Part shown: in pieces, positions 1 to 64,000 of the stretch
Position numbering within the stretch: position 1 is the first letter of the stretch
How the letters are laid out: the number at the start of each line of letters is the position of its first letter
NCBI RefSeq assembly: GCF_013337045.2
Contig: NZ_CP118259.1
Location: 1,860,001 to 1,924,000, forward strand
Origin: Agrobacterium vitis
Lineage (GTDB): Bacteria; Pseudomonadota; Alphaproteobacteria; Rhizobiales; Rhizobiaceae
Length of the DNA: 64,000 nt
Reading direction: 5' to 3'
The notes under the pieces: generated by a model
The model's input: the letters and a program-made list of their open reading frames with translations, nothing else
The model's database searches: none
What the model was told of the DNA's origin: nothing
Program-made: the position numbers and the translations under genes

Positions 1-3
1 TAC

Positions 4-28
4 GAAGAGTCATTGAAGATGACTCTTC
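4..28. repeat. Perfect inverted repeat (10-bp arms)
   Basis: GAAGAGTCAT at 4-13 is exactly complementary to 19-28 with a 5-nt loop, followed by TTATT. It could be an intrinsic terminator of a gene lying to the left of the window. The first arm plus loop start recurs as a direct copy at 131-144. Function is inferred only. Confidence 0.5.
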
Positions 29-37
29 TTATTCCAT

Positions 38-80
38 TTGCAAATATCTCAAGCCACTGATGCATTCGAGATATTTGCAA
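38..80. repeat. Perfect inverted repeat (13-bp arms)
   Basis: TTGCAAATATCTC at 38-50 pairs exactly with 68-80, leaving a 17-nt loop. Two strong hairpins within the first 80 bases suggest a transcript end or regulatory RNA structure. No gene is recognised between 1 and 224 apart from a weak 63-codon ORF that I do not accept. Confidence 0.5.
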
Positions 81-224
81 TCTCTTCAAGGCGAGGATGC
101 GTCAGCATGTCAGAGCCTTGGGATTAATCGGAAGAGTCATTGAAAGACGGTCCATGTTTTTGCACATGGATGTTACTGTTGAAGTGATCCCAGTTAAACG
201 CGACATGCGGCAGTATGAATCGCA

Positions 225-473
225 CTATCGAAATATTTTTCGCAAAAATGGAAATAACACCGGCGGCTCCTGCCCTATGGCTCCATAGCCTGACCTCGTC
301 AGCGAAAACAGCTTATCCTCTCCTCGCTCCGAGCGCGTCATATAGAGCATGTTCAATGCTTGCAGGATCGCAGGCGTCATCCCTGTCGACCAAGGCAAAT
401 CCTTCGCATTCACGTCCCGGCCTCCGGCATCGTAAAGCGTCTGCAAGATATAGCGGAGATCACCGTGCTTCAT
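225..473 (-). CDS. Small hypothetical protein, winged-helix-like
   Basis: This encodes 82 residues. I do not recognise the family. The middle of the protein (LPWSTGMTPAILQALNML, then a basic turn and a strand-like FSLTRSGYGAIG) reads like a small winged-helix fold, the kind found in short rhizobial hypothetical proteins. No clear Shine-Dalgarno sequence precedes the ATG at 473. It is alone on this strand, and the gene to its right is transcribed the other way. It could be a spurious ORF; the amino-acid composition is the main support. Confidence 0.4.
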   Translation of the reverse strand: MKHGDLRYILQTLYDAGGRDVNAKDLPWSTGMTPAILQALNMLYMTRSERGEDKLFSLTRSGYGAIGQEPPVLFPFLRKIFR

Positions 474-780
474 ACGCCATTGTTACATGCCAACGCTGAT
501 TTGAACAGTCGTGTGACCGAACCGTTACCTGGATAGATATTTTGTTACAGCACATAAACACCACCAATCCACAGGTCTTGCGAAATCCGATTGCGACTCG
601 CTGACAAAGATCGGCCTGAAGAACCGATTATCTCCACCCTTACCGAAATTGTGGCAGTTGCCGGAATGGATTTCAAATGTGGGTTTAAGGCCCTTCAGTC
701 TCAATCCTCCATTGACTTGAAAAGAAGTCGCCACGCGCCATCCTATCTGGATGATCCAATGAATTTGCGGAGAACCGCTA
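474..780. other. Gap without a convincing gene
   Basis: About 300 bases with only short overlapping ORFs of unlikely composition. It presumably holds the promoter of the exported protein gene that starts at 781. Nothing else is seen. Confidence 0.4.
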
Positions 781-1284
781 TTGAACGCTCCAGACTTTAA
801 CCAGCATCGCTTTGCGCCGTTGCTGATTGCCGCGGCAATTATTTACCTTGGTCCGGTCAGTATATCTGTCGCAAATGGCATTACGACCGCTCAAGCTCTT
901 GCTGTTTGTCGATCCACAAGTGTCGAGGAGGCAACGCAAAAGGGAGACCAACTCGGATGGCCCCGAATGCCGGAAGACAAAAATTGGAAATCATCTTACG
1001 AGAGCTATAACAAGGTGACGGTCGACGTCGTTGGATGGTGGGATGAAGAGGCCGGGAGCCGTTTATCATTCTGGGTCGCGACAGGGGTGAATCCCGGCCG
1101 GGCATGCGGCTACAGTTTGACCAACAATGACAGCCTGCTCGCCGACCTAAGGGCTGAACTCGGCAAGCCTGAAAATGAAGATCACAACGAGATCTCTGAC
1201 ACCGCATATTGGCAACGCCCCGGGGCGGAGATTTATTTCACAAAGGTAGGATCATCGTCCTCTTTCACCATGGGCGATAAATAA
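781..1284 (+). CDS. Exported protein of unknown function
   Basis: This encodes 167 residues from a TTG start preceded by GGAGAA at a fitting distance. Residues ~10-32 form a hydrophobic signal peptide (FAPLLIAAAIIYLGPVSISVANG), so the mature protein is probably periplasmic. The rest contains two cysteines (CRSTSVEEA and GRACGYSL) that could form a disulfide, and several aromatic residues. No catalytic motif is visible and no family is recognised. It is the last gene before the left attachment site, so it belongs either to the host or to an older element. Confidence 0.65.
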   Translation: MNAPDFNQHRFAPLLIAAAIIYLGPVSISVANGITTAQALAVCRSTSVEEATQKGDQLGWPRMPEDKNWKSSYESYNKVTVDVVGWWDEEAGSRLSFWVATGVNPGRACGYSLTNNDSLLADLRAELGKPENEDHNEISDTAYWQRPGAEIYFTKVGSSSSFTMGDK

Positions 1285-1460
1285 CCGACGAGAAGAACGT
1301 GGGTATCCACGAAATCGAAGCTTGCGTGGCTCGCCCGAGCGTGGGAGCTATCAATTGGCACGTAACGTCGGGCGTTAAAATGGCTGCAAAATAAAATCAG
1401 CAACACCTGCAAGAAGCAGAAAATAACGTCATAAAATCGAATACTTACAAATTGAGAAAT

Positions 1461-1485
1461 AAGGGAATGGAGGCCTCGCCCGGAA
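1461..1485. repeat. attL: left attachment core of prophage 1
   Basis: This 25-bp segment, which includes GGAGGCCTCGCCCGGAA, is identical to 42067-42091, where it forms the 3' end of the intact tRNA-Cys gene. On this side the tRNA similarity stops after the core, as expected for the displaced tRNA 3' fragment left when a tyrosine integrase inserts into a tRNA gene. Confidence 0.92.
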
Positions 1486-1526
1486 GGCCGGAACCTCCAT
1501 TCATTCAAGATTTTACCGGTCATCGG

Positions 1527-1589
1527 GCCACACTTTCCCGGAAAATTTTTCCATGAAAAATCAATGCCGCTTGCCACACCTGGCCACAC
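1527..1589 (+). promoter_or_regulatory. Candidate integrase arm-type sites, left side
   Basis: GCCACAC occurs three times in the same orientation at 1527-1533, 1573-1579 and 1583-1589, just inside attL. The same heptamer occurs twice just inside attR. Repeated short sites flanking both cores are typical of integrase arm-binding sites. Their function here is an inference. Confidence 0.45.
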
Positions 1590-1757
1590 TAGTCACAGCC
1601 GTAAACCGATATCGCTGAATCCCGCTTGACTTAAAACGCTCAATGCGTGTGGCGCCGTTTAGGGAGCGTCAGAATTATGCGACAAGGCATTCGGCTGCAC
1701 TATTTTTCGTGTACTTTTATTCTTGCCCATTCATGATTTTACGTGTACGAAAATACC

Positions 1758-2012
1758 ATGAAGATAATCTGGGATGAGCCGAAGCGATTGGCCAATCTAC
1801 ACAAGCACGGCTTTGATTTTGCAAACGTGGTCGATTTCAGATGGGAAACGGCGATTATCGATGCAAGCCATTCCAGGCGTATGAAAGCCATTGGTTACTA
1901 TGCGGACGGAACTGCTGTGGTGATTTTCGCCACGCTTGGCACGGAAGCAATGTCCATCATCAGCTTTCGTCCCGCCAGCGCCAAAGAAAGGAAGGCTCTA
2001 CATGGGCACTAA
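1758..2012 (+). CDS. brnT: BrnT-family toxin (RNase)
   Basis: This encodes 84 residues from ATG 1758; a GTG at 1743 would add five residues. The start MKIIWDEPKR, the following KHGFDFANV and the C-terminal pattern ISFRPASAKERK are the signature of the BrnT/DUF497 family. These are small RelE-fold ribonucleases that act as the toxin of a type II pair. The gene overlaps the antitoxin gene by 11 bp, the usual toxin-first order for brnT-brnA. It sits 270 bp inside attL, a position that would help stabilise the prophage. Confidence 0.85.
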   Translation: MKIIWDEPKRLANLHKHGFDFANVVDFRWETAIIDASHSRRMKAIGYYADGTAVVIFATLGTEAMSIISFRPASAKERKALHGH

Positions 2013-2319
2013 ACATCCAACCAAGCCCAACTTCGAGCCGGGCAACGGCTATACGCAAGAGGATTGGGAAGCAGTTGATAGTTCTGAGCTGACGATCGAA
2101 GAAATTGCCAATATGCGGCCTGCAAAGGAGGTCCTTCCAGCCTCATTCTTTGATGGGCTGGCTGAAGCACGTAAAACCCGTGGACGCCCCAAGGTGGAAA
2201 AGCCCTTGGTGCCTGTGACGTTGCGGCTGGAACCGGATGTGCTGGAGGCCTTCAAGGCATCCGGCAAAGACTGGCGCGGTAAGATGAAGGATGCCTTGCG
2301 CAAGGCGTCAGGCATCTAA
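2002..2319 (+). CDS. brnA: BrnA-family antitoxin
   Basis: This encodes 105 residues from ATG 2002, preceded by GGAAGG and overlapping the toxin gene. The C-terminal third (VPVTLRLEPDVLEAFKASG then WRGKMKDALRKAS) is the ribbon-helix-helix DNA-binding domain of BrnA/DUF4415 proteins. The N-terminal part should wrap the toxin. In the family, BrnA alone or with BrnT represses the shared promoter, which would lie at 1600-1750. The next gene is convergent. Confidence 0.83.
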   Translation: MGTKHPTKPNFEPGNGYTQEDWEAVDSSELTIEEIANMRPAKEVLPASFFDGLAEARKTRGRPKVEKPLVPVTLRLEPDVLEAFKASGKDWRGKMKDALRKASGI

Positions 2320-2376
2320 ACGCCTTTTCTATTTGAGCGATGGCCAGGATCTGTCCCGGCCATCGATATTTCCTGT

Positions 2377-3213
2377 CTATGCTAGAGGCAGATTCTCCAC
2401 ATCCTCCTTCCCATCCATAATAATCACCTCCCCGACATCCTTTCCCGCACCACCCCGCACCGTATAAGTCAGCCCAACCGTCACGAATTGGAAATTCTTG
2501 AACACTTCGCGGACACCCTCGCAATCATTGAGGGAGATAATAAACCGGCCTTTGACCGACTTCAGGCGTTCGGCCATTTCGGTGAAGCGCTGGCGATTGA
2601 AGGCATCCCTGCCGTAATCACCCTCGTTTCCGAAATAAGGCGGATCGAGGTAAAACAGGGTGCCGGGTCGGTCATATCGCTCGATAAATTTCGCCCAGTC
2701 GAGGTTTTCGATAACGACGCCGGACAGGCGTTCATGGACTTCCTCCAGAACGACGCCGAGGCGAGAGATATTAAAGCGCGCCGGGCCGCTGGTATCGACA
2801 CCGAAGCTCCGACCGACGACCTTTCCGCCAAAGGAAAGCCGCTGGAGGTAAAGGAACCGCGCCGCTCGCTCCAGATCTGTCAGAGTAGATGGATCGGTTG
2901 CCACCAGGCGCTCGAACTCCCGGCGTGAGGTGATCTGGAATTTCATGAGATCCATGAAAAACGGATAATGGCGCTGCAAAATACGAAACAGTGTTGCCAC
3001 ATCGCCGGAACGATCATTGATGACCTCACATTTCGGGATAAGCCTGCGCCGGAAAAACACACCGCCCATGCCGACAAATGGCTCGGCATAAAGCGCATGC
3101 GGGATTTGCTCGATGATGGAGGCTAAACGTTCGGCCAATTGCCGCTTGCCACCCAGATAGGCAGCCGGAGGCGACACGGGGCGAACCGAGGTAAAGTTTA
3201 ACGCATGTTGCAT
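2377..3213 (-). CDS. dam: DNA adenine N6-methyltransferase, D12/Dam class
   Basis: This encodes 278 residues. The N-terminal AdoMet-binding motif appears as AYLGGKRQLAERL (residues ~18-30) with AEPFVGMGGVFF after it, and the catalytic DPPY motif as FYLDPPYFGNEG near residue 193. This order is that of the class D12 (alpha-group) enzymes that methylate adenine, usually in GATC-like sites. No cognate restriction gene is adjacent, so it is an orphan phage methyltransferase, probably used to protect phage DNA from host restriction or to modulate transcription. It is the last backbone gene before the BrnT/BrnA pair and is convergent with it. Confidence 0.9.
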   Translation of the reverse strand: MQHALNFTSVRPVSPPAAYLGGKRQLAERLASIIEQIPHALYAEPFVGMGGVFFRRRLIPKCEVINDRSGDVATLFRILQRHYPFFMDLMKFQITSRREFERLVATDPSTLTDLERAARFLYLQRLSFGGKVVGRSFGVDTSGPARFNISRLGVVLEEVHERLSGVVIENLDWAKFIERYDRPGTLFYLDPPYFGNEGDYGRDAFNRQRFTEMAERLKSVKGRFIISLNDCEGVREVFKNFQFVTVGLTYTVRGGAGKDVGEVIIMDGKEDVENLPLA

Positions 3214-3235
3214 TGTGGAGAATCACTTTTCCTGC

Positions 3236-3398
3236 CACACCGCCCGCGCCTGCGCAGGTGCCGGGTGTGGTATTGATTCAGGTTTTTACCAAGCGGGGTC
3301 TGACGCCAATCTAGCCCGCTGCTGTGGTCGCAAGACCGCAGCCACCCGTTGCCAGGTGCTATAAAAAAGGCCGGAAGATCACTCTTCCGGCCTTTTCT
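3236..3398 (+). ncRNA. Candidate structured small RNA ending in a terminator
   Basis: Between the Dam gene and two small ORFs lies a non-coding stretch with a 9-bp stem closed by a GCAA tetraloop (3321-3342, one G-U pair). A possible long-range pairing joins CGGGTG near 3263 to CACCCG near 3344. A strong intrinsic terminator sits at 3366-3396. This is the arrangement of a phage-encoded small RNA, but no family was recognised and the 5' end is a guess. Confidence 0.3.
3366..3396. terminator. Bidirectional intrinsic terminator
   Basis: AGGCCGGAAGA at 3368-3378 pairs with 3383-3393 around a TCAC loop, flanked by A-run and T-run. It ends the leftward small genes (stop codon at 3399) and any rightward transcript from 3236. 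Confidence 0.85.
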
Positions 3399-3563
3399 CT
3401 AAGTTTCGGAGCGAGGCACTGCTCGATCTCGTAATTCGCGGTCAGCCTCTTCAATTGCCCGAGACAAAAGGTAGGCCAGCATCACTTTGCCTTCCGCTTC
3501 GGCGATGGCCAGAACCCTCCTTAACTCGGCAGCGACAAACTCAAGGTCTTCCGAGCCTCGCAA
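3399..3563 (-). CDS. Small hypothetical phage protein (paralogue of its neighbour)
   Basis: An open frame of 54 residues from a TTG at 3563. The sequence VLAIAEAEGKVMLAYLLSRA resembles KLLAEREGEIFLSYLISMAQ in the overlapping upstream gene, so the two appear to be tandem paralogues read in different frames. It is helical, acidic-basic and without cysteines. The start is uncertain: the frame is closed by TGA further upstream, and TTG is the first plausible codon, with GGAA upstream. It could instead be the displaced end of one frameshifted gene. Function unknown. Confidence 0.45.
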   Translation of the reverse strand: MRGSEDLEFVAAELRRVLAIAEAEGKVMLAYLLSRAIEEADRELRDRAVPRSET

Positions 3564-3700
3564 GTTCTTGTTTCCAGCAATCGCCCGTCTGGATCGTTTT
3601 CCATTTGAGCCATACTTATCAGGTACGATAGGAATATTTCACCTTCCCTTTCCGCCAACAGTTTTGCCACGTTCAAATGCTCAGCAATAATTTTGTTCAT
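3521..3700 (-). CDS. Small hypothetical phage protein
   Basis: This encodes 59 residues from ATG 3700, preceded by GGGGAT at 8-9 nt, a good ribosome-binding site. The first ~35 residues form one or two amphipathic helices; the last ~20 have unlikely composition. This fits translation continuing past the true domain into a frame that overlaps the next ORF by 43 bp. Family not recognised. Together with the downstream paralogue it forms a two-gene leftward unit ending at the 3366-3396 terminator. Confidence 0.5.
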   Translation of the reverse strand: MNKIIAEHLNVAKLLAEREGEIFLSYLISMAQMENDPDGRLLETRTCEARKTLSLSLPS

Positions 3701-4022
3701 ATTTATATCCCCAACCAATTATCGAAGGATAACAAAACGATTGATGAAAACATCCCTGAATCAATAGTGGTATTGGTCACATACTAATTAAACTTAGTCG
3801 GACGGCGTCAGGATATACGACAATATACCTCTTAAAAATTGCAATTTAAATTCAATATGTATTTCTAGGTTGTTTCCGAAAAATTATTATCGAACCTAAT
3901 CCGGCAAAAGCACATGTTGTGATCTTCAAGCCCTACACAAACCGGGAAAACCCCATGCCGCCCCTTCCACTTATCCGCGATAAGTGATTACTCATGCACG
4001 GGGATTAAATTAGGGGGCTGCC
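3701..4022. promoter_or_regulatory. AT-rich divergent intergenic region
   Basis: About 320 bp between the leftward small ORFs and the rightward lipoprotein gene. It is much more AT-rich than its surroundings (notably 3770-3900) and probably carries divergent promoters. No specific operator is recognised. Confidence 0.4.
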
Positions 4023-4421
4023 ATGAGAGTTCAATATGTTGCCTTGGTCGCTTTGGCGGCCATTTCTAGCTGTGCAAAACGGCCTGATGCAATTGTTCCT
4101 GTAGACATTCCGATGGCTGCCTATACGAACATGGACTGTCAGGCGATTGCCCAGGAAATGGTGAAAGAGCAGGGCCATCTCGCTGCTATATCGAAACAAC
4201 AAAATGATGCTGCAAATGGCGATGCTCTCGGCGTCTTCCTTCTCGGCGTACCCGTATCAAGCACCTTCGGTGGGGACAAAGAAGGGCAAGTTGCTGTGAC
4301 CAAGGGCAAGATAAACGCTATGGAATCGGCCATGCGAAGTAAGGGGTGTAACGCCCCTCCGGTCGAAAAAATCCCAACCAAACCAGTGGCTGGAAGTAAG
4401 CCCAGTCCTAAGACACCCTAA
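4023..4421 (+). CDS. Small lipoprotein
   Basis: This encodes 132 residues from ATG 4023 with an AGGGGG ribosome-binding site. The N-terminus is a lipoprotein signal: short hydrophobic stretch YVALVALAAISSC with the lipidated cysteine at residue 17. The mature part has a helical segment (AIAQEMVKEQGHLAAISKQQNDA), a glycine-rich hydrophobic segment FLLGVPVSS that could lie on a membrane, and a proline/lysine-rich tail. Similar small lipoproteins occur as accessory genes in proteobacterial genomes. It runs against the late operon, so it is probably expressed in the lysogen and could alter the envelope. Function unknown. Confidence 0.7.
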   Translation: MRVQYVALVALAAISSCAKRPDAIVPVDIPMAAYTNMDCQAIAQEMVKEQGHLAAISKQQNDAANGDALGVFLLGVPVSSTFGGDKEGQVAVTKGKINAMESAMRSKGCNAPPVEKIPTKPVAGSKPSPKTP

Positions 4422-4566
4422 CGCAGCGATTGCGTCGCCAATGGTCTATCGTTTAAATCTACACAAAGGTGGGGTTGCTATTTTGTGAGCCCCTCCCCTT
4501 TCCTTTTGAAATCACAGCATTAGGTTCCACCGCACGGCGCAATCAAGCGTCTTTAGGAGTGGGGCT

Positions 4567-4734
4567 TTGGGTACTTCAATTCTCATCAGCATCCTGATCA
4601 CCTTCCTGGTGATTGTGCTGATTCTCTATCTCATTGGCATGTTGCCGATTGATGGCCGGGCAAAACAGATAGCCCGTCTCGTCGTAATCATCATCGGCAT
4701 CCTTTCGCTGCTGAAGTACATTGCGGTGTTCTAA
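4567..4734 (+). CDS. Small membrane protein, Thivi_2564-like
   Basis: This encodes 55 residues from a TTG start with an AGGAG ribosome-binding site 8 nt upstream, and is too short for many gene finders. Two hydrophobic helices (ILISILITFLVIVLILYLIG and ARLVVIIIGILSLLKYIAVF) flank a short polar loop LPIDGRAKQ. This pattern matches the tiny two-helix inner-membrane proteins annotated as Thivi_2564 family, often found in phages. It may be a holin-like or accessory membrane protein. A strong terminator follows within 6 bp. Confidence 0.65.
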   Translation: MGTSILISILITFLVIVLILYLIGMLPIDGRAKQIARLVVIIIGILSLLKYIAVF

Positions 4735-4739
4735 ATCAC

Positions 4740-4770
4740 AAAAACCCCGCCAGGATGCTGCCGGGGTTTT
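4740..4770. terminator. Bidirectional intrinsic terminator
   Basis: AAAAACCCCG at its left end pairs with CGGGGTTTTT at its right end, with an inner CAG/CTG extension. It separates the rightward small membrane gene from the end of the leftward late operon. Confidence 0.85.
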
Positions 4771-4778
4771 TGGCTTGC

Positions 4779-5189
4779 TCATCGCCCATAGGATGGCAGA
4801 GGCGGAACGCCGCGTTGCGCCGCCTCGATCCGCTGTAAGATTTCCCGCATAACCCGCAGATCGCCGCTTTGCCCGCTGGCCGTTATTTGCAGTTCCTTGA
4901 TGGCCTGTGAGATCGAGGTGGCAGATTGTTCGGCAACTGTGACGCGATAGGACAGGTTATCGAGCTTGCGCAGCTCAACCTCGTTCACCTTGAAGCGCTC
5001 CTCGATTTTGCCGTCAGCATTGCCAAGCCGGCCTTCCACGGCCACGCGCCAGCGCTTCAGCTCGTCAATGTCACTATTGGTTTGCGCCCAGGCATAGCCG
5101 CCGCCAGCGATGATGCTGACCAGCGTCGTGAGATTGATCCAGGTGTTGATATTGTATTTCGGCGGCTTTGCCGCTGGTTCGTCCGTCAC
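4779..5189 (-). CDS. Membrane-anchored coiled-coil protein of the lysis module
   Basis: This encodes 136 residues. One transmembrane helix lies near the N-terminus (WINLTTLVSIIAGGGYAWA, residues ~17-35). A long heptad-like helical region with many E, K, R, Q and L residues runs to the C-terminus. The gene overlaps the Rz1-like gene by 4 bp and is the last gene of the late operon. Proteins of this shape in rhizobial phages are usually unnamed; it could be a third lysis accessory or an antiholin-like protein. No enzymatic motif. Confidence 0.7.
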   Translation of the reverse strand: MTDEPAAKPPKYNINTWINLTTLVSIIAGGGYAWAQTNSDIDELKRWRVAVEGRLGNADGKIEERFKVNEVELRKLDNLSYRVTVAEQSATSISQAIKELQITASGQSGDLRVMREILQRIEAAQRGVPPLPSYGR

Positions 5190-5479
5190 GTCCCGCCCCT
5201 TTGCAAAGCATTGATGGTGTCTGCCTTAGCGGCATTTGTGGCGCGGCAATCGGCAAGCGCCTTCCGGTCCTTACCCCACAGCCGATATTCAGCCGTCCGA
5301 TCCGCCCCAGCCGGGATGAACACAGGTGCATCGCAATCAGCCATGATGCTGGCCGAGACGCTTGGTTTGCGATCAGCGGTCGGTTGCGCCGATGGCGTTG
5401 AGAGCGTTTCGCACCCTGTCAGGCATAGCAGAGCAGGCAGGAGCGGCGCTTGGCCCAGCCGCAGCATTCGGTTTCGCAT
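5186..5479 (-). CDS. Rz1-like outer-membrane spanin lipoprotein
   Basis: This encodes 97 residues from ATG 5479. A lipoprotein signal (LPALLCLTGC) ends at the lipidated cysteine near residue 21, followed by a proline/serine-rich linker. The first 107 bp overlap the C-terminal end of the Rz-like gene in another reading frame. That nested arrangement is characteristic of Rz/Rz1 spanin pairs, which fuse inner and outer membranes in the last step of lysis. The family is recognised by architecture, not by sequence, so the call is an inference. Confidence 0.78.
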   Translation of the reverse strand: MRNRMLRLGQAPLLPALLCLTGCETLSTPSAQPTADRKPSVSASIMADCDAPVFIPAGADRTAEYRLWGKDRKALADCRATNAAKADTINALQRGGT

Positions 5480-5816
5480 TATCCCTTTCCCTTTCCTCGG
5501 CAAGCGCTGCCTCAAGTCCCGCGACCTGCCCAACATGAGCGGCCATCGTGGCGACCAAGGCCGCATCGGCGGCATTGATCTGTTGCTGTTGGGCCTTGAT
5601 CTTGGCGAGCTGAAGCAAGTCAGCCTTGCGTTGGGCTTCGGCCCATTGCTGGCGGATCTCAGTCCGGCCGGCTTCTTTCAGCGACGATGCCCACCGATGC
5701 AGGCCTAGTCCGGCGATAAGCACGGCAACAATCAAGGCGATGCCGCGCCAGTCGAGCTTTTCGCGGAGCGCCTTGAGGGCACTCCAGGCAGTCAGGGCGA
5801 TAGCAATCATCGGCAA
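5373..5816 (-). CDS. Rz-like inner-membrane spanin
   Basis: This encodes 147 residues: an N-terminal cytoplasmic stretch, one transmembrane helix (GIALIVAVLIAGLGLHRWA, residues ~25-43), then a long periplasmic coiled coil (EIRQQWAEAQRKADLLQLAK onward) and a proline/alanine-rich tail ending in the zone shared with Rz1. Together with holin, endolysin and Rz1 it completes a lambda-type lysis cassette. It overlaps the holin gene by 10 bp. Confidence 0.8.
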   Translation of the reverse strand: MPMIAIALTAWSALKALREKLDWRGIALIVAVLIAGLGLHRWASSLKEAGRTEIRQQWAEAQRKADLLQLAKIKAQQQQINAADAALVATMAAHVGQVAGLEAALAEERERDNAKPNAAAGPSAAPACSAMPDRVRNALNAIGATDR

Positions 5817-6049
5817 TCACCTTTGCCGTCGCGGTCATGGGCCGGCTGCCAGCCAGCCGGAGGCTGGGGCTTCATCATCCCCGCAGGCCCATCGCGCCAG
5901 GTATTGATCAGGATCTTGGCAAGGCCGAGCAATCCGACAATCTTCAAGGAAACCGCCTCGCTAAAAAACGCCGTCCAGTCGAACAGCGCCAGCGCCGGGA
6001 TCGCGGCGATGAGCATGTTGATGATGTTGTGGAGGAGATTTGTGTTCAT
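5807..6049 (-). CDS. Holin-like protein
   Basis: This encodes 80 residues from ATG 6049; an upstream in-frame ATG would add 32 residues of implausible composition inside the endolysin gene. There are two hydrophobic segments, IINMLIAAIPALALFDWTAF and VSLKIVGLLGLAKILIN, then a polar tail rich in proline and charge. Size, position between endolysin and Rz, and the two-helix topology fit a small holin that permeabilises the inner membrane for endolysin release. Overlap with the endolysin gene is 4 bp. Confidence 0.7.
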   Translation of the reverse strand: MNTNLLHNIINMLIAAIPALALFDWTAFFSEAVSLKIVGLLGLAKILINTWRDGPAGMMKPQPPAGWQPAHDRDGKGDCR

Positions 6050-6654
6050 GCCGCCCCCACCAGCGCAGCATGAAAGGCCTTCGCGTAGGCGGCCACATCC
6101 CCCGCCCGTTCCTTGCCATTGATGATACGGCGGGCGTTTACCCAATCGGCTTTAGTCCCGACGAAGAAATGTCCGAGCTTGGCCCCGGTAAACAACCCCT
6201 CACCCATGCCCACAAACATCACCTTCAGGGCAATGTCTTCGCGCATCGCCCGCGACGGATTGGCGACGAGGTCAACGCCGATTGCACCGCCGAGCTTGAT
6301 ATAGTTGCCTTTATGAGTGAGCTGCACATAGCCACGCCCCAGCCAACTCTTGCCGTCCGAGCCGATCCGCCAATAAGGTGACTTCACCCAGGGCATTGTA
6401 CCCTTTGCGAATGACCGGTCGAGCATGGCAATAGCCTGGTCATCCGTTGCCGCGCGCGTCTCTCGCACCGGCTGCATGGTCTGTGCGGTTTCGTGGAAGG
6501 CCGTCGCGAACATGTAACCCAGCCACCGCAGATCGGTCATCGCGCTGGCCTGCCAGGCATCAAGAATGGCCGTGATGCCATTCACCTGATTTTGCGTGAG
6601 CGCACCGCCGAACAACGACGAGCGCACAGCCGCGAAGAATTTCGCGCGATCCAT
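6046..6654 (-). CDS. Endolysin, glycoside hydrolase family 19-like
   Basis: This encodes 202 residues from ATG 6654; an ATG three codons earlier overlaps the AAAAGG ribosome-binding site, so the second is preferred. The catalytic region shows FHETAQTMQPVRE, with the acid glutamate, and WLGRGYVQLTHKGNY, the substrate-cleft motif of GH19 chitinase-like lysozymes. The enzyme cleaves the glycan strands of peptidoglycan once the holin opens the membrane. There is no signal peptide, as expected for holin-dependent release. It is the first gene of the lysis cassette in transcription order. Confidence 0.88.
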   Translation of the reverse strand: MDRAKFFAAVRSSLFGGALTQNQVNGITAILDAWQASAMTDLRWLGYMFATAFHETAQTMQPVRETRAATDDQAIAMLDRSFAKGTMPWVKSPYWRIGSDGKSWLGRGYVQLTHKGNYIKLGGAIGVDLVANPSRAMREDIALKVMFVGMGEGLFTGAKLGHFFVGTKADWVNARRIINGKERAGDVAAYAKAFHAALVGAA

Positions 6655-6739
6655 AATAATCATCCTTTTCTTGGATTTTTTGGCTGCAATCCTCTCGCAG
6701 CCCGTTGTAAATTAGTTCGCTATTTGCTATTTTTATCTC

Positions 6740-6991
6740 ATGAAAAAGATCGCATATAGCAAATCATCATTGAAGGTTCTTCGCCGCCTGCCAACCAATG
6801 AGGCAAAGCGGATTACCCAGAAGATCGAGCAATATGCGAGCGATCCGCAGTCCATGGCGAACAACGTAAAGGCACTGACCAGCTCGCCTTACATCCGGTT
6901 GCGGGTGGGTGATTGGCGGGTGATCATGGACGATCAAGGCAGCGTCCTTGAAATCCTCAAGATCGGCCCGCGTGGCAGTGTCTACGAATAG
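6740..6991 (+). CDS. RelE/ParE-superfamily toxin
   Basis: This encodes 83 residues. KKIAYSKSSLKVLRRLP at the start and YIRLRVGDWRVIMDD with ILKIGPRGSVYE at the end are the conserved beta-strand and basic motifs of RelE-type mRNA interferases. The R-x-G-x-W-R-V core is the ribosome/RNA contact patch. It is three bases from the antitoxin gene and read against the late operon, so the pair is expressed independently in the lysogen. The toxin-first order matches HigBA-type modules. Confidence 0.87.
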   Translation: MKKIAYSKSSLKVLRRLPTNEAKRITQKIEQYASDPQSMANNVKALTSSPYIRLRVGDWRVIMDDQGSVLEILKIGPRGSVYE

Positions 6992-6994
6992 GAG

Positions 6995-7354
6995 ATGACA
7001 ATGCAGACCATCATTACCCCGAACGGCGAAACGCTAGTCGTGCTGCCTCTGGCAGAATACGAAAGCCTGATCGACCGCAGCGACATTGCAGCGGCGGATA
7101 AGGTCAAGGCCGATATCGCCGCAGGTGACGACGAGCTTGTTCCAGCCGAAGTCGTCAACCAGCTTCTTGCCGGTGACAATCCGGTCAAGGTCTGGCGCAC
7201 GTTTCGAAAGATGACGGCGCGGGAATTGGCCGAACAGGCCGGTATCAGCGCGCCCTATGTTTCCGAGATCGAGAGCGGCAAGAAGGACGGAAGCTTTGCG
7301 ACGATGAAGAAGATCGCAGAGGCCCTTAGCGTCGATCTGGACGATCTGGCGTAA
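6995..7354 (+). CDS. XRE-type HTH antitoxin with Phd-like N-terminus
   Basis: This encodes 119 residues. The N-terminal part (TLVVLPLAEYESLIDR, residues ~12-27) resembles the Phd/YefM antitoxin core. The C-terminal ~55 residues (KMTARELAEQAGISAPYVSEIESGKKDGS) are a complete Cro/C1-type helix-turn-helix. The two-part structure suggests the N-terminus contacts the RelE toxin while the HTH binds the operon promoter near 6680-6735. It follows the toxin after three bases, so the two are co-translated. Confidence 0.87.
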   Translation: MTMQTIITPNGETLVVLPLAEYESLIDRSDIAAADKVKADIAAGDDELVPAEVVNQLLAGDNPVKVWRTFRKMTARELAEQAGISAPYVSEIESGKKDGSFATMKKIAEALSVDLDDLA

Positions 7355-7360
7355 ATTCGC

Positions 7361-7864
7361 CTAAAACTCGGCAGCCCATACCCAAAGGCTATCGAGCTGC
7401 TCACCGGAAATGCCGAGCAAGACCGCCACTTCGTCAATGGCAGGATTGGACCGTTCAAAGCTTACGGCCTCGGTAATCTCGATGCGTAGATCCGCAGCTG
7501 CCTGCTTGTCATCCATGGCATCAACCAACGCCAGTACATCCGCCTTACTTACATTAATGCGCGAGGCGGCCAGCCAGAACTGGCGAGGCGTCAGCGTTGG
7601 CATGACAGGCGCGACTGGAGGTGGCTGGTATTCAATCACAACCCCGTCAATCAGCTTGCGCAGGGACGGAAAGCTCAACATCTCGCTTCGCTGCGCTTGA
7701 GTGATCTCCACGGCCTCATTCGGAATCAGGCAGTCGGGGTTTGGCTGATGGCCAGTAACCTCGCCCACTTCATTATAGACCGGCAGTTGCCTGTCGCCGT
7801 GCACCGCCTCGTCGTAATATGCTTTGGCAAAACCCTCGTCATCGATCATCGCGTAAATCGACAT
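7361..7864 (-). CDS. Tail-fibre assembly/accessory protein
   Basis: This encodes 167 residues. I do not recognise a named domain with certainty. The N-terminus (IDDEGFAKAYYDEAVHG with a short proline-containing segment) and the central LTPRQFWLAASRINVSKADVLALVDAM resemble small proteins found directly after tail-fibre genes in rhizobial phages, some annotated as tail-fibre assembly or DUF4376-like. It starts one base after the fibre stop codon, supporting co-translation. Probably a chaperone or cap for the fibre; cytoplasmic. Confidence 0.6.
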   Translation of the reverse strand: MSIYAMIDDEGFAKAYYDEAVHGDRQLPVYNEVGEVTGHQPNPDCLIPNEAVEITQAQRSEMLSFPSLRKLIDGVVIEYQPPPVAPVMPTLTPRQFWLAASRINVSKADVLALVDAMDDKQAAADLRIEITEAVSFERSNPAIDEVAVLLGISGEQLDSLWVWAAEF

Positions 7865-7865
7865 T

Positions 7866-8933
7866 TTAAACCCCTATCGCTATCCAATGGAGATATGTTC
7901 CCGTATGTCCGCCTACCCCTGCTGCCGAGATCACCCGCGAGCGGATATCGAAACCATTCTTTGTCAGCTGCGACACTGTGATCGATAGCGCATTGCTTGC
8001 GCCAAGAATGTTATCGGCCACAGGAGCCACCGCCCAACAGGCCGATGTGAAGGCGACCGGAAAAGGTTGATAGTAATCACTGTTGGCGCTGTCTGAAGAT
8101 GAACCCCACTGGATCATCGGGCCGCCCGGGATCTTCTGATACCCCGTTGCAGCCAGCTGTCGCCCCGATCCAAAATCCGTCCAGATCCGCCCCAGATCCG
8201 TGGCGTCCACCTGGCCCCGCAGCGTTGAGCCATCCCAGCCGACATAGATCTTGTTGGAACCCTGCCCCGTTCCACCGCCCTGCTGCACGGGCGCAAATCC
8301 CAGATTTGCCTGTGCGCCGAGCTTTGCCCGTCTGGCAGCCGGATCGCCCTCGACATAGGCGTTTGTCCAAAGGGCACCCATCTGCGTGGCATCGACCTGT
8401 GCCAACAATCCCGACCCATCCGTCGCCCAGCCTATCTTGATGATATTGTTGCTTCCTTGGCCAGTCCCGCCGCCCTGCTGGACGGCACCCAAAGTCGAAC
8501 GCGCCGCAGCGGCATCCGCATCATCGAGTAACGAGCGCGCGAAGGCCGTTAGTGTCGTCAGGCTCATTTGACCTGATCCGGTAAAATAGCTGAGCCGGTT
8601 GGCGAGACCTTGTAAGCCGCCCAGCGCTTCGAGATTGCCGGAATTGCCCAGCAGATCGATCAACTGCCGGGCCTGCGCCGAGATCCGCGACCCGTCACCC
8701 TGATAGCGCAGTCGGTAGGCCGCGCCATTCAACGTTCCACCCCGCCAGGGCTGGGCCAGCGTTAGCGCCGTGTCGCTGGTGACCGAGCCGACAATCCCGC
8801 AATATCCATCGGCAAACAGCAGATCCCCTTCGGCAAACCCCGCCGTTGACCAGGCCGTGCCGGAGCCGGTAACGGCCGTTGCACCTGCGGCAACCGAGAT
8901 CGTGCCTGCCCTATAATCACTGCGCAGCGCCAT
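7866..8933 (-). CDS. Tail fibre protein with internal repeats
   Basis: This encodes 355 residues from ATG 8933, chosen over ATG 8939 because AGGAG lies 7 nt upstream. The N-terminal ~100 residues form the attachment domain. Two copies of a repeat beginning QQGGGTGQGSN, each followed by an I-x-x-GW strand and QVDAT, lie near residues 150 and 216. The C-terminus (YQKIPGGPMIQWGS onward) resembles the gp53-like C-terminal domain of phage fibres, the likely receptor-binding tip. Nucleotide repeats at 8251-8288 and 8446-8483 reflect the protein repeat and could allow recombination. Confidence 0.85.
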   Translation of the reverse strand: MALRSDYRAGTISVAAGATAVTGSGTAWSTAGFAEGDLLFADGYCGIVGSVTSDTALTLAQPWRGGTLNGAAYRLRYQGDGSRISAQARQLIDLLGNSGNLEALGGLQGLANRLSYFTGSGQMSLTTLTAFARSLLDDADAAAARSTLGAVQQGGGTGQGSNNIIKIGWATDGSGLLAQVDATQMGALWTNAYVEGDPAARRAKLGAQANLGFAPVQQGGGTGQGSNKIYVGWDGSTLRGQVDATDLGRIWTDFGSGRQLAATGYQKIPGGPMIQWGSSSDSANSDYYQPFPVAFTSACWAVAPVADNILGASNALSITVSQLTKNGFDIRSRVISAAGVGGHTGTYLHWIAIGV

Positions 8934-9108
8934 CGGCATTCTCCTGCTGATTCGTGGCGGTCGAAGCCTTCAATTCGGCTTGCAACTGGTCGCGCTCGGC
9001 ACTGACTTCGGCTAGCGTCTGGGCTAGCGCCAGATTGCGCTGCTTCAGAAAGTCGGCCTGGGCTGACAACTCGCGATAGGCGACATCGGGGTGAATGTTC
9101 ATGGTCAT
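8917..9108 (-). CDS. Small coiled-coil protein between fibre genes
   Basis: This encodes 63 residues from ATG 9108, preceded by GAAAGG at 6 nt. Residues ~15-50 (AQADFLKQRNLALAQTLAEV and following) form a coiled coil; the tail is polar. It overlaps the fibre gene by 17 bp. Small coiled-coil proteins in this position may act as fibre trimerisation or assembly factors. No family recognised. Confidence 0.65.
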   Translation of the reverse strand: MTMNIHPDVAYRELSAQADFLKQRNLALAQTLAEVSAERDQLQAELKASTATNQQENADGAAQ

Positions 9109-9155
9109 GATAGGCCTTTCGGTGGACATGGAAGACATGGGGAGAAAGCCCCGCC

Positions 9156-10652
9156 TTATGGCAGCGCTACGCCGAAGACGTAGTAGCGAAGGCCAATGAT
9201 GGCGGCGGGATCGTTGACGGTTTCAGTGCGCACCCCGCCGCCGCTTTGATTGTAGTAAGCGACGTAAAGCGGGTTGCCCCGGAAGGTGTAAAAGGTCGCG
9301 CCCGTGTCCGTGTATTGGACATAGCTGGTGTCGCCGGTGAAGGTCGGAGATCCCCAGCTGTCGTTATAGGTGCGGTATTTGCCAAGCCTTGGCGTGCGCA
9401 CGAACTTGGTGGTGTTGATCGACAGCGAGCCGCCTTCAACCTTGCCGCTACCGTGGACGGTACACCACTTGATAAAGGTGAACATGCCGCTGGCATCGTA
9501 GCTGATCGTATTGGCCTGGTTGCCGGTGGCGATCGACAGATAGCCTTCCTTGACGATTTGCAGTGCTGGCCACCGGCTATCGATGACGATATCGCCAAAG
9601 CCCGGCGATGCCCCTGCACCAGGTCGAAGGAATTGCACAACCTGCTGACCGTTCTGATCGAATTGCCGCAGCACATTGTTGGCACCGCTGGTGGCACTGG
9701 CCGGTGCCTCGGCAAAGACGATCACCCGCGCCCGGCAGGCCCCGTTCGGATTGGAGAACTCGACGGTATTGCCATTGGCCCGAAACGTTGCACCGAACGG
9801 CCCATTGTTGGGGTGGCACGGAAAATAGATCGGCTGGCCAGACGCATAGAAATGGCATTCGATGATCGTGTCGGTGGGCAGCGCCATGCCGCAGTCGAAA
9901 TAACTCGTTCCTTTTGGAACAACGATATCGGCGGCGGCAATTACCTTGGCCGGGATCTGCGTTGAGCTAAATGCCAGCTGGCTGCCAGTCGCCGTATTCA
10001 CATCGAAGCCCGGCTTGCTGACCCTGAGATCAGTCGAACTGATGATGATCTGTGGCTGGCCTGACACCGCCGCTTGCGGCGTACCATTCTGGATGGCCGT
10101 CTCATCGCCCGGCAATTGCCAGACAACCAGCTTGTCGGTGCCTGATAGCCAGATCGAGCTTTCCGTGGGTTTGATGGTCGCCGCGAAGTACCCGGAAAAG
10201 CTATAGGTGGCATTAGCTGAGGCCCAGCCCATCAGATAGGTTCCCTCGTCGCCGAGCTTCCAGACCTGTGTGCGGTCATTGGTGCCGAAATACATCTCCA
10301 GCATCCGCATATGGGTATAGAACCCATTGGCATCGACCCGCTTGCGGTCATAGAGCGGCAGGTCATAGATCAGGCCGGGAAAATAGGACTTCTTATAGAT
10401 GTCCTGATAGCCGCCATCGCCATTGCCGGAACTCCACCAAGTCCAGGACGAGGCAGACGGATAGTAGCCACGGGGCGTCGTTCCGGTCGCCCCGGTTTGG
10501 ATGGCGTTGACCTTACAGTCTGCCGCCCATTTGGACGAATAGTAAAACTTCGATATCTCGGCATCCGAGGTGGTTGCCGGATCGAAGCTTCCTTTGGTGA
10601 TCTTGATGCAGGCCGTGCCGGTATAGTCGAGGCCAATAAGGGTTTTGGTCAT
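9156..10652 (-). CDS. Distal tail/baseplate structural protein, unknown family
   Basis: This encodes 498 residues, overlapping the end of the tip gene by 4 bp. The sequence is rich in G, S, T, Y and beta-strand patterns and lacks membrane segments. It starts MTKTLIGLDYTGTACIKITK and has many aromatic residues in the second half. Its place between the gpJ-like tip protein and the fibre suggests a tip-associated or side-fibre protein. I recognise no named domain; the structural role comes from position and composition. Confidence 0.7.
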   Translation of the reverse strand: MTKTLIGLDYTGTACIKITKGSFDPATTSDAEISKFYYSSKWAADCKVNAIQTGATGTTPRGYYPSASSWTWWSSGNGDGGYQDIYKKSYFPGLIYDLPLYDRKRVDANGFYTHMRMLEMYFGTNDRTQVWKLGDEGTYLMGWASANATYSFSGYFAATIKPTESSIWLSGTDKLVVWQLPGDETAIQNGTPQAAVSGQPQIIISSTDLRVSKPGFDVNTATGSQLAFSSTQIPAKVIAAADIVVPKGTSYFDCGMALPTDTIIECHFYASGQPIYFPCHPNNGPFGATFRANGNTVEFSNPNGACRARVIVFAEAPASATSGANNVLRQFDQNGQQVVQFLRPGAGASPGFGDIVIDSRWPALQIVKEGYLSIATGNQANTISYDASGMFTFIKWCTVHGSGKVEGGSLSINTTKFVRTPRLGKYRTYNDSWGSPTFTGDTSYVQYTDTGATFYTFRGNPLYVAYYNQSGGGVRTETVNDPAAIIGLRYYVFGVALP

Positions 10653-13516
10653 GAAGAAATCACAATCGTGCCTGCGTTGAGCGAAATGACCATCTTGCCG
10701 TTTGAACTGCGGATCTCACCGGCTGTCACCGTGCCGATATTGGCGACATTCATCCGCACGGCAGCACCATCGACCACGAACGGGTTATTGAGATTGCCAC
10801 CGGCAACGACGAGGAATTGCCCGGCCTCGACCACGAACCGGCTGGGCAGGTTCGCGTCATTGGGGACATCGAGATACCAGGCCGCACTGCGCCAGCTTCC
10901 ATTGCCGCCCTGTCGCGCTTCCGCACCGATACGGGCATAGCCCGCAGGCCCGCCCATGGCGGACATTCGGAAATTGGCAGTGGAGACATCGCCGCTGGCA
11001 GAGGCTGCCGTCAGCGAGGTCAGCGCTGTGGCAATCGATGAGACATTGCCATTGGTGGTGGCGACACTGGCTTGCAGGGTCGAGACGGCGGTGGCGGTAT
11101 TCTGGAGGCCTGTCTTGGTATCCGCCAGCGAGGCGGCCAGGGTATCGACACGGCTCGACAGGGCCGTATCGGCTGCGGCCAGTGCATCGGCCCGCGATGA
11201 CAAGCTAGATGACGACGACGCGAGCGAGGCCGACAAGGTATCGATGCGCTTTGAAAGACCTGTATCGGCACTGCCAAGGGCGGTGATCTGCGAGGTAAAG
11301 CTGGCCGTGACGCTGTTAAAGCTGGCGGTCAGCGTCTCGACCCGGCTGGCCGTGGCTGCATTGGCAGAGGCCACCACATCAACGGCAAGGCTCCAATCCG
11401 CCGTGATGCCATCGGCAACCGCCTTGATCTGCTGGCGCAATTGCTGACGGGCATAAGCCGTTCCCAGATCCAGACCGGCAATGCGCACATCCAGTTCCTC
11501 CAGGGTTGCCTGCACATCGCGCAGGCCAGAGCCGATCCAGTCCTGATAGCTGGCGAGATCATCGTCCAGGCCCGACAGGCCGACTGCGCCCTCATACGGA
11601 TCATAATCGGCCCCAGCCAAAAACCGCACATCCGGCGTCAGCACATCGATCCAGTCGCCCCATTCGGTGGTGCGATTGGAATAAGGCACGAACCGGCCCC
11701 GCGCCTGATAGAGCGAGGCTGACAGGAACGTGCCGTTCAAGATCCACTCAAACGGGGCAGCATAGGCGGTGGCATTGCTGTCGAACACCACCATCTGGCT
11801 CGCCTTCAGGCGCACTTGCACCCAGACATTGGCCACGTCATCCTGATCCGGCGCACAGATCACCTTGATGGATGGGCGCCGGGCATTGCCATTGGCATCG
11901 AAGATCGTCGCCGGCTCGGCCTTCCAGCCGTACATGGGTTGTGCAGCAGGCACCCCGCTGGACAGACTGCCGGTGACCGGCGGCTTATAATCCGTGCCCT
12001 GGTTCCAGCCGTAATCGGTCGGATCGACTTCCGTGATATCCAAAACCACATCAAGGTTGGGCTGATCGAGAACGCCATCAACCCGAAACCGCTTCTCGAT
12101 ATAGCCGTTGCGATTGCTGGACGTGGCGACAATGTCACCCGGCTCCAATGCCCCAAACTTTGGCGGCATGGAAATGGTATGACGGCGGGCGCGACGCGCC
12201 TCCTTCAAGGCCGATTGCATCAGCCGCTGCACCTGCGCAGCGTAAGGCACAAAATCGAGACTGACATCAGACAGCAGACGGCGGTTGCCGTCTTCCACCT
12301 CATAGTCGCTGTTATAGAGCGGCGGGGCTTCCGTCATGTTCCAGGCGTCATCTTGCGATGGATAGGACGCAGAAATCCCGTTGATGGTATCGGACAGGCC
12401 GAAGAAAGGTGTAAAGCTCTGCTCTTCCGTGGACAGAATATCGGCGTCGGTGAAGGTCATGACCGGTTCGTCCGACACGCCGATAAACGGCTTATAGGTG
12501 CCGCCAATCTCCGCAAGCCTCCCATTGCAGGCGGTCAGCATCGCTTGTGCCGCGTCTTGGATGGCCGCACTGACCTGCACCTCAGCGCCGGAGCGGTAGG
12601 TGGCCTCCATGCCATCAGCGCCTTCGATCAAGGTGCGGCATTTGCCGATCTGGGCAATCCAGTGACTGGCAGGCAAACGCCGTTCGGTGACGGTCTGGAG
12701 GCCATAGAGCCATTGACCGTTCCAGCGGATACCCCGCATCAGGGCATAGAGCTGGACAACAGGCAGCCTGTCGCCGTCGCCGCCCCAGGTCGAGGCGTCG
12801 CTCCAGCGCTGCGCACCATTGCCGCCAACCGAGCTATCCTTGGATGGATCGTAAAGCCGCATTCCGTCCAGCACGAACTTGAAGGATGGGAAGCCGGAAA
12901 ACAGCTCCTGGTTCACGCGCGAGGTGGCAATCACATAGGCAACACCATGGCCGACGCGGGTATTCTCATAAGGCCGGGCCGTGGACGAGACGCGGTTGAC
13001 CAGAAAGCTATCCGCTTGGGTCTGCGTGCCATCGTAAAATTTGAGCCAAAGGTAATCGGTATTGCCCTTGCGGTAATCGAGCACCGGCCAGCCGTATTCG
13101 GCGTGCGGATGATCGAAATCGATCTCGCAGGCCACGCCATTGACCACCGCCACCAGCAGCGACTTAATCGGCGCATCGGCCAGCGCAATGACCTGCGTGA
13201 CATAGGCATTCGGTGTTTTGCCTGCGTTGCCCCAGGTATTGGCATAAACCAGAGAACCAGCCGTGGCAGTCATCCCGAAGATGACCGAACGCGGCACGGT
13301 GCCACCGGACTGCAATTGCCCATTGACGGCAAAGCTTGCCGTCGAAGCCTTGTTCTTGCCAGCGACAGCCGAGGCCAGATAGTTCAAGCCAACCCCGACC
13401 GCCGCCTTCAGCAGTGTCGAGCCGATGATGCCCATACCACCGATAAAGGTTGAGACCGCGCCAAGTGCCGACGCCACGCCGCTGACAATGGCGGCGATGC
13501 CAGAAAAGATTGCCAT
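10649..13516 (-). CDS. Phage tail tip / host-specificity protein (gpJ-like)
   Basis: This encodes 955 residues. The N-terminus has a hydrophobic stretch (IIGSTLLKAAVGVGLNYLASAVAG, ~30-53) common in this protein class, then large beta-rich baseplate-hub domains with TVPRSVIFGMTATAGSLVYA. Near residues 680-870 a long alanine/serine/threonine heptad region (DTGLSKRIDTLSASLASSSS and similar repeats) forms the central-fibre coiled coil, and a compact C-terminal domain follows. The protein closes the tail tube and contacts the receptor. It is the largest tail gene and sits after the three distal-tail genes, as in lambda-like phages. Confidence 0.88.
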   Translation of the reverse strand: MAIFSGIAAIVSGVASALGAVSTFIGGMGIIGSTLLKAAVGVGLNYLASAVAGKNKASTASFAVNGQLQSGGTVPRSVIFGMTATAGSLVYANTWGNAGKTPNAYVTQVIALADAPIKSLLVAVVNGVACEIDFDHPHAEYGWPVLDYRKGNTDYLWLKFYDGTQTQADSFLVNRVSSTARPYENTRVGHGVAYVIATSRVNQELFSGFPSFKFVLDGMRLYDPSKDSSVGGNGAQRWSDASTWGGDGDRLPVVQLYALMRGIRWNGQWLYGLQTVTERRLPASHWIAQIGKCRTLIEGADGMEATYRSGAEVQVSAAIQDAAQAMLTACNGRLAEIGGTYKPFIGVSDEPVMTFTDADILSTEEQSFTPFFGLSDTINGISASYPSQDDAWNMTEAPPLYNSDYEVEDGNRRLLSDVSLDFVPYAAQVQRLMQSALKEARRARRHTISMPPKFGALEPGDIVATSSNRNGYIEKRFRVDGVLDQPNLDVVLDITEVDPTDYGWNQGTDYKPPVTGSLSSGVPAAQPMYGWKAEPATIFDANGNARRPSIKVICAPDQDDVANVWVQVRLKASQMVVFDSNATAYAAPFEWILNGTFLSASLYQARGRFVPYSNRTTEWGDWIDVLTPDVRFLAGADYDPYEGAVGLSGLDDDLASYQDWIGSGLRDVQATLEELDVRIAGLDLGTAYARQQLRQQIKAVADGITADWSLAVDVVASANAATASRVETLTASFNSVTASFTSQITALGSADTGLSKRIDTLSASLASSSSSLSSRADALAAADTALSSRVDTLAASLADTKTGLQNTATAVSTLQASVATTNGNVSSIATALTSLTAASASGDVSTANFRMSAMGGPAGYARIGAEARQGGNGSWRSAAWYLDVPNDANLPSRFVVEAGQFLVVAGGNLNNPFVVDGAAVRMNVANIGTVTAGEIRSSNGKMVISLNAGTIVISS

Positions 13517-13723
13517 GGATGGGATACCCTTAGAGGGGTTTATGAACTACGTTTCGGCCAGATCGGCCGTGCGCGGCGGGAGCGATAACCGCCAGGCTCA
13601 TCAACCGCAGGAGCATCTGGACAAGCGTTCCAACTAGCTCATCTGTACCGGTTGACATTCCGTCTTCTTTCACGCTGAAGTCCGGGTCATAGGTCGGCCA
13701 ATATTCAACGGATTGAAGATAAA

Positions 13724-14134
13724 ATGAAAACTGTGATCTTAGCCACGTCGATGCTTTTGACTGTTGCGGCACATGCGCAAGCGGCATCCTGCGAGAGTAA
13801 TTTCCAAGTTACTGGTGTTCCTATGGTCACGGCGCTCAGTTATCGTTCGTGGCAGGAATATCCAAAAGCCAAGGCATCCGTCGTTTTGAAGGAGCTGGCT
13901 CAGGCCGTTGCGGCGGAAGGTTTCTCCGGGATTAAGATCAACAAAGATCTGTCGTCCATTGACGCCTTCCAGGAAACGAGTGGCAGTGGCCGGATTCAGA
14001 CTCTTCGCGTCGTCGCCCGCCAGAAAGGCGCAGGTGTCAGGGTCGATGCTGTGTTTGATATCCAGGCCGGTCAGCTCACCAGCAAGGACGCTGTGCGCTC
14101 GAGCATTTGCAAAATTATCGATTCAGGCCGCTGA
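13724..14134 (+). CDS. Secreted moron protein 1
   Basis: This encodes 136 residues. It has a classical signal peptide (KTVILATSMLLTVAAHAQAA) with cleavage near AQA, then a small periplasmic domain with two cysteines (CES and SSICK) that may pair. I do not recognise the family. It is read against the surrounding tail operon and stands with a second secreted-protein gene 150 bp downstream, so both are probably made in the lysogen. Envelope proteins in this position in other phages often block superinfection, which is an inference here. Confidence 0.7.
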   Translation: MKTVILATSMLLTVAAHAQAASCESNFQVTGVPMVTALSYRSWQEYPKAKASVVLKELAQAVAAEGFSGIKINKDLSSIDAFQETSGSGRIQTLRVVARQKGAGVRVDAVFDIQAGQLTSKDAVRSSICKIIDSGR

Positions 14135-14284
14135 CGGTCTGGTCCCCTCGGTTAGCTGTCTTGCTCATGATGGCTCCGCGTTTTCGGAGGTTGGAGCTGG
14201 CGGCAAGCCTGTGCGCTTTGGTTGCCTTCCCATTTTATTGGCAAGCAGTATCAACATCATCATCGGCCTTGTGAGGAAGCCATT

Positions 14285-14662
14285 ATGAAAGCAGTGCTCT
14301 TTGCAGTCCTTACCTTAAACACTTTCATGGCCTGTAACGCTTTCGCAAACGATAAAGACGTTAGCCAGCCGACCGATCCCGTCTGGCGCGCCTACACGCA
14401 GCAGATCAACCTCATCTGTCCGACAAAGCATCTTGACCTGTTGAGGCCGGCTGATCTGCGTGATGCGCTCGACGCCTATAAAGAGCGGCAGACAGCAACC
14501 GATCAAGAACAAATGCTGAAAGCCGAAACTAAGTCCTGCAAAGGCGTAACAGCGGGTGCCACCTGCGACAATTTTGGCGACATCAAACTCGCAAGCCAGA
14601 CAGGCAAACTTGCCCCACTCGCGCGCGATATCTGCGATCACGTAAGCAAGCAACAGCAATAG
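14285..14662 (+). CDS. Secreted moron protein 2
   Basis: This encodes 125 residues from ATG 14285 with GAGGAA upstream; a longer frame from 14222 is less likely because of composition. The signal peptide (VLFAVLTLNTFMACNAFA) is followed by a helical domain with four or more cysteines (LICPTK, KSCKG, ATCDNF, DICDH), suggesting disulfides in the periplasm. It is partner to the secreted gene upstream and convergent with the acetyltransferase gene. Function unknown; a role in exclusion or envelope change is speculative. Confidence 0.7.
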   Translation: MKAVLFAVLTLNTFMACNAFANDKDVSQPTDPVWRAYTQQINLICPTKHLDLLRPADLRDALDAYKERQTATDQEQMLKAETKSCKGVTAGATCDNFGDIKLASQTGKLAPLARDICDHVSKQQQ

Positions 14663-14677
14663 AGCCTGTCGCCACCG

Positions 14678-15109
14678 TCAGATGGGTTTTATAAAATGCG
14701 TCTCGGCAGGCGCATAACCGCGCCGGAGATAGAGGCTCGACACATCGTTGGTGGCAAGCGCCGCCATGCCGATGGAGATGCAGCCGATGGATTTGGCCCA
14801 TGCCTCATAGGCATCGAGCATGATAAGGCCGGAGCGACCCCGCGCCTGCGGTGCAATGAACCACACCGTTTCCTTGGCCATCAGACCCGCCCCGAAGGGA
14901 TGATCGAAAGCTGAGGCCATCAAGAGGCCACAGACAATGCCGTCACGCTCCAGCAGCAGCGCACACGCCATCGGATTATCGAGGTGCAGGCGATACAGCG
15001 CATCGGCCCGCACCGCCTCGAACCGGAAGGTATAGCCCGCCGCTGCATGACTGTCCCGCAGCAAGGCGATGACGGCAAACCGGTCGGATATCGTGCCGGA
15101 CCTAACCAT
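14678..15109 (-). CDS. GNAT-family N-acetyltransferase in the tail module
   Basis: This encodes 143 residues from ATG 15109, which overlaps the stop of the preceding tail gene. The acetyl-CoA loop appears as IAPQARGRSGLIMLDAYEAWA, preceded by the beta-4 strand VWFI and followed by LYLRRGYAPAETHFIK, the usual end of GNAT folds. Phage GNAT proteins near tail genes may modify a host protein or a virion part; the substrate is unknown. It takes the slot where lambda-like phages have a tail-tip peptidase (gpK), a difference worth noting. Confidence 0.82.
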   Translation of the reverse strand: MVRSGTISDRFAVIALLRDSHAAAGYTFRFEAVRADALYRLHLDNPMACALLLERDGIVCGLLMASAFDHPFGAGLMAKETVWFIAPQARGRSGLIMLDAYEAWAKSIGCISIGMAALATNDVSSLYLRRGYAPAETHFIKPI

Positions 15110-15788
15110 TCTTAGCCAAAGCCTTGGCCAGAAAATCGGCCATGCTGTTTGCCTTCGACGTGGTGATCTTGCCGTTCGTCTGCCCCCAGAACAGTTCCCA
15201 ATCGCCCACCACCGCCGTATCCTGATAGAAATTATCGGTGGAACTGCGCAGCTTTTGGCTGGCATCCGAGCGGGTGTCAGGATTGGAGCGGGTGATTTCC
15301 TGCATATGGGAGACGCAGGTCAGCGTCACCGCTCCGGTATCGCCTTCGGCTGGGGTCTTGATCTCTATCGTGTCGACAAAGCCCAGGAACCGCAGTTCTG
15401 CCGGAGACACCAGCCTGCGGGTCTGCGGGGAAAACAGACCGCGATAGATTTCCACGCGGGCTTGTTTGCAATCGTAGAGCCGCACGGCCTGCGCCACCAT
15501 GTCATCAATCTGGGACATGGTGATGGTGACGTTTTGCGCCTCCAGCGTCGAAACCAGCGGGATTTCGGTGATGCTGATCAATGTGCCGGAGCCGTAAAAG
15601 CTCCTGATATCAGCATTGCCCGTGTCGGGATGCACCACCTCGGCAGAGACATTGCCGACATCCGACCAGAAGCCAACGGAAACCGGATTGCCGCTGGTTC
15701 GGTCGCGCGCAATAATCCAGAGAAAATCACGCGCCACCAATTGCCGCGCCGAAAGCGCGTTGGTGATTGCAGCAGGATATAAGCGCAT
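15102..15788 (-). CDS. Minor tail / baseplate hub protein (gpL-like position)
   Basis: This encodes 228 residues. There is no membrane segment; many short beta strands and a DxxR-rich middle (LFSPQTRRLVSPAELRFLGFVDTIEI) recall phage minor tail proteins that build the initiator complex. It overlaps the next upstream gene at one base and the GNAT gene by 8 bp, showing tight translational coupling. The position after the tape measure and distal tail protein supports a hub/tip role. Family assignment is by order only. Confidence 0.72.
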   Translation of the reverse strand: MRLYPAAITNALSARQLVARDFLWIIARDRTSGNPVSVGFWSDVGNVSAEVVHPDTGNADIRSFYGSGTLISITEIPLVSTLEAQNVTITMSQIDDMVAQAVRLYDCKQARVEIYRGLFSPQTRRLVSPAELRFLGFVDTIEIKTPAEGDTGAVTLTCVSHMQEITRSNPDTRSDASQKLRSSTDNFYQDTAVVGDWELFWGQTNGKITTSKANSMADFLAKALAKNG

Positions 15789-16414
15789 CAGCGCACCTCG
15801 ATACCTTGGAAAGACACAGAGCCGCGCCCGGTGGACGCATCGGCTTCAGAGGAAATCGACCCCGGCACGATCATCATCGTGCAGGATGGCCGCAGCAGCG
15901 TGACCGCAGACCCCGCAGCGGTCCCCGGCCACAAATGCGGGCGAAGCTCGAACGGCCCGGCAATCCCCGCCCCATTGGCAACAGCACCCTCGACAACGCG
16001 GTAAAGCCCGCTGCCTGCAATCTGGATCATATCGCCAACCGAGACCACGTAACCGGCACCCAGCCCGGAGATCGTCACACTCTTATTGTCGACACCAATG
16101 GCCGACAGCACCACGCCATTGTCTGGCACGGGCTTGCCAGCCGGAGAGGCAATGGGCCGCGACCGAGACAGCGAATATCCCCGGAAGTATTGCAGCCCGC
16201 CTTCCAGCACCTCGATCCGCGCTCGCCAGACGTCCAGGTCATTCGGCTTCAACTGCTTTGTCTGATAGGTCGCCGACCACAGCGGCGACCCCAGATCCTT
16301 GGTGTAAGTCACCCCGCCGCCTGTGCGCGATTGCTCCTGGCGAAACAGCGGTTCGAATTTGGTTGTCCAGCCGGGGAAATCGGCGAGCAGGTCAATGGGA
16401 TAGACGATGGTCAT
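15788..16414 (-). CDS. Distal tail-type protein (gpM-like position)
   Basis: This encodes 208 residues. The start YPIDLLADFPGWTTKFEPLFRQEQSRTGGGVTYTKDLG (split at position ~20) and the WRARIEVLEGG segment are typical of proteins following the tape measure in HK97/lambda-like alphaproteobacterial phages. The second half is a beta-barrel-like stretch (VTISGLGAGYVVSVGDMIQI). It probably forms the ring at the end of the tail tube. Overlap with the tape-measure gene is 4 bp. Confidence 0.72.
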   Translation of the reverse strand: MTIVYPIDLLADFPGWTTKFEPLFRQEQSRTGGGVTYTKDLGSPLWSATYQTKQLKPNDLDVWRARIEVLEGGLQYFRGYSLSRSRPIASPAGKPVPDNGVVLSAIGVDNKSVTISGLGAGYVVSVGDMIQIAGSGLYRVVEGAVANGAGIAGPFELRPHLWPGTAAGSAVTLLRPSCTMMIVPGSISSEADASTGRGSVSFQGIEVR

Positions 16415-19152
16415 ATCTTCACACCCCTTGCCCGCGCGCCTTTCACGATCCCGATCACTTTGGCTTCAAGGGTCTTGCGATCCTGGGCAATCGCATTCTG
16501 CAAGCGACTGACCGCCTCAACATCCGCCCCACGAGCATCAATGACCGGTGAGTAGTTGATCTGGGTAGCGGCTGCTTTGCTGGACGCCGCCTTAGACACA
16601 TCCGGCATGCGAGGCGCACTCGGCCCGACATAGCCACCGCTGGAATAGCCCTTGAGCCGCTTGCGCATGGCGTCCAGGCCAGCAGGCCCGCCAGCCTTGC
16701 GGACAGCATCGGCATCAAAGACATATTCGCCTTTATGCACGACACCGGCAGGCTCATATTTGCCCCCCGCCCCGGTATAGCCCCCAGAGGCAAAGCCAAT
16801 GGCCTTGAAGGCATTGGCCACCCACCCACCACTACTGGTCGCGGACGATCTGCCGAACAGGCCGTCAAACGCACTGTTCAAGGCCAACTCGCCCAGCTTC
16901 TTGAGAACGCCGGACAGGGCATCGCTAAAGCTTTCCGCCCCCATGATCACATCCGAGAATGCGGATTTGGCGGTATCGTAAAACTCTTGTGCTGCCTGTT
17001 GCGACCGCTGCTGGGCTTCTTCGACCTTACGTAGAATATCGGCCTGCTCGGCATAAGCTTCGGAGGCGGCATTGATCTTGGCGATCTGTTCAGGCGTCAG
17101 CTGGACCGTGCGCCAGTTCTCATCATTGTTGCGCCGGGCCTCTTCACGCGCATCCTGGAGCGCCTGCTGTTCGAGATCGAGCGCCATGCGGCGCTTTTCC
17201 TGCTCACGGTAGGATTGCCCAACCGCCGCCTGTTCTTCGACCAGAGCTGCCGTGCGATCCCGGATCGACTGGATATCCATATCCAGCCGGTCATCTGCCG
17301 TCGCTCTCGGCACGCTGGTCTTTTTGTCGGACGAACTGGACCGCTGGTTGTCGGCCGTCACATTCGACTGCGCCAGCTTGCGGATCTGATCGTCAGGCAG
17401 ATAGCCGCCATTCTTTTGCAGATCGGCCTTGATCTTGGCGATCTCTTTCTCGACCGCCAGCTGATCCTTCGACAGCGTGTTCTGCCGCTGCGCTTCGTCA
17501 GCATAAGCCTTGCCCAGCCGCAGCATCTCCTCGCCCTGTTGGCGCGACTTCGAATACTGACCATAGCCCGCTGCCACCTTCGGATCGATGGTCGAGACAT
17601 TGCCAAGCTGCTTTTGCAAAAGCGCCGTTGCGGCAACCGCCTCTTTCAGCCTGTCGAGCAGTGGTGCAAGCTGATCGGCCAATTTCTGGAATTTGGGGTT
17701 GGAATTGGCGAGCGCATAGAGTGCGTCGCTGGCACCGGCCGCGGTGACCTTGCCATCCTTCAAACCATCGCGCAGATCCGAAAGCGACTTCAGCTGGTCC
17801 TCAGTGATAAGGCGGCGTGGCGCGTTGTCGATGATCTGGGTGAAGAGATCGAGCACGGCTGTCTTTGCCGCCTCGATATTGGCTTTCCCCTCGTCGACGC
17901 CGCCTGAAAGCGCGTTGCGGGTCCGCTCGCTGATCGAGTTGGCCGCACCTTCGACGCTGGTTGCCGCCTCCTTGGCGCGCTCCTGCACCTGGGCGAGCGC
18001 CTGCGCATAGGTCTTTGCCGCCTGACTGGCTTCTGCCGACGACGAGGAAAACAGCGCAAGCGCACCGACGACCGTTCCACCAATGATCAAACCAAGCGGA
18101 CCGGCTGCCGCACCGATGCCGCTGATGGCGGTCGCAATGCTGGCCATGGACGATGCAGCCCGCAACGCCGCGATCAGGCGCGTGACGGCAGCTGTGGCCA
18201 GGCCAAGATTGGCAATCATCAGAGCAATCGACCGGCCAACCAGGGCAGCAGCAATGACAGAGGCGAGCTTCAGCACGACATCAGCCGTGTGTTCGAAATC
18301 GTTAGCCAAGGCATTCAAGCCGGCCACCAACCGCTGGGATGCACCGAGGCTTTCATCCGTCTGGCCGATATAGCGGGTGAAAGCGTTGTTCACCTTGGTC
18401 ACGCCCTGTTCAATCGTCTGGGTGGCATTGGCCGCCATCCCCTGAATGGTCGGCAATCCCTTCAGGAACGACTGGAAAAAGTCCCGATTGGACACCGCCC
18501 CATCGTTGACCAATTGCTTGAGCTTGCTGACAGAACCACCGGCAGCACTGAGACCATTGGCAACCGCAATCAGGATCGGCCGCGCCCCTTCGTTGACAGA
18601 GTTGAATTCTTCTGCCTGGACGCGGGTCGAGCCGAGAAGCTGGCCGAGCTGTGTCAGCGCGCCCTGCGCTTGCGTGGCAGACTTGCCCTCGATCTTCAAA
18701 GCCGTGCCGACACCATCGGTGAATTTGAGCAGATCGGCCTGAGACGCACCAAGCGCATCGCCGGATTGCGCCGCCTTGCCGAACAGATCGGCCATGGCAC
18801 CAATCGGCGCGGCATTGCGTTGGGCCGAGTTGTAAATCTGGTCGAGGACCGCGACCTGACTGACGCCAACAACACCGGCCACCGCCAGACTGTTCTTGGC
18901 GCTGGTCCAGGCGTCGGCATAATGGATGACGGAATCCACCGTCAGCGCAGCCGAGATCCCGGCAAGGGGTGCAATGAGGCCCCGCGCCATCGATGTACCA
19001 AGCGCCGAGAACCGGCCGTCCATTTTCTTCAGGCGGTTCTCGATGGCGCGGGCCTGTGAACTGGTCACAGTCGCGGCCTTCTGCATCTCGCGCTGATATC
19101 CTTTAATATCAGCCGAAAGCTGCACGACGAGCCGTTCAAGATCGGTTGCCAT
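16411..19152 (-). CDS. Tail tape measure protein
   Basis: This encodes 913 residues. The N-terminal ~230 residues carry the phage tape-measure domain (NSLAVAGVVGVSQVAVL, AAPIGAMADLFGKAAQSGD, EFNSVNEGARPILIAVANGL), as in TIGR02675-type proteins. Hydrophobic segments at ~295-370 (ASVIAAALVGRSIALMIANL and IGAAAGPLGLIIGGTVVGAL) may insert in the membrane during DNA ejection. Long helical Q/A/E-rich stretches follow. Length sets tail length, about 130-140 nm by the usual 1.5 Angstrom per residue rule. The sequence just upstream of its start holds the inserted nuclease/HEPN cargo. Confidence 0.92.
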   Translation of the reverse strand: MATDLERLVVQLSADIKGYQREMQKAATVTSSQARAIENRLKKMDGRFSALGTSMARGLIAPLAGISAALTVDSVIHYADAWTSAKNSLAVAGVVGVSQVAVLDQIYNSAQRNAAPIGAMADLFGKAAQSGDALGASQADLLKFTDGVGTALKIEGKSATQAQGALTQLGQLLGSTRVQAEEFNSVNEGARPILIAVANGLSAAGGSVSKLKQLVNDGAVSNRDFFQSFLKGLPTIQGMAANATQTIEQGVTKVNNAFTRYIGQTDESLGASQRLVAGLNALANDFEHTADVVLKLASVIAAALVGRSIALMIANLGLATAAVTRLIAALRAASSMASIATAISGIGAAAGPLGLIIGGTVVGALALFSSSSAEASQAAKTYAQALAQVQERAKEAATSVEGAANSISERTRNALSGGVDEGKANIEAAKTAVLDLFTQIIDNAPRRLITEDQLKSLSDLRDGLKDGKVTAAGASDALYALANSNPKFQKLADQLAPLLDRLKEAVAATALLQKQLGNVSTIDPKVAAGYGQYSKSRQQGEEMLRLGKAYADEAQRQNTLSKDQLAVEKEIAKIKADLQKNGGYLPDDQIRKLAQSNVTADNQRSSSSDKKTSVPRATADDRLDMDIQSIRDRTAALVEEQAAVGQSYREQEKRRMALDLEQQALQDAREEARRNNDENWRTVQLTPEQIAKINAASEAYAEQADILRKVEEAQQRSQQAAQEFYDTAKSAFSDVIMGAESFSDALSGVLKKLGELALNSAFDGLFGRSSATSSGGWVANAFKAIGFASGGYTGAGGKYEPAGVVHKGEYVFDADAVRKAGGPAGLDAMRKRLKGYSSGGYVGPSAPRMPDVSKAASSKAAATQINYSPVIDARGADVEAVSRLQNAIAQDRKTLEAKVIGIVKGARARGVKI

Positions 19153-19441
19153 GGGTACCTCGATATATGGGGGATTGGGGACGGCTCAGACGGCTGGGAA
19201 ATGACCCCGGGAATTACAGGCTACTGCTTCAAGGGACCATCGAGGTCGGATAGGACATTTCACACTCGGCAGAAAAGCGCCTCTATTTTCGCCGATCTCG
19301 CACCTGTTAGTCTGTGCTGGAAGCAGCAGCTTGTCGCAACTTAACCGCCCTGATCAAAGCTCTTTCCGTAGAGTTGAAACTGGTTTAAATTGCGCCCTAT
19401 TGATGCGCCTATCTGGCTTGTTGCCGCCATGGGATTAAAAG

Positions 19442-20191
19442 TTGACAGAAGCCGATTACAGTAAATTAAAAGGCGTCGCGGATGAAAAGCATTTCGACGA
19501 ATTCATCAAACGAATTGGCGGAGAGAGGGTAGATCCCCTGATCACTCGGTCTGGGGTTAAAAAGGCCGATTATCTTTTCAGAGACGCCGGCGTAGTTGTA
19601 GAATTAAAAATACTGGAAACCGAATTCGCCCACACAGAAGAAGCCGAAGCAAAATTCACTAAGCTGCTTAACGAATACGAAGGATTCGAAGCAGCCGCCG
19701 CCGAACAAGCCATATGGCGGGGCGCACTTGAAATCCTTCGAGCCCCCTTGCAGCGTATCATTAGAAAGGCAAACACTCAAATAAGGGAGACAAAGCAAGA
19801 ACTTGGTCTAGTCGGCTATGAAGGAGTACTTCTTTGCGTAAACGACAATTTCCGAGGTGTATCACCAAAAATTGCGGAATCTCTGATCAGTCATATTTTG
19901 GCCGGGGCACATTTCAGAAGTATCTGCGCCAGCATATATTTGACAAACCATCACATTGAACACCCCAATAGAAAAGATGCCTTGTTTCTCTGGGCACCAC
20001 GGTACTCGCCGCAAGCCTCGGATAAACTCCAGACGTTCATTAACGAACTTGGACGACGGTGGTTCGACTATTCTGAAGAGCAGATTGGTCCGTTTATATC
20101 ACGAGAAGAGCATGAAACATTTGATCTAACCCCCGCTTCAGTCGTGACAGGTCTGCGGCGAAACAGTCAATACGTTGATCGCAACGAGTAA
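19442..20191 (+). CDS. Putative PD-(D/E)XK-type nuclease, cargo gene
   Basis: This encodes 249 residues from TTG 19442. Residues ~41-57 (KKADYLFRDAGVVVELK) fit the PD-(D/E)XK core: an aspartate before a strand, then E-x-K at the end of the next strand. A helical insertion rich in E/A follows, then strand YEGVLLCVND. The family name is unknown. It is read against the tail operon in a lower-GC island (19.4-21.3 kb), convergent with a HEPN-type gene. Its own promoter should lie in 19153-19441, where no other gene is seen. A restriction-like defence role is an inference. Confidence 0.6.
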   Translation: MTEADYSKLKGVADEKHFDEFIKRIGGERVDPLITRSGVKKADYLFRDAGVVVELKILETEFAHTEEAEAKFTKLLNEYEGFEAAAAEQAIWRGALEILRAPLQRIIRKANTQIRETKQELGLVGYEGVLLCVNDNFRGVSPKIAESLISHILAGAHFRSICASIYLTNHHIEHPNRKDALFLWAPRYSPQASDKLQTFINELGRRWFDYSEEQIGPFISREEHETFDLTPASVVTGLRRNSQYVDRNE

Positions 20192-20258
20192 CGAATGGTA
20201 GCAACGCAACAAACAGGCAGGGTGATTTCATTGGTGAGCCATTTGATCGGCCTGGCGA

Positions 20259-21251
20259 TCATAACTCTCCCTCTTGTCTCTCCATCCACCAGCGGAGCGT
20301 GTCCAATCGGCGGCGTGTTTCTTCTTGCTTGGCGCTGGACCAGACCGAAGAGTACATTGATCCTCCTGCAACAAGAGAGGCATGCAATTCAGCCTCTTTA
20401 GTTGCGTAAAATTCCCAAGCTTCTTGAGCCTTGTCAAACAAGTTGACGTCTAATTCGCCGCGCTCCTTAATAGACGTGATAATATCATCCATTTCCCTTT
20501 CATGAGCAGCCAAAGAAGCCCCGGCTTGGGCATTTATTTCAGTCTGCGTCCTAGGCACAGCATCCCGCAACGTTTCCACGAGCACCCAGTCAGCCGCCTC
20601 AATGAACTCCCCCGCTGCCCTTAGGAAACCATCAATCTGTGACGTTTGAAATGCCGGTTCGCTCGGAAGTTCATGGGTTACAATATGACGCACGGTGAAT
20701 AGGCTAGACAGATTCGCCATCATCAAATCGTAGTCGGAGATGATTGGGTCTAACGGCCATTCCTCTCTCTCTTCGATCCATCTAGGATGAGAAACTTTGA
20801 GCCGCTGAACGAAATCGGGGATCAATGCAGAGAGATAAGCAACAATACGACCGGGTTCATTGATGGACACAGTGTGAGCGATGAGATCTCCGATGGATAC
20901 CTTTCGCCCTTGGAGACCCGCCAGCAACGCGAAATCCAACCTAGCACCTTTAGAAAGCGCTTCTGCCTTCTCCAAATAAGGAGATCCCTCTTCGATGAGT
21001 TCGCGGATAGCCTCTCTTGTAAATACTTCGATGATCGTGACGAGCCGCATAGGTATAAAATCGGCAAACTCTGCGGCGTATTCCGCTTTAGACCTCCACA
21101 AAACACTAAGCCTTTGTAGGTCATAGGCCATCATAAAACTAGAACCGGACTGCCCGCGGCGCTTTTTCCATTCCAGCATATTTTCAATATCGGATTTCGC
21201 CATATAGACTTTCCCGAGTCCGAGCTGATATCGTTTTCGAAGCATAGACAT
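20259..21251 (-). CDS. HEPN-type protein fused to an LprI-like domain, cargo gene
   Basis: This encodes 330 residues. The N-terminal two-thirds is helical and contains LFTVRHIVTHELP (~200), an R-x4-H motif typical of HEPN ribonuclease domains. The last ~100 residues (TQTEINAQAGASLAAHEREM, KAQEAWEFYATKEAELHA, GGSMYSSVW, ETRRRLDTLRWW) follow the pattern of the LprI/DUF1311 lysozyme-inhibitor domain, but without a signal peptide and without its usual cysteines. It probably acts in the cytoplasm as a toxin-like RNase with a helper domain. Same GC-poor island as the nuclease-like gene; 67 bp separate their ends. Confidence 0.6.
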   Translation of the reverse strand: MSMLRKRYQLGLGKVYMAKSDIENMLEWKKRRGQSGSSFMMAYDLQRLSVLWRSKAEYAAEFADFIPMRLVTIIEVFTREAIRELIEEGSPYLEKAEALSKGARLDFALLAGLQGRKVSIGDLIAHTVSINEPGRIVAYLSALIPDFVQRLKVSHPRWIEEREEWPLDPIISDYDLMMANLSSLFTVRHIVTHELPSEPAFQTSQIDGFLRAAGEFIEAADWVLVETLRDAVPRTQTEINAQAGASLAAHEREMDDIITSIKERGELDVNLFDKAQEAWEFYATKEAELHASLVAGGSMYSSVWSSAKQEETRRRLDTLRWWMERQEGEL

Positions 21252-21407
21252 GTTTTAGAAATGCTGAAGTCCATTATAGCTACTTTAAAATCAGATGGCA
21301 GCGGTCTCCTTCCGACATAATAGCAGACAAAATGCTTCGGGAGCTTTGCGCGATAAAATACCATCTCCGTTTATTTCGTTCGCCGCCTCCCTGACCGGTT
21401 CGAAACA

Positions 21408-21593
21408 TCACCGACCAATAAACTCCCACAACTCATCCCTTTCCCTCTCCGACAGCGCGTTTTCCTCTTCCGGCACATTCGCTTTCATCCAGCCGTCGAC
21501 CGCCGCAAAGAACTGGAACATGGACATGGCGCGGACGGCTTGCGGGCTGAAGCCCATGGCCGAGCCATTGCCGTAAATCGCGGCAAATCTCAA
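21408..21593 (-). CDS. Tail assembly chaperone, second component
   Basis: This encodes 61 residues from a TTG at 21593 that overlaps the TGA of the preceding gene (TTGA). The segment GFSPQAVRAMSMFQFFAAVDGWMKAN-like helix is typical of small phage tail-assembly chaperones that follow a GTA-gp10-type protein. In lambda the equivalent part is made by a -1 frameshift. Here the frames are also -1 related, but no canonical slippery heptamer in the right register is seen, so stop/start coupling is preferred. It would coat the tape measure before tube polymerisation. Confidence 0.75.
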   Translation of the reverse strand: MRFAAIYGNGSAMGFSPQAVRAMSMFQFFAAVDGWMKANVPEEENALSERERDELWEFIGR

Positions 21594-21973
21594 CTTTCCG
21601 TTGGGAAGGTCGTCGAGGGCATCGCCCCCTCCTGATTTGCCGCGTCTGGCTCCCCCGGCTTTTCATCCGGCGCGCCGACGATGCCAGCTGTCAGAATCGC
21701 CTGGGCAAACAGCAGATTTTCAGCGGGCGGGCGGGCCTCAACCCATTTGCGCACCAGAGTAAGCGCCTCGACCGGCGACTTGCCGCCGCCGATCAGGCCA
21801 AAGCGGATCACATGGGAGATGTCCCCGACGCGCCAGGTGCTGGTCTGGAGCCGGTCGAGGATCACATACGGCCCGGCATCGCAGGCTTCCTGCAATCCTT
21901 CCAACTCACCCCAGCCGAGACGGAAGGTGTAATCCCCATCCGCCCAGGTCAATGTCAGCTCGGCATTCCTCAT
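21590..21973 (-). CDS. Tail assembly chaperone, GTA gp10-like
   Basis: This encodes 127 residues from ATG 21973, overlapping the tail-tube stop codon by 4 bp. The N-terminal ~75 residues (LTWADGDYTFRLGWGELEGL, then VILDRLQTSTWRVGDISHVI) match the gene-transfer-agent family/gp10 chaperones found after the tail tube gene. The C-terminus is disordered (EKPGEPDAANQEG). It works with the next gene in holding the tape measure. Confidence 0.83.
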   Translation of the reverse strand: MRNAELTLTWADGDYTFRLGWGELEGLQEACDAGPYVILDRLQTSTWRVGDISHVIRFGLIGGGKSPVEALTLVRKWVEARPPAENLLFAQAILTAGIVGAPDEKPGEPDAANQEGAMPSTTFPTES

Positions 21974-22413
21974 TTCTGGGCAACCACGCGGGTCATCTTG
22001 CCGTCGCTCTGCATCGAGATGCTGGCCGTGGCGCGCTTGCCGTTGTCGCCAGCACCTTCGAACTTCTCGACATGCATGCGGCCGGTCCAGGTGATGGTCT
22101 TGGCCGGGAACTCCCATTCGACCTTGACCGGAATGCTGTCGATGTCTTCCCAAGCATCGAGCCAGGTCTCAACGCTTTCCTGCGCCAGAACACCCTCGCC
22201 TGAGATCGACATGGAGAGCGACGAGGCATCGCGACCGACCCAGTCGACGGTATCGGGATCATCGCAGTCAGGGATAGAGCTTTCTTCCAGACCCTTGTCG
22301 AGCGACACCGACCGCTGGGTAAAGCCGCAAGGGGCGGAATAGACGATAGGGGTGGCGGAATTTCCGAGCAGAACACGGATCTTCCCGCCACGCATGGTGG
22401 TTGCTTGTGCCAT
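21970..22413 (-). CDS. Major tail tube protein
   Basis: This encodes 147 residues. GGKIRVLLGNSATPIVYSAP at the start and the central TVDWVGRDASSLSMSISGEG match the phage major tail protein family (TIGR02126-like). These are beta-sandwich proteins that stack as hexameric rings to form the tube. Good AGGAGG ribosome-binding site upstream, as expected for a highly made protein. Position between the tail-completion and chaperone genes agrees. Confidence 0.85.
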   Translation of the reverse strand: MAQATTMRGGKIRVLLGNSATPIVYSAPCGFTQRSVSLDKGLEESSIPDCDDPDTVDWVGRDASSLSMSISGEGVLAQESVETWLDAWEDIDSIPVKVEWEFPAKTITWTGRMHVEKFEGAGDNGKRATASISMQSDGKMTRVVAQK

Positions 22414-22439
22414 GATGGCCTCCTGATTTTGGAAAAGTG

Positions 22440-22847
22440 TCAGTGATTTTCGATGCCGGCCCGGAAGGTCAGCGCAATATGCGTGGTCAATCCATCCGGG
22501 TCGCGCAGATCGCGCCGGCCATCCAGTTCGAGATAGACAAGCGCATTGTCATTGAGAGACAGCATATCGCCGGACAGCGCCGCAACGATTGCCTTGGCAA
22601 TCCGCCGCCCCTCGGCAAAGCCAGGATCGTCCGACCAGACGCTCAACTGGATGAACAGGTCGGACAGGTCCAGCCCATCGGCATCCTCGGGCAGTTCCTG
22701 GGTGGGACCGAAGGACACATAAGGCAGGCTCACACCCTGCGGTACCCGGTCGTAGACGCGACCGGCAATCAAGGCGGCCACATCAGCATCGGCTTTCAGG
22801 CAGGTAACAATCGCCACCTGTAATTCATGGGCCGCATCTTCGCTCAT
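22440..22847 (-). CDS. Tail completion protein, DUF3168
   Basis: This encodes 135 residues. The pattern ELQVAIVTCLKADADVAALI, VYDRVPQGVSLPYVSFGPTQ and a C-terminal LTFRAGIE strand is that of DUF3168/gp17-like tail-terminator proteins, which cap the tail and join it to the head. It overlaps the HK97-gp10 gene by 4 bp. Cytoplasmic assembly protein. Confidence 0.87.
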   Translation of the reverse strand: MSEDAAHELQVAIVTCLKADADVAALIAGRVYDRVPQGVSLPYVSFGPTQELPEDADGLDLSDLFIQLSVWSDDPGFAEGRRIAKAIVAALSGDMLSLNDNALVYLELDGRRDLRDPDGLTTHIALTFRAGIENH

Positions 22848-23305
22848 GAGGCCGCCACCTTTCGCGCTGCGGTCCGAACGGCTTTGCGCACCATTCGTTT
22901 GGCTGACTTTTTGCTGGCCCGCCAGGACACATAAAAGAACGGCCGCGCCCTGGTGCCGGGGTTTTCTGATCCGGCATACATGCCGCCGTTCTTGTGGGGT
23001 GCCGTGCCATATTCCACCCAGCGGGCATAATAGGCCTCGGTGCTGCCGGCATAGATGGTGATCGAGAGATCATTGCCCATCTGCGATTTGACCGCAGCCA
23101 CAATGCCCGACCCTTTTGGCACCTTGCCCCAGGTCCAGCCGATACTGTCGCGCAACGTGCCGTCCTCGACCGCAACAAGGTTCTTCATCATGGCAACGAC
23201 ACCATCGGCAGCTGCTTCCATGCCGGCCTTGATGTCGGCTTTGGCCATATCGGGCAAGCGTTTTAGTTTTCTGTCCAGTTTTGCCAGATTGAGGATCTTG
23301 CTCAT
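22844..23305 (-). CDS. HK97 gp10-family head-tail connector
   Basis: This encodes 153 residues. MSKILNLAKLDRKLKRLPDM followed by the segment GTLRDSIGWTWGK, a central YYARWVEYGTAPHK with aromatic residues, and a basic C-terminal helix (SAKRMVRKAVRTAARK) is the usual HK97-gp10 layout. It is a minor tail/neck component in the standard order connector - closure - gp10 - terminator. Confidence 0.87.
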   Translation of the reverse strand: MSKILNLAKLDRKLKRLPDMAKADIKAGMEAAADGVVAMMKNLVAVEDGTLRDSIGWTWGKVPKGSGIVAAVKSQMGNDLSITIYAGSTEAYYARWVEYGTAPHKNGGMYAGSENPGTRARPFFYVSWRASKKSAKRMVRKAVRTAARKVAAS

Positions 23306-23664
23306 CCAGCCACCCCGCCACTTTGGCAGAGGAAATCGATCCAGCGCCGGTCGTCGTCAGTCCATTCACCCTGGGTGATATCCCGGACATTGAAGGTGCG
23401 CTGCGTATCGAGATCGCGAATGCGCCACTCAGTTTCGACCTCCCTCGCCTCGCTGCAATCGCGCACAAAAATCACTTGCGAATGCTCGCCTTGCAGCCGA
23501 TCCGCCATCACGGTCTCGCCACCACGAAGATGGACAAAACCCGCACGACAACAATAGCGCTCAATCCAAGACGCAACCGTGACGCCGTCGCCCCGGTCGA
23601 TCTCGTCACGCTGCTCGAAGATGACAAAGTGTTTCAGGTCACCCGTCGTTCTCTTGCTCGCCAT
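23302..23664 (-). CDS. Head closure protein (head-tail adaptor)
   Basis: This encodes 120 residues from ATG 23664, with AGGAGG 5 nt upstream; an in-frame start seven residues earlier lacks a site. Motifs LKHFVIFEQRDE, TVASWIERYCCRAGFVHLRGGE and FNVRDITQGEWTDD match SPP1 gp16/HK97 closure proteins (TIGR01563 group) that plug the portal after packaging. Overlaps both neighbours by a few bases. Confidence 0.85.
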   Translation of the reverse strand: MASKRTTGDLKHFVIFEQRDEIDRGDGVTVASWIERYCCRAGFVHLRGGETVMADRLQGEHSQVIFVRDCSEAREVETEWRIRDLDTQRTFNVRDITQGEWTDDDRRWIDFLCQSGGVAG

Positions 23665-23836
23665 CGGCCCCTCCTGAAGTTTCACGCGGCGGCTTGGGCA
23701 GCTCCACCGCCTTTCCAGCCGCCACGGCCTGTTCGCCGCAGCGTTTCAGCACCGTCACTTCCATTCCTGCCTGATAAGCAATCGTGGTGGCGCGGGTGGG
23801 TTTGAAGTCAAAATCCTCTAGGAACCGCACCCGCAT
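23639..23836 (-). CDS. Small head-neck accessory protein
   Basis: This encodes 65 residues from ATG 23836, coupled to the upstream stop (TGATG). The N-terminal part (VRFLEDFDFKPTRATTIAYQ then GMEVTVLKRCGEQAVAAGKA) is a short beta domain resembling small phage proteins that pair with connector genes; the C-terminus is polar. Role unknown, conserved position in rhizobial siphoviruses. Confidence 0.7.
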   Translation of the reverse strand: MRVRFLEDFDFKPTRATTIAYQAGMEVTVLKRCGEQAVAAGKAVELPKPPRETSGGADGEQENDG

Positions 23837-24384
23837 CACGCACCCCGCCGCCAGTTGACCAGCAGCCGGTCAAAGTCCGTCACCGCGTCCGCCTCGCGGT
23901 TTTCCGGCCGCCCGTAGATTTCGGCGACACGCATGATAAAGCCGAGGCGCAGATCAAACGGCAGTTCGGCAAAGCCGACCTCATAGGTGACGGTCACGGG
24001 CGCACCGCGATGGGCTGGCGGCCAGGATCGGTTCGGAAACAAGCCAAGCGTCAGCCCATCGGATTTGAGCCGATACAGCGAGGGATCGAGGACAACTTCC
24101 CCACCATCCGGCGATGTGTAGGTGATGATGGGCTTACTTCCCGGCTTCACCGGTCCATCCGGCAGGCGCTCCAGATCGGCCCAGGTGTCGCATTGTGCCA
24201 CCAGGGTTTTCGGGATGACCGACAGATTGCAGGTCTGCTCGACAACCGCGACGACTTCTTCGATCATCATTTGCAGGATCGCATCATCATGGGCGGTATC
24301 GATGCCGCAGCGCTCTTTGACGGTCGCGACCGTGACCGGCAGATCGTCCGCTTTCGCCGTGACTGTCGCGGCATACCAGCTCAT
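23836..24384 (-). CDS. Head-tail connector, phiE125 gp8 family
   Basis: This encodes 182 residues. LPVTVATVKERCGIDTAHDD, AVVEQTCNLSVIPKTLV, and the C-terminal PFDLRLGFIMRVAEIYGRPE follow the gp6/phiE125 gp8 connector family. These proteins form the dodecameric ring under the portal. It overlaps the next upstream gene by 4 bp. Confidence 0.88.
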   Translation of the reverse strand: MSWYAATVTAKADDLPVTVATVKERCGIDTAHDDAILQMMIEEVVAVVEQTCNLSVIPKTLVAQCDTWADLERLPDGPVKPGSKPIITYTSPDGGEVVLDPSLYRLKSDGLTLGLFPNRSWPPAHRGAPVTVTYEVGFAELPFDLRLGFIMRVAEIYGRPENREADAVTDFDRLLVNWRRGA

Positions 24385-24632
24385 GCGCCATCGCCTTGCG
24401 CCGGCTTGGTCGCCGCTGCAAGAGCAGCCACCGTCGCGGCATGACGGTTGCGCAGCATCATCAGTTCGGCGCGCAATTTGCCAAGCTCATCGCCCTCGGG
24501 GTCAACGACAAACTCAGCAAGGCCGGCTTCGACCAGCCGGCGCGCTTCCGGGATCTCGTAACGGTCGGTCACTTCACCCCTGTTAAGAACAAAGTCGGCC
24601 CCGACAGCACCGGTCAGCATTTTGATTTTCAT
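24381..24632 (-). CDS. Small capsid-associated protein
   Basis: This encodes 83 residues from ATG 24632; the earlier ATG at 24746 lies inside the capsid gene and gives unlikely sequence. The first ~45 residues form a compact alpha/beta domain (VGADFVLNRGEVTDRYEIPE, EARRLVEAGLAEFV). The rest is a coiled helix (LGKLRAELMMLRNRHAATVA). Proteins of this shape commonly follow the major capsid gene. Function unknown. Confidence 0.75.
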   Translation of the reverse strand: MKIKMLTGAVGADFVLNRGEVTDRYEIPEARRLVEAGLAEFVVDPEGDELGKLRAELMMLRNRHAATVAALAAATKPAQGDGA

Positions 24633-24693
24633 GGCTGTTCTCCAATCAGGAAACCGGCCGGCGCTCTTTGCGCCGACCGTGACCAGGCGCCGA

Positions 24694-25968
24694 TCAGGCG
24701 GCGGCGGTTTGCATGGCCTTGATGGCCTTGGCGTCGCCCAGCTCACCGTCGAAGCGGATCAGACCGGCAATGCCGACCTTCGGCCAGAAGCGTTCGCGCA
24801 GCACGCCGATGACGGGCGAGCCGACCTTGCGGACGTAGTATTTGGAGAAGTCGCCAAACAGCGCGATCCGCTTGCCGGCCACCACTTCATCCATGTGCTG
24901 ATTGATCGAATAGGCGCGACCGTTGAAGCTGGCCGGGGTTCCCTTCTGCACATCCCCCTGCTGCCAGAGATAATTGCCGTTGCCATCCTTCAGCCTGCGG
25001 GTGGCCAGCAGGAACTTGTCATGGAACATGTAGCGGCATTTGGGCGAGCCACGATACGCCGGGTCAATGGAATGCTCCAGTTCAAGGATATCGTCGAAGG
25101 TGAAGGCATCCTTGGCAGCCGTGGTGACGCCGAGGCCAGCCGCATTCACCACACCATTTGGCTGGTTCTGGCCGGTTCCCGATGTCAGCTTGCGATTGCC
25201 GATCCGGCCGAGGCGCTCGCCGATCATCCCGCCGAGCAAGGACTCCATGTTAAACAGCGAATCCGCATCCAGCTCGAAGGACCATTTGATGAACGGCGTG
25301 GCATAAACATAGGCGTTCAGCACCTTTTGCCCGAACTCGACATCGCCGCTGCCGTCTTCCAGGAGATCAGCCGCCTCGGCCAGGGGATCGGCCTCATTGT
25401 CGGTATCGTCAACGGTCGGCACCAGCATTTCATTGCCTTTGGACGTGGTGATCACCGTGCAGATGTTTTCGTCATAGAGCGGCCCCCAGGCTTTCATCGC
25501 CTGGATGATCGTGGCTTCCAGCTCGACCGGCACGGTATAGCCACCCGCAACGGCACTGGTTGTCACCTGATCGCGGGTCTCAAACGAGGCAACGCCGCGC
25601 TGAAGAACTGCGCGCTCTTCCTTGCTCAGATCGGACGGATTGACACCGCAGACCACCTTGGCAAACACACTGCGATATTCAACCTTGCTACCCTGTGGCA
25701 GGTCGTCGCCGCGCATTTCCGGGGTATCGCGTAGCGGGCGCTGTTTGGCGCGGCGCTCTTCATCGCGCTTTTCCAGCTCGATCAGCTTTTCTTCCCGGTC
25801 GAGGATACCTTGCAGCCGATCATATTCGGCCATCGCCGTATCATGGGCGCTTTCCAGTTCCTTGGACCGAACCTCATCTGTGTCAGGCGTGATCGCCTCC
25901 AGCCGTTCGCGGGCCTCGGTGACAAGGCGCGCCTGCTTTTCGCGCAATTCTTTCAGTCTTTGCGACAT
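24694..25968 (-). CDS. Major capsid protein, HK97 fold
   Basis: This encodes 424 residues from ATG 25968, chosen over 25974 because AGGAG lies 7 nt upstream. The first ~110 residues are a charged coiled-coil scaffold domain (delta domain), removed by the prohead protease in this family. The capsid domain includes TTSAVAGGYTVPVELEATII, YATPFIKWSFELDADSLFNM, TSGTGQNQPNGVVNAAGLGV and ALFGDFSKYYVRKVGSPVIG, all HK97-type signatures. It is preceded by protease and portal genes in the canonical order. Confidence 0.94.
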   Translation of the reverse strand: MSQRLKELREKQARLVTEARERLEAITPDTDEVRSKELESAHDTAMAEYDRLQGILDREEKLIELEKRDEERRAKQRPLRDTPEMRGDDLPQGSKVEYRSVFAKVVCGVNPSDLSKEERAVLQRGVASFETRDQVTTSAVAGGYTVPVELEATIIQAMKAWGPLYDENICTVITTSKGNEMLVPTVDDTDNEADPLAEAADLLEDGSGDVEFGQKVLNAYVYATPFIKWSFELDADSLFNMESLLGGMIGERLGRIGNRKLTSGTGQNQPNGVVNAAGLGVTTAAKDAFTFDDILELEHSIDPAYRGSPKCRYMFHDKFLLATRRLKDGNGNYLWQQGDVQKGTPASFNGRAYSINQHMDEVVAGKRIALFGDFSKYYVRKVGSPVIGVLRERFWPKVGIAGLIRFDGELGDAKAIKAMQTAAA

Positions 25969-26017
25969 AGTCATGCTCCTGATTGTGGGGGAGAGTGGGA
26001 TGGTGGGGACGCAGGTC

Positions 26018-26614
26018 TTACGAGCGCCGCGTCAGGTCGAGGCCGATTTTCAGGCGCAGGCGTGTGGCCAGCCCATGAGTACGGGTTTCGTTTCCACGGG
26101 CGCTTTCCAGCGACCGCAGCGCAATCGAGGTGCCGGCATAGGCCGGAATGGAGACGATAGAGACTTCGAACAGATTGAGGTCGGTCAGCGTCCGGCGCGG
26201 CATGGATCTGGAAAAGTCCCACTCCTCGCCAACCGCCTCGAAGCCGAACGACATGCCTGACACGTCGCCCCGGGCAATCAGCGTGCGGACATCGCGTCCG
26301 ACCGTGGTATCGGGAAGATCGATCTCGACAGCCAAGCCCTTGGCATCCTCAGACAGCCGCAGCGTTCCCGCCCGGTTGCGCCCCAGCACATGGGCCGTGT
26401 CATGGTCATAGAAGGCGCGGATATCATCAGACCGCAGCGACCGGGCGAAAGCACCGGGTGCAATGCTCTCCTCGAACACCCCGGCGATGGTGGTGACATC
26501 GCCAAAATTGGCGGCATAGCCGGCCACCGTCATTCGCTCGCCATCGCCCCGAGCTTCCACCGGCAGCACCAACGAGCGGCGCTCACGCTCACCCGGTTTC
26601 GGTTTCGGTGTCAT
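26018..26614 (-). CDS. HK97-family prohead protease
   Basis: This encodes 198 residues. MTVAGYAANFGDVTTIAGVF, FYDHDTAHVLGRNRAGTLRL with the catalytic-site histidine, and DVSGMSFGFEAVGEEWD with the serine define the U35/S78 prohead protease family. It trims the capsid delta domain during maturation. It overlaps the portal gene end by 26 bp. Confidence 0.93.
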   Translation of the reverse strand: MTPKPKPGERERRSLVLPVEARGDGERMTVAGYAANFGDVTTIAGVFEESIAPGAFARSLRSDDIRAFYDHDTAHVLGRNRAGTLRLSEDAKGLAVEIDLPDTTVGRDVRTLIARGDVSGMSFGFEAVGEEWDFSRSMPRRTLTDLNLFEVSIVSIPAYAGTSIALRSLESARGNETRTHGLATRLRLKIGLDLTRRS

Positions 26615-27881
26615 CGGTCACCTGCCTTTCTGTGTCTGCTGCGGGATCATTGAGCGGCGGGTTATCATTCTCGCCGGTGGCATTTGTGTCGATGGCACTG
26701 GTGCCGATGGCAACGGTTGCGCCCTGGATGTAGAGCTGGTCGGCAGCCGGGTTCGGATCGCGTGGACGGCCTTCAATCTCCCGGCCCTCGTTCGGGGTCA
26801 GCAGCGCCGAATTGACACCGGTTGCCAAGGCTTCCAGGCGGCTCTTGAAGTCACCGCGCATCAAGCCGTCAAGGTTGTGACGGACATAACGGCGGGTGTT
26901 CATCCGGCCAAAAATCTTCAGGTTCATTTCCCCTTCGAGCGCCGTCGCCCATTGGCTGACCAGGTGCTTGACCAGATAGAGGTCGTTCTGCTCGACATTG
27001 GAGAAGGTTGCCCGGCTCAAGTCCTGAAGAAAGTTCGGCGGGATCTGATAGGCACGGGCAATTTCCTGCACCTGATACAGCCGGGCCTCGGTCATCTGCC
27101 CCTTGGCCGGGTCGTAACCCACTTGGGTGAGTTTGTAGCCAACCGGCAACTGGATCAGCGGAAGCTGATCGTCCCGCGCCGCTTTCACCGCCCGTTTGAT
27201 GTCTTCTCGCGCCCGCTGCATGGCCTTGTCATTGGCGGGCATCGGCCCTTCCAGCGCCAAGGGCGGAACGCCGCCGCCTGCAAAAAAGTTCGAGGCATAG
27301 TCGTTCATGGCCAGCGCCAGCTGGATGGCCTTTTCCGCCATGGCAATCGGGCCGCGATGCTGGACCAGATTGCGCTTCAGCATATAGGGGATATCGATCA
27401 CGTCGGTGGCTGGATATTCCCTGCCGTCGAAACTGTAGAACAGCCGCCCGCCGCGCCGCCTGATCGAACAACTGCCGGGATCAATTGGCCAGAGCGCCTC
27501 GATGCCAGCACCCTTGCGCTCGATCCAGGCCAGCCCCCGCCCACCGGTAAACACCTGTTCCCAGAAGAAGCGCCGGAACTTCGAGGTGTCCATTTCGTCG
27601 TTCGGGTTTTCTTCCAGAACGACAGCCAGCTTGCCACCGAGCCGCACCGGTCCCCGTTCGCCCGTCCGGTAGACATAGAGCGGAAGTGTTGCGAGGGTCC
27701 GCGATAGAAACGACACCGCCGCCTGCACAGCCGGGACTTTCAGGGCCGTTTCAATATTGACCGTGGGCAGCGCGCCGCCGCCAAGCCCGAAGAACTCCAT
27801 AAAATTGGTGGCGCTGACCGGCACGGTTTCGCTTTCGAGCGACGTTGAACGCCGCTCGGCCTTGCCCTTCTTGGATGCCAT
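26589..27881 (-). CDS. HK97-family portal protein
   Basis: This encodes 430 residues. The sequence shows the family pattern: VQAAVSFLSRTLATLPLYVY near residue 55, the wing segment ERKGAGIEALWPIDPG, LNRE-like helix region IARAYQIPPNFLQDLSRATF, and a disordered acidic C-terminus. Twelve copies form the DNA entry channel of the head. Position between terminase and protease is canonical. Confidence 0.94.
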   Translation of the reverse strand: MASKKGKAERRSTSLESETVPVSATNFMEFFGLGGGALPTVNIETALKVPAVQAAVSFLSRTLATLPLYVYRTGERGPVRLGGKLAVVLEENPNDEMDTSKFRRFFWEQVFTGGRGLAWIERKGAGIEALWPIDPGSCSIRRRGGRLFYSFDGREYPATDVIDIPYMLKRNLVQHRGPIAMAEKAIQLALAMNDYASNFFAGGGVPPLALEGPMPANDKAMQRAREDIKRAVKAARDDQLPLIQLPVGYKLTQVGYDPAKGQMTEARLYQVQEIARAYQIPPNFLQDLSRATFSNVEQNDLYLVKHLVSQWATALEGEMNLKIFGRMNTRRYVRHNLDGLMRGDFKSRLEALATGVNSALLTPNEGREIEGRPRDPNPAADQLYIQGATVAIGTSAIDTNATGENDNPPLNDPAADTERQVTDDTETETG

Positions 27882-27893
27882 CAGGCCACCCCT

Positions 27894-29723
27894 TTATTGA
27901 TGTATGGAATAATCCGGGTCATCCCATGGGGATGCCTGGGAGGCACGAACACGACACATCGCCATGCCCATCGACATGGCCAAAGACACCATGCCGTCGA
28001 TGCGGCCAAAGGCATGTTCCTTGTCGAACATCCGATGGCCGGTGCGGTTTTCTGCAAAGACGGTGCTGGCCGCACAACTGTCCAGCATCGGGTTCGGGTC
28101 GATCTCGATGCGCGTCTCATAGAGCGCATTCTCGAGCTTGTTGATGCTATGCGGCATCCAGAGATAGATATCCTGCTCACCATCAGGTGCATTTGGATCG
28201 CGCTCCAGCACCCGGCGCTGGAAGCCCTGAGGGTGGATGGTCAGCGGTAGGGAAACACCCTGATCCTCCAAATGCTCGGACAATTGCTCCAACCCGTACT
28301 GGTCGGCGCCGATCTCTGTCGGTTCGAACTTTGCGCAGATCTCGGCCAAGGCTTCTGCCAGCCAGGGATATTTGAGCCGCTGGCCCGGCACCGCCTCGAT
28401 AAAACCCTGGTCACGCCAGAGGTCATAGGGGGCCTGGTCGGTATTGGCCCGATCCTCCAGCGTATCGGCCGGGGTCCAGAACCAGGTCTTTGACGCAAAC
28501 CGCTCTGCATCCTTGGTACTGTCCAGGACCCAGATCAGGGTCAGCGCGGTAAAGTCACGGGTGCGCGACAAATCGAGGCCGCCATAGCAGGGAAAGCCCT
28601 CGGCGATCAGCCAGTCAAGATCAAGATCCTTCTGGCAGGCCATCCAGGCCTCACGCTTGATTGCCGCATTGACCGATTGCGTCCATTCGCAAAAGTGCAG
28701 CCGGGCAATGCCGTTTCGTTTGCCGGGCATCATCCGCGCCTGGTCAACGACCCCATGCAGATAATCCGTGGTGATCGTCACATCCAGCAGCGGGTTTGCC
28801 TTCACCCAGCAGGACGGATCATTCTCCCAATCATCGCCCTCATCGAGCGAGCAGACAAAAGCGAATGTCGTATCGTCCTGGACGATGCCCGCCGCAACGT
28901 TGACCGCATGCTGATGCTCTTCCCAGCAGATCGATTTGCGGTCCGACCCGGAATTGGTTGCCATCACCAGCAACGGCTGTTTGCGGAATTTAAAGCCGCG
29001 TTCCAGCATTTCGATGACATCCCGGTTGGGATGTTCATGCACCTCATCGCACAGCGCACAGGACGGACGCGGACCCGATTGCGCCTTGTCAGCCGAGATC
29101 GGTTTGAAGAAACGCTTGTCGCCACCTTTGCTGATATAGGTCAGTTGCCAGACCGGGTTTTCCCCCGAGGTGGTAATCCGCCGCATCAGTTCCGGCGACT
29201 GGTCGCGCATGGCAACCGCATCACGAAACAGCACCTGCGCCTGATCTTTCTTGGCAGCCGCCGCATAGATCTCGGCACGGGGTTCGCCATCGGCCACCAT
29301 CATGCAGATGCCGATCCCGGCCAGCAATGGCGATTTGCCGTTGCCCTTCCCCTCCTCGTCATAGAAGCGCCGGAACCGACGCAAGCCGGTATCGGCCCAT
29401 TTCCAGCCGAACAGCGAGCCGACCCGGAAAGCCTGGCTCGGATGCAGCCGAAACCGCCGTCCCTCGAATTGCCCGCCATTCAGGCGCAGCTTGGACCCGA
29501 ACCACTTGATCCGCGTGTTCGAGGTCTCCAGATCCCAGACCAGGCCACGGGCCGGACCGTCGATGAGATCGCGCAGGTGACGGCGGCAGGCATTGCGAAC
29601 ATGGGGACCGGCAACGATGTCGCCGCGCACCACATCCGCCGCCCAGGCGGTCACCGGATCGTCGTCATAGCTGACATCCGGGATCTCGACATCAATCGAA
29701 TCCATCATCGGTCGGGAACTCAA
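27894..29723 (-). CDS. terL: Terminase large subunit
   Basis: This encodes 609 residues if translation starts at TTG 29723; ATG 29708 or 29705 are alternatives. Motifs of the packaging ATPase are visible: a Walker A-like region around DEEGKGNGKSPLLAGIG, the Walker B/DE box SCALCDEVHEHPN, and in the nuclease half YGGLDLSRTRDFTALTLIW and EIGADQYGLEQL with acidic metal ligands. The protein cleaves and pumps phage DNA into the prohead. Overlap with the small subunit gene shows coupling. Confidence 0.94.
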   Translation of the reverse strand: MSSRPMMDSIDVEIPDVSYDDDPVTAWAADVVRGDIVAGPHVRNACRRHLRDLIDGPARGLVWDLETSNTRIKWFGSKLRLNGGQFEGRRFRLHPSQAFRVGSLFGWKWADTGLRRFRRFYDEEGKGNGKSPLLAGIGICMMVADGEPRAEIYAAAAKKDQAQVLFRDAVAMRDQSPELMRRITTSGENPVWQLTYISKGGDKRFFKPISADKAQSGPRPSCALCDEVHEHPNRDVIEMLERGFKFRKQPLLVMATNSGSDRKSICWEEHQHAVNVAAGIVQDDTTFAFVCSLDEGDDWENDPSCWVKANPLLDVTITTDYLHGVVDQARMMPGKRNGIARLHFCEWTQSVNAAIKREAWMACQKDLDLDWLIAEGFPCYGGLDLSRTRDFTALTLIWVLDSTKDAERFASKTWFWTPADTLEDRANTDQAPYDLWRDQGFIEAVPGQRLKYPWLAEALAEICAKFEPTEIGADQYGLEQLSEHLEDQGVSLPLTIHPQGFQRRVLERDPNAPDGEQDIYLWMPHSINKLENALYETRIEIDPNPMLDSCAASTVFAENRTGHRMFDKEHAFGRIDGMVSLAMSMGMAMCRVRASQASPWDDPDYSIHQ

Positions 29724-30159
29724 ATCCTAGCTGGCCGGTCGCCTGCAAGCCGCGTTCGGCAGATGGCGTCATACCAAAATCACTCGCCAGCGCCCGGATC
29801 TGCCGCCACGTCTCATTCAACTGGCTGACCTCCGGGCGGCTCTTCAACTGGGTGCCGTTGCGGGTTTGGCTCTCATAGGTTTCCCCGCCTTCCCGCACAT
29901 CGAGCCGCAACCGCTCATGACGGGCTATTGTCCAGCAGAGCTGTTCGAACATGTAAACGTTGATTTCATTCAGTCGGTTCTTGCGGGGATCACACAGCGG
30001 CGGCGCGATCCGGTCCCAGATGGCGCGCACCTCGAACGGCAGTTCATCCGGCCGCAGCTCCCGCGCCTTGGCCGCCGCCCGCGCCTCGAAGTTCGCCCCC
30101 TGCCCATCCTCGGCTTTGAGCGGGACCACGTTTTCGGAGGTAGGTTTGCGGCCTTTCAT
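29692..30159 (-). CDS. terS: Terminase small subunit, P27 family
   Basis: This encodes 155 residues from ATG 30159 with an AAAGGA ribosome-binding site; a longer frame to 30222 would add a hydrophobic stretch that belongs to the cargo junction. The start KGRKPTSENVVPLKAEDG, LPFEVRAIWDRIAPPL and MFEQLCWTIARHERLRLDV match the P27 small-terminase family, which recognises the packaging start site. The first ~90 bp of this gene are duplicated at 31226-31315, the footprint of cargo insertion upstream. Confidence 0.88.
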   Translation of the reverse strand: MKGRKPTSENVVPLKAEDGQGANFEARAAAKARELRPDELPFEVRAIWDRIAPPLCDPRKNRLNEINVYMFEQLCWTIARHERLRLDVREGGETYESQTRNGTQLKSRPEVSQLNETWRQIRALASDFGMTPSAERGLQATGQLGFEFPTDDGFD

Positions 30160-30234
30160 CCCAAATCCTTTACAGAGTAGAAAAAACAAACCAACGCAAT
30201 CTGGAGCCAGAAATTTGAACAAAAAAAGATTTTT

Positions 30235-31083
30235 TTAGTCATCCTCATGGGATTGGCCAGGTCTCTTGTATCTTTCGTCCCGACCTTCAAGGCTTGAACT
30301 CTCAAAACCTCTACGCCATACTAAATCTGAATTATATTCGTCTTCTTCAATCCATGAAAATACAGCGTCTTCTAAACGGAAAATGTATCCTAGCTTATTT
30401 GTCTTTGAATTTCTAAACCAAGCTGCCAATCTTGACGGCAATGTTTCACAAACAATTGCTCCAGCAATGAGTTGCTGGACCGCCTTTCGTGCACTGATTT
30501 GCTGACTGCCAATCCCCCAGGTTATGACCGTAAAATCTTCCAGAGGAGATTTGAGGTGAGATGCATCTGCCTCTGCAATCTCTTTCTCCGTTAAGTATAG
30601 CTTCACAAGTTCAAACCGCCGCCAAACATCATCTGCCTTCTTATTAAGTTCGCGAGCTGCTGAAACCACCTCTTCACGACCAAGGTCAGGAAACAATGCC
30701 TGCTTCCCAATAAATATTAGCGGCGATCTACCATCTAACGGCCTTTGAGAAATAAAGGAAGATTTGTATACAAAATTCCTATCTTTAAATACTACCCCCC
30801 TAAGCTGGTCTAAATCGCTACAGACATCTCTCAGTCCCGAAAGCATCATCGCCATCTCGGCGTTGCGGCTAGATGCAATCAATGCCCGCTCAGAAATGCT
30901 AAGTTGCTGTTTGGTAAGATACACACTTGAAAATGACGCGAGTAGAGCCACTATGGCCGTTATCTCACCAAAACCTAAACTGAGCTTATTTTTTAATTTT
31001 TCTCTGCCTATCAGTTTGGAAACACGATCATGCCGTAATATTTCTCGGCGTCTCCTTGGCTCAAATTTCCTGATCATTTCCAC
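30235..31083 (-). CDS. Cargo gene A: single-pass membrane protein, unknown
   Basis: This encodes 282 residues from ATG 31083 with a GGGGTGGAA site. A basic cytoplasmic N-terminus (FEPRRRREILRHDRVSKL) precedes one transmembrane helix (LGFGEITAIVALLASFSSVYLT, residues ~36-57). A soluble ~220-residue domain follows that is helical and rich in charged and aromatic residues. I recognise no family. GC content is clearly lower than the phage backbone. It lies between a 49-bp repeat and the intact terminase small-subunit gene, in the same orientation as the late operon but with its own leader. Likely an accessory defence or exclusion gene. Confidence 0.65.
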   Translation of the reverse strand: MEMIRKFEPRRRREILRHDRVSKLIGREKLKNKLSLGFGEITAIVALLASFSSVYLTKQQLSISERALIASSRNAEMAMMLSGLRDVCSDLDQLRGVVFKDRNFVYKSSFISQRPLDGRSPLIFIGKQALFPDLGREEVVSAARELNKKADDVWRRFELVKLYLTEKEIAEADASHLKSPLEDFTVITWGIGSQQISARKAVQQLIAGAIVCETLPSRLAAWFRNSKTNKLGYIFRLEDAVFSWIEEDEYNSDLVWRRGFESSSLEGRDERYKRPGQSHEDD

Positions 31084-31180
31084 CCCATAAATTCAATTAT
31101 CTGCTATTAAAGAAAACAGGCAGTTACTCAAGTAGCTGGCAACAAGCCTACTTATTTTTGAATGGATAATTGCTGAGAGT

Positions 31181-31229
31181 GGCTTTTTCCCTCCAATTTC
31201 CGCTGGCTACACAGAAATGATAAACGCCG
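31181..31229. repeat. Cargo-site repeat R, copy 1
   Basis: 49 bp beginning GGCTTTTTCCCTCCAATTTC match copy 2 at 32956-33004 at 45 of 49 positions. In transcription order it lies just before cargo gene A and overlaps the end of the terminase fragment. Confidence 0.85.
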
Positions 31230-31314
31230 CCGCCCGTGCCTCGAAGTTCGCGCCCTGGCCATCCTCGGCTTTGAGGGGCACGACGTTTTCGGAGGACGTG
31301 TTGCAACCCTTCAT
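31207..31314 (-). pseudogene. Duplicated 5' fragment of the terminase small-subunit gene
   Basis: The first ~30 codons read KGCNTSSENVVPLKAEDG in place of KGRKPTSENVVPLKAEDG, then continue QGANFEARAAA before running into repeat R and stopping at TAG (FIISV). Nucleotide identity to 30071-30160 is about 85 percent over 90 bp. It keeps an ATG and a CAGGAG site, so a 35-residue peptide could still be made. It is a relic of recombination at the 5' end of terS. Confidence 0.88.
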
Positions 31315-31377
31315 GGTAAAATACTCCTGTGAGACTTTGCAGCTTATAACAGAAATTAAAACACGCTTATCTTCATT

Positions 31378-32841
31378 TTATATATTACGAATTATTTTGA
31401 AAAAGCTCTTATACAATTTAATTATCTCGCCACGTAATATTTCATATGTTGTTTTTTTTGTTTCAAAACCGTAAAAAAACATGTGATTAAAAACATCATT
31501 TTTTATCTTATCTAAGTTGTTTTGGCTAGATTTTATCCTTTTCGCTTCAATTTGGTATTTAAATATATCAATAATATTAAACACATCTTGTCGATTTATA
31601 ATTTTATTATCAAATAGGTATTTTATATTTAAAATAAGCTTATCCACGATCAGCCCTGAATTGATGTTAGATACTCTTTCAATCAAAAAGAATGCCTGAC
31701 TGACATTTACATTGCTTAACTGTTCGTGCGGGAAGAAAAATTTAAAAGCTTCAATGACACCATTTACCCTACGCTCATAACGCACAGAACATATGTAAAG
31801 ATCAATAATGTCGTTCTTCGAGAAGCAGCGATCAAACCAGACGGCCAAAAAGATCTCCACAATCTTTCTACGCACCGAACCACCAGACATTTTCAAAAAC
31901 AACGTTCTGGCTATCTGCTGGGTTATCGTTGAGCCTCCGCTACGTTTTCCTCGCTTCAAATAGCGGTATGCTGCTGCGAATATTGCTCTTAAACTGACAC
32001 CATGGTGCTTATAAAAAGCCCTATCTTCCAACGCCACAAGTATAGTCCTAAAAATCTCGACTGGAACACCAAGCCTTTTTGCCTCCATTACAGACAATCT
32101 AGATCTGTAAATTATATATTCAAAATTTAATTCAATTTTTTGACGTAAAATCCTAGCAGTAAATACAGATACAATACGAAATATACTCTCGTATTGGTCG
32201 AGCAAGTGTAATCGATAATACAGCGCCACAAAAATTCCCCACAAAAAACTCAGAGCAATTGGAAAAAAATTATATCCAAAAACAAAATATTTCTCTCCAA
32301 GCTGAAACTTAGGAAAAAACAACCAAACAAGGACACCTGAAGTAATTGAAAGGCAATATACTGGAACAGCCTTCGGCGAAATCCACCCATGAAACATACG
32401 CAAGTGGTATGGTTCATTTGCACCTTCAATTCGCTTATTAGGCAGCACCAACTCTATATGGCCATAACTGAGACCGAGCATACGCCTTAATATTATAATT
32501 TTACGACTAGATAATACTACAGAACGTCGTGTATCAGCAAAATATGACGTAGACGCCAAAGTAAGCAATACAAAAACGATTACGAATGCGGCTAGCGTAT
32601 GAGTACTTTCAATTCCATTTTTAAGTGCTCCCTCGACTCGAACAGCGTTGTCTTTATAGAACGCCGCCGCAACACCTATGAAACCAAGTAAGACTGATGT
32701 CGACATATTGAGGACTTTACCCTCGCTTGCGAGAGTTGATGCGGCAAGATCATACTCCTTTAGGGCGACCTCAGTAGCCTCTTTAGAAAGATGATAAGTC
32801 GGGAAATATTGCTGATCTTTAATTCTGGTCGTTTCAATCAT
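31378..32841 (-). CDS. Cargo gene B: four-helix membrane protein with GT51 glycosyltransferase domain
   Basis: This encodes 487 residues. Four hydrophobic segments lie at ~43-62, ~83-103, ~160-180 and ~195-215. Residues ~270-385 are a peptidoglycan glycosyltransferase (GT51) domain: LVALEDRAFYKHHGVSLRAI with the catalytic glutamate, SGGSTITQQIARTLFLKMSG, and RRKIVEIFLAVWFDRCFSK with the second glutamate. No transpeptidase domain is present. The positive-inside rule suggests the GT51 domain faces the cytoplasm, unusual for this enzyme class. Very AT-rich (well below the phage average), so acquired. Flanked by repeat R on one side and the terS fragment on the other. Confidence 0.75.
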   Translation of the reverse strand: MIETTRIKDQQYFPTYHLSKEATEVALKEYDLAASTLASEGKVLNMSTSVLLGFIGVAAAFYKDNAVRVEGALKNGIESTHTLAAFVIVFVLLTLASTSYFADTRRSVVLSSRKIIILRRMLGLSYGHIELVLPNKRIEGANEPYHLRMFHGWISPKAVPVYCLSITSGVLVWLFFPKFQLGEKYFVFGYNFFPIALSFLWGIFVALYYRLHLLDQYESIFRIVSVFTARILRQKIELNFEYIIYRSRLSVMEAKRLGVPVEIFRTILVALEDRAFYKHHGVSLRAIFAAAYRYLKRGKRSGGSTITQQIARTLFLKMSGGSVRRKIVEIFLAVWFDRCFSKNDIIDLYICSVRYERRVNGVIEAFKFFFPHEQLSNVNVSQAFFLIERVSNINSGLIVDKLILNIKYLFDNKIINRQDVFNIIDIFKYQIEAKRIKSSQNNLDKIKNDVFNHMFFYGFETKKTTYEILRGEIIKLYKSFFKIIRNI

Positions 32842-32955
32842 TTAAGCCCACTCAATCGCGATTGCGCATCGCATATCAGAATAAGCTACAACCTTAAGCC
32901 AATCAGTAAGCGTCAAGCAAACTTTTAAATCACGACCCTAGACACACAATAAGAT

Positions 32956-33004
32956 GGCTTTTTCCCTCCAATTTCCACTCGCTACACAGAAATGACCAAC
33001 GCCG
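32956..33004. repeat. Cargo-site repeat R, copy 2
   Basis: 45 of 49 bases identical to 31181-31229. It lies between the HNH gene and cargo gene B. The 1.77 kb from copy to copy contains cargo B plus the terS fragment. Confidence 0.85.
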
Positions 33005-33067
33005 GTGCGGGAGGCGGATCGGGTTCAAGGCTGACCCACCCCCTGCCCTCGACCATCGTCCGAGGGG

Positions 33068-33397
33068 TCACGTCCGGTTCGCCGGGTGTCTGGGATCGGT
33101 GGGCCAGCCATTCGCGCCCATGGCTGTCGAGAAGCCGCGATGTTCTTCCCGCTGTTTGGTCGCGTCGTGATGCTTCTTGCACAAGGTCTGGAAAGGTCCG
33201 TTCCAGAACTTCTCCGCATTGCCGCTATGACGTTCAATGTGATCGCAGACGAAGCCCTTCTTGAGCCTCCCTTGCTGCCTACACATCCGGCAATAGGGAT
33301 CCCGCTTCAGCTGGATTGCCCGGATGGCTCGCCACCTCGTAGTGTAGTACCAAGAGCGCCAGCCCTTGGCCTCATCTGATCTCTGATCTGTCGCCAT
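33068..33397 (-). CDS. HNH endonuclease
   Basis: This encodes 109 residues. Two zinc-binding pairs (YCRMCRQQG and TLCKKHHDATKQ) enclose the core GFVCDHIERHSGNAEKFWNG. This is the HNH fold of phage nucleases that partner the terminase in HK97-like packaging. It is the first gene of the late operon, directly after the intrinsic terminator at 33408-33436. The gap to the small terminase gene, which the two are normally close to, is filled by the cargo. Confidence 0.9.
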   Translation of the reverse strand: MATDQRSDEAKGWRSWYYTTRWRAIRAIQLKRDPYCRMCRQQGRLKKGFVCDHIERHSGNAEKFWNGPFQTLCKKHHDATKQREEHRGFSTAMGANGWPTDPRHPANRT

Positions 33398-33407
33398 ATC
33401 CTAGAAC

Positions 33408-33436
33408 GCAAAAAGGCGACCCATCGGCCGCCTTGT
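33408..33436 (-). terminator. Intrinsic terminator between early and late genes
   Basis: On the leftward strand AAGGCGGCC pairs with GGGTCGCCTT and is followed by a T-run, ending 10 bp before the HNH start codon. A weaker hairpin (AGGCG/CGCCT) lies near 33567-33581. Position suggests a control point for late transcription. Confidence 0.75.
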
Positions 33437-33603
33437 CATCGTTCATCTGGTCATAGCTTACGCACTGGCCCTGAATCGCATCGCCTATTGGCTTGGATCA
33501 GAGCGAGGCCGGGGGAGAACATCAATCCCTTGGGAGCATCATACGCCCCGGTCATCTCGGTTGGAAAGGCGCTGTTCGCCTCTCCACGTTTCAAGCGATA
33601 ATC

Positions 33604-34260
33604 TCAGGCCGAAATGAAGTCAATCCCCATCGTGATTTCGCTCATTCCGCCGAACAACGGCACGTCAACGACCACCTGGCCACGCTTCGACAGCACCTTG
33701 CGCACTGTCACCACGAAGTCGACAAACGGGCCAGAGCGGATCGTCACCTGCTTGCCCAGCACATCTGGCATCGGTGGAACATCCCGCCCATCCATATGTT
33801 TTCTCTCCGCTTTCTTGGCAGACAGCATCAGTTGGCGCATCAATGATTCGGGCATCAGGTGCGGCTTGCCATCCTTGCCCATCAGCCCGCGCAGCTTGGA
33901 TGCAAGCATCAATCCGACGAAGGCTTCATTGTCGGGAATGACCTGCACGAACAGGTAGCCCCGAAACAGCGCCCGCTGGATATCCACAGCTTGCTTGCCG
34001 CGTCTGGGAGGCAATCTCAACCGCTCGAAGGGGCACCAGCACTCGATTTCCTGCTGTTCGAGCGAACCGCGGATCGCCTCTTCCATGCCGCTCTTGCAGC
34101 TCGCCACCACCCACCGGGCCAAGCGGTCGAACTCAGGCCGATCGCGCCTTGCCATGGCAACCTGTCGCTGCCGCTTGGCCTCGATAGCGTTGATGTAAGC
34201 CAGCCTCGACAAGCCATCATCCGAGACGCCATCCAGAAGTTTCCCGTTATGCTGCATCAT
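33604..34260 (-). CDS. Phage NusG/RfaH-like transcription elongation factor
   Basis: This encodes 218 residues. Residues ~47-130 form an NGN domain: RWVVASCKSGMEEAIRGSLE, IECWCPFERLRLP, then RALFRGYLFVQVIPDNEAF. The C-terminal ~55 residues are a KOW-type barrel: LGKQVTIRSGPFVDFVVTVR and KRGQVVVDVPLFGGMSEITM. NusG paralogues travel with RNA polymerase and often act as operon-specific antiterminators. This one is the last early gene, followed by a terminator and then the late operon, which suggests a late-gene activator. Overlaps the replication gene by 14 bp. Confidence 0.85.
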   Translation of the reverse strand: MMQHNGKLLDGVSDDGLSRLAYINAIEAKRQRQVAMARRDRPEFDRLARWVVASCKSGMEEAIRGSLEQQEIECWCPFERLRLPPRRGKQAVDIQRALFRGYLFVQVIPDNEAFVGLMLASKLRGLMGKDGKPHLMPESLMRQLMLSAKKAERKHMDGRDVPPMPDVLGKQVTIRSGPFVDFVVTVRKVLSKRGQVVVDVPLFGGMSEITMGIDFISA

Positions 34261-35530
34261 GGGTGCGTCCCTCGCTCAGGCTGGTTTGGAAATGGTCGAG
34301 TGCCGCCTCGACCGCCGCGTCGAGATCGGGCTGATCCGGGTCAACGGGCGGGAAATAATTCCAGTCGCGCAGGCCCTCGACGAACATCCAGCCACGGCGT
34401 TCGTGCAGGCGCTTCCAGGCTGCAAACAGCGCACTGTTGCTTTCGACCCGCTCGAAGCTGGCAACCAGCGGCAGCAAGTCCACCGAGGTGACGAACGGCT
34501 CATTGCGGCGGGCAAGGTCGCGCATCCGGCTCACCAGCGGCCAGCCGTGTTCCCGGCGCTTTTCCCACACCAGGGCTTCCCGGCTGATCGCGCCGGAAGC
34601 CAGCCGCCGATTATCGAACGCCGTGAACACGAACTGGCCTGTCGGCTCGCAAAGCAGCGTTTCCAAGCGCCGCCCCATCCAGAGCTTGCCGCAAACCTTG
34701 GCGGTGGCATGGGTTTGGACCGCCTGGGCAACCTCAGGCATTTTTTCCCAAGCCCGGTCTCGCAGGAACACAGCGGCGAAGGTGAACGTGCCTTTGCCGA
34801 TCCACTGGATGTAGGCCGGTGTTTTCTCGATGCAGGCTGCCCGCTGATCAGCCGTCAGGGCAAACCAAGCCTTCCTCGCTGCCGTGTCGCTGCTCTTGTC
34901 GTAATTCGGCCAAGTCGGATACCAGCGCTTGAAGGCGAGATCGATCTTTCGCAATTCCTCTCTCGAAAATTCCCCCCGCCCCGCGCCTGCGGTGGGAGAG
35001 TTGTTTGGAGAGTTAGCTGGAAGAATCTTATCTTGGTGGAGCTGCTCCACCACCTTTGTGGAACCATTTCCACCACCTTCGGGCGCCATTTCCACCACCT
35101 TTTCCGCGCAAGGCGGTGGAGCTGTTCCACCACCTTCCGGCAAAATCTCACCCTCAAAAGGTGGTGTATCTCCTCCACCAGCTTGCGCATTTGCGACAGA
35201 AGCGGCGGCAGCACTGCCCGTCAGATCGCGGCCAGGCCAGCGGGCGATATACTCGTTTCGCTTCCACTTCTGCCCACGAAAGCCGTGCTGGGTGACCTCG
35301 ATCCAGCCCGCCTGTTCGGCAACATCGAGATGCTTCAGGATTGTTTTCTTATCCAGACCAGACAGTTCGACCAGTTCGGAAACCGGCGGATAGCAAGAGC
35401 CACCCGTGGCATCCATCTTCAGGCCGAGCGTGTGCAGCACCAGTCGCGTGATCGGCGGCAGGCCAGATTTGGCAACGGCATGACGCCAGGACCATGCCCG
35501 CGACGTTGCTCCGTGATCAGGCTCCATCAT
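34247..35530 (-). CDS. Phage replication protein with N-terminal winged helix
   Basis: This encodes 427 residues. The N-terminal ~95 residues (LVLHTLGLKMDATGGSCYPP, VSELVELSGLDKKTILKHLD) are a winged-helix DNA-binding domain like those of phage O-type/replication-initiation proteins. A glycine-proline-rich linker (~110-195) is encoded by the iteron-like repeats. The C-terminal ~220 residues are helical (FKRWYPTWPNYDKSSDTAAR and onward) and may contact helicase or loader. It likely melts the phage origin situated within its own gene. ATG overlaps the preceding stop (ATGA). Confidence 0.75.
   Translation of the reverse strand: MMEPDHGATSRAWSWRHAVAKSGLPPITRLVLHTLGLKMDATGGSCYPPVSELVELSGLDKKTILKHLDVAEQAGWIEVTQHGFRGQKWKRNEYIARWPGRDLTGSAAAASVANAQAGGGDTPPFEGEILPEGGGTAPPPCAEKVVEMAPEGGGNGSTKVVEQLHQDKILPANSPNNSPTAGAGRGEFSREELRKIDLAFKRWYPTWPNYDKSSDTAARKAWFALTADQRAACIEKTPAYIQWIGKGTFTFAAVFLRDRAWEKMPEVAQAVQTHATAKVCGKLWMGRRLETLLCEPTGQFVFTAFDNRRLASGAISREALVWEKRREHGWPLVSRMRDLARRNEPFVTSVDLLPLVASFERVESNSALFAAWKRLHERRGWMFVEGLRDWNYFPPVDPDQPDLDAAVEAALDHFQTSLSEGRTHDAA
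35046..35166. repeat. Iteron-like direct repeats, putative phage replication origin
   Basis: TCCACCACCTT occurs four times in direct orientation at 35046-35056, 35069-35079, 35091-35101 and 35126-35136 (steps of 23, 22 and 35 bp). An inverted partial copy AAGGTGGTG lies at 35158-35166. Steps near two helical turns and the position inside the initiator gene recall lambda ori within gene O. An AT-richer stretch lies at 35001-35034. Confidence 0.65.
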
Positions 35531-35820
35531 GCCGCACCGCCTTTGCGCGCCACGTCCAGCATCGCTGCTCTTGCCGCACCAATGGACAGCAACACGCTAT
35601 CGCGCCAGCAGCCCTGCCCGTTCCGCGTGGAATTGATCGCCGCAAACTCGGCATCGAGATAATCGACACCGGCCAAAAACCCGGCCGTCCGCAACACCAT
35701 GCAGATGGCAGCATGGTCGCGGTAAATGACACCTTGCGGCACCCGCAGCAGCCAATTGGCCCGCTCCGCGTCCGTCTGGCAATCGCAAAGCTGCTCTACG
35801 ATTGGAAGTAGCCCGGTCAT
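35527..35820 (-). CDS. Hypothetical early phage protein
   Basis: This encodes 97 residues, with ATG overlapping the previous gene's stop and its own stop overlapping the replication gene start. Mostly helical (LLPIVEQLCDCQTDAERANW, ALR/AML-rich end) with three cysteines and no clear motif. Family not recognised. The tight overlaps show it belongs to the early operon and may help replication. Confidence 0.65.
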   Translation of the reverse strand: MTGLLPIVEQLCDCQTDAERANWLLRVPQGVIYRDHAAICMVLRTAGFLAGVDYLDAEFAAINSTRNGQGCWRDSVLLSIGAARAAMLDVARKGGAA

Positions 35821-36377
35821 CCTTCACCCCCGCCGCGCAGCCACGCCTCGTACTCGCCAAACAGCGAGAGCCAGGCCGCTCTGACACGGTCATCTTCATT
35901 GATCTGTTTTTTGCTGGTGATGCCGAGGCGGGCCTTGAGTGCCGCGTCGGCAGTGTCTTTGTCGTCAACCACGCACCCGCCGCCTGTCTCACTCAGAAAC
36001 CGGTGAAAGGCAGCGTGGGACAGCAGAATGGAGGCTTGAGCCGAGTGGTTCGGCTTGTGCTGTCGGGCCGCTGGCTGGCTATTGTGGTGCGACGCAAGCT
36101 CACCCCGCAGATCGCGCACCGCAACCGCTGCCCGATCCACAAGACGAAGAAACAGGCGCAAATGATCGAGCGCTCCGCAGATCAGGTCACGCTCGTCATG
36201 CAAGGCGTCCGGATGAATGGTGGCAATATGCACCTGCTCACCCATCAGCCGATGCACCACCAGGCGCAACCCGCCCCGATCCGCTTCCAGCGTCCAGACA
36301 TCATCATTCAGACGCTCAGCCGAACCCTTGAGCCGGTTCACCGTCGAGGCTTCACGCTGGCGGTTCACATCCTGCAT
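35817..36377 (-). CDS. Hypothetical early phage protein
   Basis: This encodes 186 residues. A basic, Arg-rich N-terminus (NRQREASTVNRLKGSAERLN) leads into an alpha/beta segment (GGLRLVVHRLMGEQVHIATI). The C-terminal ~60 residues (ARLGITSKKQINEDDRVRAA, WLSLFGEYEAWLRGG) are helical. No family recognised. It overlaps the methyltransferase gene by 13 bp and the next gene by 4 bp, so it is co-translated within the early operon. Confidence 0.62.
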   Translation of the reverse strand: MQDVNRQREASTVNRLKGSAERLNDDVWTLEADRGGLRLVVHRLMGEQVHIATIHPDALHDERDLICGALDHLRLFLRLVDRAAVAVRDLRGELASHHNSQPAARQHKPNHSAQASILLSHAAFHRFLSETGGGCVVDDKDTADAALKARLGITSKKQINEDDRVRAAWLSLFGEYEAWLRGGGEG

Positions 36378-38002
36378 GATGCCGCCTCCGAGGTCTGCGA
36401 GACCTCCGTGGCCTGCGAGACCGGCGCGGTCTGCGTGGCCTCCGATGCCTCAAAGCCCCAGAAGTCCCATTTGCCGCCAAGCCGCACGTCACCCTCGGCA
36501 AGGCTCTCCTTGCGCTGAAACAGTTCCAGTTTCGGCAGTTGCGGCCACAGCCGATCGATCTGCTCGGCAAACCACACGGGCTTGCGGCTATGCTCGGTCT
36601 TTGCCTCGGCATAGAGGCTGTCCGGCTGCGTTCCGGGCAATGGAGCGAGTGAGACCTTGCCGCGCTTGCCGATCAACAGCAGTTCATGGCGATCCCGCAC
36701 CCAGCGACCCATGCCGATATGCACCTTGTCCCAGGCCATGCAGGTGACATAATCAAAGCCCCAGGCCCGCAGCACGTCGATGCCATCGGGCAACCGGTTG
36801 GCGGTCACCCACAGGAACAACAGCGCATCCATGGTGAAGGGCGAGTTCTCGCCTGCGCAGAGCGCCTTGATCTCCTCCACCGGCATGGCGGGATATTTGA
36901 GGCCTTTGTCCTGGCCGGTCTCATCGCTCCAGGCCTCTTGCTGCCACGGTGGGTCGGCATAGCCGATGGCATAGGCACCACGCGGCACGTCGCCACCTTT
37001 GCGCCGGCCATGCTCGGCAATGGCGCTCACCAGGTGCAGCCGCATGTCCCGGTGATGTTTTTGGTTGGTGGTGCGGATGGCCTTCGATTCAGCCGTGACT
37101 GCCTTGTCTGCGGCGATCAGATCGCGGGCAAAGCGCTCCTGCGCCTCTGCCGTCTCCAGCCGCTTTAATTGGTCGAGCGTCACGCCCTTGTCGTGTCGCG
37201 TTCCCCGCAACATCTGCAATGCGGTTCGGGAAATCTTCGCGCCACGCTCGACATCACGCTGAATGGTCCGCTCTTTCTGCCCGGTTGCTTGCGCCGTGGC
37301 AGCGGTGAAGCGTTTGACCTCAGTAGCGTCGCCAATTTGGCGAACCTTCGGACGGCCATTTCCAACAGCGCCATTTGCCGTATCTGGAAACTTGACCAGA
37401 TAGATTTCCTTGCGACGATGCAGAAACAGCGCCCGGTCGGATGGTGTCAGATCGGCGCGGATCAGGTTCTCGTCGATCTCGCAAAGCTGCCGGTCGAGAT
37501 CGTCGCCACGCTTGTGAAAGCAGAGAATGAACTCTAGCCCCAGCCGCTTGCAGGCCTCCAGGCGGTGGCCGCCCGCACCGAGATCCACCTCAGCGTCGTC
37601 AACATCGCCATAGACGGTGATCGGGGTTTCCAGCCCGTAGTCGCGGATGTTGTCCATCAGCGCCAGAACGGTCGTCTCATTCAGGGTCCGCAGCCGGTGT
37701 TCGGCGCGGATGCTGTCAATCCGCCGTTCCGTTGCCACTTTGGTTTTTGGCTGGATGACTGGTACGGGTTCGCTTAGGCCCAGCACCGCGAGCATCTCGC
37801 GGGCGCGGTCCGTCGGATACCAGCGATTGCCGTCCTTCTGATCGCGGATCAGATAGCCGCAGCCTTCGGCTGCCACCTTGTTGGCGGCAATCACCTGCGC
37901 CACGTCCTTGGTGACCACCTCGCCATCGCGAATCGCAGCAACAATAAGGGAAAGCCCGGCGGAACCGGGCTTGGGAAACTTGACTGACGTATAACCGGCC
38001 AT
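36365..38002 (-). CDS. ParB-like nuclease domain fused to MT-A70 adenine methyltransferase
   Basis: This encodes 545 residues. Residues ~95-200 form a ParB/Srx-like domain (RRIDSIRAEHRLRTLNETTV, VDLGAGGHRLEACKRLGLEF, then the ENLIRADLTPSDRALFLHRR helix). Residues ~345-515 are an MT-A70-type methyltransferase with YADPPW, and LFLWVTANRLPDGIDVLRAW, HELLLIGKRGKVSLAP. The order ParB then methyltransferase occurs in some phage enzymes that modify adenine. The C-terminal tail (SEATQTAPVSQATEVSQTSE) is repetitive. With the separate Dam gene this phage carries two adenine methylases. TGATG coupling to the gene before it. Confidence 0.88.
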   Translation of the reverse strand: MAGYTSVKFPKPGSAGLSLIVAAIRDGEVVTKDVAQVIAANKVAAEGCGYLIRDQKDGNRWYPTDRAREMLAVLGLSEPVPVIQPKTKVATERRIDSIRAEHRLRTLNETTVLALMDNIRDYGLETPITVYGDVDDAEVDLGAGGHRLEACKRLGLEFILCFHKRGDDLDRQLCEIDENLIRADLTPSDRALFLHRRKEIYLVKFPDTANGAVGNGRPKVRQIGDATEVKRFTAATAQATGQKERTIQRDVERGAKISRTALQMLRGTRHDKGVTLDQLKRLETAEAQERFARDLIAADKAVTAESKAIRTTNQKHHRDMRLHLVSAIAEHGRRKGGDVPRGAYAIGYADPPWQQEAWSDETGQDKGLKYPAMPVEEIKALCAGENSPFTMDALLFLWVTANRLPDGIDVLRAWGFDYVTCMAWDKVHIGMGRWVRDRHELLLIGKRGKVSLAPLPGTQPDSLYAEAKTEHSRKPVWFAEQIDRLWPQLPKLELFQRKESLAEGDVRLGGKWDFWGFEASEATQTAPVSQATEVSQTSEAASCRM

Positions 38003-38238
38003 CAGTTCGCCCTCATCAGACGATCAAGATAGGCCTGCCCCAGACCGGTCAGCAGCACCGTCTTGTGATCCTCGCGGATCAGCACATAGCCGCAGGCACG
38101 GCAGTCATTCGCCAACTGCCGGTCAGGGCCATCAGGCACGATCAGCTGACCACCATGGATTTTGAGCTTGCGCAGGAAGGCCCGTGCCCGCGCACTCAAG
38201 GGCCGCTCGAATAGCGGGGTCAGGGTTGCGTCGATCAT
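38002..38238 (-). CDS. Small hypothetical early protein, HTH-like
   Basis: This encodes 78 residues. The order LSARARAFLRKLKIHGGQLI, then ACGYVLIREDHKTVLLTGLG, then AYLDRLMR reads as a small winged-helix or DNA-binding fold. Two cysteines lie in CRAC. No named family. It overlaps both neighbours by 1-4 bp. Confidence 0.62.
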   Translation of the reverse strand: MIDATLTPLFERPLSARARAFLRKLKIHGGQLIVPDGPDRQLANDCRACGYVLIREDHKTVLLTGLGQAYLDRLMRAN

Positions 38239-38732
38239 GGCTGATCTCCCACGATCCGCAGGCCAAGCTTATCGCCGCCCCTCGCCTTCACACCGGCCAG
38301 CGCCTTGCGAAGTGCTGCAAGACCGACTTCCAATTCCGCCGCATCCCGGTCCATCTTGGTGGCTTCCGCAGGCGTCACCACCATGTCGGAGATCGCCACC
38401 GCGCCACCGGAAATCAGGTCGCCAGCCCGGCGCACCATCTCCGAATAGGCAACGACAACGCCCTGCTCTACGGCGCGTTCACCCGCCGGGTCGGTCAACC
38501 GCCGCCCGCTCAATTCCGCCATGGCCGAGGTCACGACCGGCACCCCGCATTCGCTCTCCAGCGCATAGACAACAGAAATCGGCATCAGGTCCGTATCACG
38601 CGGATTGTTCATCCGGCCGATATGGCTGGCAGACACCGACGAGATCTCCGACGCCCGCTCGATACCGCCAACCAGCCTAATCAGGTCACGTTGCGCCGCT
38701 TTGATGCGATGAAACCAAGCGCTTGTGTGCAT
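38235..38732 (-). CDS. Phage regulator, CII-like
   Basis: This encodes 165 residues from ATG 38732; the frame open to 38795 runs through the operator palindromes. Residues ~18-60 (LVGGIERASEISSVSASHIG, RMNNPRDTDLMPISVVYALE) are a helix-turn-helix of the kind annotated as phage regulatory protein CII in rhizobial and Mu-like phages. The rest is helical, possibly for oligomerisation. It is the first gene after the Cro-like gene and stands behind two palindromes, so it is probably itself regulated and may switch lysogeny genes. Confidence 0.7.
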   Translation of the reverse strand: MHTSAWFHRIKAAQRDLIRLVGGIERASEISSVSASHIGRMNNPRDTDLMPISVVYALESECGVPVVTSAMAELSGRRLTDPAGERAVEQGVVVAYSEMVRRAGDLISGGAVAISDMVVTPAEATKMDRDAAELEVGLAALRKALAGVKARGGDKLGLRIVGDQP

Positions 38733-38743
38733 AAGACAAAACC

Positions 38744-38788
38744 TTTCCCGCGCCGGGAAATCTCCGGCGTTTTTCCCGTGGTGGGAAT
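38744..38788. promoter_or_regulatory. Pair of palindromic operators upstream of the CII-like gene
   Basis: TTTCCCGCGCCGGGAAA at 38744-38760 is a perfect 17-bp palindrome. TTCCCGTGGTGGGAA at 38773-38787 is a close copy, centred 28 bp away. They lie directly upstream of the leftward gene starting at 38732 and differ from the cI operators, so another regulator (possibly the CII-like protein itself) may bind them. Confidence 0.65.
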
Positions 38789-38836
38789 TGATCAAAAATG
38801 TGAGGAATGGACCGTCAGTTCATCAGGGAGGACCGC

Positions 38837-39040
38837 ATGCAAACCGAAACTTGCCCGCACCAGATCGGACGCCAAACAACCTGGTGCGGGCTGCGCGCAG
38901 CCGGGAGGAGGAAATGCGCGGGTCACTTAACAAAAGAACCAATCGACTCATGGACTGGGTTTCCTTTTGCTGAGGCAAATTTCAAGGAATTGGATCGCAG
39001 TAACTTTGCGACCTGTTCCGCGCTCCACATCACGAGCTAG
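38837..39040 (+). CDS. Possible small zinc-ribbon-like protein
   Basis: An open frame of 67 residues from ATG 38837 with a GGGAGGA site 7 nt before. The first half carries CPHQIG and WCGL with further cysteine (KCAGHL), a possible metal site. The second half lies opposite the Cro-like gene and may be non-coding, so the gene could be shorter or absent. Confidence 0.3.
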   Translation: MQTETCPHQIGRQTTWCGLRAAGRRKCAGHLTKEPIDSWTGFPFAEANFKELDRSNFATCSALHITS

Positions 39041-39166
39041 ATCCACACTGGGATCACGTTGGCCCAAAAGCACGCGCGATAACGTACTGGGCGAGCGCCC
39101 AATTCGAAGCGCAAAGCTCGATAGCTTCTCACCGGATTCGTCTAAATATGTTGTCAAAGCATCCAT
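38948..39166 (-). CDS. Cro-like repressor
   Basis: This encodes 72 residues from ATG 39166; the frame extends to 39208 but that stretch is occupied by an operator and promoter. KLSSFALRIGRSPSTLSRVL with LGQRDPSVDLARDVERGTGR is a Cro/C1 helix-turn-helix. It is divergent from the cI gene and 94 bp away across the operator pair, as in lambdoid switches. No good Shine-Dalgarno sequence is seen, so the message may be leaderless. Confidence 0.8.
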   Translation of the reverse strand: MDALTTYLDESGEKLSSFALRIGRSPSTLSRVLLGQRDPSVDLARDVERGTGRKVTAIQFLEICLSKRKPSP

Positions 39167-39176
39167 AGCCCAAGAC

Positions 39177-39225
39177 TTGCCAAATAGGCAAATTTTAGTC
39201 AAGGGCAATTTTGCCTATTTGGCTA
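39177..39225. promoter_or_regulatory. cI/Cro operator pair and early leftward promoter
   Basis: TTGCCAAATAGGCAA at 39177-39191 and its inverted form TTGCCTATTTGGC at 39211-39223 are palindromic operators with centres ~34 bp apart. A leftward -35 box TTGACT (complement of 39197-39202) sits just outside the first operator, which would fill the -35/-10 spacer, so repressor binding blocks the early promoter. Confidence 0.82.
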
Positions 39226-39260
39226 TGGTGCTATATCAGAAAACTGAGCATTTTTGCCAT

Positions 39261-39923
39261 ATGGACAAACAATACCCCAACAGACTAAATGCGCTCCGCG
39301 AAGAACGCGGGATGACAATAGAGCAAGTTGCCGAGGCAACCGGCTTATCGACCTCCTATGTATCGAGGCTTGAAAACGGAGACCGCAATCTTTCCGTTAA
39401 AAATCTCAACCTGTTTGCACATGCGCTAAGTGTAGAACCGCAGGAAATTTTAATTAAAAATACCGAACCGAAAGCGAATGTTGTAGCCGTGATGGGACGT
39501 ATCGGAGCCGGAGCCGAAATCCTACCGGACGAGGAACAAGTACCTCCAGAAGGTCTGCACGAAGTCGAGACACCCTTTCCTCTTCCTGATGATGCCTTGG
39601 CATTCGAGGTCAACGGCGATTCGATGTGGCCTAGATATGATGATGGCGATATTATAATTTGTTGGTCTCAAAGCCTTGTCCCCGAGGACGTGCTTGGATG
39701 GGAGGCCGCAGTTAGAACGCGGGACGGCCGGCGCTATCTCAAACGTGTTCACAAGGGAGCAGATGCTGGGACTTACGATCTAGAAAGCCACAACGCACCA
39801 ACAATTAGAGGTGTTGAATTGGTGTGGGTCGCATCCATACAGTCCGTCATTAGGAGCGGTCAGTGGAAGAGGGCCGCTCCATCTGAGCGCCACAGACGTA
39901 TACGCAAGATGACTTCAACATGA
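39261..39923 (+). CDS. Phage repressor, cI/LexA-type (HTH + S24 peptidase)
   Basis: This encodes 220 residues from ATG 39261. Residues ~10-60 are the helix-turn-helix (MTIEQVAEATGLSTSYVSRL). Residues ~110-205 are the S24 peptidase-like domain, with FEVNGDSMWPRYDDGDIIIC (catalytic serine) and RYLKRVHKG (lysine), as in LexA and lambda CI, whose self-cleavage follows RecA activation. A GAGAE stretch near residue 76 may hold the cleavage bond. It should hold lysogeny via the two operator pairs. A terminator follows. Confidence 0.92.
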   Translation: MDKQYPNRLNALREERGMTIEQVAEATGLSTSYVSRLENGDRNLSVKNLNLFAHALSVEPQEILIKNTEPKANVVAVMGRIGAGAEILPDEEQVPPEGLHEVETPFPLPDDALAFEVNGDSMWPRYDDGDIIICWSQSLVPEDVLGWEAAVRTRDGRRYLKRVHKGADAGTYDLESHNAPTIRGVELVWVASIQSVIRSGQWKRAAPSERHRRIRKMTST

Positions 39924-39948
39924 TCTTTGATAAACCAGCTAATCATGC

Positions 39949-39975
39949 AGCCCGGACATTTCCGGGCTTTTTTTT
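39949..39975 (+). terminator. Intrinsic terminator of the repressor gene
   Basis: AGCCCGGA pairs with TCCGGGCT around a CATT loop, followed by eight T residues. It ends the cI transcript 25 bp after the stop codon. Confidence 0.92.
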
Positions 39976-39987
39976 GCCTCTACGATC

Positions 39988-40041
39988 TTTGCCAAATAGG
40001 CAAATTATATCTTGACGAAAATTGCCTATTTGGCAATATAG
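39988..40041 (+). promoter_or_regulatory. Second cI operator pair with rightward promoter
   Basis: TTTGCCAAATAGGCAAA at 39988-40004 and ATTGCCTATTTGGCAAT at 40021-40037 repeat the operators of the cI/Cro region with the same ~33-bp centre spacing. A -35 box TTGACG precedes the second operator, with an AATATA/ATATAG -10 region overlapping its end, so bound repressor would shut this promoter. It should drive the HTH, excisionase and integrase genes. Confidence 0.85.
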
Positions 40042-40160
40042 CGCTTGCAATCAATTCAGAGATGACTTTGACGCAGCCAAATATGGAACGCGCCAGTAGC
40101 CGGGGCCGCGAACGCCGATCTGCGCTTGCCTCAAAGCCTCCACAAGAAGGAGCGTTATAA

Positions 40161-40544
40161 TTGGCATTCGTGAAAAATATTAAGAGGCCGACTGACCAAG
40201 CACTGTTGGATATGGTGCAGGACAGACTATCGCCGGCGCAGATCGCAAAGACAGTCCCTTGCTCTATCGATTCGGTTCGCAGCTGGCTCCGAGAGCTCGG
40301 CTGCAGCCACAATCACAAGGGAAAGTGGTTCCTCCCAAACGAAGCACGCGAGACGCCGCGACGGCCCAGCCTACCGGCTAAAAAGCCATCGCTCAACATC
40401 AGCAGGAGCGTGCTACAAGAGCAGTTTCCATTTATTCGCACCCACGTCACAATCACGGACGATGGCAGCCGCATCACCCTTCCCGACCTTTCTATGCTTG
40501 CCTCCGCCCGTGCAGAGCGAGACAGAAGGGAGCGCCGCAAATGA
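40161..40544 (+). CDS. HTH-containing early protein upstream of xis
   Basis: This encodes 127 residues from TTG 40161 with AAGGAG upstream; GTG 40170 is an alternative. LSPAQIAKTVPCSIDSVRSW LRELG (in two parts) is a helix-turn-helix; the C-terminal ~35 residues are strongly charged (ARAERDRRERRK). No family recognised. It begins the rightward operon behind the second operator pair and overlaps the next gene by 4 bp. Confidence 0.72.
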   Translation: MAFVKNIKRPTDQALLDMVQDRLSPAQIAKTVPCSIDSVRSWLRELGCSHNHKGKWFLPNEARETPRRPSLPAKKPSLNISRSVLQEQFPFIRTHVTITDDGSRITLPDLSMLASARAERDRRERRK

Positions 40545-40825
40545 TAAAGACCGAACAAATTCGTTCAGGCCCGCCTTTTTCACCCATCGCCAGCGTCCCT
40601 CGGCTGGGCCTTAACCGCGTGGAGGTAGCTGCCGCCATTGGCGTCAGTGTCGGCACTGTAGATCTGATGGTGACCGAGGGTTTCCTGCCACCGCCACGCC
40701 GTTGGCACAGCCGCAAGGTTTGGCTGGTGCAGGAAATTGCCATCGCAATGATGGACTGGCCGGAAGACAGCAACCCTTTGACAAAGAAAGACAGTAACGC
40801 CGATGAATGGCGGGCATCTGTGTGA
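40541..40825 (+). CDS. Excisionase-like protein (AlpA/MerR-type HTH)
   Basis: This encodes 94 residues. LNRVEVAAAIGVSVGTVDLM followed by VTEGFLPPPRRWHSRKVWLV is the winged-helix core of excisionases and AlpA regulators, with the typical FLPPPRRW wing. It overlaps the integrase start (TGATG) and should direct prophage excision by bending the att region. Its control by the repressor follows from the operator pair upstream. Confidence 0.8.
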   Translation: MIKTEQIRSGPPFSPIASVPRLGLNRVEVAAAIGVSVGTVDLMVTEGFLPPPRRWHSRKVWLVQEIAIAMMDWPEDSNPLTKKDSNADEWRASV

Positions 40826-41955
40826 TGGACATGACCAATATCGAATTGCCCTACATCGAGAGAAACAAGACCCGTCACGGCTCCATGCGCTATTACCTGC
40901 GCATCGCTGGCAAGCGCATCTGCCGCCTGCCCGATGACATCGAGTCAGAAGCCTTCGCAATGGCCTACTGGAAGGCAAGGAACGCCGTTCGCCCTCCAGA
41001 GGAGGACACAGGGCCAAAACCGATTTCTCGTCTTGTGAAGACCGGTACGTTCCGATGGCTCTGCATGGAATACATGCGCAGTCATGAATTCACGACCTTG
41101 GACAACACCACGCAGACGCGCCGCCGGCACATCATCGAAGCCATGTGGCACGAACCCTTGAAAGCAGGCGACGAACGCACTTTTGCAGACATGCCCCTCC
41201 AGCACATGGACGTCACAAATCTGGAGGTTCTGCGAGACCGTAAGAAGGAAACGCCGTTTGCGGCAGATGAGAGGCTGAAAGTGCTTCGGCAGGTGTTTGA
41301 CACCACCCAGAACGGAAAACCGATCACGGCCAATATCGCGCGTATGGTGAAGCCGTTTCGCGCTCAGACCGATGGCCACCAAACGGCAACACCCGGCGAC
41401 CTGGAGCGCTTCATCGCACACCATGGCACCGGGTCAAAGGCGACACTCTATCTAGCCATCCAAATGTATACGGGCTTACGCGTCTCCGATCTCGCCGCCC
41501 TTGGGCCGAAACATCGTCATAAAGACGCCTTCCGGTTTCGCCTGTTCAAAAACCGCAACAGGACGCCTGTAGATATCAACATCACCATTCATCCGATCCT
41601 CGAAGCCGTCCTAGCAACACACAAGACCACAGGCCCCACCTATCTGGTGACGGAATTCGGAAAGCCGTTTAGCGTAAAGGGTCTGGGAAACAGGATCTCA
41701 GATTGGTGGACGCAGGCGGGCATGCCGCACTTGACCTCCCATTCTGTTCGCAAAGGCCTGGCGACAGACGTTGCACACAACGAAGCGACCGACAGCATGT
41801 TAGAAGCAATGTTCGGCTGGCGCGACAGCAAGACATCAAAAATCTATACCCGCGACGCGGAGCGCTCTCGACTTGCTCGCCAGACCGTGGAGCGGATCAA
41901 CTGGGATGGAATTGGGCCGCAATTATTGGCGCTTAAAGAAGCCGAAAACAGCTAA
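40825..41955 (+). CDS. int: Tyrosine-type site-specific integrase
   Basis: This encodes 376 residues from ATG 40825, coupled to the preceding stop. The N-terminal part has an arm-binding-like region (RYYLRIAGKRICRLP), then a core-binding helical region (~70-170). The catalytic domain shows YTGLRVSDLAALGP (Arg I), HSVRKGLA (His-x-x-Arg) and IYTRDAERSRLARQ with the nucleophilic tyrosine. It recombines the phage att site with the tRNA-Cys 3' end, 110 bp from its stop codon. Confidence 0.94.
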   Translation: MDMTNIELPYIERNKTRHGSMRYYLRIAGKRICRLPDDIESEAFAMAYWKARNAVRPPEEDTGPKPISRLVKTGTFRWLCMEYMRSHEFTTLDNTTQTRRRHIIEAMWHEPLKAGDERTFADMPLQHMDVTNLEVLRDRKKETPFAADERLKVLRQVFDTTQNGKPITANIARMVKPFRAQTDGHQTATPGDLERFIAHHGTGSKATLYLAIQMYTGLRVSDLAALGPKHRHKDAFRFRLFKNRNRTPVDINITIHPILEAVLATHKTTGPTYLVTEFGKPFSVKGLGNRISDWWTQAGMPHLTSHSVRKGLATDVAHNEATDSMLEAMFGWRDSKTSKIYTRDAERSRLARQTVERINWDGIGPQLLALKEAENS

Positions 41956-41969
41956 TTCAGAAACGCACT

Positions 41970-42021
41970 GCCACACCCTCAAAATTGCGTGGCGGAACAA
42001 GAGGCGAACGAACTGCCACAC
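41970..42021 (+). promoter_or_regulatory. Candidate integrase arm-type sites, right side
   Basis: ACTGCCACAC occurs at 41967-41976 and again at 42012-42021, both in the orientation of the GCCACAC sites near attL. They lie between the integrase gene and attR. Confidence 0.5.
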
Positions 42022-42066
42022 GCTAAAAATAACGTCGGAAAATCAGAGACTTACATATGGGAGAAA

Positions 42067-42091
42067 AAGGGAATGGAGGCCTCGCCCGGAA
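42067..42091. repeat. attR: right attachment core of prophage 1
   Basis: Identical over 25 bp to 1461-1485. It covers the 3' acceptor arm and part of the T arm of the intact tRNA-Cys gene, so integration rebuilt a complete tRNA. Confidence 0.92.
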
Positions 42092-42147
42092 TCGAACCGG
42101 GGTGCAAGGATTTGCAGTCCTCTGCGTAACCACTCCGCCACGAGGCC
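42074..42147 (-). tRNA. tRNA-Cys (GCA)
   Basis: 74 nt including an encoded CCA end. The acceptor stem GGCCTCG/CGAGGCC, T loop GGTTCGATTCC, and anticodon loop CTGCAAA (anticodon GCA) are all complete. It is the integration target of prophage 1; the 3' end comes from the att core shared with the phage. Confidence 0.96.
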
Positions 42148-42376
42148 ATTCCATAACTTAAAAGCGTGTGGTGACGGGCATTTAGAACGGATCGAAAAGA
42201 AGCGCAAGAGGAATTTCCGAAAAACCCCGTTCTAAAATTTTTGAAACTATATTCGAGCCGGGTTCCGCGGGAATGACGGGACAAAAAGTCTTAAATTTGC
42301 CTCCAGTTCGGCATCCCCTGTGCAGAAACGATGAAACCACACATCATTCTTGACTCTCCCCAAGCGAGAACATAAC

Positions 42377-42694
42377 ATGAACAATATGGCGTATCGATAC
42401 GCTGAAAGTCTGCTTTCACAGGAGATCTTCGATATGTGTTCAAAGTCTGGTTCCCCGGATGCCGACCGGATTGCTCATCTTATTGAATGGCACGACGGCG
42501 ATGCAAGAGCCGCCATTGCCACGCTCCTGGACGATGTGCATCGTTTGCGTCAGCAATTGGCAATTGCGTCGAATGCAATCAGTCTCGGCTATACGAGAGG
42601 ATGGATACCCATTGATGAGGTGAACTGTATGAGGGATATCATCGGCGGCGCCATGCCGCCCATCCCCATGGCGGATCATGAAGCGACTGCATAA
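42377..42694 (+). CDS. Hypothetical protein beside tRNA-Cys
   Basis: This encodes 105 residues from ATG 42377; a TTG at 42350 is less likely. It is mainly helical (YAESLLSQEIFDMCSKSG, RAAIATLLDDVHRLRQQLAI) with an acidic middle, and is cytoplasmic. No family recognised. Its stop codon lies inside a composite intergenic repeat (42687-42734), so that repeat has landed exactly at the end of the gene. Confidence 0.65.
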   Translation: MNNMAYRYAESLLSQEIFDMCSKSGSPDADRIAHLIEWHDGDARAAIATLLDDVHRLRQQLAIASNAISLGYTRGWIPIDEVNCMRDIIGGAMPPIPMADHEATA

Positions 42695-42734
42695 TTTCTT
42701 AAACCAGTTGCGGCTTAAGGAAAAAATCATGCAG
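42687..42734. repeat. RIME-like composite intergenic repeat, copy 1
   Basis: CTGCATAATTTCTTAAACCA and an imperfect inverted partner ending ATGCAG form a hairpin. The following GTTACAGCATCCTTTGTG matches copy 3 as well. Two more copies lie at 54853 and 56169. The element fits the two-palindrome layout of rhizobial RIME repeats. Confidence 0.75.
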
Positions 42735-42812
42735 CCGATATGCAGAGTTACAGCATCCTTTGTGCTTTTGCCTTTTCAGGAAAGCCGGGCTCCGCTTTTC
42801 CCAAATAAAATT

Positions 42813-43574
42813 CTAGGCCTTCAGCTTGTAGCCAGTGCGGAACATCCAGGTCAGCACAGCAAGGCAGAGGGTCAGAAATAGGCCGATCATGGCCAGACTG
42901 ATCAGTGGATTGATATCCGCCTCCCCGAAGAAGCTCCAGCGGAAGCCGCTCACCAGGTAGAAGACCGGGTTTAAGTGGCTGATCATCTGCCAGACGGGCG
43001 GCAGAGCGTTGATCGAGTAGAATGTCCCACCCAGAAAGGTCAGCGGCGGGATGACCAGCATTGGCACCATGCTCAATTGTTCGAAATTCTTTGCCCATAT
43101 GCCGATGATGAAACCCGCCATGCTGAAGGACATCGCCGTCAAGGCCATGAACAGCAGCATCAGTACCGGATGATCCACCCGGATATCGACGAAAAGCGTC
43201 GATGTGGCCAGAATGATCAGGCCGACGATCATCCCCTTGGTCGTCGCCGCCCCGACATAGCCCAGCAGAACCTCGCCCAGCGCAATCGGCGCCGAGAGGA
43301 TTTCATAGATGGTGCCCGTGAATTTGGGAAAATAGATGCCATTGGCGCCATTGGAGATGCATTGCGAAATCAGTGTCAGCATGATCAGTCCCGGCGTAAT
43401 GAACCCGCCATAGCCCACCTCAGTCCCGGTCTGCATTTTCGTGCCGATCGCCGCACCGAACACGATGAAATAAAGCGCGGTCGATACGACAGGAGAAATC
43501 AGGCTCTGCATCAGAGTGCGACGCATACGCTGCATTTCGGCCCGGTAGATGGCCCAGACTGCGGTATAATTCAT
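42813..43574 (-). CDS. ABC-2 type exporter permease
   Basis: This encodes 253 residues with six predicted transmembrane helices (for example [20 protein letters not shown] and [20 protein letters not shown]). It has the ABC-2 signature near the C-terminus ([20 protein letters not shown]). These permeases export drugs, lipids or polysaccharides with a separate ATPase. It overlaps the ATPase gene by 4 bp, so the two form one transporter. The substrate is unknown. Confidence 0.9.
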
Positions 43575-44497
43575 GATTTCCCCCCGGTCAGCGAAACGAA
43601 AATATCCTCGAGCGAGGTTTGCCTGGTGGAGATGTCAACCACAGCGATGCTGGAGGTTTCCAAAGCCGTCAAAAGCGCCATCAAGGCGCCGGGCGTTGCC
43701 TGCGGCTCATAGTCGTAGACGATCTGGCGACCCTCGCCAGCAAGGCTGAGGCGCCATTCGTCCAGCCGTCCCGGCAGGCTTTTCAGCGGCTCGGCCAGAT
43801 CCAGGATCATCTGCTTGCGGCCAAGCTTGCGCATCAGCGCCACCTTGTCCTCCACCAGCAGCACCTCACCCTGGTTGATGATGCCGATCCGGTCAGCGAT
43901 CTCCTCGGCCTCCTCGATATAATGGGTGGTGAGAATGATCGTAACGCCCCGGCTGCGCAGATCGCGTACCAGGTTCCACATATCGCGGCGGAGCGCGACA
44001 TCGACCCCCGCCGTCGGTTCATCCAGAAACAGCACGCGCGGTTCATGGGACAGCGCCTTGGCAATCAGCACCCGGCGCTTCATGCCGCCAGACAGCTCCC
44101 GCAGCACCGCATCGCGCTTTTCCCAGAGCGACAGGGATTTCAATATTCCCTCAAGATAGGCTGGATCGGCCTTGCGCCCATGCAGACCGCGCGAAAAGGC
44201 CACGGTATTCCACACGGTCTCGAACTGATCCGTGGTCAGTTCCTGCGGCACGAGGCCAATCACCGCCCGGGTCTGGCGAAAATCCTGAACGACATCGTAA
44301 CCATCGACGACAACCGTTCCGGATGTGGGGTTGACGATACCGCAGATGATGGAAATCAGCGTGGTCTTGCCCGCGCCATTGGGGCCGAGCAGAGCGAGGA
44401 TCTCGCCCTCCTCGATCTCCAGCGAAACATCCTTCAGTGCCGAAAAACCGGTGGAATAGGTCTTGGTGAGGGACTTGATCGATACGATAGACGCCAT
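43571..44497 (-). CDS. ABC transporter ATP-binding protein (ABC-2 exporter)
   Basis: This encodes 308 residues from ATG 44497; ATG 44509 is possible. Walker A is [14 protein letters not shown], the signature [15 protein letters not shown], Walker [13 protein letters not shown], and the switch histidine [13 protein letters not shown]. The layout is that of the CcmA/DrrA-type exporters. It energises the permease encoded next to it; the C-terminal ~80 residues form a regulatory domain. Confidence 0.93.
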
Positions 44498-44704
44498 TCG
44501 TGCAGACATTCCTGAACGTCCGCCTCCTTGACTGTCGAGACAATGCGACAACACGGACCTTCCCATGCGCCCCACCGGTCTCCACTCCCGGAAACGGACT
44601 GTGAGCAACAGAGGCGCCTATATAGCACGGCTCCTTGCACCGGCCACCGCTATAGGAGAAATCTTTTGTAAAAGAACAAATTCACACACCTGAAAATTGT
44701 CGCG

Positions 44705-46075
44705 TCACACTTCAGAGGGGAGCGGTACGGCCTTGGAAGAGGCAACGGAATGGTCGCAATAGACACGGTTTCGGCCGCATTGCTTGGCCAGATAGAGATA
44801 TTGATCGGCCGCATGCAGATAGTTGTCGAAAACTTCGCGCCCACCTACTTCCGCCACACCGATGGAAACCGTGACCGTCACGTTACCAGTGTTCAGCATC
44901 ACCTGTCCGTGTGAAAGATCGACACGCAATCCATCGCAAAAGGCCGCAGCCTGCTGGCTGTTAAATCCCGGCAAGAGAATCCCGAATTCCTCGCCGCCGA
45001 GCCGCCCCAGCAGCACCGGCGATCCATGGGCATAGACCGTCATGCGATCCGCGATCTGCTTCAGCACCCGGTCTCCCGCTTCATGACCATAGGTATCGTT
45101 CAGTTTCTTGAAATGATCGACATCGAGGATCGCCACGCTACAAGGACGCGCATTCAGCAGGCATTGCTCAACCAGAGCCGGCCCCTCATGGAAAAAATAA
45201 CGCCTATTGAACAGGCCGGTCAGGTAGTCCTTGAAGGCGGCCGTGCGCAATTGACGGATCTGTAGCAGCGCCCGCACATGCAAGTTGATCCGGCACTGCA
45301 ATTCCTCGGTGACATAGGGCCGGTAGACGAAATCGCATGCCCCAGCCTTCAGGAAGCTGGCCGAGAGCAGCCGATCGGCAGAGGACGAAATACCGATAAC
45401 CCGCAGATCGTCACTGGAATAGATTTGCCGAATCGATCGGGTCAGTTTGTAGCCATCCATATCCGGCATATGGTAATCGGTCAGAACAAGCGAAATGTCT
45501 TTCTCAGCAGCCAAAAGATCGAGGGCCTGCCTGCCGGTTCTGGCTTGGAACACCTGGAACCCCTGAATCAACAGGATATCGACCAGACTTTGTCTGGCGG
45601 AGGCAACGTCATCGACAACAAGAATCTTTAGGTTCCGATTATTGAGCAGGCGTTCAACTGTTTCAAGCACGATATCAAGGGCATGTTCGTTTTCCTTGAC
45701 AATGTAATCGGCAACGCCACGCCCAACGATCTTGTCACGTAAATCGAGGCTGAAGGTGGCGGTAAATACCACCGCGGGAATGCCGAGGGCCACGACCCGG
45801 TCCAACAATTCACCGTCCATTGCTCCTGGCAGATTGAGATCAACAATCGCAACATCAAAATGGCACTCGTTCTGCGACAGCACGGCGCTGCATTCGGCGG
45901 CAGTAAGGCAACAGATGACATCAACACTGAGCGAAGTCGTCATTCGATGCTGCAAAAGCCGGGATATAGACCTGGAATCCTCGATCAGCAGCACGCGAGG
46001 CTTTGCGTTTTTCTCAAAGGCTTCGCTCATCCCGGCGGCTACAGTCTGTGCACAAAACACCATTTCCTGATCCAT
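44705..46075 (-). CDS. Diguanylate cyclase with two receiver domains (PleD-like)
   Basis: This encodes 456 residues from ATG 46075 with a GGAG site; a longer frame to 46264 is less likely. Receiver 1 (~25-145) has VAIVDLNLPGAMDG with the phospho-acceptor Asp; receiver 2 (~150-270) has LVLTDYHMPDMDG. The GGDEF domain (~295-445) reads GRLGGEEFGILL with an active GGEEF and FKDYLTGLFNRRYF before it. The inhibitory RxxD motif expected five residues before GGEEF is missing, so product feedback is probably lost. It makes cyclic-di-GMP in response to phosphorylation. Confidence 0.9.
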   Translation of the reverse strand: MDQEMVFCAQTVAAGMSEAFEKNAKPRVLLIEDSRSISRLLQHRMTTSLSVDVICCLTAAECSAVLSQNECHFDVAIVDLNLPGAMDGELLDRVVALGIPAVVFTATFSLDLRDKIVGRGVADYIVKENEHALDIVLETVERLLNNRNLKILVVDDVASARQSLVDILLIQGFQVFQARTGRQALDLLAAEKDISLVLTDYHMPDMDGYKLTRSIRQIYSSDDLRVIGISSSADRLLSASFLKAGACDFVYRPYVTEELQCRINLHVRALLQIRQLRTAAFKDYLTGLFNRRYFFHEGPALVEQCLLNARPCSVAILDVDHFKKLNDTYGHEAGDRVLKQIADRMTVYAHGSPVLLGRLGGEEFGILLPGFNSQQAAAFCDGLRVDLSHGQVMLNTGNVTVTVSIGVAEVGGREVFDNYLHAADQYLYLAKQCGRNRVYCDHSVASSKAVPLPSEV

Positions 46076-46534
46076 AAACTCTCCAGGATTGGCCCATTGA
46101 AGGCATAGCAGTGCCACGTTTCCGCAAACACAGACATGCTTTAACGCAAGCCAACCAAGCCTCTCCTCGATGGCGGCAACCTCTGCCTCCTTCAAGACTT
46201 TACGCCCCAAGGAGCGCGCACTCATATTCTCTAAATTTTGGGGGAGGAAAACTGACAGCGCCACAACATGCAGCAGAAATTTATTTATAAGTCGAAATCC
46301 AAAACAAACGGCAGACGACGGACAGTCATTTTCAACGACGACTGACGTAACCGCAACGCAGGGTAAGCTTTAGTCAGCTATATACTGCAATACCAAATCT
46401 CGAAGAGACTTACACCGAAAAAGATATTCGCAACAGCAATACCAAGAGTCATTTTAAATAACTCCTGGTACAAGGGTTTTGAAATTCAAAAACTCCATAA
46501 ATCTGTTTTGATTCAAGGAGTTATACAAGGAGCA
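46076..46534. other. Intergenic region between the two receiver-protein genes
   Basis: About 460 bp. It holds the upstream region of the cyclase gene (leftward) and the end of the smaller receiver gene. An inverted pair AATAACTCCT / AGGAGTTAT lies near 46453-46527 but no clear terminator T-run is seen. No gene found. Confidence 0.4.
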
Positions 46535-47368
46535 TTAAGCCGCCGCCTGGTTTCTCTTGCGCCCGGCACGGATTTGCACCAGCGTATCGAGGTTCTGATT
46601 GACGCGGCAGTAGAACTCTTCGTCGATGAACGGACGCAGCATGAAATCATTGCCACCGACCTTGAGGAAACGCGCTGACAGCAAACGGTCCGACGAGGAC
46701 GAAACGCCGATGATCCGCAGCTCATGCGAACCGCGCACAGCGCGAATGCGCCGTGTCAGTTCAAATCCATCGATGTCAGGCATGTTATAGTCGGTCACGA
46801 CCAGACCGATATCGGCATTGCTCTTCAGGAGTTGCAGGGCCGTGGCACCATTATCCGCCGTGCTCACCCGGAAATTGTAACGCTTCAAGCGGCTCGACAG
46901 CAAAGCGCGCGCGGTCGGGCTATCATCAACGATCAGCACGTGGTGATTGTGATTGGTGAGAAAGCGGCAGACGGACTCGATCAGCATTTCAACCGCGAAG
47001 ATATTGTCCTTGAGGATATAGTCGACAATGTCCTTGGCCAAAAGCTTTTCACGGGTTTTCTCGTGAAATGTGCTGGTAAAGACGACTGTTGGAATGTTCA
47101 GATCGGTCAGATATTCCAAAGCCTCGCCATTTTCGGCGCCCGGCAGGTTGATATTGGAGATTGCCAGTGTAACAGGCTCGTCGGAAAGTTCGTTTGCGGC
47201 CATCAGATCTTCGTATGTGCGGCAGATTTCCGCATCAATATTGAAAATCTCTTTCAAACGCTGCGTGATCATGGACGTAAAGACATTGGAGTCTTCTGCG
47301 ACGATAATACGTGCGTCCGGAAATTTTTCGCCCGAATATTGCATTCCTGAAACGCCAAGATAGGTCAT
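46535..47368 (-). CDS. Double receiver-domain response regulator
   Basis: This encodes 277 residues. It parallels the first 270 residues of the neighbouring cyclase, so the two are paralogues; this one lacks GGDEF. Receiver 2 keeps the acidic site and phospho-acceptor (IVDDSPTARALL, VVTDYNMPDIDGFELTRRIR). In receiver 1 the expected Asp is replaced: AISNINLPGAENG where the cyclase has IVDLNLPG, so it is probably not phosphorylated there. It may compete for the same kinase or act as a phosphate sink. Confidence 0.87.
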   Translation of the reverse strand: MTYLGVSGMQYSGEKFPDARIIVAEDSNVFTSMITQRLKEIFNIDAEICRTYEDLMAANELSDEPVTLAISNINLPGAENGEALEYLTDLNIPTVVFTSTFHEKTREKLLAKDIVDYILKDNIFAVEMLIESVCRFLTNHNHHVLIVDDSPTARALLSSRLKRYNFRVSTADNGATALQLLKSNADIGLVVTDYNMPDIDGFELTRRIRAVRGSHELRIIGVSSSSDRLLSARFLKVGGNDFMLRPFIDEEFYCRVNQNLDTLVQIRAGRKRNQAAA

Positions 47369-47469
47369 GACACGCCTTTGAACAAGAGATCTTGCCGCAA
47401 TATAGACATGATCGATTGCTGAAATATTAATCGAAACGGGGCGTTATACCTTCTATGCTTAATAAGAAC

Positions 47470-47500
47470 AAAAAGGCGGCCCGCAGCAGGCCGCCTTTTT
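47470..47500. terminator. Bidirectional intrinsic terminator
   Basis: AAAAAGGCGGCC pairs with GGCCGCCTTTTT across a 7-nt loop. It ends the leftward flavoprotein gene (stop at 47625). Confidence 0.88.
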
Positions 47501-47624
47501 GGATAGATTCAGCACGTCGTTTATCGACGGTAGGTTTCAAACATTGCCATCCGTCCTGCGTTCAGAAAACAGCAAATATTTCCAAACACCTGAGCAAGCA
47601 ATATCTAACTCCATTTTACCGCTC

Positions 47625-50144
47625 TCAAGCCCTGAGAGCGGCATTATCAGGATCGAACGGGCTTTCGCCCACAACCACCGCGTCAAAGAGATCGCCGAGG
47701 ATCTTGATCTTCAGCTTGGTGCCTTCAGTTGCATAACCGGGTTGCAGCATGGCGAGCGCGATAGACTTGCCGATGCGCCAGCCATAGGTGCCATTGGTTG
47801 CACGCCCGACCAGATCGCCCGCTTCATTATAGATCGCTTCCGAGCCGCGAGCATCGACATCCGCGACCCCTTCGACAACCAGCGTGGCGAAATTCCATTT
47901 CAGGCCCTTCTCCTTATAGGCAACCAGAGCCTCCTTGCCGATAAAGTCCTTGTCGAGCTTAATGAAACGGTCCAGTGCCGATTCGTAGGCATTGTATTCG
48001 ATCGACATTTCGCGCGGGATCAGGCGGTAGGATTTCTCGACCGACATCGACAGCATGGCGCGGATGCCGAAAGGCTTGATGTCGAATTCGGCACCGGCTT
48101 CCATCAGCTTGTCGAAAATATAGGCCTGCATCTCGATGGGGTGATGCAATTCCCAACCGAGTTCCCCGACAAAATTGACGCGCAATGCATGGGCACTCGC
48201 CACGCCAACCGAAATCTCCTTGCCGGTCAGCCAGGGGAAATCCTTGTTTTCAAGGCTGGTACGGGTCAGTTTCTGCAAGACCTGCCGCGACTTTGGCCCG
48301 GCCAGAACCAACACGCCGAGCTTCTGGGTGATCTGCTGAAGCTTGACCGACCCGTCGGTGGGCGCCAGCTTGCGCAGATAATCATGGTCATGGGCCTCAT
48401 AAGCGCCAGCCGACACAAGATAGAAACGGTTCGGAGCCCATTCATAGACTGTGAATTCGGCACGGACCCCACCGTGCTGGGTCAGCATGTGGCAAAGCGC
48501 GATACGGCCGCGCTTCTTCGGGATCGCATTGGCAAAAAGACTGTCCAGCCAGGCCCGAGCGCCGGGACCGGAGACTTCCATCTTGGCGAAAGCCGACATG
48601 TCGAGCACGCCGACATGCTCATTGACATGCTTCACCTCATTGCCGACATGCTCGAAATAGTTCGAGCGGCGGAACGACCATTTCTCCACCACGCGGCCAT
48701 CCTCGGTCGGGGGGGCATAATTGTGGTTGGTGATGACATCGACGCCAACGCCAAGCTCGTTCTTGGGCACTTCATAGCCTTCAGGCGCAAACCAGTTAGC
48801 GCGCTCCCAGCCATAGACGGAGCCGAAAACGGCGCCCATCTTCTTCAACCGGTCATAGACCGGTGTGGTTTTCAGCGGACGGGCGGCAGCGCGTTCCTCA
48901 TCCGGGTAATGCATGGTGAAGACATTTGCATAGGCTTCTTCGTTCTTAGCGATTAGATAGCCTTCCGTCGCATAAGGACCGAAGCGGCGCGGATCGGCGC
49001 CCATCATGTCGAGGGTGGATTCGCCATCGACGATCCATTCCGCCAATTGCCAACCTGCCCCGCCAGCCGCGGTGATGCCAAAGGAATGGCCTTCGTTCAG
49101 CCAGAAATTCTTCAATCCCGGTGCCGGGCCAACAATCGGATTACCGTCCGGCGTATAGGCGATGGCACCGTTATAGACTTTCTTGATGCCGACTTCGCCA
49201 AAGGCTGGCACCCGCACCATGGCCGTCTCGATATGCGGCATCAGCCGGTCGAGCTCTTCCTGGAACAGTTCGTATTCACTTTCGTCGGACGGACCATCGA
49301 CATAACAGACCGGCGCGCCAACTTCGTAAGGTCCGAGCAGCAGACCACCATTTTCCTCGCGCATGTACCAGGCGCTATCGGCCTCGCGCAGCACGCCCAT
49401 TTCCGGCAGACCCTTGGCCTTGCGTTCAACAATGGCCGGATGCGGCTCGGTGACGATATACTGGTGCTCGACCGGAATGACCGGAATGTTGATGCCGACC
49501 ATTTCGCCGGTCTTGCGGGCAAAATTGCCGGTACAGGAAATCACGTGTTCGGCGGTGATCTCCCCCTTGTCGGTGGTGATCTTCCACAAGCCATCCGCCT
49601 GCTGCTCGATCGCGGTTACCGTGGTGTTGCGATAGATGGTAGCGCCACGGTCGCGGGCTCCCTTGGCCAGCGCCTGGGTCAGGTCGGCGGGCTGGATGTA
49701 ACCGTCATCAGGGTGCTGGATGGCGCCGAGCAGGCCTTCGGTCTCACAGAGCGGCCAGATTTCCTTGACCTGTTCAGGTGTCAGGATGTTGACCTTGACG
49801 CCAATGGTTTCGGCAATCCCGGCATAATACATGAACTCGTCCCAGCGGTCCTTGCTGCGGGCGAGACGGATATTGGAGACCTTGCTGAAACCGACATTCA
49901 TGCCAGTTTCTTCCTGAAGTTCCTGATAGAACTTCACCGAATATTTGTGGATCTGGCCAACCGAATAGCTCATGTTGAACAGCGGCAGCAGACCGGCGGC
50001 ATGCCATGTCGAGCCGGATGTCAGTTCCTTGCGCTCGATCAGCACGCTATCGCTCCAGCCCTTCCTGGCCAAGTGATAGAGCGTGGAAACGCCGACGACG
50101 CCGCCACCGATCACCACGGCCCGTGCATGAGATTTGATCGACAT
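47625..50144 (-). CDS. FAD-dependent dimethylglycine/sarcosine dehydrogenase-like protein
   Basis: This encodes 839 residues from ATG 50144 with an AGGGGAA site. The N-terminal ~400 residues are a D-amino-acid-oxidase fold with the FAD motif VVIGGGVVGVSTLYHLARKG. After a linker domain, residues ~430-830 form the folate-binding GcvT-like half (AFAKMEVSGPGARAWLDSLF, NFVGELGWELHHPIEMQAYI, YRLIPREMSIEYNAYESALD). This layout removes a methyl group from dimethylglycine or sarcosine to tetrahydrofolate, feeding one-carbon metabolism. Cytoplasmic; the exact substrate is not settled. Monocistronic with its own terminator. Confidence 0.88.
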   Translation of the reverse strand: MSIKSHARAVVIGGGVVGVSTLYHLARKGWSDSVLIERKELTSGSTWHAAGLLPLFNMSYSVGQIHKYSVKFYQELQEETGMNVGFSKVSNIRLARSKDRWDEFMYYAGIAETIGVKVNILTPEQVKEIWPLCETEGLLGAIQHPDDGYIQPADLTQALAKGARDRGATIYRNTTVTAIEQQADGLWKITTDKGEITAEHVISCTGNFARKTGEMVGINIPVIPVEHQYIVTEPHPAIVERKAKGLPEMGVLREADSAWYMREENGGLLLGPYEVGAPVCYVDGPSDESEYELFQEELDRLMPHIETAMVRVPAFGEVGIKKVYNGAIAYTPDGNPIVGPAPGLKNFWLNEGHSFGITAAGGAGWQLAEWIVDGESTLDMMGADPRRFGPYATEGYLIAKNEEAYANVFTMHYPDEERAAARPLKTTPVYDRLKKMGAVFGSVYGWERANWFAPEGYEVPKNELGVGVDVITNHNYAPPTEDGRVVEKWSFRRSNYFEHVGNEVKHVNEHVGVLDMSAFAKMEVSGPGARAWLDSLFANAIPKKRGRIALCHMLTQHGGVRAEFTVYEWAPNRFYLVSAGAYEAHDHDYLRKLAPTDGSVKLQQITQKLGVLVLAGPKSRQVLQKLTRTSLENKDFPWLTGKEISVGVASAHALRVNFVGELGWELHHPIEMQAYIFDKLMEAGAEFDIKPFGIRAMLSMSVEKSYRLIPREMSIEYNAYESALDRFIKLDKDFIGKEALVAYKEKGLKWNFATLVVEGVADVDARGSEAIYNEAGDLVGRATNGTYGWRIGKSIALAMLQPGYATEGTKLKIKILGDLFDAVVVGESPFDPDNAALRA

Positions 50145-50373
50145 GGAATTTCCCCTGTTCTGCTGCGAGCGCAAGGCGCAAACGACCGGATGACGCCGCA
50201 AGATTGATCCCGCGACTATGATAAAGACCCGCCCCCCTGTGCCGCCCGTTTGCGACATGGGCATGGGCTGGCGCGACCTGCTGATAAAATCTGCTGATGT
50301 CACGATCCTTGATCAATCGCAAATCGTCAAACGCAGAGAAAGCCCTTCTCATGGCGCCCATCGCGGAGACGCT

Positions 50374-51144
50374 TTATTGCGGTATCAGGAAGACCAGTTT
50401 GCAATCCGGGCGATCACATGGGCGGTAATTGAACTGGCGAAATCGCAGCCTGCCGCGATCCGGAGAAACCAGTTCACGCTCTCCGCCTTCGCGATCCAGC
50501 ACCGTCTGCTCGCTCCACCCTTGAGCAAAGAGCGGACTGTCACGCTGCAACTGTTCGATCAGCGCACGGACCGTCGCATCGCGCAATGCATGACTGTAAT
50601 CGGCGCGAAATTCGGCCAGCAGCCGCAGCGCGCGTATTTCCCAATCGACAATGATCTCCCGGGCGCCGGGATTGAGGAATACGTAACGCAGCAGGTTTCT
50701 ATCCTTGCTGTGCTCCCCAAGCCAATCAGGAAACAGGGATGCGGCCGCTGAATTGAAACAGCAGGCATTCCAGTTGCGATCAAGCGCATAGGCAGGATGC
50801 TGCACCATGCTGACAGCCGTCACCAGGGACGCTGGCACATCATCGATGGCGTCTCCGTCTTCCTCATCAGGGTCGCGCCGGGCTGCCAGTTCAAACAGAT
50901 AGGCGCGTTCGGCCCGGGTCAATTCCAGGGCACGCGCCAGTCTCGCCAAAGCCTGCGGCGAAGCCTGCACCTGACGCCCCTGCTCTATCCAGGCACACCA
51001 TGTGGCGCTGATGCCCGCTCGTTCAGCCAGTTCCTCACGCCTCAGGCCCGGCGTGCGGCGCCGTCCGATCCGGTCCGGCACCAGTTTTTCGCGGTGGGTG
51101 CGCACGAACTCACCCAGCAAACGTCTCTGTTCAACATCCAGCAT
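50374..51144 (-). CDS. XRE-family regulator with MmyB-like ligand domain
   Basis: This encodes 256 residues from ATG 51144. Residues ~1-75 hold the HTH (LRREELAERAGISATWCAWI, with EQGRQVQASPQALARLARAL). The rest is the MmyB-like ligand-binding domain (NWNACCFNSAAASLFPDWLG, RNLLRYVFLNPGAREIIVDW). This type regulates a divergent enzyme gene; here a methyltransferase gene starts 349 bp away on the other strand. The ligand is unknown. Confidence 0.86.
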   Translation of the reverse strand: MLDVEQRRLLGEFVRTHREKLVPDRIGRRRTPGLRREELAERAGISATWCAWIEQGRQVQASPQALARLARALELTRAERAYLFELAARRDPDEEDGDAIDDVPASLVTAVSMVQHPAYALDRNWNACCFNSAAASLFPDWLGEHSKDRNLLRYVFLNPGAREIIVDWEIRALRLLAEFRADYSHALRDATVRALIEQLQRDSPLFAQGWSEQTVLDREGGERELVSPDRGRLRFRQFNYRPCDRPDCKLVFLIPQ

Positions 51145-51492
51145 GGCAGCATTTATAACAGGATAACTGCTCCTCTTGTAACAGCATATTGTTGGCGTCA
51201 TGCTGTTTACACCAAGCGACATCACCATGCCCCTTGGCCTTCTTATTGTGACGATCTCAAGCCTTTGGCGTCTTCGAGAAAAGCACAATTCCACTTACCG
51301 AGGATGCCTACCCATCTTCGATGCCTTGATACGATGCGGACAGCTCATGCAGCGGGACCTGAGCGAATTGCCGGGAGCAAAGGCCAGGAACAAAGGAAAG
51401 ACGCGCTACACTCCAGACATGGAGTTGCAACGCTGAATTTCAAGCGTTTCATGATCTGAACCGGGATAAACCAACTTAACAGGAACAGTCAG
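51145..51492. promoter_or_regulatory. Divergent regulatory region of XRE regulator and methyltransferase
   Basis: About 350 bp between the two divergent genes. It should contain both promoters and the operator of the XRE regulator, but no clear palindrome stands out. Only short ORFs of low credibility occur in it. Confidence 0.5.
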
Positions 51493-52287
51493 ATGCCAAC
51501 AGCAACCAGCAAGAAAAATACACTGAACGAAAATCACGACCACCACGTGCAGCAGAATTTCGGCCCAAGGGCGAGCGCCTATGTGGAAAGCGCCGTCCAC
51601 GCTTCCGGCGCCGATCTGGTTCGCCTGGGCGACATCGCCCGCACTGCCAATGCCAGCCATGGCGTCGATCTGGGATGTGGCGGCGGCCATGTCGCCTATG
51701 CAATCGCACCGTATATGGCAACCGTGACCGCCGTCGATCTTTCCGCCGATATGCTGGCCGCAGTCTCGCAAACCGCACCGGAGCGCGGTTTGACGAATAT
51801 TGCGACAATCAGGGCCTCAGCCGAACAATTACCCTGTGAAAATGGCCAGTTCGACTTTCTCGCCTGCCGCTTTTCAGCTCATCACTGGCATGACGTCCAT
51901 GCCGGCTTGCGGCAGGCCCGGCGCGTGCTGAAACCGGGCGCCCCAGCAATCTTCATCGATGTGGTCTCGCCGCAATCGCCATTGCTGAACACGCATCTGC
52001 AAGCAGTCGAGCTGCTGCGCGACACCTCGCATGTCAGAAACTATACGCTGGGCGAATGGACGCAGATGCTGGGACAGGCTGGCTTTGCGATAAAAACCTG
52101 TCAGACCAGCCGGTTGCGGATGGATTTCAAGGTGTGGACGGACCGCATGAAGACGCCCGATGCCCTGCGCACCGCCATCCGCCTGTTGCAGCAGGATGCA
52201 GCAGCCGAGACCAAAGCGCATTTCGAAATTGAAACCGATGGCTCTTTCATGCTCGACGTGGCGCTGTTTGAAACCCACCGGATATGA
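51493..52287 (+). CDS. SAM-dependent methyltransferase, class I (type 11-like)
   Basis: This encodes 264 residues. Motif I is HGVDLGCGGGHVAYAIAPYM, with TAVDLSADML and QFDFLACRFSAHHWHDVHAG as motifs II and post-I. Class I enzymes of this size (UbiE/Tam-like, type 11) methylate small molecules; trans-aconitate methyltransferase is one possibility among several. A stable hairpin (52299-52324) follows the stop. Under likely control of the divergent XRE regulator. Confidence 0.87.
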   Translation: MPTATSKKNTLNENHDHHVQQNFGPRASAYVESAVHASGADLVRLGDIARTANASHGVDLGCGGGHVAYAIAPYMATVTAVDLSADMLAAVSQTAPERGLTNIATIRASAEQLPCENGQFDFLACRFSAHHWHDVHAGLRQARRVLKPGAPAIFIDVVSPQSPLLNTHLQAVELLRDTSHVRNYTLGEWTQMLGQAGFAIKTCQTSRLRMDFKVWTDRMKTPDALRTAIRLLQQDAAAETKAHFEIETDGSFMLDVALFETHRI

Positions 52288-52298
52288 CGAAACCGGTT

Positions 52299-52324
52299 CG
52301 TCGCAGGCTGGTTTGCCTGCGACG
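52299..52324. terminator. Hairpin between convergent genes
   Basis: CGTCGCAGGC pairs with GCCTGCGACG with a 6-nt loop. There is no T-run, so it may act only weakly, separating the methyltransferase and MscS gene ends. Confidence 0.5.
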
Positions 52325-52331
52325 AGGCCCG

Positions 52332-54770
52332 TTACGAACCGGGCGCCGGTAGTGGCGGCGGTTCGTCCTCTGCCGCTACATCCGCCACGGCTTCTTCCTT
52401 CATAACCACGCCTTCGGCCTTGAATCTTTCGAAAATTCCCAATCTCAACTCGTTGCGCACCGCAAGCCCGTTCAAGACATCGCCGACAAAGACGCGGACT
52501 TCAAATTCAAGGTCCGCTCCATCAAATTTCTTGAAGACGACGACCGGTTCGGGGGTGCGCAACACGCCGGGTACATCGCTTGCCACCTCTCTCAGCATCC
52601 CCATCACATGGCGCGGATCATTGACCGCCTTGGCGGAAATCTCCATATCGATCCGACCCAGCTTGTTGCGATGGGTCCAGTTACCAACCGAGGCGTTGAT
52701 CAGCTGCGAATTCGGCACGATGATCGACTGACGTTGAAAGGTTTCAATTTCCGTGGCGCGCACCGAAATACGCCGCACAAAACCTTCACTCGTGCCCGTC
52801 GCCACCCAGTCGCCGACCTTAAAGGGCCGCTCGAAGAGCAGGATCAGGCCTGAGACGAAGTTGGAAATGATATTCTGCAAACCAAAACCGATACCGACCG
52901 ACAAGGCACCGGCAACCAGCGCCAGGCTGGACAGGTTGATACCGGCCGCCGACAGGCCCATGAAACCGGCGACAATCGCGCCGAAATAGCCGACGGAGGT
53001 TTTGACCGAATTGCGCACGCCCGGATCGACCTGCGAGCGCGCCATGACATTGCCGTCAAGCCATTTCTCGAACCAGCGGGTCAGCACGACACCAATCAGG
53101 AAAATGGCGATCCCGCTGAAGATGCCGACGATGGAAATGCTGATGCCGCCGACATTGATCTGGATGAACAGGTTATAGAACCAGGTCTGGATATCCGGCG
53201 GCTGGAAGCCCCAGGACATCATGATCAGGGGAACGCCGATCACGAAAACGAAACCGTAGATCAGCAATCCGGCGGCAATACCGAACTGGTCGAGCGCGAC
53301 TGGTCCAAAATTGAAGCGGCGCTGCAAGAAACGGCCAACGATCGTCTCGGCAAACCGGTCACGCTCGGACACAGCCCGACCTGAACGGATGCCGATATAC
53401 ATGGTGGCCGCCACGCCTCCCGTCAGGATAAGCTGGCTGGCGACAAACCGGGCCAGGCCGATATAGCCGATCAGGCTGGTGAAGATCAGCCAGACGCCGC
53501 AGACCCGAAGAGCGATGGCTGTCCGCTTCGACCAGGGACGGCCACCCGTGGCGGCTTCATCCTCGGATTTCGGCAGAAGCGGACGAATGAACGAAACCCA
53601 GAGCAGGATGAGACCGACCAGGCTTGACGACACCATACCCTTCAACACCGAGAGCTCGACTGGCGATCCCAATGTCTGCGCAATACTGGACAGGCCATAA
53701 TCGAGACCGTTGATCACCGTCATAGCCACGAAGGCTGCTACCAGCTGGCGGCTGCCCCGGTCGGACACATGCACGAGCCGCCATTTGGGCGCCCATGGAT
53801 TAAATACGGCAATGGCAAGCCGCGACGAGAAAAACACCAGCCAGAACACACCGAAAAACGACGCGATGATCGGCTCGATGTCCGGCCGCATGACGCTGAA
53901 GGTATCGAGAAAGAAATAACTGGAAATCAGAAAGAAACTGAAGGCAAAGGACGGAATGATCGTTGCCCAGAAGGCCACCGAAAACCGGCTCATATAGGAG
54001 GGATTTTCCTCCAGCTTGCCCCGTTCGATGATCGGCCCCAGAATCCGCTGAAGAACGAGCCGTAATCCCAGCGCCATGGCGAGCGACAAAACCATGGCCG
54101 AGACCAGCGAAATTTTCTTGAAGCGCCAGGCGAAACCCGTCCACCCCTCGAGCATCTCGGTAAAGCGGCTCGCTTCTGTGCCATAGGACAAGGCGGCATT
54201 CGTCATACTGTCAACGGAAATGTCCGTATGGGCCAGCAATTGCCGTGTGAACAATTCCCGCCGCACAGCAGTGACCTTGATAGACAAATCGCTCGCAGCC
54301 TTGCTGACTTCGTCGATCCGGTTCAGGACCGAAGCAATCTGTGCTTTCTGGGCATTGAGCTTGTTTCGCTGCTGGGTCACCTCGGCCGCTTCAGCAGGCT
54401 GACCGTCCTTCGGCGGATCGCCGAGTTCTTTCAAGCGAGCGGCAAGGTCATCCTGACGCGGCGCAATCAGCAGCTTCATGGCCTGCAATTGTCCGACGAT
54501 GTCGTCCAGGCTAGATTTGGCTTCCATCAACTCGCGGTCGTTGTTTCCAGCCTTTTGCGGCAAGCTGGCAAGCGAATCGATTTTCTTTTGTAACTGGTCA
54601 AGCGTCGCAGGTGCCTTAGCAACCGGATCGTCATCGGCAAAAATACTGTCCTGCGCCAGTGCCGTCCCGACAAAACCCCCGATAAAACCATGAGGCCCGG
54701 AAGAACCCATCCCGACAGCAATCAGCAGGATGATCGGAAATAGCGCTAGAAACTTCTTCAGGCTCTGCAA
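52332..54770 (-). CDS. Mechanosensitive channel, MscS family with DUF3772 region
   Basis: This encodes 812 residues from TTG 54770. A signal peptide (KKFLALFPIILLIAVGMGSS) leads to a periplasmic, partly coiled-coil domain (~60-190, DUF3772-like). Eleven or so transmembrane helices follow, the last three forming the MscS pore: GALSVGIGFGLQNIISNFVS and LILLFERPFKVGDWVATG with the beta-domain ISVRATEIETFQRQSIIVPN. The channel opens on membrane tension during osmotic downshock. A large proline/glutamate tail ends it. Confidence 0.92.
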   Translation of the reverse strand: MQSLKKFLALFPIILLIAVGMGSSGPHGFIGGFVGTALAQDSIFADDDPVAKAPATLDQLQKKIDSLASLPQKAGNNDRELMEAKSSLDDIVGQLQAMKLLIAPRQDDLAARLKELGDPPKDGQPAEAAEVTQQRNKLNAQKAQIASVLNRIDEVSKAASDLSIKVTAVRRELFTRQLLAHTDISVDSMTNAALSYGTEASRFTEMLEGWTGFAWRFKKISLVSAMVLSLAMALGLRLVLQRILGPIIERGKLEENPSYMSRFSVAFWATIIPSFAFSFFLISSYFFLDTFSVMRPDIEPIIASFFGVFWLVFFSSRLAIAVFNPWAPKWRLVHVSDRGSRQLVAAFVAMTVINGLDYGLSSIAQTLGSPVELSVLKGMVSSSLVGLILLWVSFIRPLLPKSEDEAATGGRPWSKRTAIALRVCGVWLIFTSLIGYIGLARFVASQLILTGGVAATMYIGIRSGRAVSERDRFAETIVGRFLQRRFNFGPVALDQFGIAAGLLIYGFVFVIGVPLIMMSWGFQPPDIQTWFYNLFIQINVGGISISIVGIFSGIAIFLIGVVLTRWFEKWLDGNVMARSQVDPGVRNSVKTSVGYFGAIVAGFMGLSAAGINLSSLALVAGALSVGIGFGLQNIISNFVSGLILLFERPFKVGDWVATGTSEGFVRRISVRATEIETFQRQSIIVPNSQLINASVGNWTHRNKLGRIDMEISAKAVNDPRHVMGMLREVASDVPGVLRTPEPVVVFKKFDGADLEFEVRVFVGDVLNGLAVRNELRLGIFERFKAEGVVMKEEAVADVAAEDEPPPLPAPGS

Positions 54771-54852
54771 ATCACTGTCCCTTTGTCCGTATCGATTACA
54801 GCGGCGCGCAAATCACATGCTGCACGAAACCTGCTGTAGCACTCTAAACCTG

Positions 54853-54896
54853 CTGCATAATCCCTTAAACCAGCACCGGTATCAGTAATTATGCAG
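54853..54896. repeat. RIME-like composite intergenic repeat, copy 2 (inverted)
   Basis: CTGCATAATCCCTTAAACCA opens a hairpin closing with AATTATGCAG. On the leftward strand the segment after it matches the arm of copies 1 and 3 (TACAGC... TTTCGTG), so the unit is inverted. Confidence 0.7.
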
Positions 54897-55161
54897 GACA
54901 GTCTGTCAGTTTTATATTGACCCAAACAGACCATCGTTTTTTTGTTTTCGTTTGTCTTTTCGAGAAAACCGGTTTCCGCATGTTCCCCGGACAAACTCCA
55001 GATGCCGCCATGCTGGCCTGCCGCATATTTCAGGCCAATCGATGACCAAACTGCCTTATGCACAAGACAGCAGCATAACCAAGCAGGACGGCGGGCCCTA
55101 ATTGGCACCATGCAGGTGTCCAATACTCGATTCCCTGCCCCTACAAAACAAAGGTCAACGG

Positions 55162-55191
55162 CAAAAAGCCGCCGGAGAGTTTCCGGCGGCT
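55162..55191 (-). terminator. Intrinsic terminator of the hutX unit
   Basis: AGCCGCCGGA pairs with TCCGGCGGCT, followed by a T-run on the leftward strand. Confidence 0.88.
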
Positions 55192-55252
55192 GAGCAAAGC
55201 TCCAGGCATTTCAGATGCGAAGATACAGGCGCCCGATTGGCAATAACCAGCC

Positions 55253-55786
55253 CTATCCCGGCAACGAGCCCCGATACTGGGAACGGAGTTGCTCAAACAG
55301 GGCGACTTGCTCGGCAATCAAAGTCTTTTCCGCATCCCTGCGCACGAAGATCTTCAACATTGCAGCGCCCTCGCCATTCATGAACCACACCGACAGGGAC
55401 CGTCGGCCATGAAACATCCGGTCAACAAAGGCGACGGAGCGGCAATGGTCGATACGGATATGGCCGCCGACCGGGCTATCGCCGTGAATGTTGAACCAGC
55501 CATGACCAATGGACCCCGGCGGCAGAGCGCCGACCACTTCCAGAACGACGTCTTTTGTGTGGACGATGGTCAGCACGTCGCCCCAACCTGACAAATGGCC
55601 CCAGATCGGCTCGAAAGCCAGTGACGGCGCGATGGTCACACAATCTGGGGGCAGAATGGCCAGAATTTCGGCGGGCGTTACCCCTGCCTCCGCAGCGATG
55701 GTTTCCACCACGCCGTCAGGTTTTTCGGCGAGAGCCGCTTTGGCAATCTCAAGGGGTGAAAGACCAGCAGTCTCAACAGCAGCCAT
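55253..55786 (-). CDS. hutX: Heme carrier protein HutX
   Basis: This encodes 177 residues from ATG 55786; an upstream in-frame ATG would overlap the previous gene. LPPDCVTIAPSLAFEPIWGH, WFNIHGDSPVGGHIRIDHCR and SVWFMNGEGAAMLKIFVRRD match the HutX/HuvX family of cytosolic heme carriers. It hands heme to degrading enzymes after import. It lies 8 bp after a heme monooxygenase-like gene, so the two form one operon, divergent from hmuTUV. Confidence 0.87.
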   Translation of the reverse strand: MAAVETAGLSPLEIAKAALAEKPDGVVETIAAEAGVTPAEILAILPPDCVTIAPSLAFEPIWGHLSGWGDVLTIVHTKDVVLEVVGALPPGSIGHGWFNIHGDSPVGGHIRIDHCRSVAFVDRMFHGRRSLSVWFMNGEGAAMLKIFVRRDAEKTLIAEQVALFEQLRSQYRGSLPG

Positions 55787-55793
55787 AATCGCC

Positions 55794-56135
55794 TCAGGCC
55801 GCCTTGGAGCTGCGCGTACCCGTGCTGTCTTCATGAAGGATCACTTCAAACCCTTCGAAATGCGGACCGCCAAGATATTGAACCTTACTCTGCCCGGCAT
55901 TGGCATGGGCGGCGCGGAACTGCTCGGATTTCGTCCAGGCAACAAAGGTTTCATGGCTTTCCCAGACCGTATGGGACACATAAAGCGAGTGATCCTCGAC
56001 CTTGGGGCCTTTCAACATATGAAATTCGACATAGCCCGGCACTTCCGCCAGGCGGCCCTGGCGATCACGCCACTGAGCTTCAAACACGTCCTCGAAACCG
56101 GGAACGACACGAAATCGGTTCATTGCAATATACAT
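55794..56135 (-). CDS. Heme-degrading/antibiotic-biosynthesis monooxygenase-like protein
   Basis: This encodes 113 residues from ATG 56135 with GGAG at 6 nt. The ABM fold is seen in NRFRVVPGFEDVFEAQWRDR, FHMLKGPKVEDHSLYVSHTV and FVAWTKSEQFRAAHANAG. This is the dimeric ferredoxin-like fold of IsdG/HmoA-type heme oxygenases. The operon with hutX makes heme opening the likely activity, though ABM proteins have other substrates. The RIME-like repeat copy 3 starts 34 bp upstream of the gene. Confidence 0.84.
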   Translation of the reverse strand: MYIAMNRFRVVPGFEDVFEAQWRDRQGRLAEVPGYVEFHMLKGPKVEDHSLYVSHTVWESHETFVAWTKSEQFRAAHANAGQSKVQYLGGPHFEGFEVILHEDSTGTRSSKAA

Positions 56136-56467
56136 ACTCTGCTCCACACGTTGGCTGGAAATGCAATGCTGCATAATTCCTCAAACCGGCATTGGTTTGA
56201 GGAATTATGCAGCAGATATAAAGCGTTACAGCGTCCTTTGTGTATTTGATAAAACACAGGGCGCTGTCATGCACCTGTCCTGTTGCGTCATTATGAAAAC
56301 TTGTGCATTGTAGTCAAGTTAAAATCCAGCCCGCTGCTGTTCGTCGTCATTCGTCACATGAAGACCGGACCCGACGTCCGCGAAGGGGCTCGATTACGAT
56401 ACACAATCCTGCTCTGAAAACGCATGAAATGGCGTTGCCCGGGCAACCTTCTCAGGACGATACCTTG
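56136..56467. promoter_or_regulatory. Divergent region between heme operons
   Basis: About 330 bp containing the third RIME-like repeat (56169-56212) and its arm up to ~56270. Iron or heme control (Irr or RirA in this group) is expected, but I could not recognise a specific box. Confidence 0.5.
56169..56212. repeat. RIME-like composite intergenic repeat, copy 3
   Basis: A perfect palindrome with 19-bp arms (CTGCATAATTCCTCAAACC and its complement) around a 6-nt loop. The next ~60 bp hold a second inverted pair, CCTTTGTG with its partner CACAGGG. It is the best-preserved copy in the window. Confidence 0.85.
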
Positions 56468-57367
56468 ATGAGACCTTCTTCTCTTCTGACCTCGCTTGCA
56501 CTTTTCGGTCTTTTTACCCTCCCTCTTCCCCTCCCTTGGGCCATGACCTCAGCGGCCTTCGCGGCAGACAGCTTTCCCCAGGCCAGCCGCATCGTCTCGA
56601 TTGGCGGGACGGTCACCGAAATTCTCTATGACCTGGGTGCCGGGGAACGCATCGTTGCGGTCGATTCCACAAGCCTCTATCCTCCTGAAGCATCGACAAA
56701 GCCCAATGTCGGCTATATGCGCCGCCTGTCCGCCGAGGGCATACTGGCCCAGAAACCCGATCTCATCCTGACGGAGGCGGGCTCCGGGCCGCCCGATGCT
56801 CTGGCTGTGCTGGCGCAAAGCGGCATAGCCCTGGTGAACATCCCTCAACAGCCTTCGGCGGAAACCGTCGCTCCCCGTATCCGCGCCGTCGGTGCGGCAA
56901 TCGGCAAGGGTCCGCAGGCCGAGGCATTGGCAAGCCGGTTCGAGACGCAATTGGATAAGCTGAAGACTGATCTCGCCCACCTTCCAGCCGAGAAGAAGCG
57001 GGTCCTGTTCGTTCTATCCATCGCCAATGGTCGTATCATGGCCGCAGGCAAAGACACTGCAGCCGATGCGATGATCCGGCTTGCTGGCGCCACCAATGCG
57101 GTGGGCGACAGCACAGGCTACAAACCACTTAGCGATGAAGCCGTGATTGCCGCAGCACCTGATGTAATCCTCGCCATGGACCATGGGGCAACTCAATTGT
57201 CCGCCGCACAGGTTTTTGCCTTGCCAGCCCTTGCCACCAGTCCGGCAGCCAAGACGCAAGGCTTTCTCAGCATGGATGGGCTTTACCTGCTAGGCTTCGG
57301 ACCGCGCACCGCTGACGCGGCCCGAGAACTGGCGTCCAAGCTCTACCCAGAGGCAACCATCCAGTGA
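56468..57367 (+). CDS. hmuT: Hemin ABC transporter periplasmic binding protein
   Basis: This encodes 299 residues from ATG 56468 with an AGGA site ~10 nt upstream. A signal peptide (~1-33, ending near AFA) precedes a helical-backbone binding protein: RIVSIGGTVTEILYDLGAGE, YPPEASTKPNVGYMRRLSAE, VIAAAPDVILAMDHGATQLS. This is HmuT/ChaN-like, class III substrate-binding, with a conserved YMR near the heme pocket. The gene overlaps hmuU by 4 bp. No hmuS or TonB receptor lies beside it. Confidence 0.9.
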   Translation: MRPSSLLTSLALFGLFTLPLPLPWAMTSAAFAADSFPQASRIVSIGGTVTEILYDLGAGERIVAVDSTSLYPPEASTKPNVGYMRRLSAEGILAQKPDLILTEAGSGPPDALAVLAQSGIALVNIPQQPSAETVAPRIRAVGAAIGKGPQAEALASRFETQLDKLKTDLAHLPAEKKRVLFVLSIANGRIMAAGKDTAADAMIRLAGATNAVGDSTGYKPLSDEAVIAAAPDVILAMDHGATQLSAAQVFALPALATSPAAKTQGFLSMDGLYLLGFGPRTADAARELASKLYPEATIQ

Positions 57368-58449
57368 CGATTGCCGCAGCCTCATCGACAGTGCCACTGG
57401 CATCGACGGGCGACCGCTCGCGCCGTGGCATGGCAGCCGTGTTGCTGTTGGTGACATTGCTTGTGGCAGCCTGCTTCGTCTCGCTGATCAGCGGGCCGAC
57501 GGGGGTCGGCTTGAGCGATCTGGTTACATATTTCTCTGGAAAGAGCGCGCTGGCGCAGCAGGACCGTATCGTGCTGGAGGCCGTCCGTCTGCCCCGCACC
57601 TTGATGGGTGCTCTGGTGGGCGCAGGTCTCGGGCTTTCCGGGGCGATGATGCAGGGCCTGTTTCGCAATCCGTTGGCCGACCCTGGCATTGTCGGCATCA
57701 CCTCCGGGGCCAGCCTGGCCGCAGTGGCGGCCATCGTGCTTGGCCCCGGCCTGCTTTTACCGCTGCAAACGGCCCTTGGAGAGGAATTCCTGCCGATCAT
57801 GGCGTTTTGCGGCGCCCTGCTCAACACCGCCCTGCTCTATGCCATCGCCACCCGTGGCGGCCAGACATCGACCATTTCACTAGTGCTATCAGGCATTGCC
57901 ATCGGCGCCCTCAGCATGGCCGCAACGGGCCTGCTGATCTTCATGGCCGACGACCGGGCCTTGCGCGACATCACCTTCTGGAACCTGGGATCGCTGGGCG
58001 GGGCGACCTATGCCAAGGCCGCGTCAATCGCACCCTTCATTCTCGGTGCGCTTGCCGCCGTACCCTTCATCGCGCGTGGACTGGACGCACTCGTGCTGGG
58101 CGATGCCGCTGCTTTTCACATGGGAATTCCAGTGGAGCGGCTGAAACGCGTCAGCGTACTGATCGTTGCCGCCGCCTGCGGGGCCGCTGTGGCCGTGGCT
58201 GGTTCGATTGCCTTTATCGGCATCGTCGTCCCGCACCTGCTGCGCATGGCCATCGGCCCATCGCACCGTTTCCTTTTACCGGCCTCCGCACTGGGCGGGG
58301 CAAGCCTGCTGCTTCTGGCCGACAGCCTTGCCCGCACCATTGTTGCACCGGCGGAACTGCCCATCGGCATCGTCACCGCCTTGATCGGCGCGCCTGTTTT
58401 TCTGCTCCTGCTGCTCGGCAAAAGCGGACGCGGCATGATGCAAGACTAG
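57364..58449 (+). CDS. hmuU: Hemin ABC transporter permease
   Basis: This encodes 361 residues from GTG 57364. The FecCD-type permease has about ten transmembrane helices. RLPRTLMGALVGAGLGLSGA and MMQGLFRNPLADPGIVGITS are the signature of the family, with GIVVPHLLRMAIGPSHRFLL at the end. It imports heme across the inner membrane with HmuT and HmuV. Confidence 0.93.
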   Translation: MTIAAASSTVPLASTGDRSRRGMAAVLLLVTLLVAACFVSLISGPTGVGLSDLVTYFSGKSALAQQDRIVLEAVRLPRTLMGALVGAGLGLSGAMMQGLFRNPLADPGIVGITSGASLAAVAAIVLGPGLLLPLQTALGEEFLPIMAFCGALLNTALLYAIATRGGQTSTISLVLSGIAIGALSMAATGLLIFMADDRALRDITFWNLGSLGGATYAKAASIAPFILGALAAVPFIARGLDALVLGDAAAFHMGIPVERLKRVSVLIVAAACGAAVAVAGSIAFIGIVVPHLLRMAIGPSHRFLLPASALGGASLLLLADSLARTIVAPAELPIGIVTALIGAPVFLLLLLGKSGRGMMQD

Positions 58450-58484
58450 AACCTGCTCAATAAGAATGCCTGGGGATACGTGCC

Positions 58485-59273
58485 ATGATAACCGCAGAAA
58501 ATTTGACATTGCACCGCCACGGACGCTTGCTGCTGGACAGGATCAGCCTGCGCCTCGTACCGGGTCGCTTCACCGTCATTATCGGTCCAAACGGCGCGGG
58601 CAAATCAACCTTGCTGAAACTGCTCTGCGGCGACCTGAAAGCTGATAAAGGCCGGATTGCCTATGACGGCCAAGATATAACCCGGTTGAAACCGCAGTAT
58701 CTGGCCCGCAGACGCGGCGTTCTGCCGCAAAGCACCAGCCTTTCGTTTCCGTTTACAGCCCTGGAAGTCGTGCGTATGGGCGCCATGGCTTCAGGCACCG
58801 CCCGACCGATGCAGGCTGCAAGACAGGCATTGGCGCGGGTGGATCTCTCAACATTTGAAGCGCGCGCCTACCATGCACTGTCCGGCGGCGAACAACAAAG
58901 GGTACAATTTGCCCGCGTCCTGGCGCAACTGCCAACAGCGGTCGATGAAAACGGCCCACGCGCCCTGTTTCTCGATGAGCCAACCTCAAGCCTCGATCTT
59001 GCTCACCAGATTTCCGTCCTGGAAATCGCCCGCACCTTTGCCGCTGATGGAGGCATGGTGCTTGCGGTTCTGCACGACCTCAATCTCGCAGCAGAATTCG
59101 CCGACAGTCTGATCGTGCTGGATGGTGGACAGGTGATTGCCGAGGGTCCGCCGCAAACGGTCATCCGCGACGACATCATCGCCTCCGTCTATGGACTGAG
59201 TGGAACGGTCAGCCGGGCGCCGACCCATCTCCCTTTTGTCCTGCCGCAATCCAGGCTGACCCTCTCGGCTTAA
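58485..59273 (+). CDS. hmuV: Hemin ABC transporter ATPase
   Basis: This encodes 262 residues. Walker A is IIGPNGAGKSTLLKLLCG, the signature LSGGEQQRVQFARVL, Walker B ALFLDEPTSSLDL, and the switch histidine VLAVLHDLN. It powers the HmuTU importer. The gap to hmuU is 35 bp. Confidence 0.93.
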   Translation: MITAENLTLHRHGRLLLDRISLRLVPGRFTVIIGPNGAGKSTLLKLLCGDLKADKGRIAYDGQDITRLKPQYLARRRGVLPQSTSLSFPFTALEVVRMGAMASGTARPMQAARQALARVDLSTFEARAYHALSGGEQQRVQFARVLAQLPTAVDENGPRALFLDEPTSSLDLAHQISVLEIARTFAADGGMVLAVLHDLNLAAEFADSLIVLDGGQVIAEGPPQTVIRDDIIASVYGLSGTVSRAPTHLPFVLPQSRLTLSA

Positions 59274-59534
59274 TCATCCAGAATGAGCAATTCCAGACAA
59301 AAGTTATCCACAGGAATCCACAGCTATTTTTGGATGAATATGAGGAATAAATGTGAACATAACGAGAAAATAAGTCGCCATGCGAGAACATAAGCGGATC
59401 ATAGTTTTATTTTGAAAAAAATCGTCTGGATGAGTTTACCTGCGTCCAACAGATGTCGTTTGACAAACTCTACACCTGGAGAATTGCCTGGATATCCGAG
59501 GCAAATGAGTTCATCTGGAAAGTCATAAAAAGAA

Positions 59535-59580
59535 TGGTGGGTGATGTAGGGTTCGAACCTACGACCCGCTGATTAAGAGT
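59535..59580 (-). repeat. Truncated tRNA-Lys (CUU) 3' end: att site of prophage 2
   Basis: The 46 nt read as the 3' half of tRNA-Lys: T arm with GTAGGTTCGAACCCTAC, acceptor end with an encoded CCA, and an anticodon loop CTCTTAA. Upstream of the anticodon loop the sequence departs from any tRNA. This is the displaced 3' end expected at the edge of a second integrated phage, whose genes start at 59647. Confidence 0.85.
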
Positions 59581-59646
59581 TATTTCGGAAATGACCTAAT
59601 ACAATGACTTGCGGGTGTCAACGTGCGACGAAATGTTTCTTTCAGT

Positions 59647-59994
59647 CTATTTACCGATAAACCATTTCAACCCGCTGACAATCGTTTCAGAGATCGAATA
59701 TAGCCACCCGGCAGCCGCCAATACACCACCGCCAACCCATAACAATTTCTGCCCAAGCCAGCCCGCTCCGGCGGCCTTTGCCTTCAAATCCTGATATTGC
59801 TGGAGCGTCATCGTGTGGCCGGTAATGGACACTTCCACCGCCCCCACGCGAACATTGATCAGCGCTAGAGCCACATCCTGCTCATTCAGCTTTTCCCATG
59901 TCCGGCGGCCACGCTCGGAGCCTTCCTTCGATACATCGTCGATGCGGCGATTGATCTGCGCAAGCTCACGCAGGATGAGAGCGGAAGCGTCCAT
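59647..59994 (-). CDS. Small phage membrane protein, DUF1515-like
   Basis: This encodes 115 residues. A charged coiled-coil N-terminal half (LAQINRRIDDVSKEGSERGR) leads to a C-terminal transmembrane segment (WVGGGVLAAAGWLYSISETI). The family resembles the DUF1515-type proteins of rhizobial phages, but I am not sure of the name. It is the last gene before the attachment fragment. Confidence 0.65.
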   Translation of the reverse strand: MDASALILRELAQINRRIDDVSKEGSERGRRTWEKLNEQDVALALINVRVGAVEVSITGHTMTLQQYQDLKAKAAGAGWLGQKLLWVGGGVLAAAGWLYSISETIVSGLKWFIGK

Positions 59995-59997
59995 GAC

Positions 59998-60312
59998 TTA
60001 CTCCACAATAACCAGCACATCGGGGTTCGTCGCCCCGGCCAGGATAACGACGATCTCACCCGAGGTTTGAAGCACGAGCTGCTGCACAACATCGTTGTTG
60101 CCGTCCACCTTGGAAACGGTCAGCTTGGCGTTTGGCAAAGGTGTTTCGATCTCCACACCATCAACCGGCGACAGATCGAGAGACTTTGAAGACACGGACA
60201 GCGTGCCACCGCCGAGACTTCCCGAATATTTCAGCATCCGGTATCCCGCATCAATGCGACCGGAGACACCAGTGTTCCAAGTCGCATTGGCTTGCAATCT
60301 CTTGATAGCCAT
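59998..60312 (-). CDS. Hypothetical phage protein
   Basis: This encodes 104 residues from ATG 60312; the frame to 60390 lies inside the spanin gene. It is beta-rich (LKYSGSLGGGTLSVSSKSLD, VVQQLVLQTSGEIVVILAG) with no signal or membrane segment. A small virion or tail-spike adaptor is conceivable. Family not recognised. Confidence 0.6.
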   Translation of the reverse strand: MAIKRLQANATWNTGVSGRIDAGYRMLKYSGSLGGGTLSVSSKSLDLSPVDGVEIETPLPNAKLTVSKVDGNNDVVQQLVLQTSGEIVVILAGATNPDVLVIVE

Positions 60313-60313
60313 T

Positions 60314-60532
60314 TCACTTCCCTTTCCTGCAAAGCTCGTCCTTGCCGCATTGCATGTTGTGCGCCACCACCTGGCGGGCAAAGCGTTCATCGTGGTTGAC
60401 GATCCAGGCAGCCGTTTCAGGCGCAGGTGTCAGTGCGGCATAGCCAGCGCCATCATTCACACTGCCCGTTGTTCCACATCCGGCCGAGAGCGCGGCACAG
60501 GCCAGCACCATCCATCTGCTCAATAACGCCAT
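60314..60532 (-). CDS. Rz1-like outer spanin lipoprotein
   Basis: This encodes 72 residues. Lipobox LSAGC lies at residues ~15-19 after a short hydrophobic stretch (VLACAALSAGC). The gene overlaps the Rz-like gene by 80 bp in a different frame. Two further cysteines sit near the C-terminus. Architecture fits an o-spanin. Confidence 0.72.
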   Translation of the reverse strand: MALLSRWMVLACAALSAGCGTTGSVNDGAGYAALTPAPETAAWIVNHDERFARQVVAHNMQCGKDELCRKGK

Positions 60533-60728
60533 CGATCGTTCCTCGCTCGTTCAGCTGCTCGATCAGCTCTTGTTTCGCCGCGTCGGCCGCCAGCGCCTTG
60601 CCATCCATCCGGCCTTTGACATAGGCAAAGAGAATGGCGAGCAAGACGAGGCCCGTCAGAACACCGAGCGCCGCCGCCCGCCAATGCTTCTTGATGAAGG
60701 CCAGCACGGCCAGCGCCTCGGTAATCAT
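60453..60728 (-). CDS. Rz-like inner spanin
   Basis: This encodes 91 residues. It has a transmembrane helix (AALGVLTGLVLLAILFAYVK, ~18-37) and a helical periplasmic segment. Short for an i-spanin, but paired with the Rz1-like gene in overlapping frames. Its ATG overlaps the next gene's stop. Confidence 0.7.
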   Translation of the reverse strand: MITEALAVLAFIKKHWRAAALGVLTGLVLLAILFAYVKGRMDGKALAADAAKQELIEQLNERGTIDGVIEQMDGAGLCRALGRMWNNGQCE

Positions 60729-61090
60729 GTAGGCTCTCCATCAGACCAGTCCGGCAGATCAACTGTTTGGCCAGCCAAGGAATGCGTGCAATCGCCCAGA
60801 AACTCGATGCGGCCATCAGTAACGAATGAGTGGCAGACCATTTTCTGATCCTTACTCTCATCGTCGAACTCTTCAGGCACGTCACTGGGAACGCTCCAAT
60901 TCACAAGTATGGAGGGCCGGAATGTGGGTAAATCCACATTACCGTTGAACGACCAAGAGGGTCCGCCGATAACATTGCCCCGCAAAGCGGCTGCATTCAC
61001 TTTGACCTGATGTGTCTCATGGCAACCAGGGCAATAAAATGCGATGCGACCACCGGAAAGGCTACGAAGCTTTTTAGAGAGGGCGCTCAC
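60725..61090 (-). CDS. DUF6527-like phage protein
   Basis: This encodes 121 residues. It has a CPGCHETH motif (zinc ribbon-like) at ~20, then PSWSFNGNVDLPTFRPSIL and CHSFVTDGRIEFLGDCTHSL followed by AGQTVDLPDW. The last segments match small phage proteins named DUF6527 or ammonia-monooxygenase-like. Role unknown; conserved near lysis genes. It overlaps both neighbours by 4 bp. Confidence 0.7.
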   Translation of the reverse strand: MSALSKKLRSLSGGRIAFYCPGCHETHQVKVNAAALRGNVIGGPSWSFNGNVDLPTFRPSILVNWSVPSDVPEEFDDESKDQKMVCHSFVTDGRIEFLGDCTHSLAGQTVDLPDWSDGEPT

Positions 61091-61914
61091 ACCGCCACCC
61101 CGTTCACCGCCACGTCAACGGCCTTGGCCCTGCGCTTGGCATAGATGCTGTAGGCAATGCCGCCGATTGCCACCAAGGCCCCGGCAACAGTCAGGAAAGC
61201 GATGATCTTGCCAACCAGCTCGATGCTGGAGAATGGCGCAAGCTGCTGGGTGGTCTGGGCCAGCACGGCGCTGGCACCGCCCACCGCCGTGGCGGCTTCA
61301 CCTGGCGCAGAAGACGGCGCAGCCTTGACGGCAGAAACCGGAGCCTTGGCATCGCCGTTTTCGTGATAGACCGGAGCCGGACCGACATCGCCGCTCGCCC
61401 ACGCCTGACCGACATCGAGCACATGCTTGAGGCGGTTGGCCCAGCCGTTCTTATTCGCCTCCCAGTTCGAAAGCGTCTTCATGAAGGCAAGGCGCTGGCG
61501 TATCATGTTGGCAATCAACGCATCATGGTTCGTATGCGCTTTGGCAGCGGCAATCGTCGCCGGACCAACCAAACCGTCATCCGGCACGCCAAGCGCGCGC
61601 TGCAACCACTTGGCGCTTTGCGCAGGACCGGAATTCACTGCACCGTCGAACACGACATAGGAGACGCCAGCGGGCAGCTGATCAGCCTTGACCAAGGCCC
61701 AGTAGCGGCCACGGTAAATGCTTTCGGCTTCCGCCCGCACGATGAACTTGACCGATTGCGGTTTCGCACCAATCGACCGCCGATACACATCATAGACGGG
61801 CTGTGTAACACCCATATTGGTGGCCCCGCCCGGATCGTCTTTTTTCGGTCTGTTGGAATACGGCCCCTCAGAACCAAGCACCTGCGCCACACTGCGCTTG
61901 AATTCGTCCGCCAT
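61087..61914 (-). CDS. Endolysin, GH108 family with C-terminal transmembrane segment
   Basis: This encodes 275 residues from ATG 61914. The N-terminal domain (FKRSVAQVLGSEGPYSNRPK, DDPGGATNMGVTQPVYDVYR) is GH108 with the catalytic glutamate in the SEGPYS position. DGLVGPATIAAAKAHTNHDA then forms the peptidoglycan-binding part. The last ~45 residues hold a hydrophobic helix (IIAFLTVAGALVAIGGIAYS) ending in a basic tail. Endolysins anchored this way may not need a separate holin. The start codon sits directly after a terminator hairpin. Confidence 0.87.
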   Translation of the reverse strand: MADEFKRSVAQVLGSEGPYSNRPKKDDPGGATNMGVTQPVYDVYRRSIGAKPQSVKFIVRAEAESIYRGRYWALVKADQLPAGVSYVVFDGAVNSGPAQSAKWLQRALGVPDDGLVGPATIAAAKAHTNHDALIANMIRQRLAFMKTLSNWEANKNGWANRLKHVLDVGQAWASGDVGPAPVYHENGDAKAPVSAVKAAPSSAPGEAATAVGGASAVLAQTTQQLAPFSSIELVGKIIAFLTVAGALVAIGGIAYSIYAKRRAKAVDVAVNGVAV

Positions 61915-61916
61915 AA

Positions 61917-61948
61917 AAAAAGCTCCAGCTTGATTTGCTGGAGCCATT
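61917..61948 (-). terminator. Terminator hairpin abutting the endolysin start codon
   Basis: On the leftward strand GCTCCAGC pairs with GCTGGAGC and is followed by T7 and at once by ATG of the endolysin. The GGAG of the stem's 3' arm is the only plausible ribosome-binding site, so the hairpin could also mask translation. Confidence 0.7.
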
Positions 61949-61985
61949 TTAAGTTTCGCCGGAGGGCGTCAAATGCGAGAAAACG

Positions 61986-62390
61986 CTACTCGATAATCGT
62001 AAGCAGCGAAGAAAGCAGCGCCGGAGGTATGGGATTGTCGCCAAGACGAAAATCCGCTTCCTTTAACAATACCAGATCCACGTCTATTTCCTGCTTGCCA
62101 AGGTCGGCCATCGCGGTGTTCAGCGCGGAAAATTTCGGATGGTCCGGGTCGATCTTTCCCGTACCGTCCGAATATTCGTTGATCAAAGCATCCCGCGCAA
62201 CACTGAAATCATCGACATGTCCTTTCAATATGCGCAGGTTCCGCGCCAGCGTCATGCGCATGTCGCCGCCAAAGGCATAAGGCACGATGACAGCCTTTTC
62301 AACGCCGCCCTCCTTCACCACTTTATTCTGTCCGCCGAGCTGGGAAATTGCATTTGCCAGCTCGGTTGCTTCGCTCAATTTAAGTTTCAT
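61986..62390 (-). CDS. Hypothetical phage protein
   Basis: This encodes 134 residues. The middle is helical (LARNLRILKGHVDDFSVARD) with a C-terminal short hydrophobic stretch (LLSSLLTIIE). The N-terminus looks like an extended coil. No family recognised; it lies between the fibre-like gene and the endolysin hairpin. Confidence 0.6.
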   Translation of the reverse strand: MKLKLSEATELANAISQLGGQNKVVKEGGVEKAVIVPYAFGGDMRMTLARNLRILKGHVDDFSVARDALINEYSDGTGKIDPDHPKFSALNTAMADLGKQEIDVDLVLLKEADFRLGDNPIPPALLSSLLTIIE

Positions 62391-62402
62391 GGGTCAATCC
62401 TC

Positions 62403-64000
62403 TTAGGCCAGAGTACAAAGAATGTTGACTGACGTACCATTGTAGACAGCCGGGAAATAACGAGTGGCGCCAGCGCTGGTCGTACCGAGAGCAACGCCAG
62501 TCGTAATCGAAAGCAGGCCGGTTCCTTTGGTCACGAGCGAAAGATTGATATTCGTGTCGCTGCCTTGCACCGCAACCGATGGAGCCGCACCGGTATTTGC
62601 CCCGGACAGCAACAGCGAATTCACGGCGGAGGAATTGCCATTGATCTGCACCAGGGTGTTGCTGCTACCGCCTTGCAGAAGATACCCACCATTACCTTTC
62701 GTCCGCAGCGCAAAGCCCGCATTCGTCTGCGTGGCGTTTGCAAGGCTCAACAGCGCATAGCCGGAAGCCGCCGCGCCCAGATACAGTTCGGTTTCCGTCA
62801 GGCTTGTGGTCTTGCCCTTGATCAACGCCCCCGAAACCGTCACCAGAGACGCATCAATCACATGGGTAATCGATTGCGTGTCGAAATAGATGGCCGTGCT
62901 ATCGGAGGCGAGAGCGTGCGCGCCATAATTGGAAACGAACGCCAGGCCATATTTCCAGAGCGGATTACCGCTATCCGAAAGATTGCCGACAGCAATAGCC
63001 GCATCGAGCGCCGTACCACGCACTTGGCCGCCAGCCGGGATCTGAATGCCGGTACGGATCGCAGCCGCGCCGCCCGTATTAATGACGGTGTTGAATTCAC
63101 CGCCCGTAACATTGTTATAGCCGGTGACATTGGCCTTGATCTCCGCATACGTGTTGAGACCGAACAACGCATCGCTGTTGACGGAACTGACATTGGCATA
63201 CGCACCACCCTGCAACGCCACGAAATGACCACCGCCAGCGAGAATACCGGGCTGCCCTTCAATGATCATCTGCCCGCAAAGCGTCTGGATGATACCGGTC
63301 GCCCCGGCCTTGGCGCGATGGTAGACAACGAAGCCCTGCTTGCGACCGCCACCCGACACTTGCGCATCGTCGACAATATCCAGAGAATGGAAATCGACGC
63401 TTGACGTGGTGACAAGGCCAAGGGAACGCGCCTCATCGCGACGGAAAATCGAAGACGCAACCCCGTTACGCATATCGCGACGGCCGACATTGACCACATT
63501 CCCCGGAAGAATGTCGGACCAGTTATAGGCCGTCAACGCCAGATCGCCACGAATGACCCAGTTGACGGACTTGGTTCCGCTGATCCCGGTTGCAAACGTA
63601 TAGCTGCCTGCCGGAACCTCGATATCACCGCCAGCCGCGCACGCCGCATAGGCCGCCGCAAACGCCGCCGAACTGGAAACCGCTCCGGTATTGTCCGCGC
63701 CATAGGACACGACATTAATGGGCAGATTGTTTTTTATGGCAAATTGCGCCGGATTGATCGATGCGGCATATCCCGCCGCAGTCGTGGCGGACGCCGCCGC
63801 CGCAACCGCAAATCCGTCCGCATCGGCGGCGTGGGCCTGCGCTTGCGTCATATACCCCTGCGCGGCAACCGCATAGCCTTGTGCCGCCTGAATATCGCTG
63901 GCATTCGGCCCGGCCACCAGCACCCCGCCAAGGGCCAGCATCAAGGTTGCACCAACGGCCAGACCGGCAGAAACCTTATAGCCCTGCCCGCCAGCGTCGA
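62403..64000 (-). CDS. Tail-fibre-like protein with pectin-lyase-type beta-helix, N-terminus outside window
   Basis: At least 532 residues; the frame stays open to the right edge, so the start is beyond the window. A hydrophobic stretch (ATLMLALGGVLVAGPN) and an alanine-rich repeat region (AAQGYAVAAQGYMTQAQAHA) precede the segment INVVSYGADNTGAVSSSAAF, the classical start of the pectate-lyase-like beta-helix of phage depolymerases and fibres. The second half is glycine/serine/valine-rich and ends in a compact domain. It probably binds or digests surface polysaccharide. Confidence 0.82.
   Translation of the reverse strand, partial: DAGGQGYKVSAGLAVGATLMLALGGVLVAGPNASDIQAAQGYAVAAQGYMTQAQAHAADADGFAVAAAASATTAAGYAASINPAQFAIKNNLPINVVSYGADNTGAVSSSAAFAAAYAACAAGGDIEVPAGSYTFATGISGTKSVNWVIRGDLALTAYNWSDILPGNVVNVGRRDMRNGVASSIFRRDEARSLGLVTTSSVDFHSLDIVDDAQVSGGGRKQGFVVYHRAKAGATGIIQTLCGQMIIEGQPGILAGGGHFVALQGGAYANVSSVNSDALFGLNTYAEIKANVTGYNNVTGGEFNTVINTGGAAAIRTGIQIPAGGQVRGTALDAAIAVGNLSDSGNPLWKYGLAFVSNYGAHALASDSTAIYFDTQSITHVIDASLVTVSGALIKGKTTSLTETELYLGAAASGYALLSLANATQTNAGFALRTKGNGGYLLQGGSSNTLVQINGNSSAVNSLLLSGANTGAAPSVAVQGSDTNINLSLVTKGTGLLSITTGVALGTTSAGATRYFPAVYNGTSVNILCTLA

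Follow-up and report, generated by a model that had tools for sequence, protein, structure and literature searches.

A probable variable-cargo slot between a putative cos half and terS in a clade of HK97-type temperate phages, with two contents stacked in Agrobacterium vitis

Two unrelated genes at one packaging locus

Why should two unrelated genes lie one behind the other at the start of a phage packaging module, each preceded by a copy of the same short element (R) and followed by the beginning of the same terminase gene? The question is raised by a window of 64,000 nucleotides from Agrobacterium vitis (NZ_CP118259.1, positions 1,860,001 to 1,924,000; the window means this whole stretch, in whose numbering positions are given here). 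The locus is part of a probable prophage of ~40.6 kb, with a 25-bp repeat at 1461-1485 and 42067-42091 that overlaps the end of a tRNA-Cys, near an integrase gene. The answer we favour, and hold to be very probable, is that this is a slot for variable cargo, belonging to a clade of HK97-type temperate phages and lying between cos (of which R would be the left-end half) and the start of terS, and that two of its contents are stacked here.

All elements lie on the minus strand, in the order HNH, R2, cargo B, terS 5' fragment, R1, cargo A and terS, and this order was correctly described, together with the duplication of R and of the terS start, in an earlier interpretation made without database searches (the sequence-only reading). 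The left neighbour of the slot is a gene for an HNH endonuclease of the packaging-associated kind (33068-33397; phrog_2323, E 1.2e-31, the Pfam HNH match staying below the family cut-off). Its right neighbour is terS (29692-30159), coding for a terminase small subunit of the Terminase_4/P27 kind (Pfam Terminase_4, E 1.1e-20), and the large subunit gene, terL, is found at 27894-29723 (Pfam TerL_ATPase and TerL_nuclease; phrog_9, E 2.1e-124). The duplicated parts are the start of terS (repeat D1, 30071-30159 and 31226-31314, 85% over 89 bp, 76/89 matches) and R (repeat D2, 31180-31229 and 32955-33004, 92% over 50 bp, 46/50 matches). Both stand far above background, as the seven remaining direct-repeat families of the 7-kb region are only 21-25 nt long and 71-76% identical. 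The second D1 copy, a stack scar comprising codons 1-29 of terS plus two bases (31226-31314), shares 4 bp (31226-31229) with the D2 copy R1 (31180-31229), so that the terS fragment runs directly into R1. Compared with its own genome, the region matches itself alone, and an Rfam scan of 28000-35000 gave nothing at gathering scores.

Cargo B (31378-32841) encodes a protein of 487 aa in which long N-terminal helices are combined with a GT51 (peptidoglycan glycosyltransferase) domain (Pfam Transgly, E 6.7e-31). Its structure model (pLDDT 83.4) matches PDB entries 3vmt and 2oqo, and 361 of the proteins scored are related to it at E <= 1e-3. Judged by eye, its 58% relative in genome G041 is surrounded by seemingly ordinary chromosomal genes; all that this tells us is that the cargo B gene travels. 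Cargo A (30235-31083) encodes a 282-aa orphan with one probable N-terminal membrane helix, judged by eye. Pfam, PHROGs, PADLOC and NCBIfam give it no family above cut-off (a single UBA match is sub-threshold), and among 2766 candidates none except cargo A itself was found at E <= 1e-3. The claim that the two cargo genes are unrelated held, with no match between them by blastp at E 0.01.

A slot with fixed edges and varied contents

The sequence-only reading had suggested that the DNA between HNH and terS be compared in related prophages. Both edges are visible in 15 phages of the clade. All of these have R, and the interval between R and terS is empty (17-19 bp) in four of them and filled with cargo in the remaining 11. 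The 16 cargo proteins from these 11 phages fall into 13 unrelated groups, with only four related pairs, and the contents include a NotI-type restriction-modification pair and, in L020, a protein that matches the defence candidate PDC-S71 over its full length; the cargo of L021 has no homologue beyond itself at E 1e-3 among the candidates scored. In comparison with the empty phage L017, four of six close phages break within 6 bases of the end of R or of the terS ATG. In a TerL tree the window falls together with L017-L022 and L046, phages in which the slot is empty or has unrelated contents. Identity between L021 and the window is 95% in rep, 90% in nusG, 91% in terS and 95% in terL but only 70% in HNH, which indicates that a segment adjoining the slot was exchanged. 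In this clade, found mostly as dormant phages in plant-associated bacteria, the locus is a slot with varied contents and fixed edges: as in a cos-adjacent hotspot, different genes occupy the same place, with empty or alternative states in close relatives.

The HNH gene adjoins a P27-type terS and an HK97-type terL, in the gene order of an HK97-type packaging module, and HNH lies upstream of terL in 67 of 70 loci. The expectation of a dedicated slot in a whole phage group is borne out for one clade, but of 55 loci surveyed outside it, 54 have a short gap between HNH and terS. Filled slots are almost restricted to the clade in this survey, the exceptions, by annotation, being the rhizobial phages RHph_TM3_3_14B and phiLM21. 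A single chance duplication was to be recognised by the same two genes recurring in all relatives, or by R and the terS fragment being absent elsewhere; contents vary and R does occur elsewhere, but the terS-fragment scar was seen once, in the window only.

R as a putative half of cos

R is conserved and non-coding, and is best explained as the left half of an HK97-type cos. The TerS of HK97 binds +15 to +29 from the cut, which leaves a 10-nt 3' overhang (PMC11331095), and the overhang length used in our prediction is borrowed from that phage (PMC11331095). R2 (32955-33004) would accordingly consist of a putative 10-nt cosN overhang, CGGCGTTGGT (32995-33004), and a conserved box that may be a TerS-binding site, and it ends in ...AAAAAGCCA at the edge of the slot. 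At R2 the cut is predicted at ACCGGCGTTGGT/CATTTC, upstream of cargo B; the left end of the virion DNA would start at 32994, reading down. The conserved block extends upstream of R to a G-rich box, GGGGGTGGGTC (33033-33043, between HNH and the predicted cut), and an ACCGG core.

We infer that R is cos from profile comparisons with other phages. A profile built from 38 sequences of the element gave matches in a Klebsiella phage (E 2.5e-6) and in Rhizobium phage RHph_TM3_3_14B (E 1.5e-4), and in its alignments HK97 and Pantoea phage AH07 have their record ends at one column, the predicted cut. The scores of the cos profile are weak (E 0.3 for HK97, 0.49 for AH07 and 45 for S20) and were reached by 0/200, 0/200 and 6/200 block shuffles, respectively, and the profile gave no match to Y3_1. 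The HK97 alignment ends at the cut, so that the box to its right does not align, and the AH07 alignment deletes 10 nt, the ACCGG core among them. In E. coli HK97-like genomes, the HNH-side and terS-side ends abut (8/9 as displayed).

Two other views of R and of the cargo beside it have to be weighed. R could be a late-operon leader, that is a promoter or translation leader of terS, in which cargo merely lands. It directly precedes terS and holds a GGAG stretch, and leaders can be conserved, but most terS copies separated from R by cargo keep a purine-rich stretch at their own ATG (by eye), the conserved block reaches beyond R to take in, upstream, the ACCGG core and the G-rich box, and HK97 and AH07 have record ends that align at a single column, all of which makes a leader quite unlikely. 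Nor is R a cargo anchor or border, as had been proposed, being found in empty sites and far outside the clade; as the end of a mobile cassette it was rejected because of these same occurrences. That the cargo is nevertheless a mobile cassette of its own (a transposon, integron-like or homing element targeting R or the terS start) is in our view very improbable. The sharp bounds of the cargo and an endonuclease VII gene annotated at the corresponding position of RHph_TM3_3_14B would suit such an element, but neither terminal repeats nor a dedicated recombinase, the marks of a cassette or transposon, were seen: there are no inverted repeats around the cargo of the window (looked for in the window only), and profile scans of 14 of the 16 cargo proteins recognised no recombinase. 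The ends of the slots also have little DNA in common: three share a short right junction, and three others have related genes.

Expression of the cargo and a possible role in defence

The G+C content of the cargo genes is below that of the phage, and in 8 of 10 complete slots with assignable genes they run antisense to terS, both cargo genes of the window being sense, in the same direction as terS. Low G+C and an orientation mostly antisense to the late operon are as expected for genes expressed from the prophage. A promoter and terminator scan gave little above shuffles (9 promoter-like sites in the window, shuffle mean 6.7, sd 3.0).

Some of the cargo may serve in defence, judging from the recognised genes in two of the 11 occupied slots (the restriction-modification pair and PDC-S71; PADLOC covered 11 of the 16 cargo proteins, its other matches among them being weak). 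The slot could also be a tolerated landing place without any common function, its contents being neutral or conferring diverse host traits, and we give this view somewhat less than an even chance. The low proportion of slots with recognised defence genes speaks for it, as do a PAS-HWE histidine kinase, a glycosyltransferase and many orphans among the contents. Against it stand the very presence of the restriction-modification pair and PDC-S71, the fit of mostly antisense, lower-GC genes to prophage-expressed cargo, and the richness of comparable P2/P4 sites in antiviral systems (PMC9122126). The slot is a place to seek phage-defence genes of rhizobia and agrobacteria that have yet to be described, orphans in many cases.

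Origin of the stack and exchange of contents

The 17-19 bp between the conserved box and the terS start codon contain nothing essential, which is why cargo is tolerated here; cos function would fix one edge of the slot and the terS reading frame the other. As to the route of exchange, contents would probably be swapped when related phages recombine in the conserved flanks. Synonymous divergence along terS was tried as a sign of exchange tracts (the excess of synonymous change in codons 1-20 ranks 2nd of 107 windows) and rejected because empty out-group phages show the same pattern.

The window holds two different terS alleles. The fragment matches the terS of L017 and of L046 at 81/89 positions, compared with 76/89 for its intact neighbour, and 8 of 12 codon differences are synonymous, so that the fragment diverged mainly as a working gene. 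The terS of L017 is about equally near the intact gene (82/89) and the fragment (81/89), and the comparison therefore names no donor. Judging from these alleles, two related phages probably contributed to the stack. A tandem duplication within one phage, with later replacement of one cargo, would account for the identical order of elements in both halves, for the modest difference between alleles (81 against 76 of 89) and for there being a single known example. It is disfavoured by the allele comparison, since the fragment is nearer to L017 and L046 than to its neighbour and has changed mainly as a working gene, and by the AGCGG variant of R1, also present in L020, L021 and L029; we regard it as unlikely.

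The sequence-only reading had derived the stack from recombination between related phages, anchored in R and the terS start. While a two-phage origin is probable, R-R and terS-terS homology was not used: at the junction, nucleotide 89 of terS is joined to R1, the two overlapping by 4 bp where the cohesive end is predicted. R1 (overhang-equivalent CGGCGTTTAT) is without the upstream part of the predicted cut site and without the G-rich box, which, being matched once in the window, is missing upstream of R1. The junction looks as the joining of one phage's left end to another's terS would leave it. The terS of the cargo B phage would have received, at codon 30, DNA of the cargo A phage, joined at or beside the left cohesive end of the latter. 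That the stack is a fossil of cohesive-end recombination, the left cohesive end (R1-cargo A-terS) of a linear phage genome having been joined via CGGC, four bases of the overhang, into the terS of a second phage, is a tentative and on balance doubtful proposal; loss of the upstream cos half at R1 would explain whole packaging of the stacked phage. If true, it would be direct evidence for a mechanism on which Rousset et al. only speculated for P2/P4, and terminase-cut ends would be a shared engine of cargo turnover at cos-adjacent hotspots of unrelated packaging families. The scar can be dissected and bears on what drives gene turnover beside cos, and stacked alternative contents hint at how such slots get swapped. 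A possible second sign of stacking is that L024 carries three cargo genes, L023 two and L047 one, some of them related; a search for extra copies of terS or R in L023 and L024 found none.

Comparison with known systems

P2/P4 hotspots adjoin cos and turned out to hold many antiviral systems (Rousset et al. 2022, PMC9122126). Like the slot described here, they are single loci beside cos with different genes in each relative, and the P4 sites resemble it further in admitting either gene orientation and in having type II restriction-modification systems among their contents (PMC9122126). They differ in packaging family and host class, whereas the present slot is bounded by a predicted cos and by terS and belongs to a module of the HK97 type that contains HNH, with one stacked locus keeping a junction at a predicted cohesive end. 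The new position claimed in the sequence-only reading holds in this respect, but P2/P4 hotspots are likewise cos-adjacent (PMC9122126). If cos adjacency, rather than P2/P4 biology, makes hotspots, an unrelated packaging family should have one, and such a hotspot has probably been found here. The open-access literature matches listed contain no description of a slot for cargo between cos and terS, whether in HK97-type or in rhizobial phages.

The HK97 module shares with this clade its gene order, its HNH gene and record ends between HNH and terS (PMC11331095, PMC5557969). Tai of phi80 is a further case of prophage accessory genes beside packaging genes, its place being given as upstream of the packaging module (PMC11364771). 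HK97 and the displayed E. coli genomes differ from the clade in having no cargo between cos and terS. Another parallel is found in JBD26, a Mu-like phage. Its Tab/anti-Tab is an antisense moron with its own promoter beside the terminase genes, but located between terS and terL, on the other side of terS (PMC10884400). Inserts in that position were also seen in L046 and L159/L161.

A variable slot between R and terS

On the minus strand of the window, the order is HNH, R2, cargo B (31378-32841), a terS 5' fragment, R1, cargo A (30235-31083), the intact terS (29692-30159) and terL. The R and terS-start repeats stand clearly above the seven weaker direct-repeat families found in the same repeat scan. 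The window probably carries a prophage, about 40.6 kb long and sited at a tRNA-Cys gene, with a 25-bp repeat at 1461-1485 and 42067-42091 and an integrase present.

Of 63 genomes of the genus searched with the window TerS, 11 had a match; in the family the figure at E 1e-20 was 4 of 394 genomes (a sample overlapping the first), two of these four lying outside the genus. The relatives set was enlarged by named genomes and viral contigs, and the named TerS relatives come from Agrobacterium vitis, Allorhizobium, Rhizobium, Neorhizobium and Shinella strains. Both edges of the slot, the interval from the end of R to the terS ATG, are visible in 15 phages of the clade (the window and loci L017-L021, L023-L029, L046 and L047, the last two being viral contigs). 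The slot is empty in four of them (L017, L018, L019, L027), where 17-19 bp separate R from the terS ATG, and the other 11 hold 0.5-2.8 kb of cargo between R and terS. Locus L049 also has cargo, with the terS side alone visible. Loci L022 and L029 very likely represent opposite ends of a single prophage broken by the assembly, because their printed overlap is identical.

An all-against-all comparison of 16 cargo proteins, from 10 of the 11 complete occupied slots plus L049, gave four related pairs only (L023a-L024a, L023b-L024c, L023b-L047 and L024c-L047), and the proteins form 13 unrelated groups. Occupants include a C5 methyltransferase with a NotI-type endonuclease (L028), a PAS-HWE histidine kinase (L026) and a full-length match to the PADLOC defence candidate PDC-S71 (L020, E 5.6e-125); the L025 slot consists of 499 bp without a clear gene. 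The PADLOC scan covered 11 of the 16 cargo proteins, L023 and L024 being left out, and its weak matches (E <0.1) were PtuA for L029 (0.011) and DruM for cargo B (0.052). Where genes could be assigned in complete occupied slots, they run antisense to terS in 8 of 10 (L020, L021, L023, L024, L026, L029, L046, L047) and in the same sense in two (window, L028). The G+C content of cargo is 0.36-0.56, vs 0.60 for terL-portal.

The slots of L023, L024 and L047 hold related small genes in differing combinations (1, 2 or 3 genes), a second kind of stacking with no visible scars. The unrelated cargoes of L026, L028 and L046 have in common a short right junction (AAATCAATCAGGA...) directly before terS, possibly a recombination anchor.

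Sharp edges and local exchange

The empty phage L017 served as the reference for six close phages, and the alignments around the slot site were between 4.5 kb (L020) and about 14 kb long. Alignment is unbroken through the site in L018 and L019, whereas in L020, L021, L046 and the window it breaks no more than 6 bases from the last base of R and from the terS ATG. Other breaks occur between terS and terL in L046 and in a variable early region upstream, and the window has a 1.55-kb insert at 36389-37943. The HNH of L021 is about 70% identical to those of L017-L020, L046 and the window, whereas its rep, nusG, terS and terL are 88-97% identical; a segment adjoining the slot was therefore exchanged. 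In a TerL tree of 24 rows, the window groups with L017-L022 and L046 (95/93), nested in a 16-row clade (80/96) that contains all the occupied slots of the tree.

A 545-aa ORF encoding MT-A70 methyltransferase and ParB-like domains falls for the most part within the window insert. A second insert in L046, of about 1.4 kb, lies between terS and terL (L046:6466-7914); its 395-aa ORF had no match in Pfam, NCBIfam or PHROG.

R as a probable cohesive end site

The HNH-terS interval of most relatives contains a G-rich box, an ACCGG core and a block GGAAATTGGA...AAAAAGCCA; R is the portion of this conserved element from CGGCG to ...GCCA. A profile was built from 38 sequences (out-clade intervals, nine clade phages and R2), the intervals having been picked for having the core; the out-clade part started from 30 of 38 intervals, of which L120 and L157, with no recognisable core, were dropped. 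Seven phage intervals were scored with the profile, and 200 block shuffles of each served as background. The profile matched a Klebsiella phage (E 2.5e-6) and RHph_TM3_3_14B (1.5e-4) and scored weakly for NV1.1.1 (0.23), HK97 (0.3) and the Pantoea phage AH07 (0.49), with 0/200 shuffles as good for each of these five. S20 gave E 45, with 6/200 shuffles as good, and the Y3_1 interval had no match to the profile.

The deposited linear records of HK97 and AH07 have their ends at one profile column, between GGT and CATTTC of R2; the HK97 alignment stops at this column and that of AH07 deletes 10 nt including the ACCGG core. HK97 is described as having 3' cohesive ends of 10 nt and a TerS that binds 15-29 bp inside the cut, beside an A-tract (PMC11331095, PMC5557969). 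We infer that R is cos. Positions 33004-32995 would then be the predicted overhang, and R would run from it through the end of the putative TerS-binding box, with the slot starting directly after.

The HNH-terS interval outside the clade

The HNH-terS survey comprised 70 loci (57 of the 73 in one relatives set and 13 others): 12 clade rows, some of them duplicates, three loci without HNH or terS (L160, L163, L166) and 55 outside the clade. The gap is at most 250 bp in 54 of these 55 (47 of 48 with near-duplicates removed); the exception, L172, has 416 bp, and by eye its extra DNA falls between HNH and the cos-like element. The HK97 terS and HNH ends are both found in 9 of 5,426 E. coli genomes and abut with no insert in eight, those whose displayed matches pair up.

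Contrary to this pattern are two named rhizobial phages not among the 55. In RHph_TM3_3_14B an endonuclease VII gene, an independent occupant, lies between the cos-like element and terS. In phiLM21 (L202, 21013-22088 of the record), HNH and terS are about 1.1 kb apart; this interval holds a tRNA-Met and an 83-aa ORF, and no cos-like element was recognised in it by eye. In the distant relatives L159 (4566-5987) and L161 it is the terS-terL interval that measures about 1.4 kb; that of L159 holds a 473-aa ORF resembling, by eye, a ParB-domain DNA methyltransferase.

The hotspots of P2-like phages and P4-like satellites also adjoin cos, their contents differing among relatives (Rousset et al. 2022, PMC9122126). 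Tai genes are described upstream of packaging modules (PMC11364771) and Tab between terS and terL (PMC10884400). A cos-terS slot in the HK97-type packaging family of Rhizobiaceae phages appears to be new, as does a stacked locus with its junction at a predicted cohesive end.

Origin of the stack

Twelve codons distinguish the terS fragment from the intact terS, and eight of these changes are synonymous. The others are T7S, which relatives also show, and three neighbouring substitutions at residues 4-6, positions invariant in eight TerS proteins compared. The fragment thus diverged mainly within a working gene and was truncated later. It matches L017 and L046 at 81/89 positions each, vs 76/89 for the neighbouring intact terS; because L017 also matches the intact terS at 82/89, it points to neither half of the stack in particular.

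At the junction, the fragment ends in GGCGGC and R1 starts with CGGCG, the two overlapping by 4 bp where the predicted overhang begins. R1 has neither the G-rich box nor the upstream portion of the predicted cut site. The arrangement is most simply explained if DNA of a cargo-A phage, starting at its left cohesive end, was joined into terS of a cargo-B phage. A junction of this kind could also be favoured by selection alone, as a second complete cos would let terminase excise the stack. Either may account for this one example.

Cargo A and cargo B

Cargo A is an orphan protein. Cargo B, with its GT51 peptidoglycan glycosyltransferase domain, is a member of a coherent family: among the proteins scored, 361 reached E 1e-3. 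The catalytic motifs E272-D273, G302-G303-S304-T305 and R325-K326-E329 are invariant in a 26-sequence alignment. The best PDB matches of its structure model (pLDDT 83.4) are 3vmt, the S. aureus membrane-bound transglycosylase, and 2oqo, a class A PBP glycosyltransferase. These matches span part of the model only (query TM 0.21-0.30), and no confident structural match in the PDB comparison covers the long N-terminal helices. Cargo B may block superinfection at the envelope. In another species of the genus, a relative 58% identical to cargo B has neighbours that look chromosomal (L198:8332-9783).
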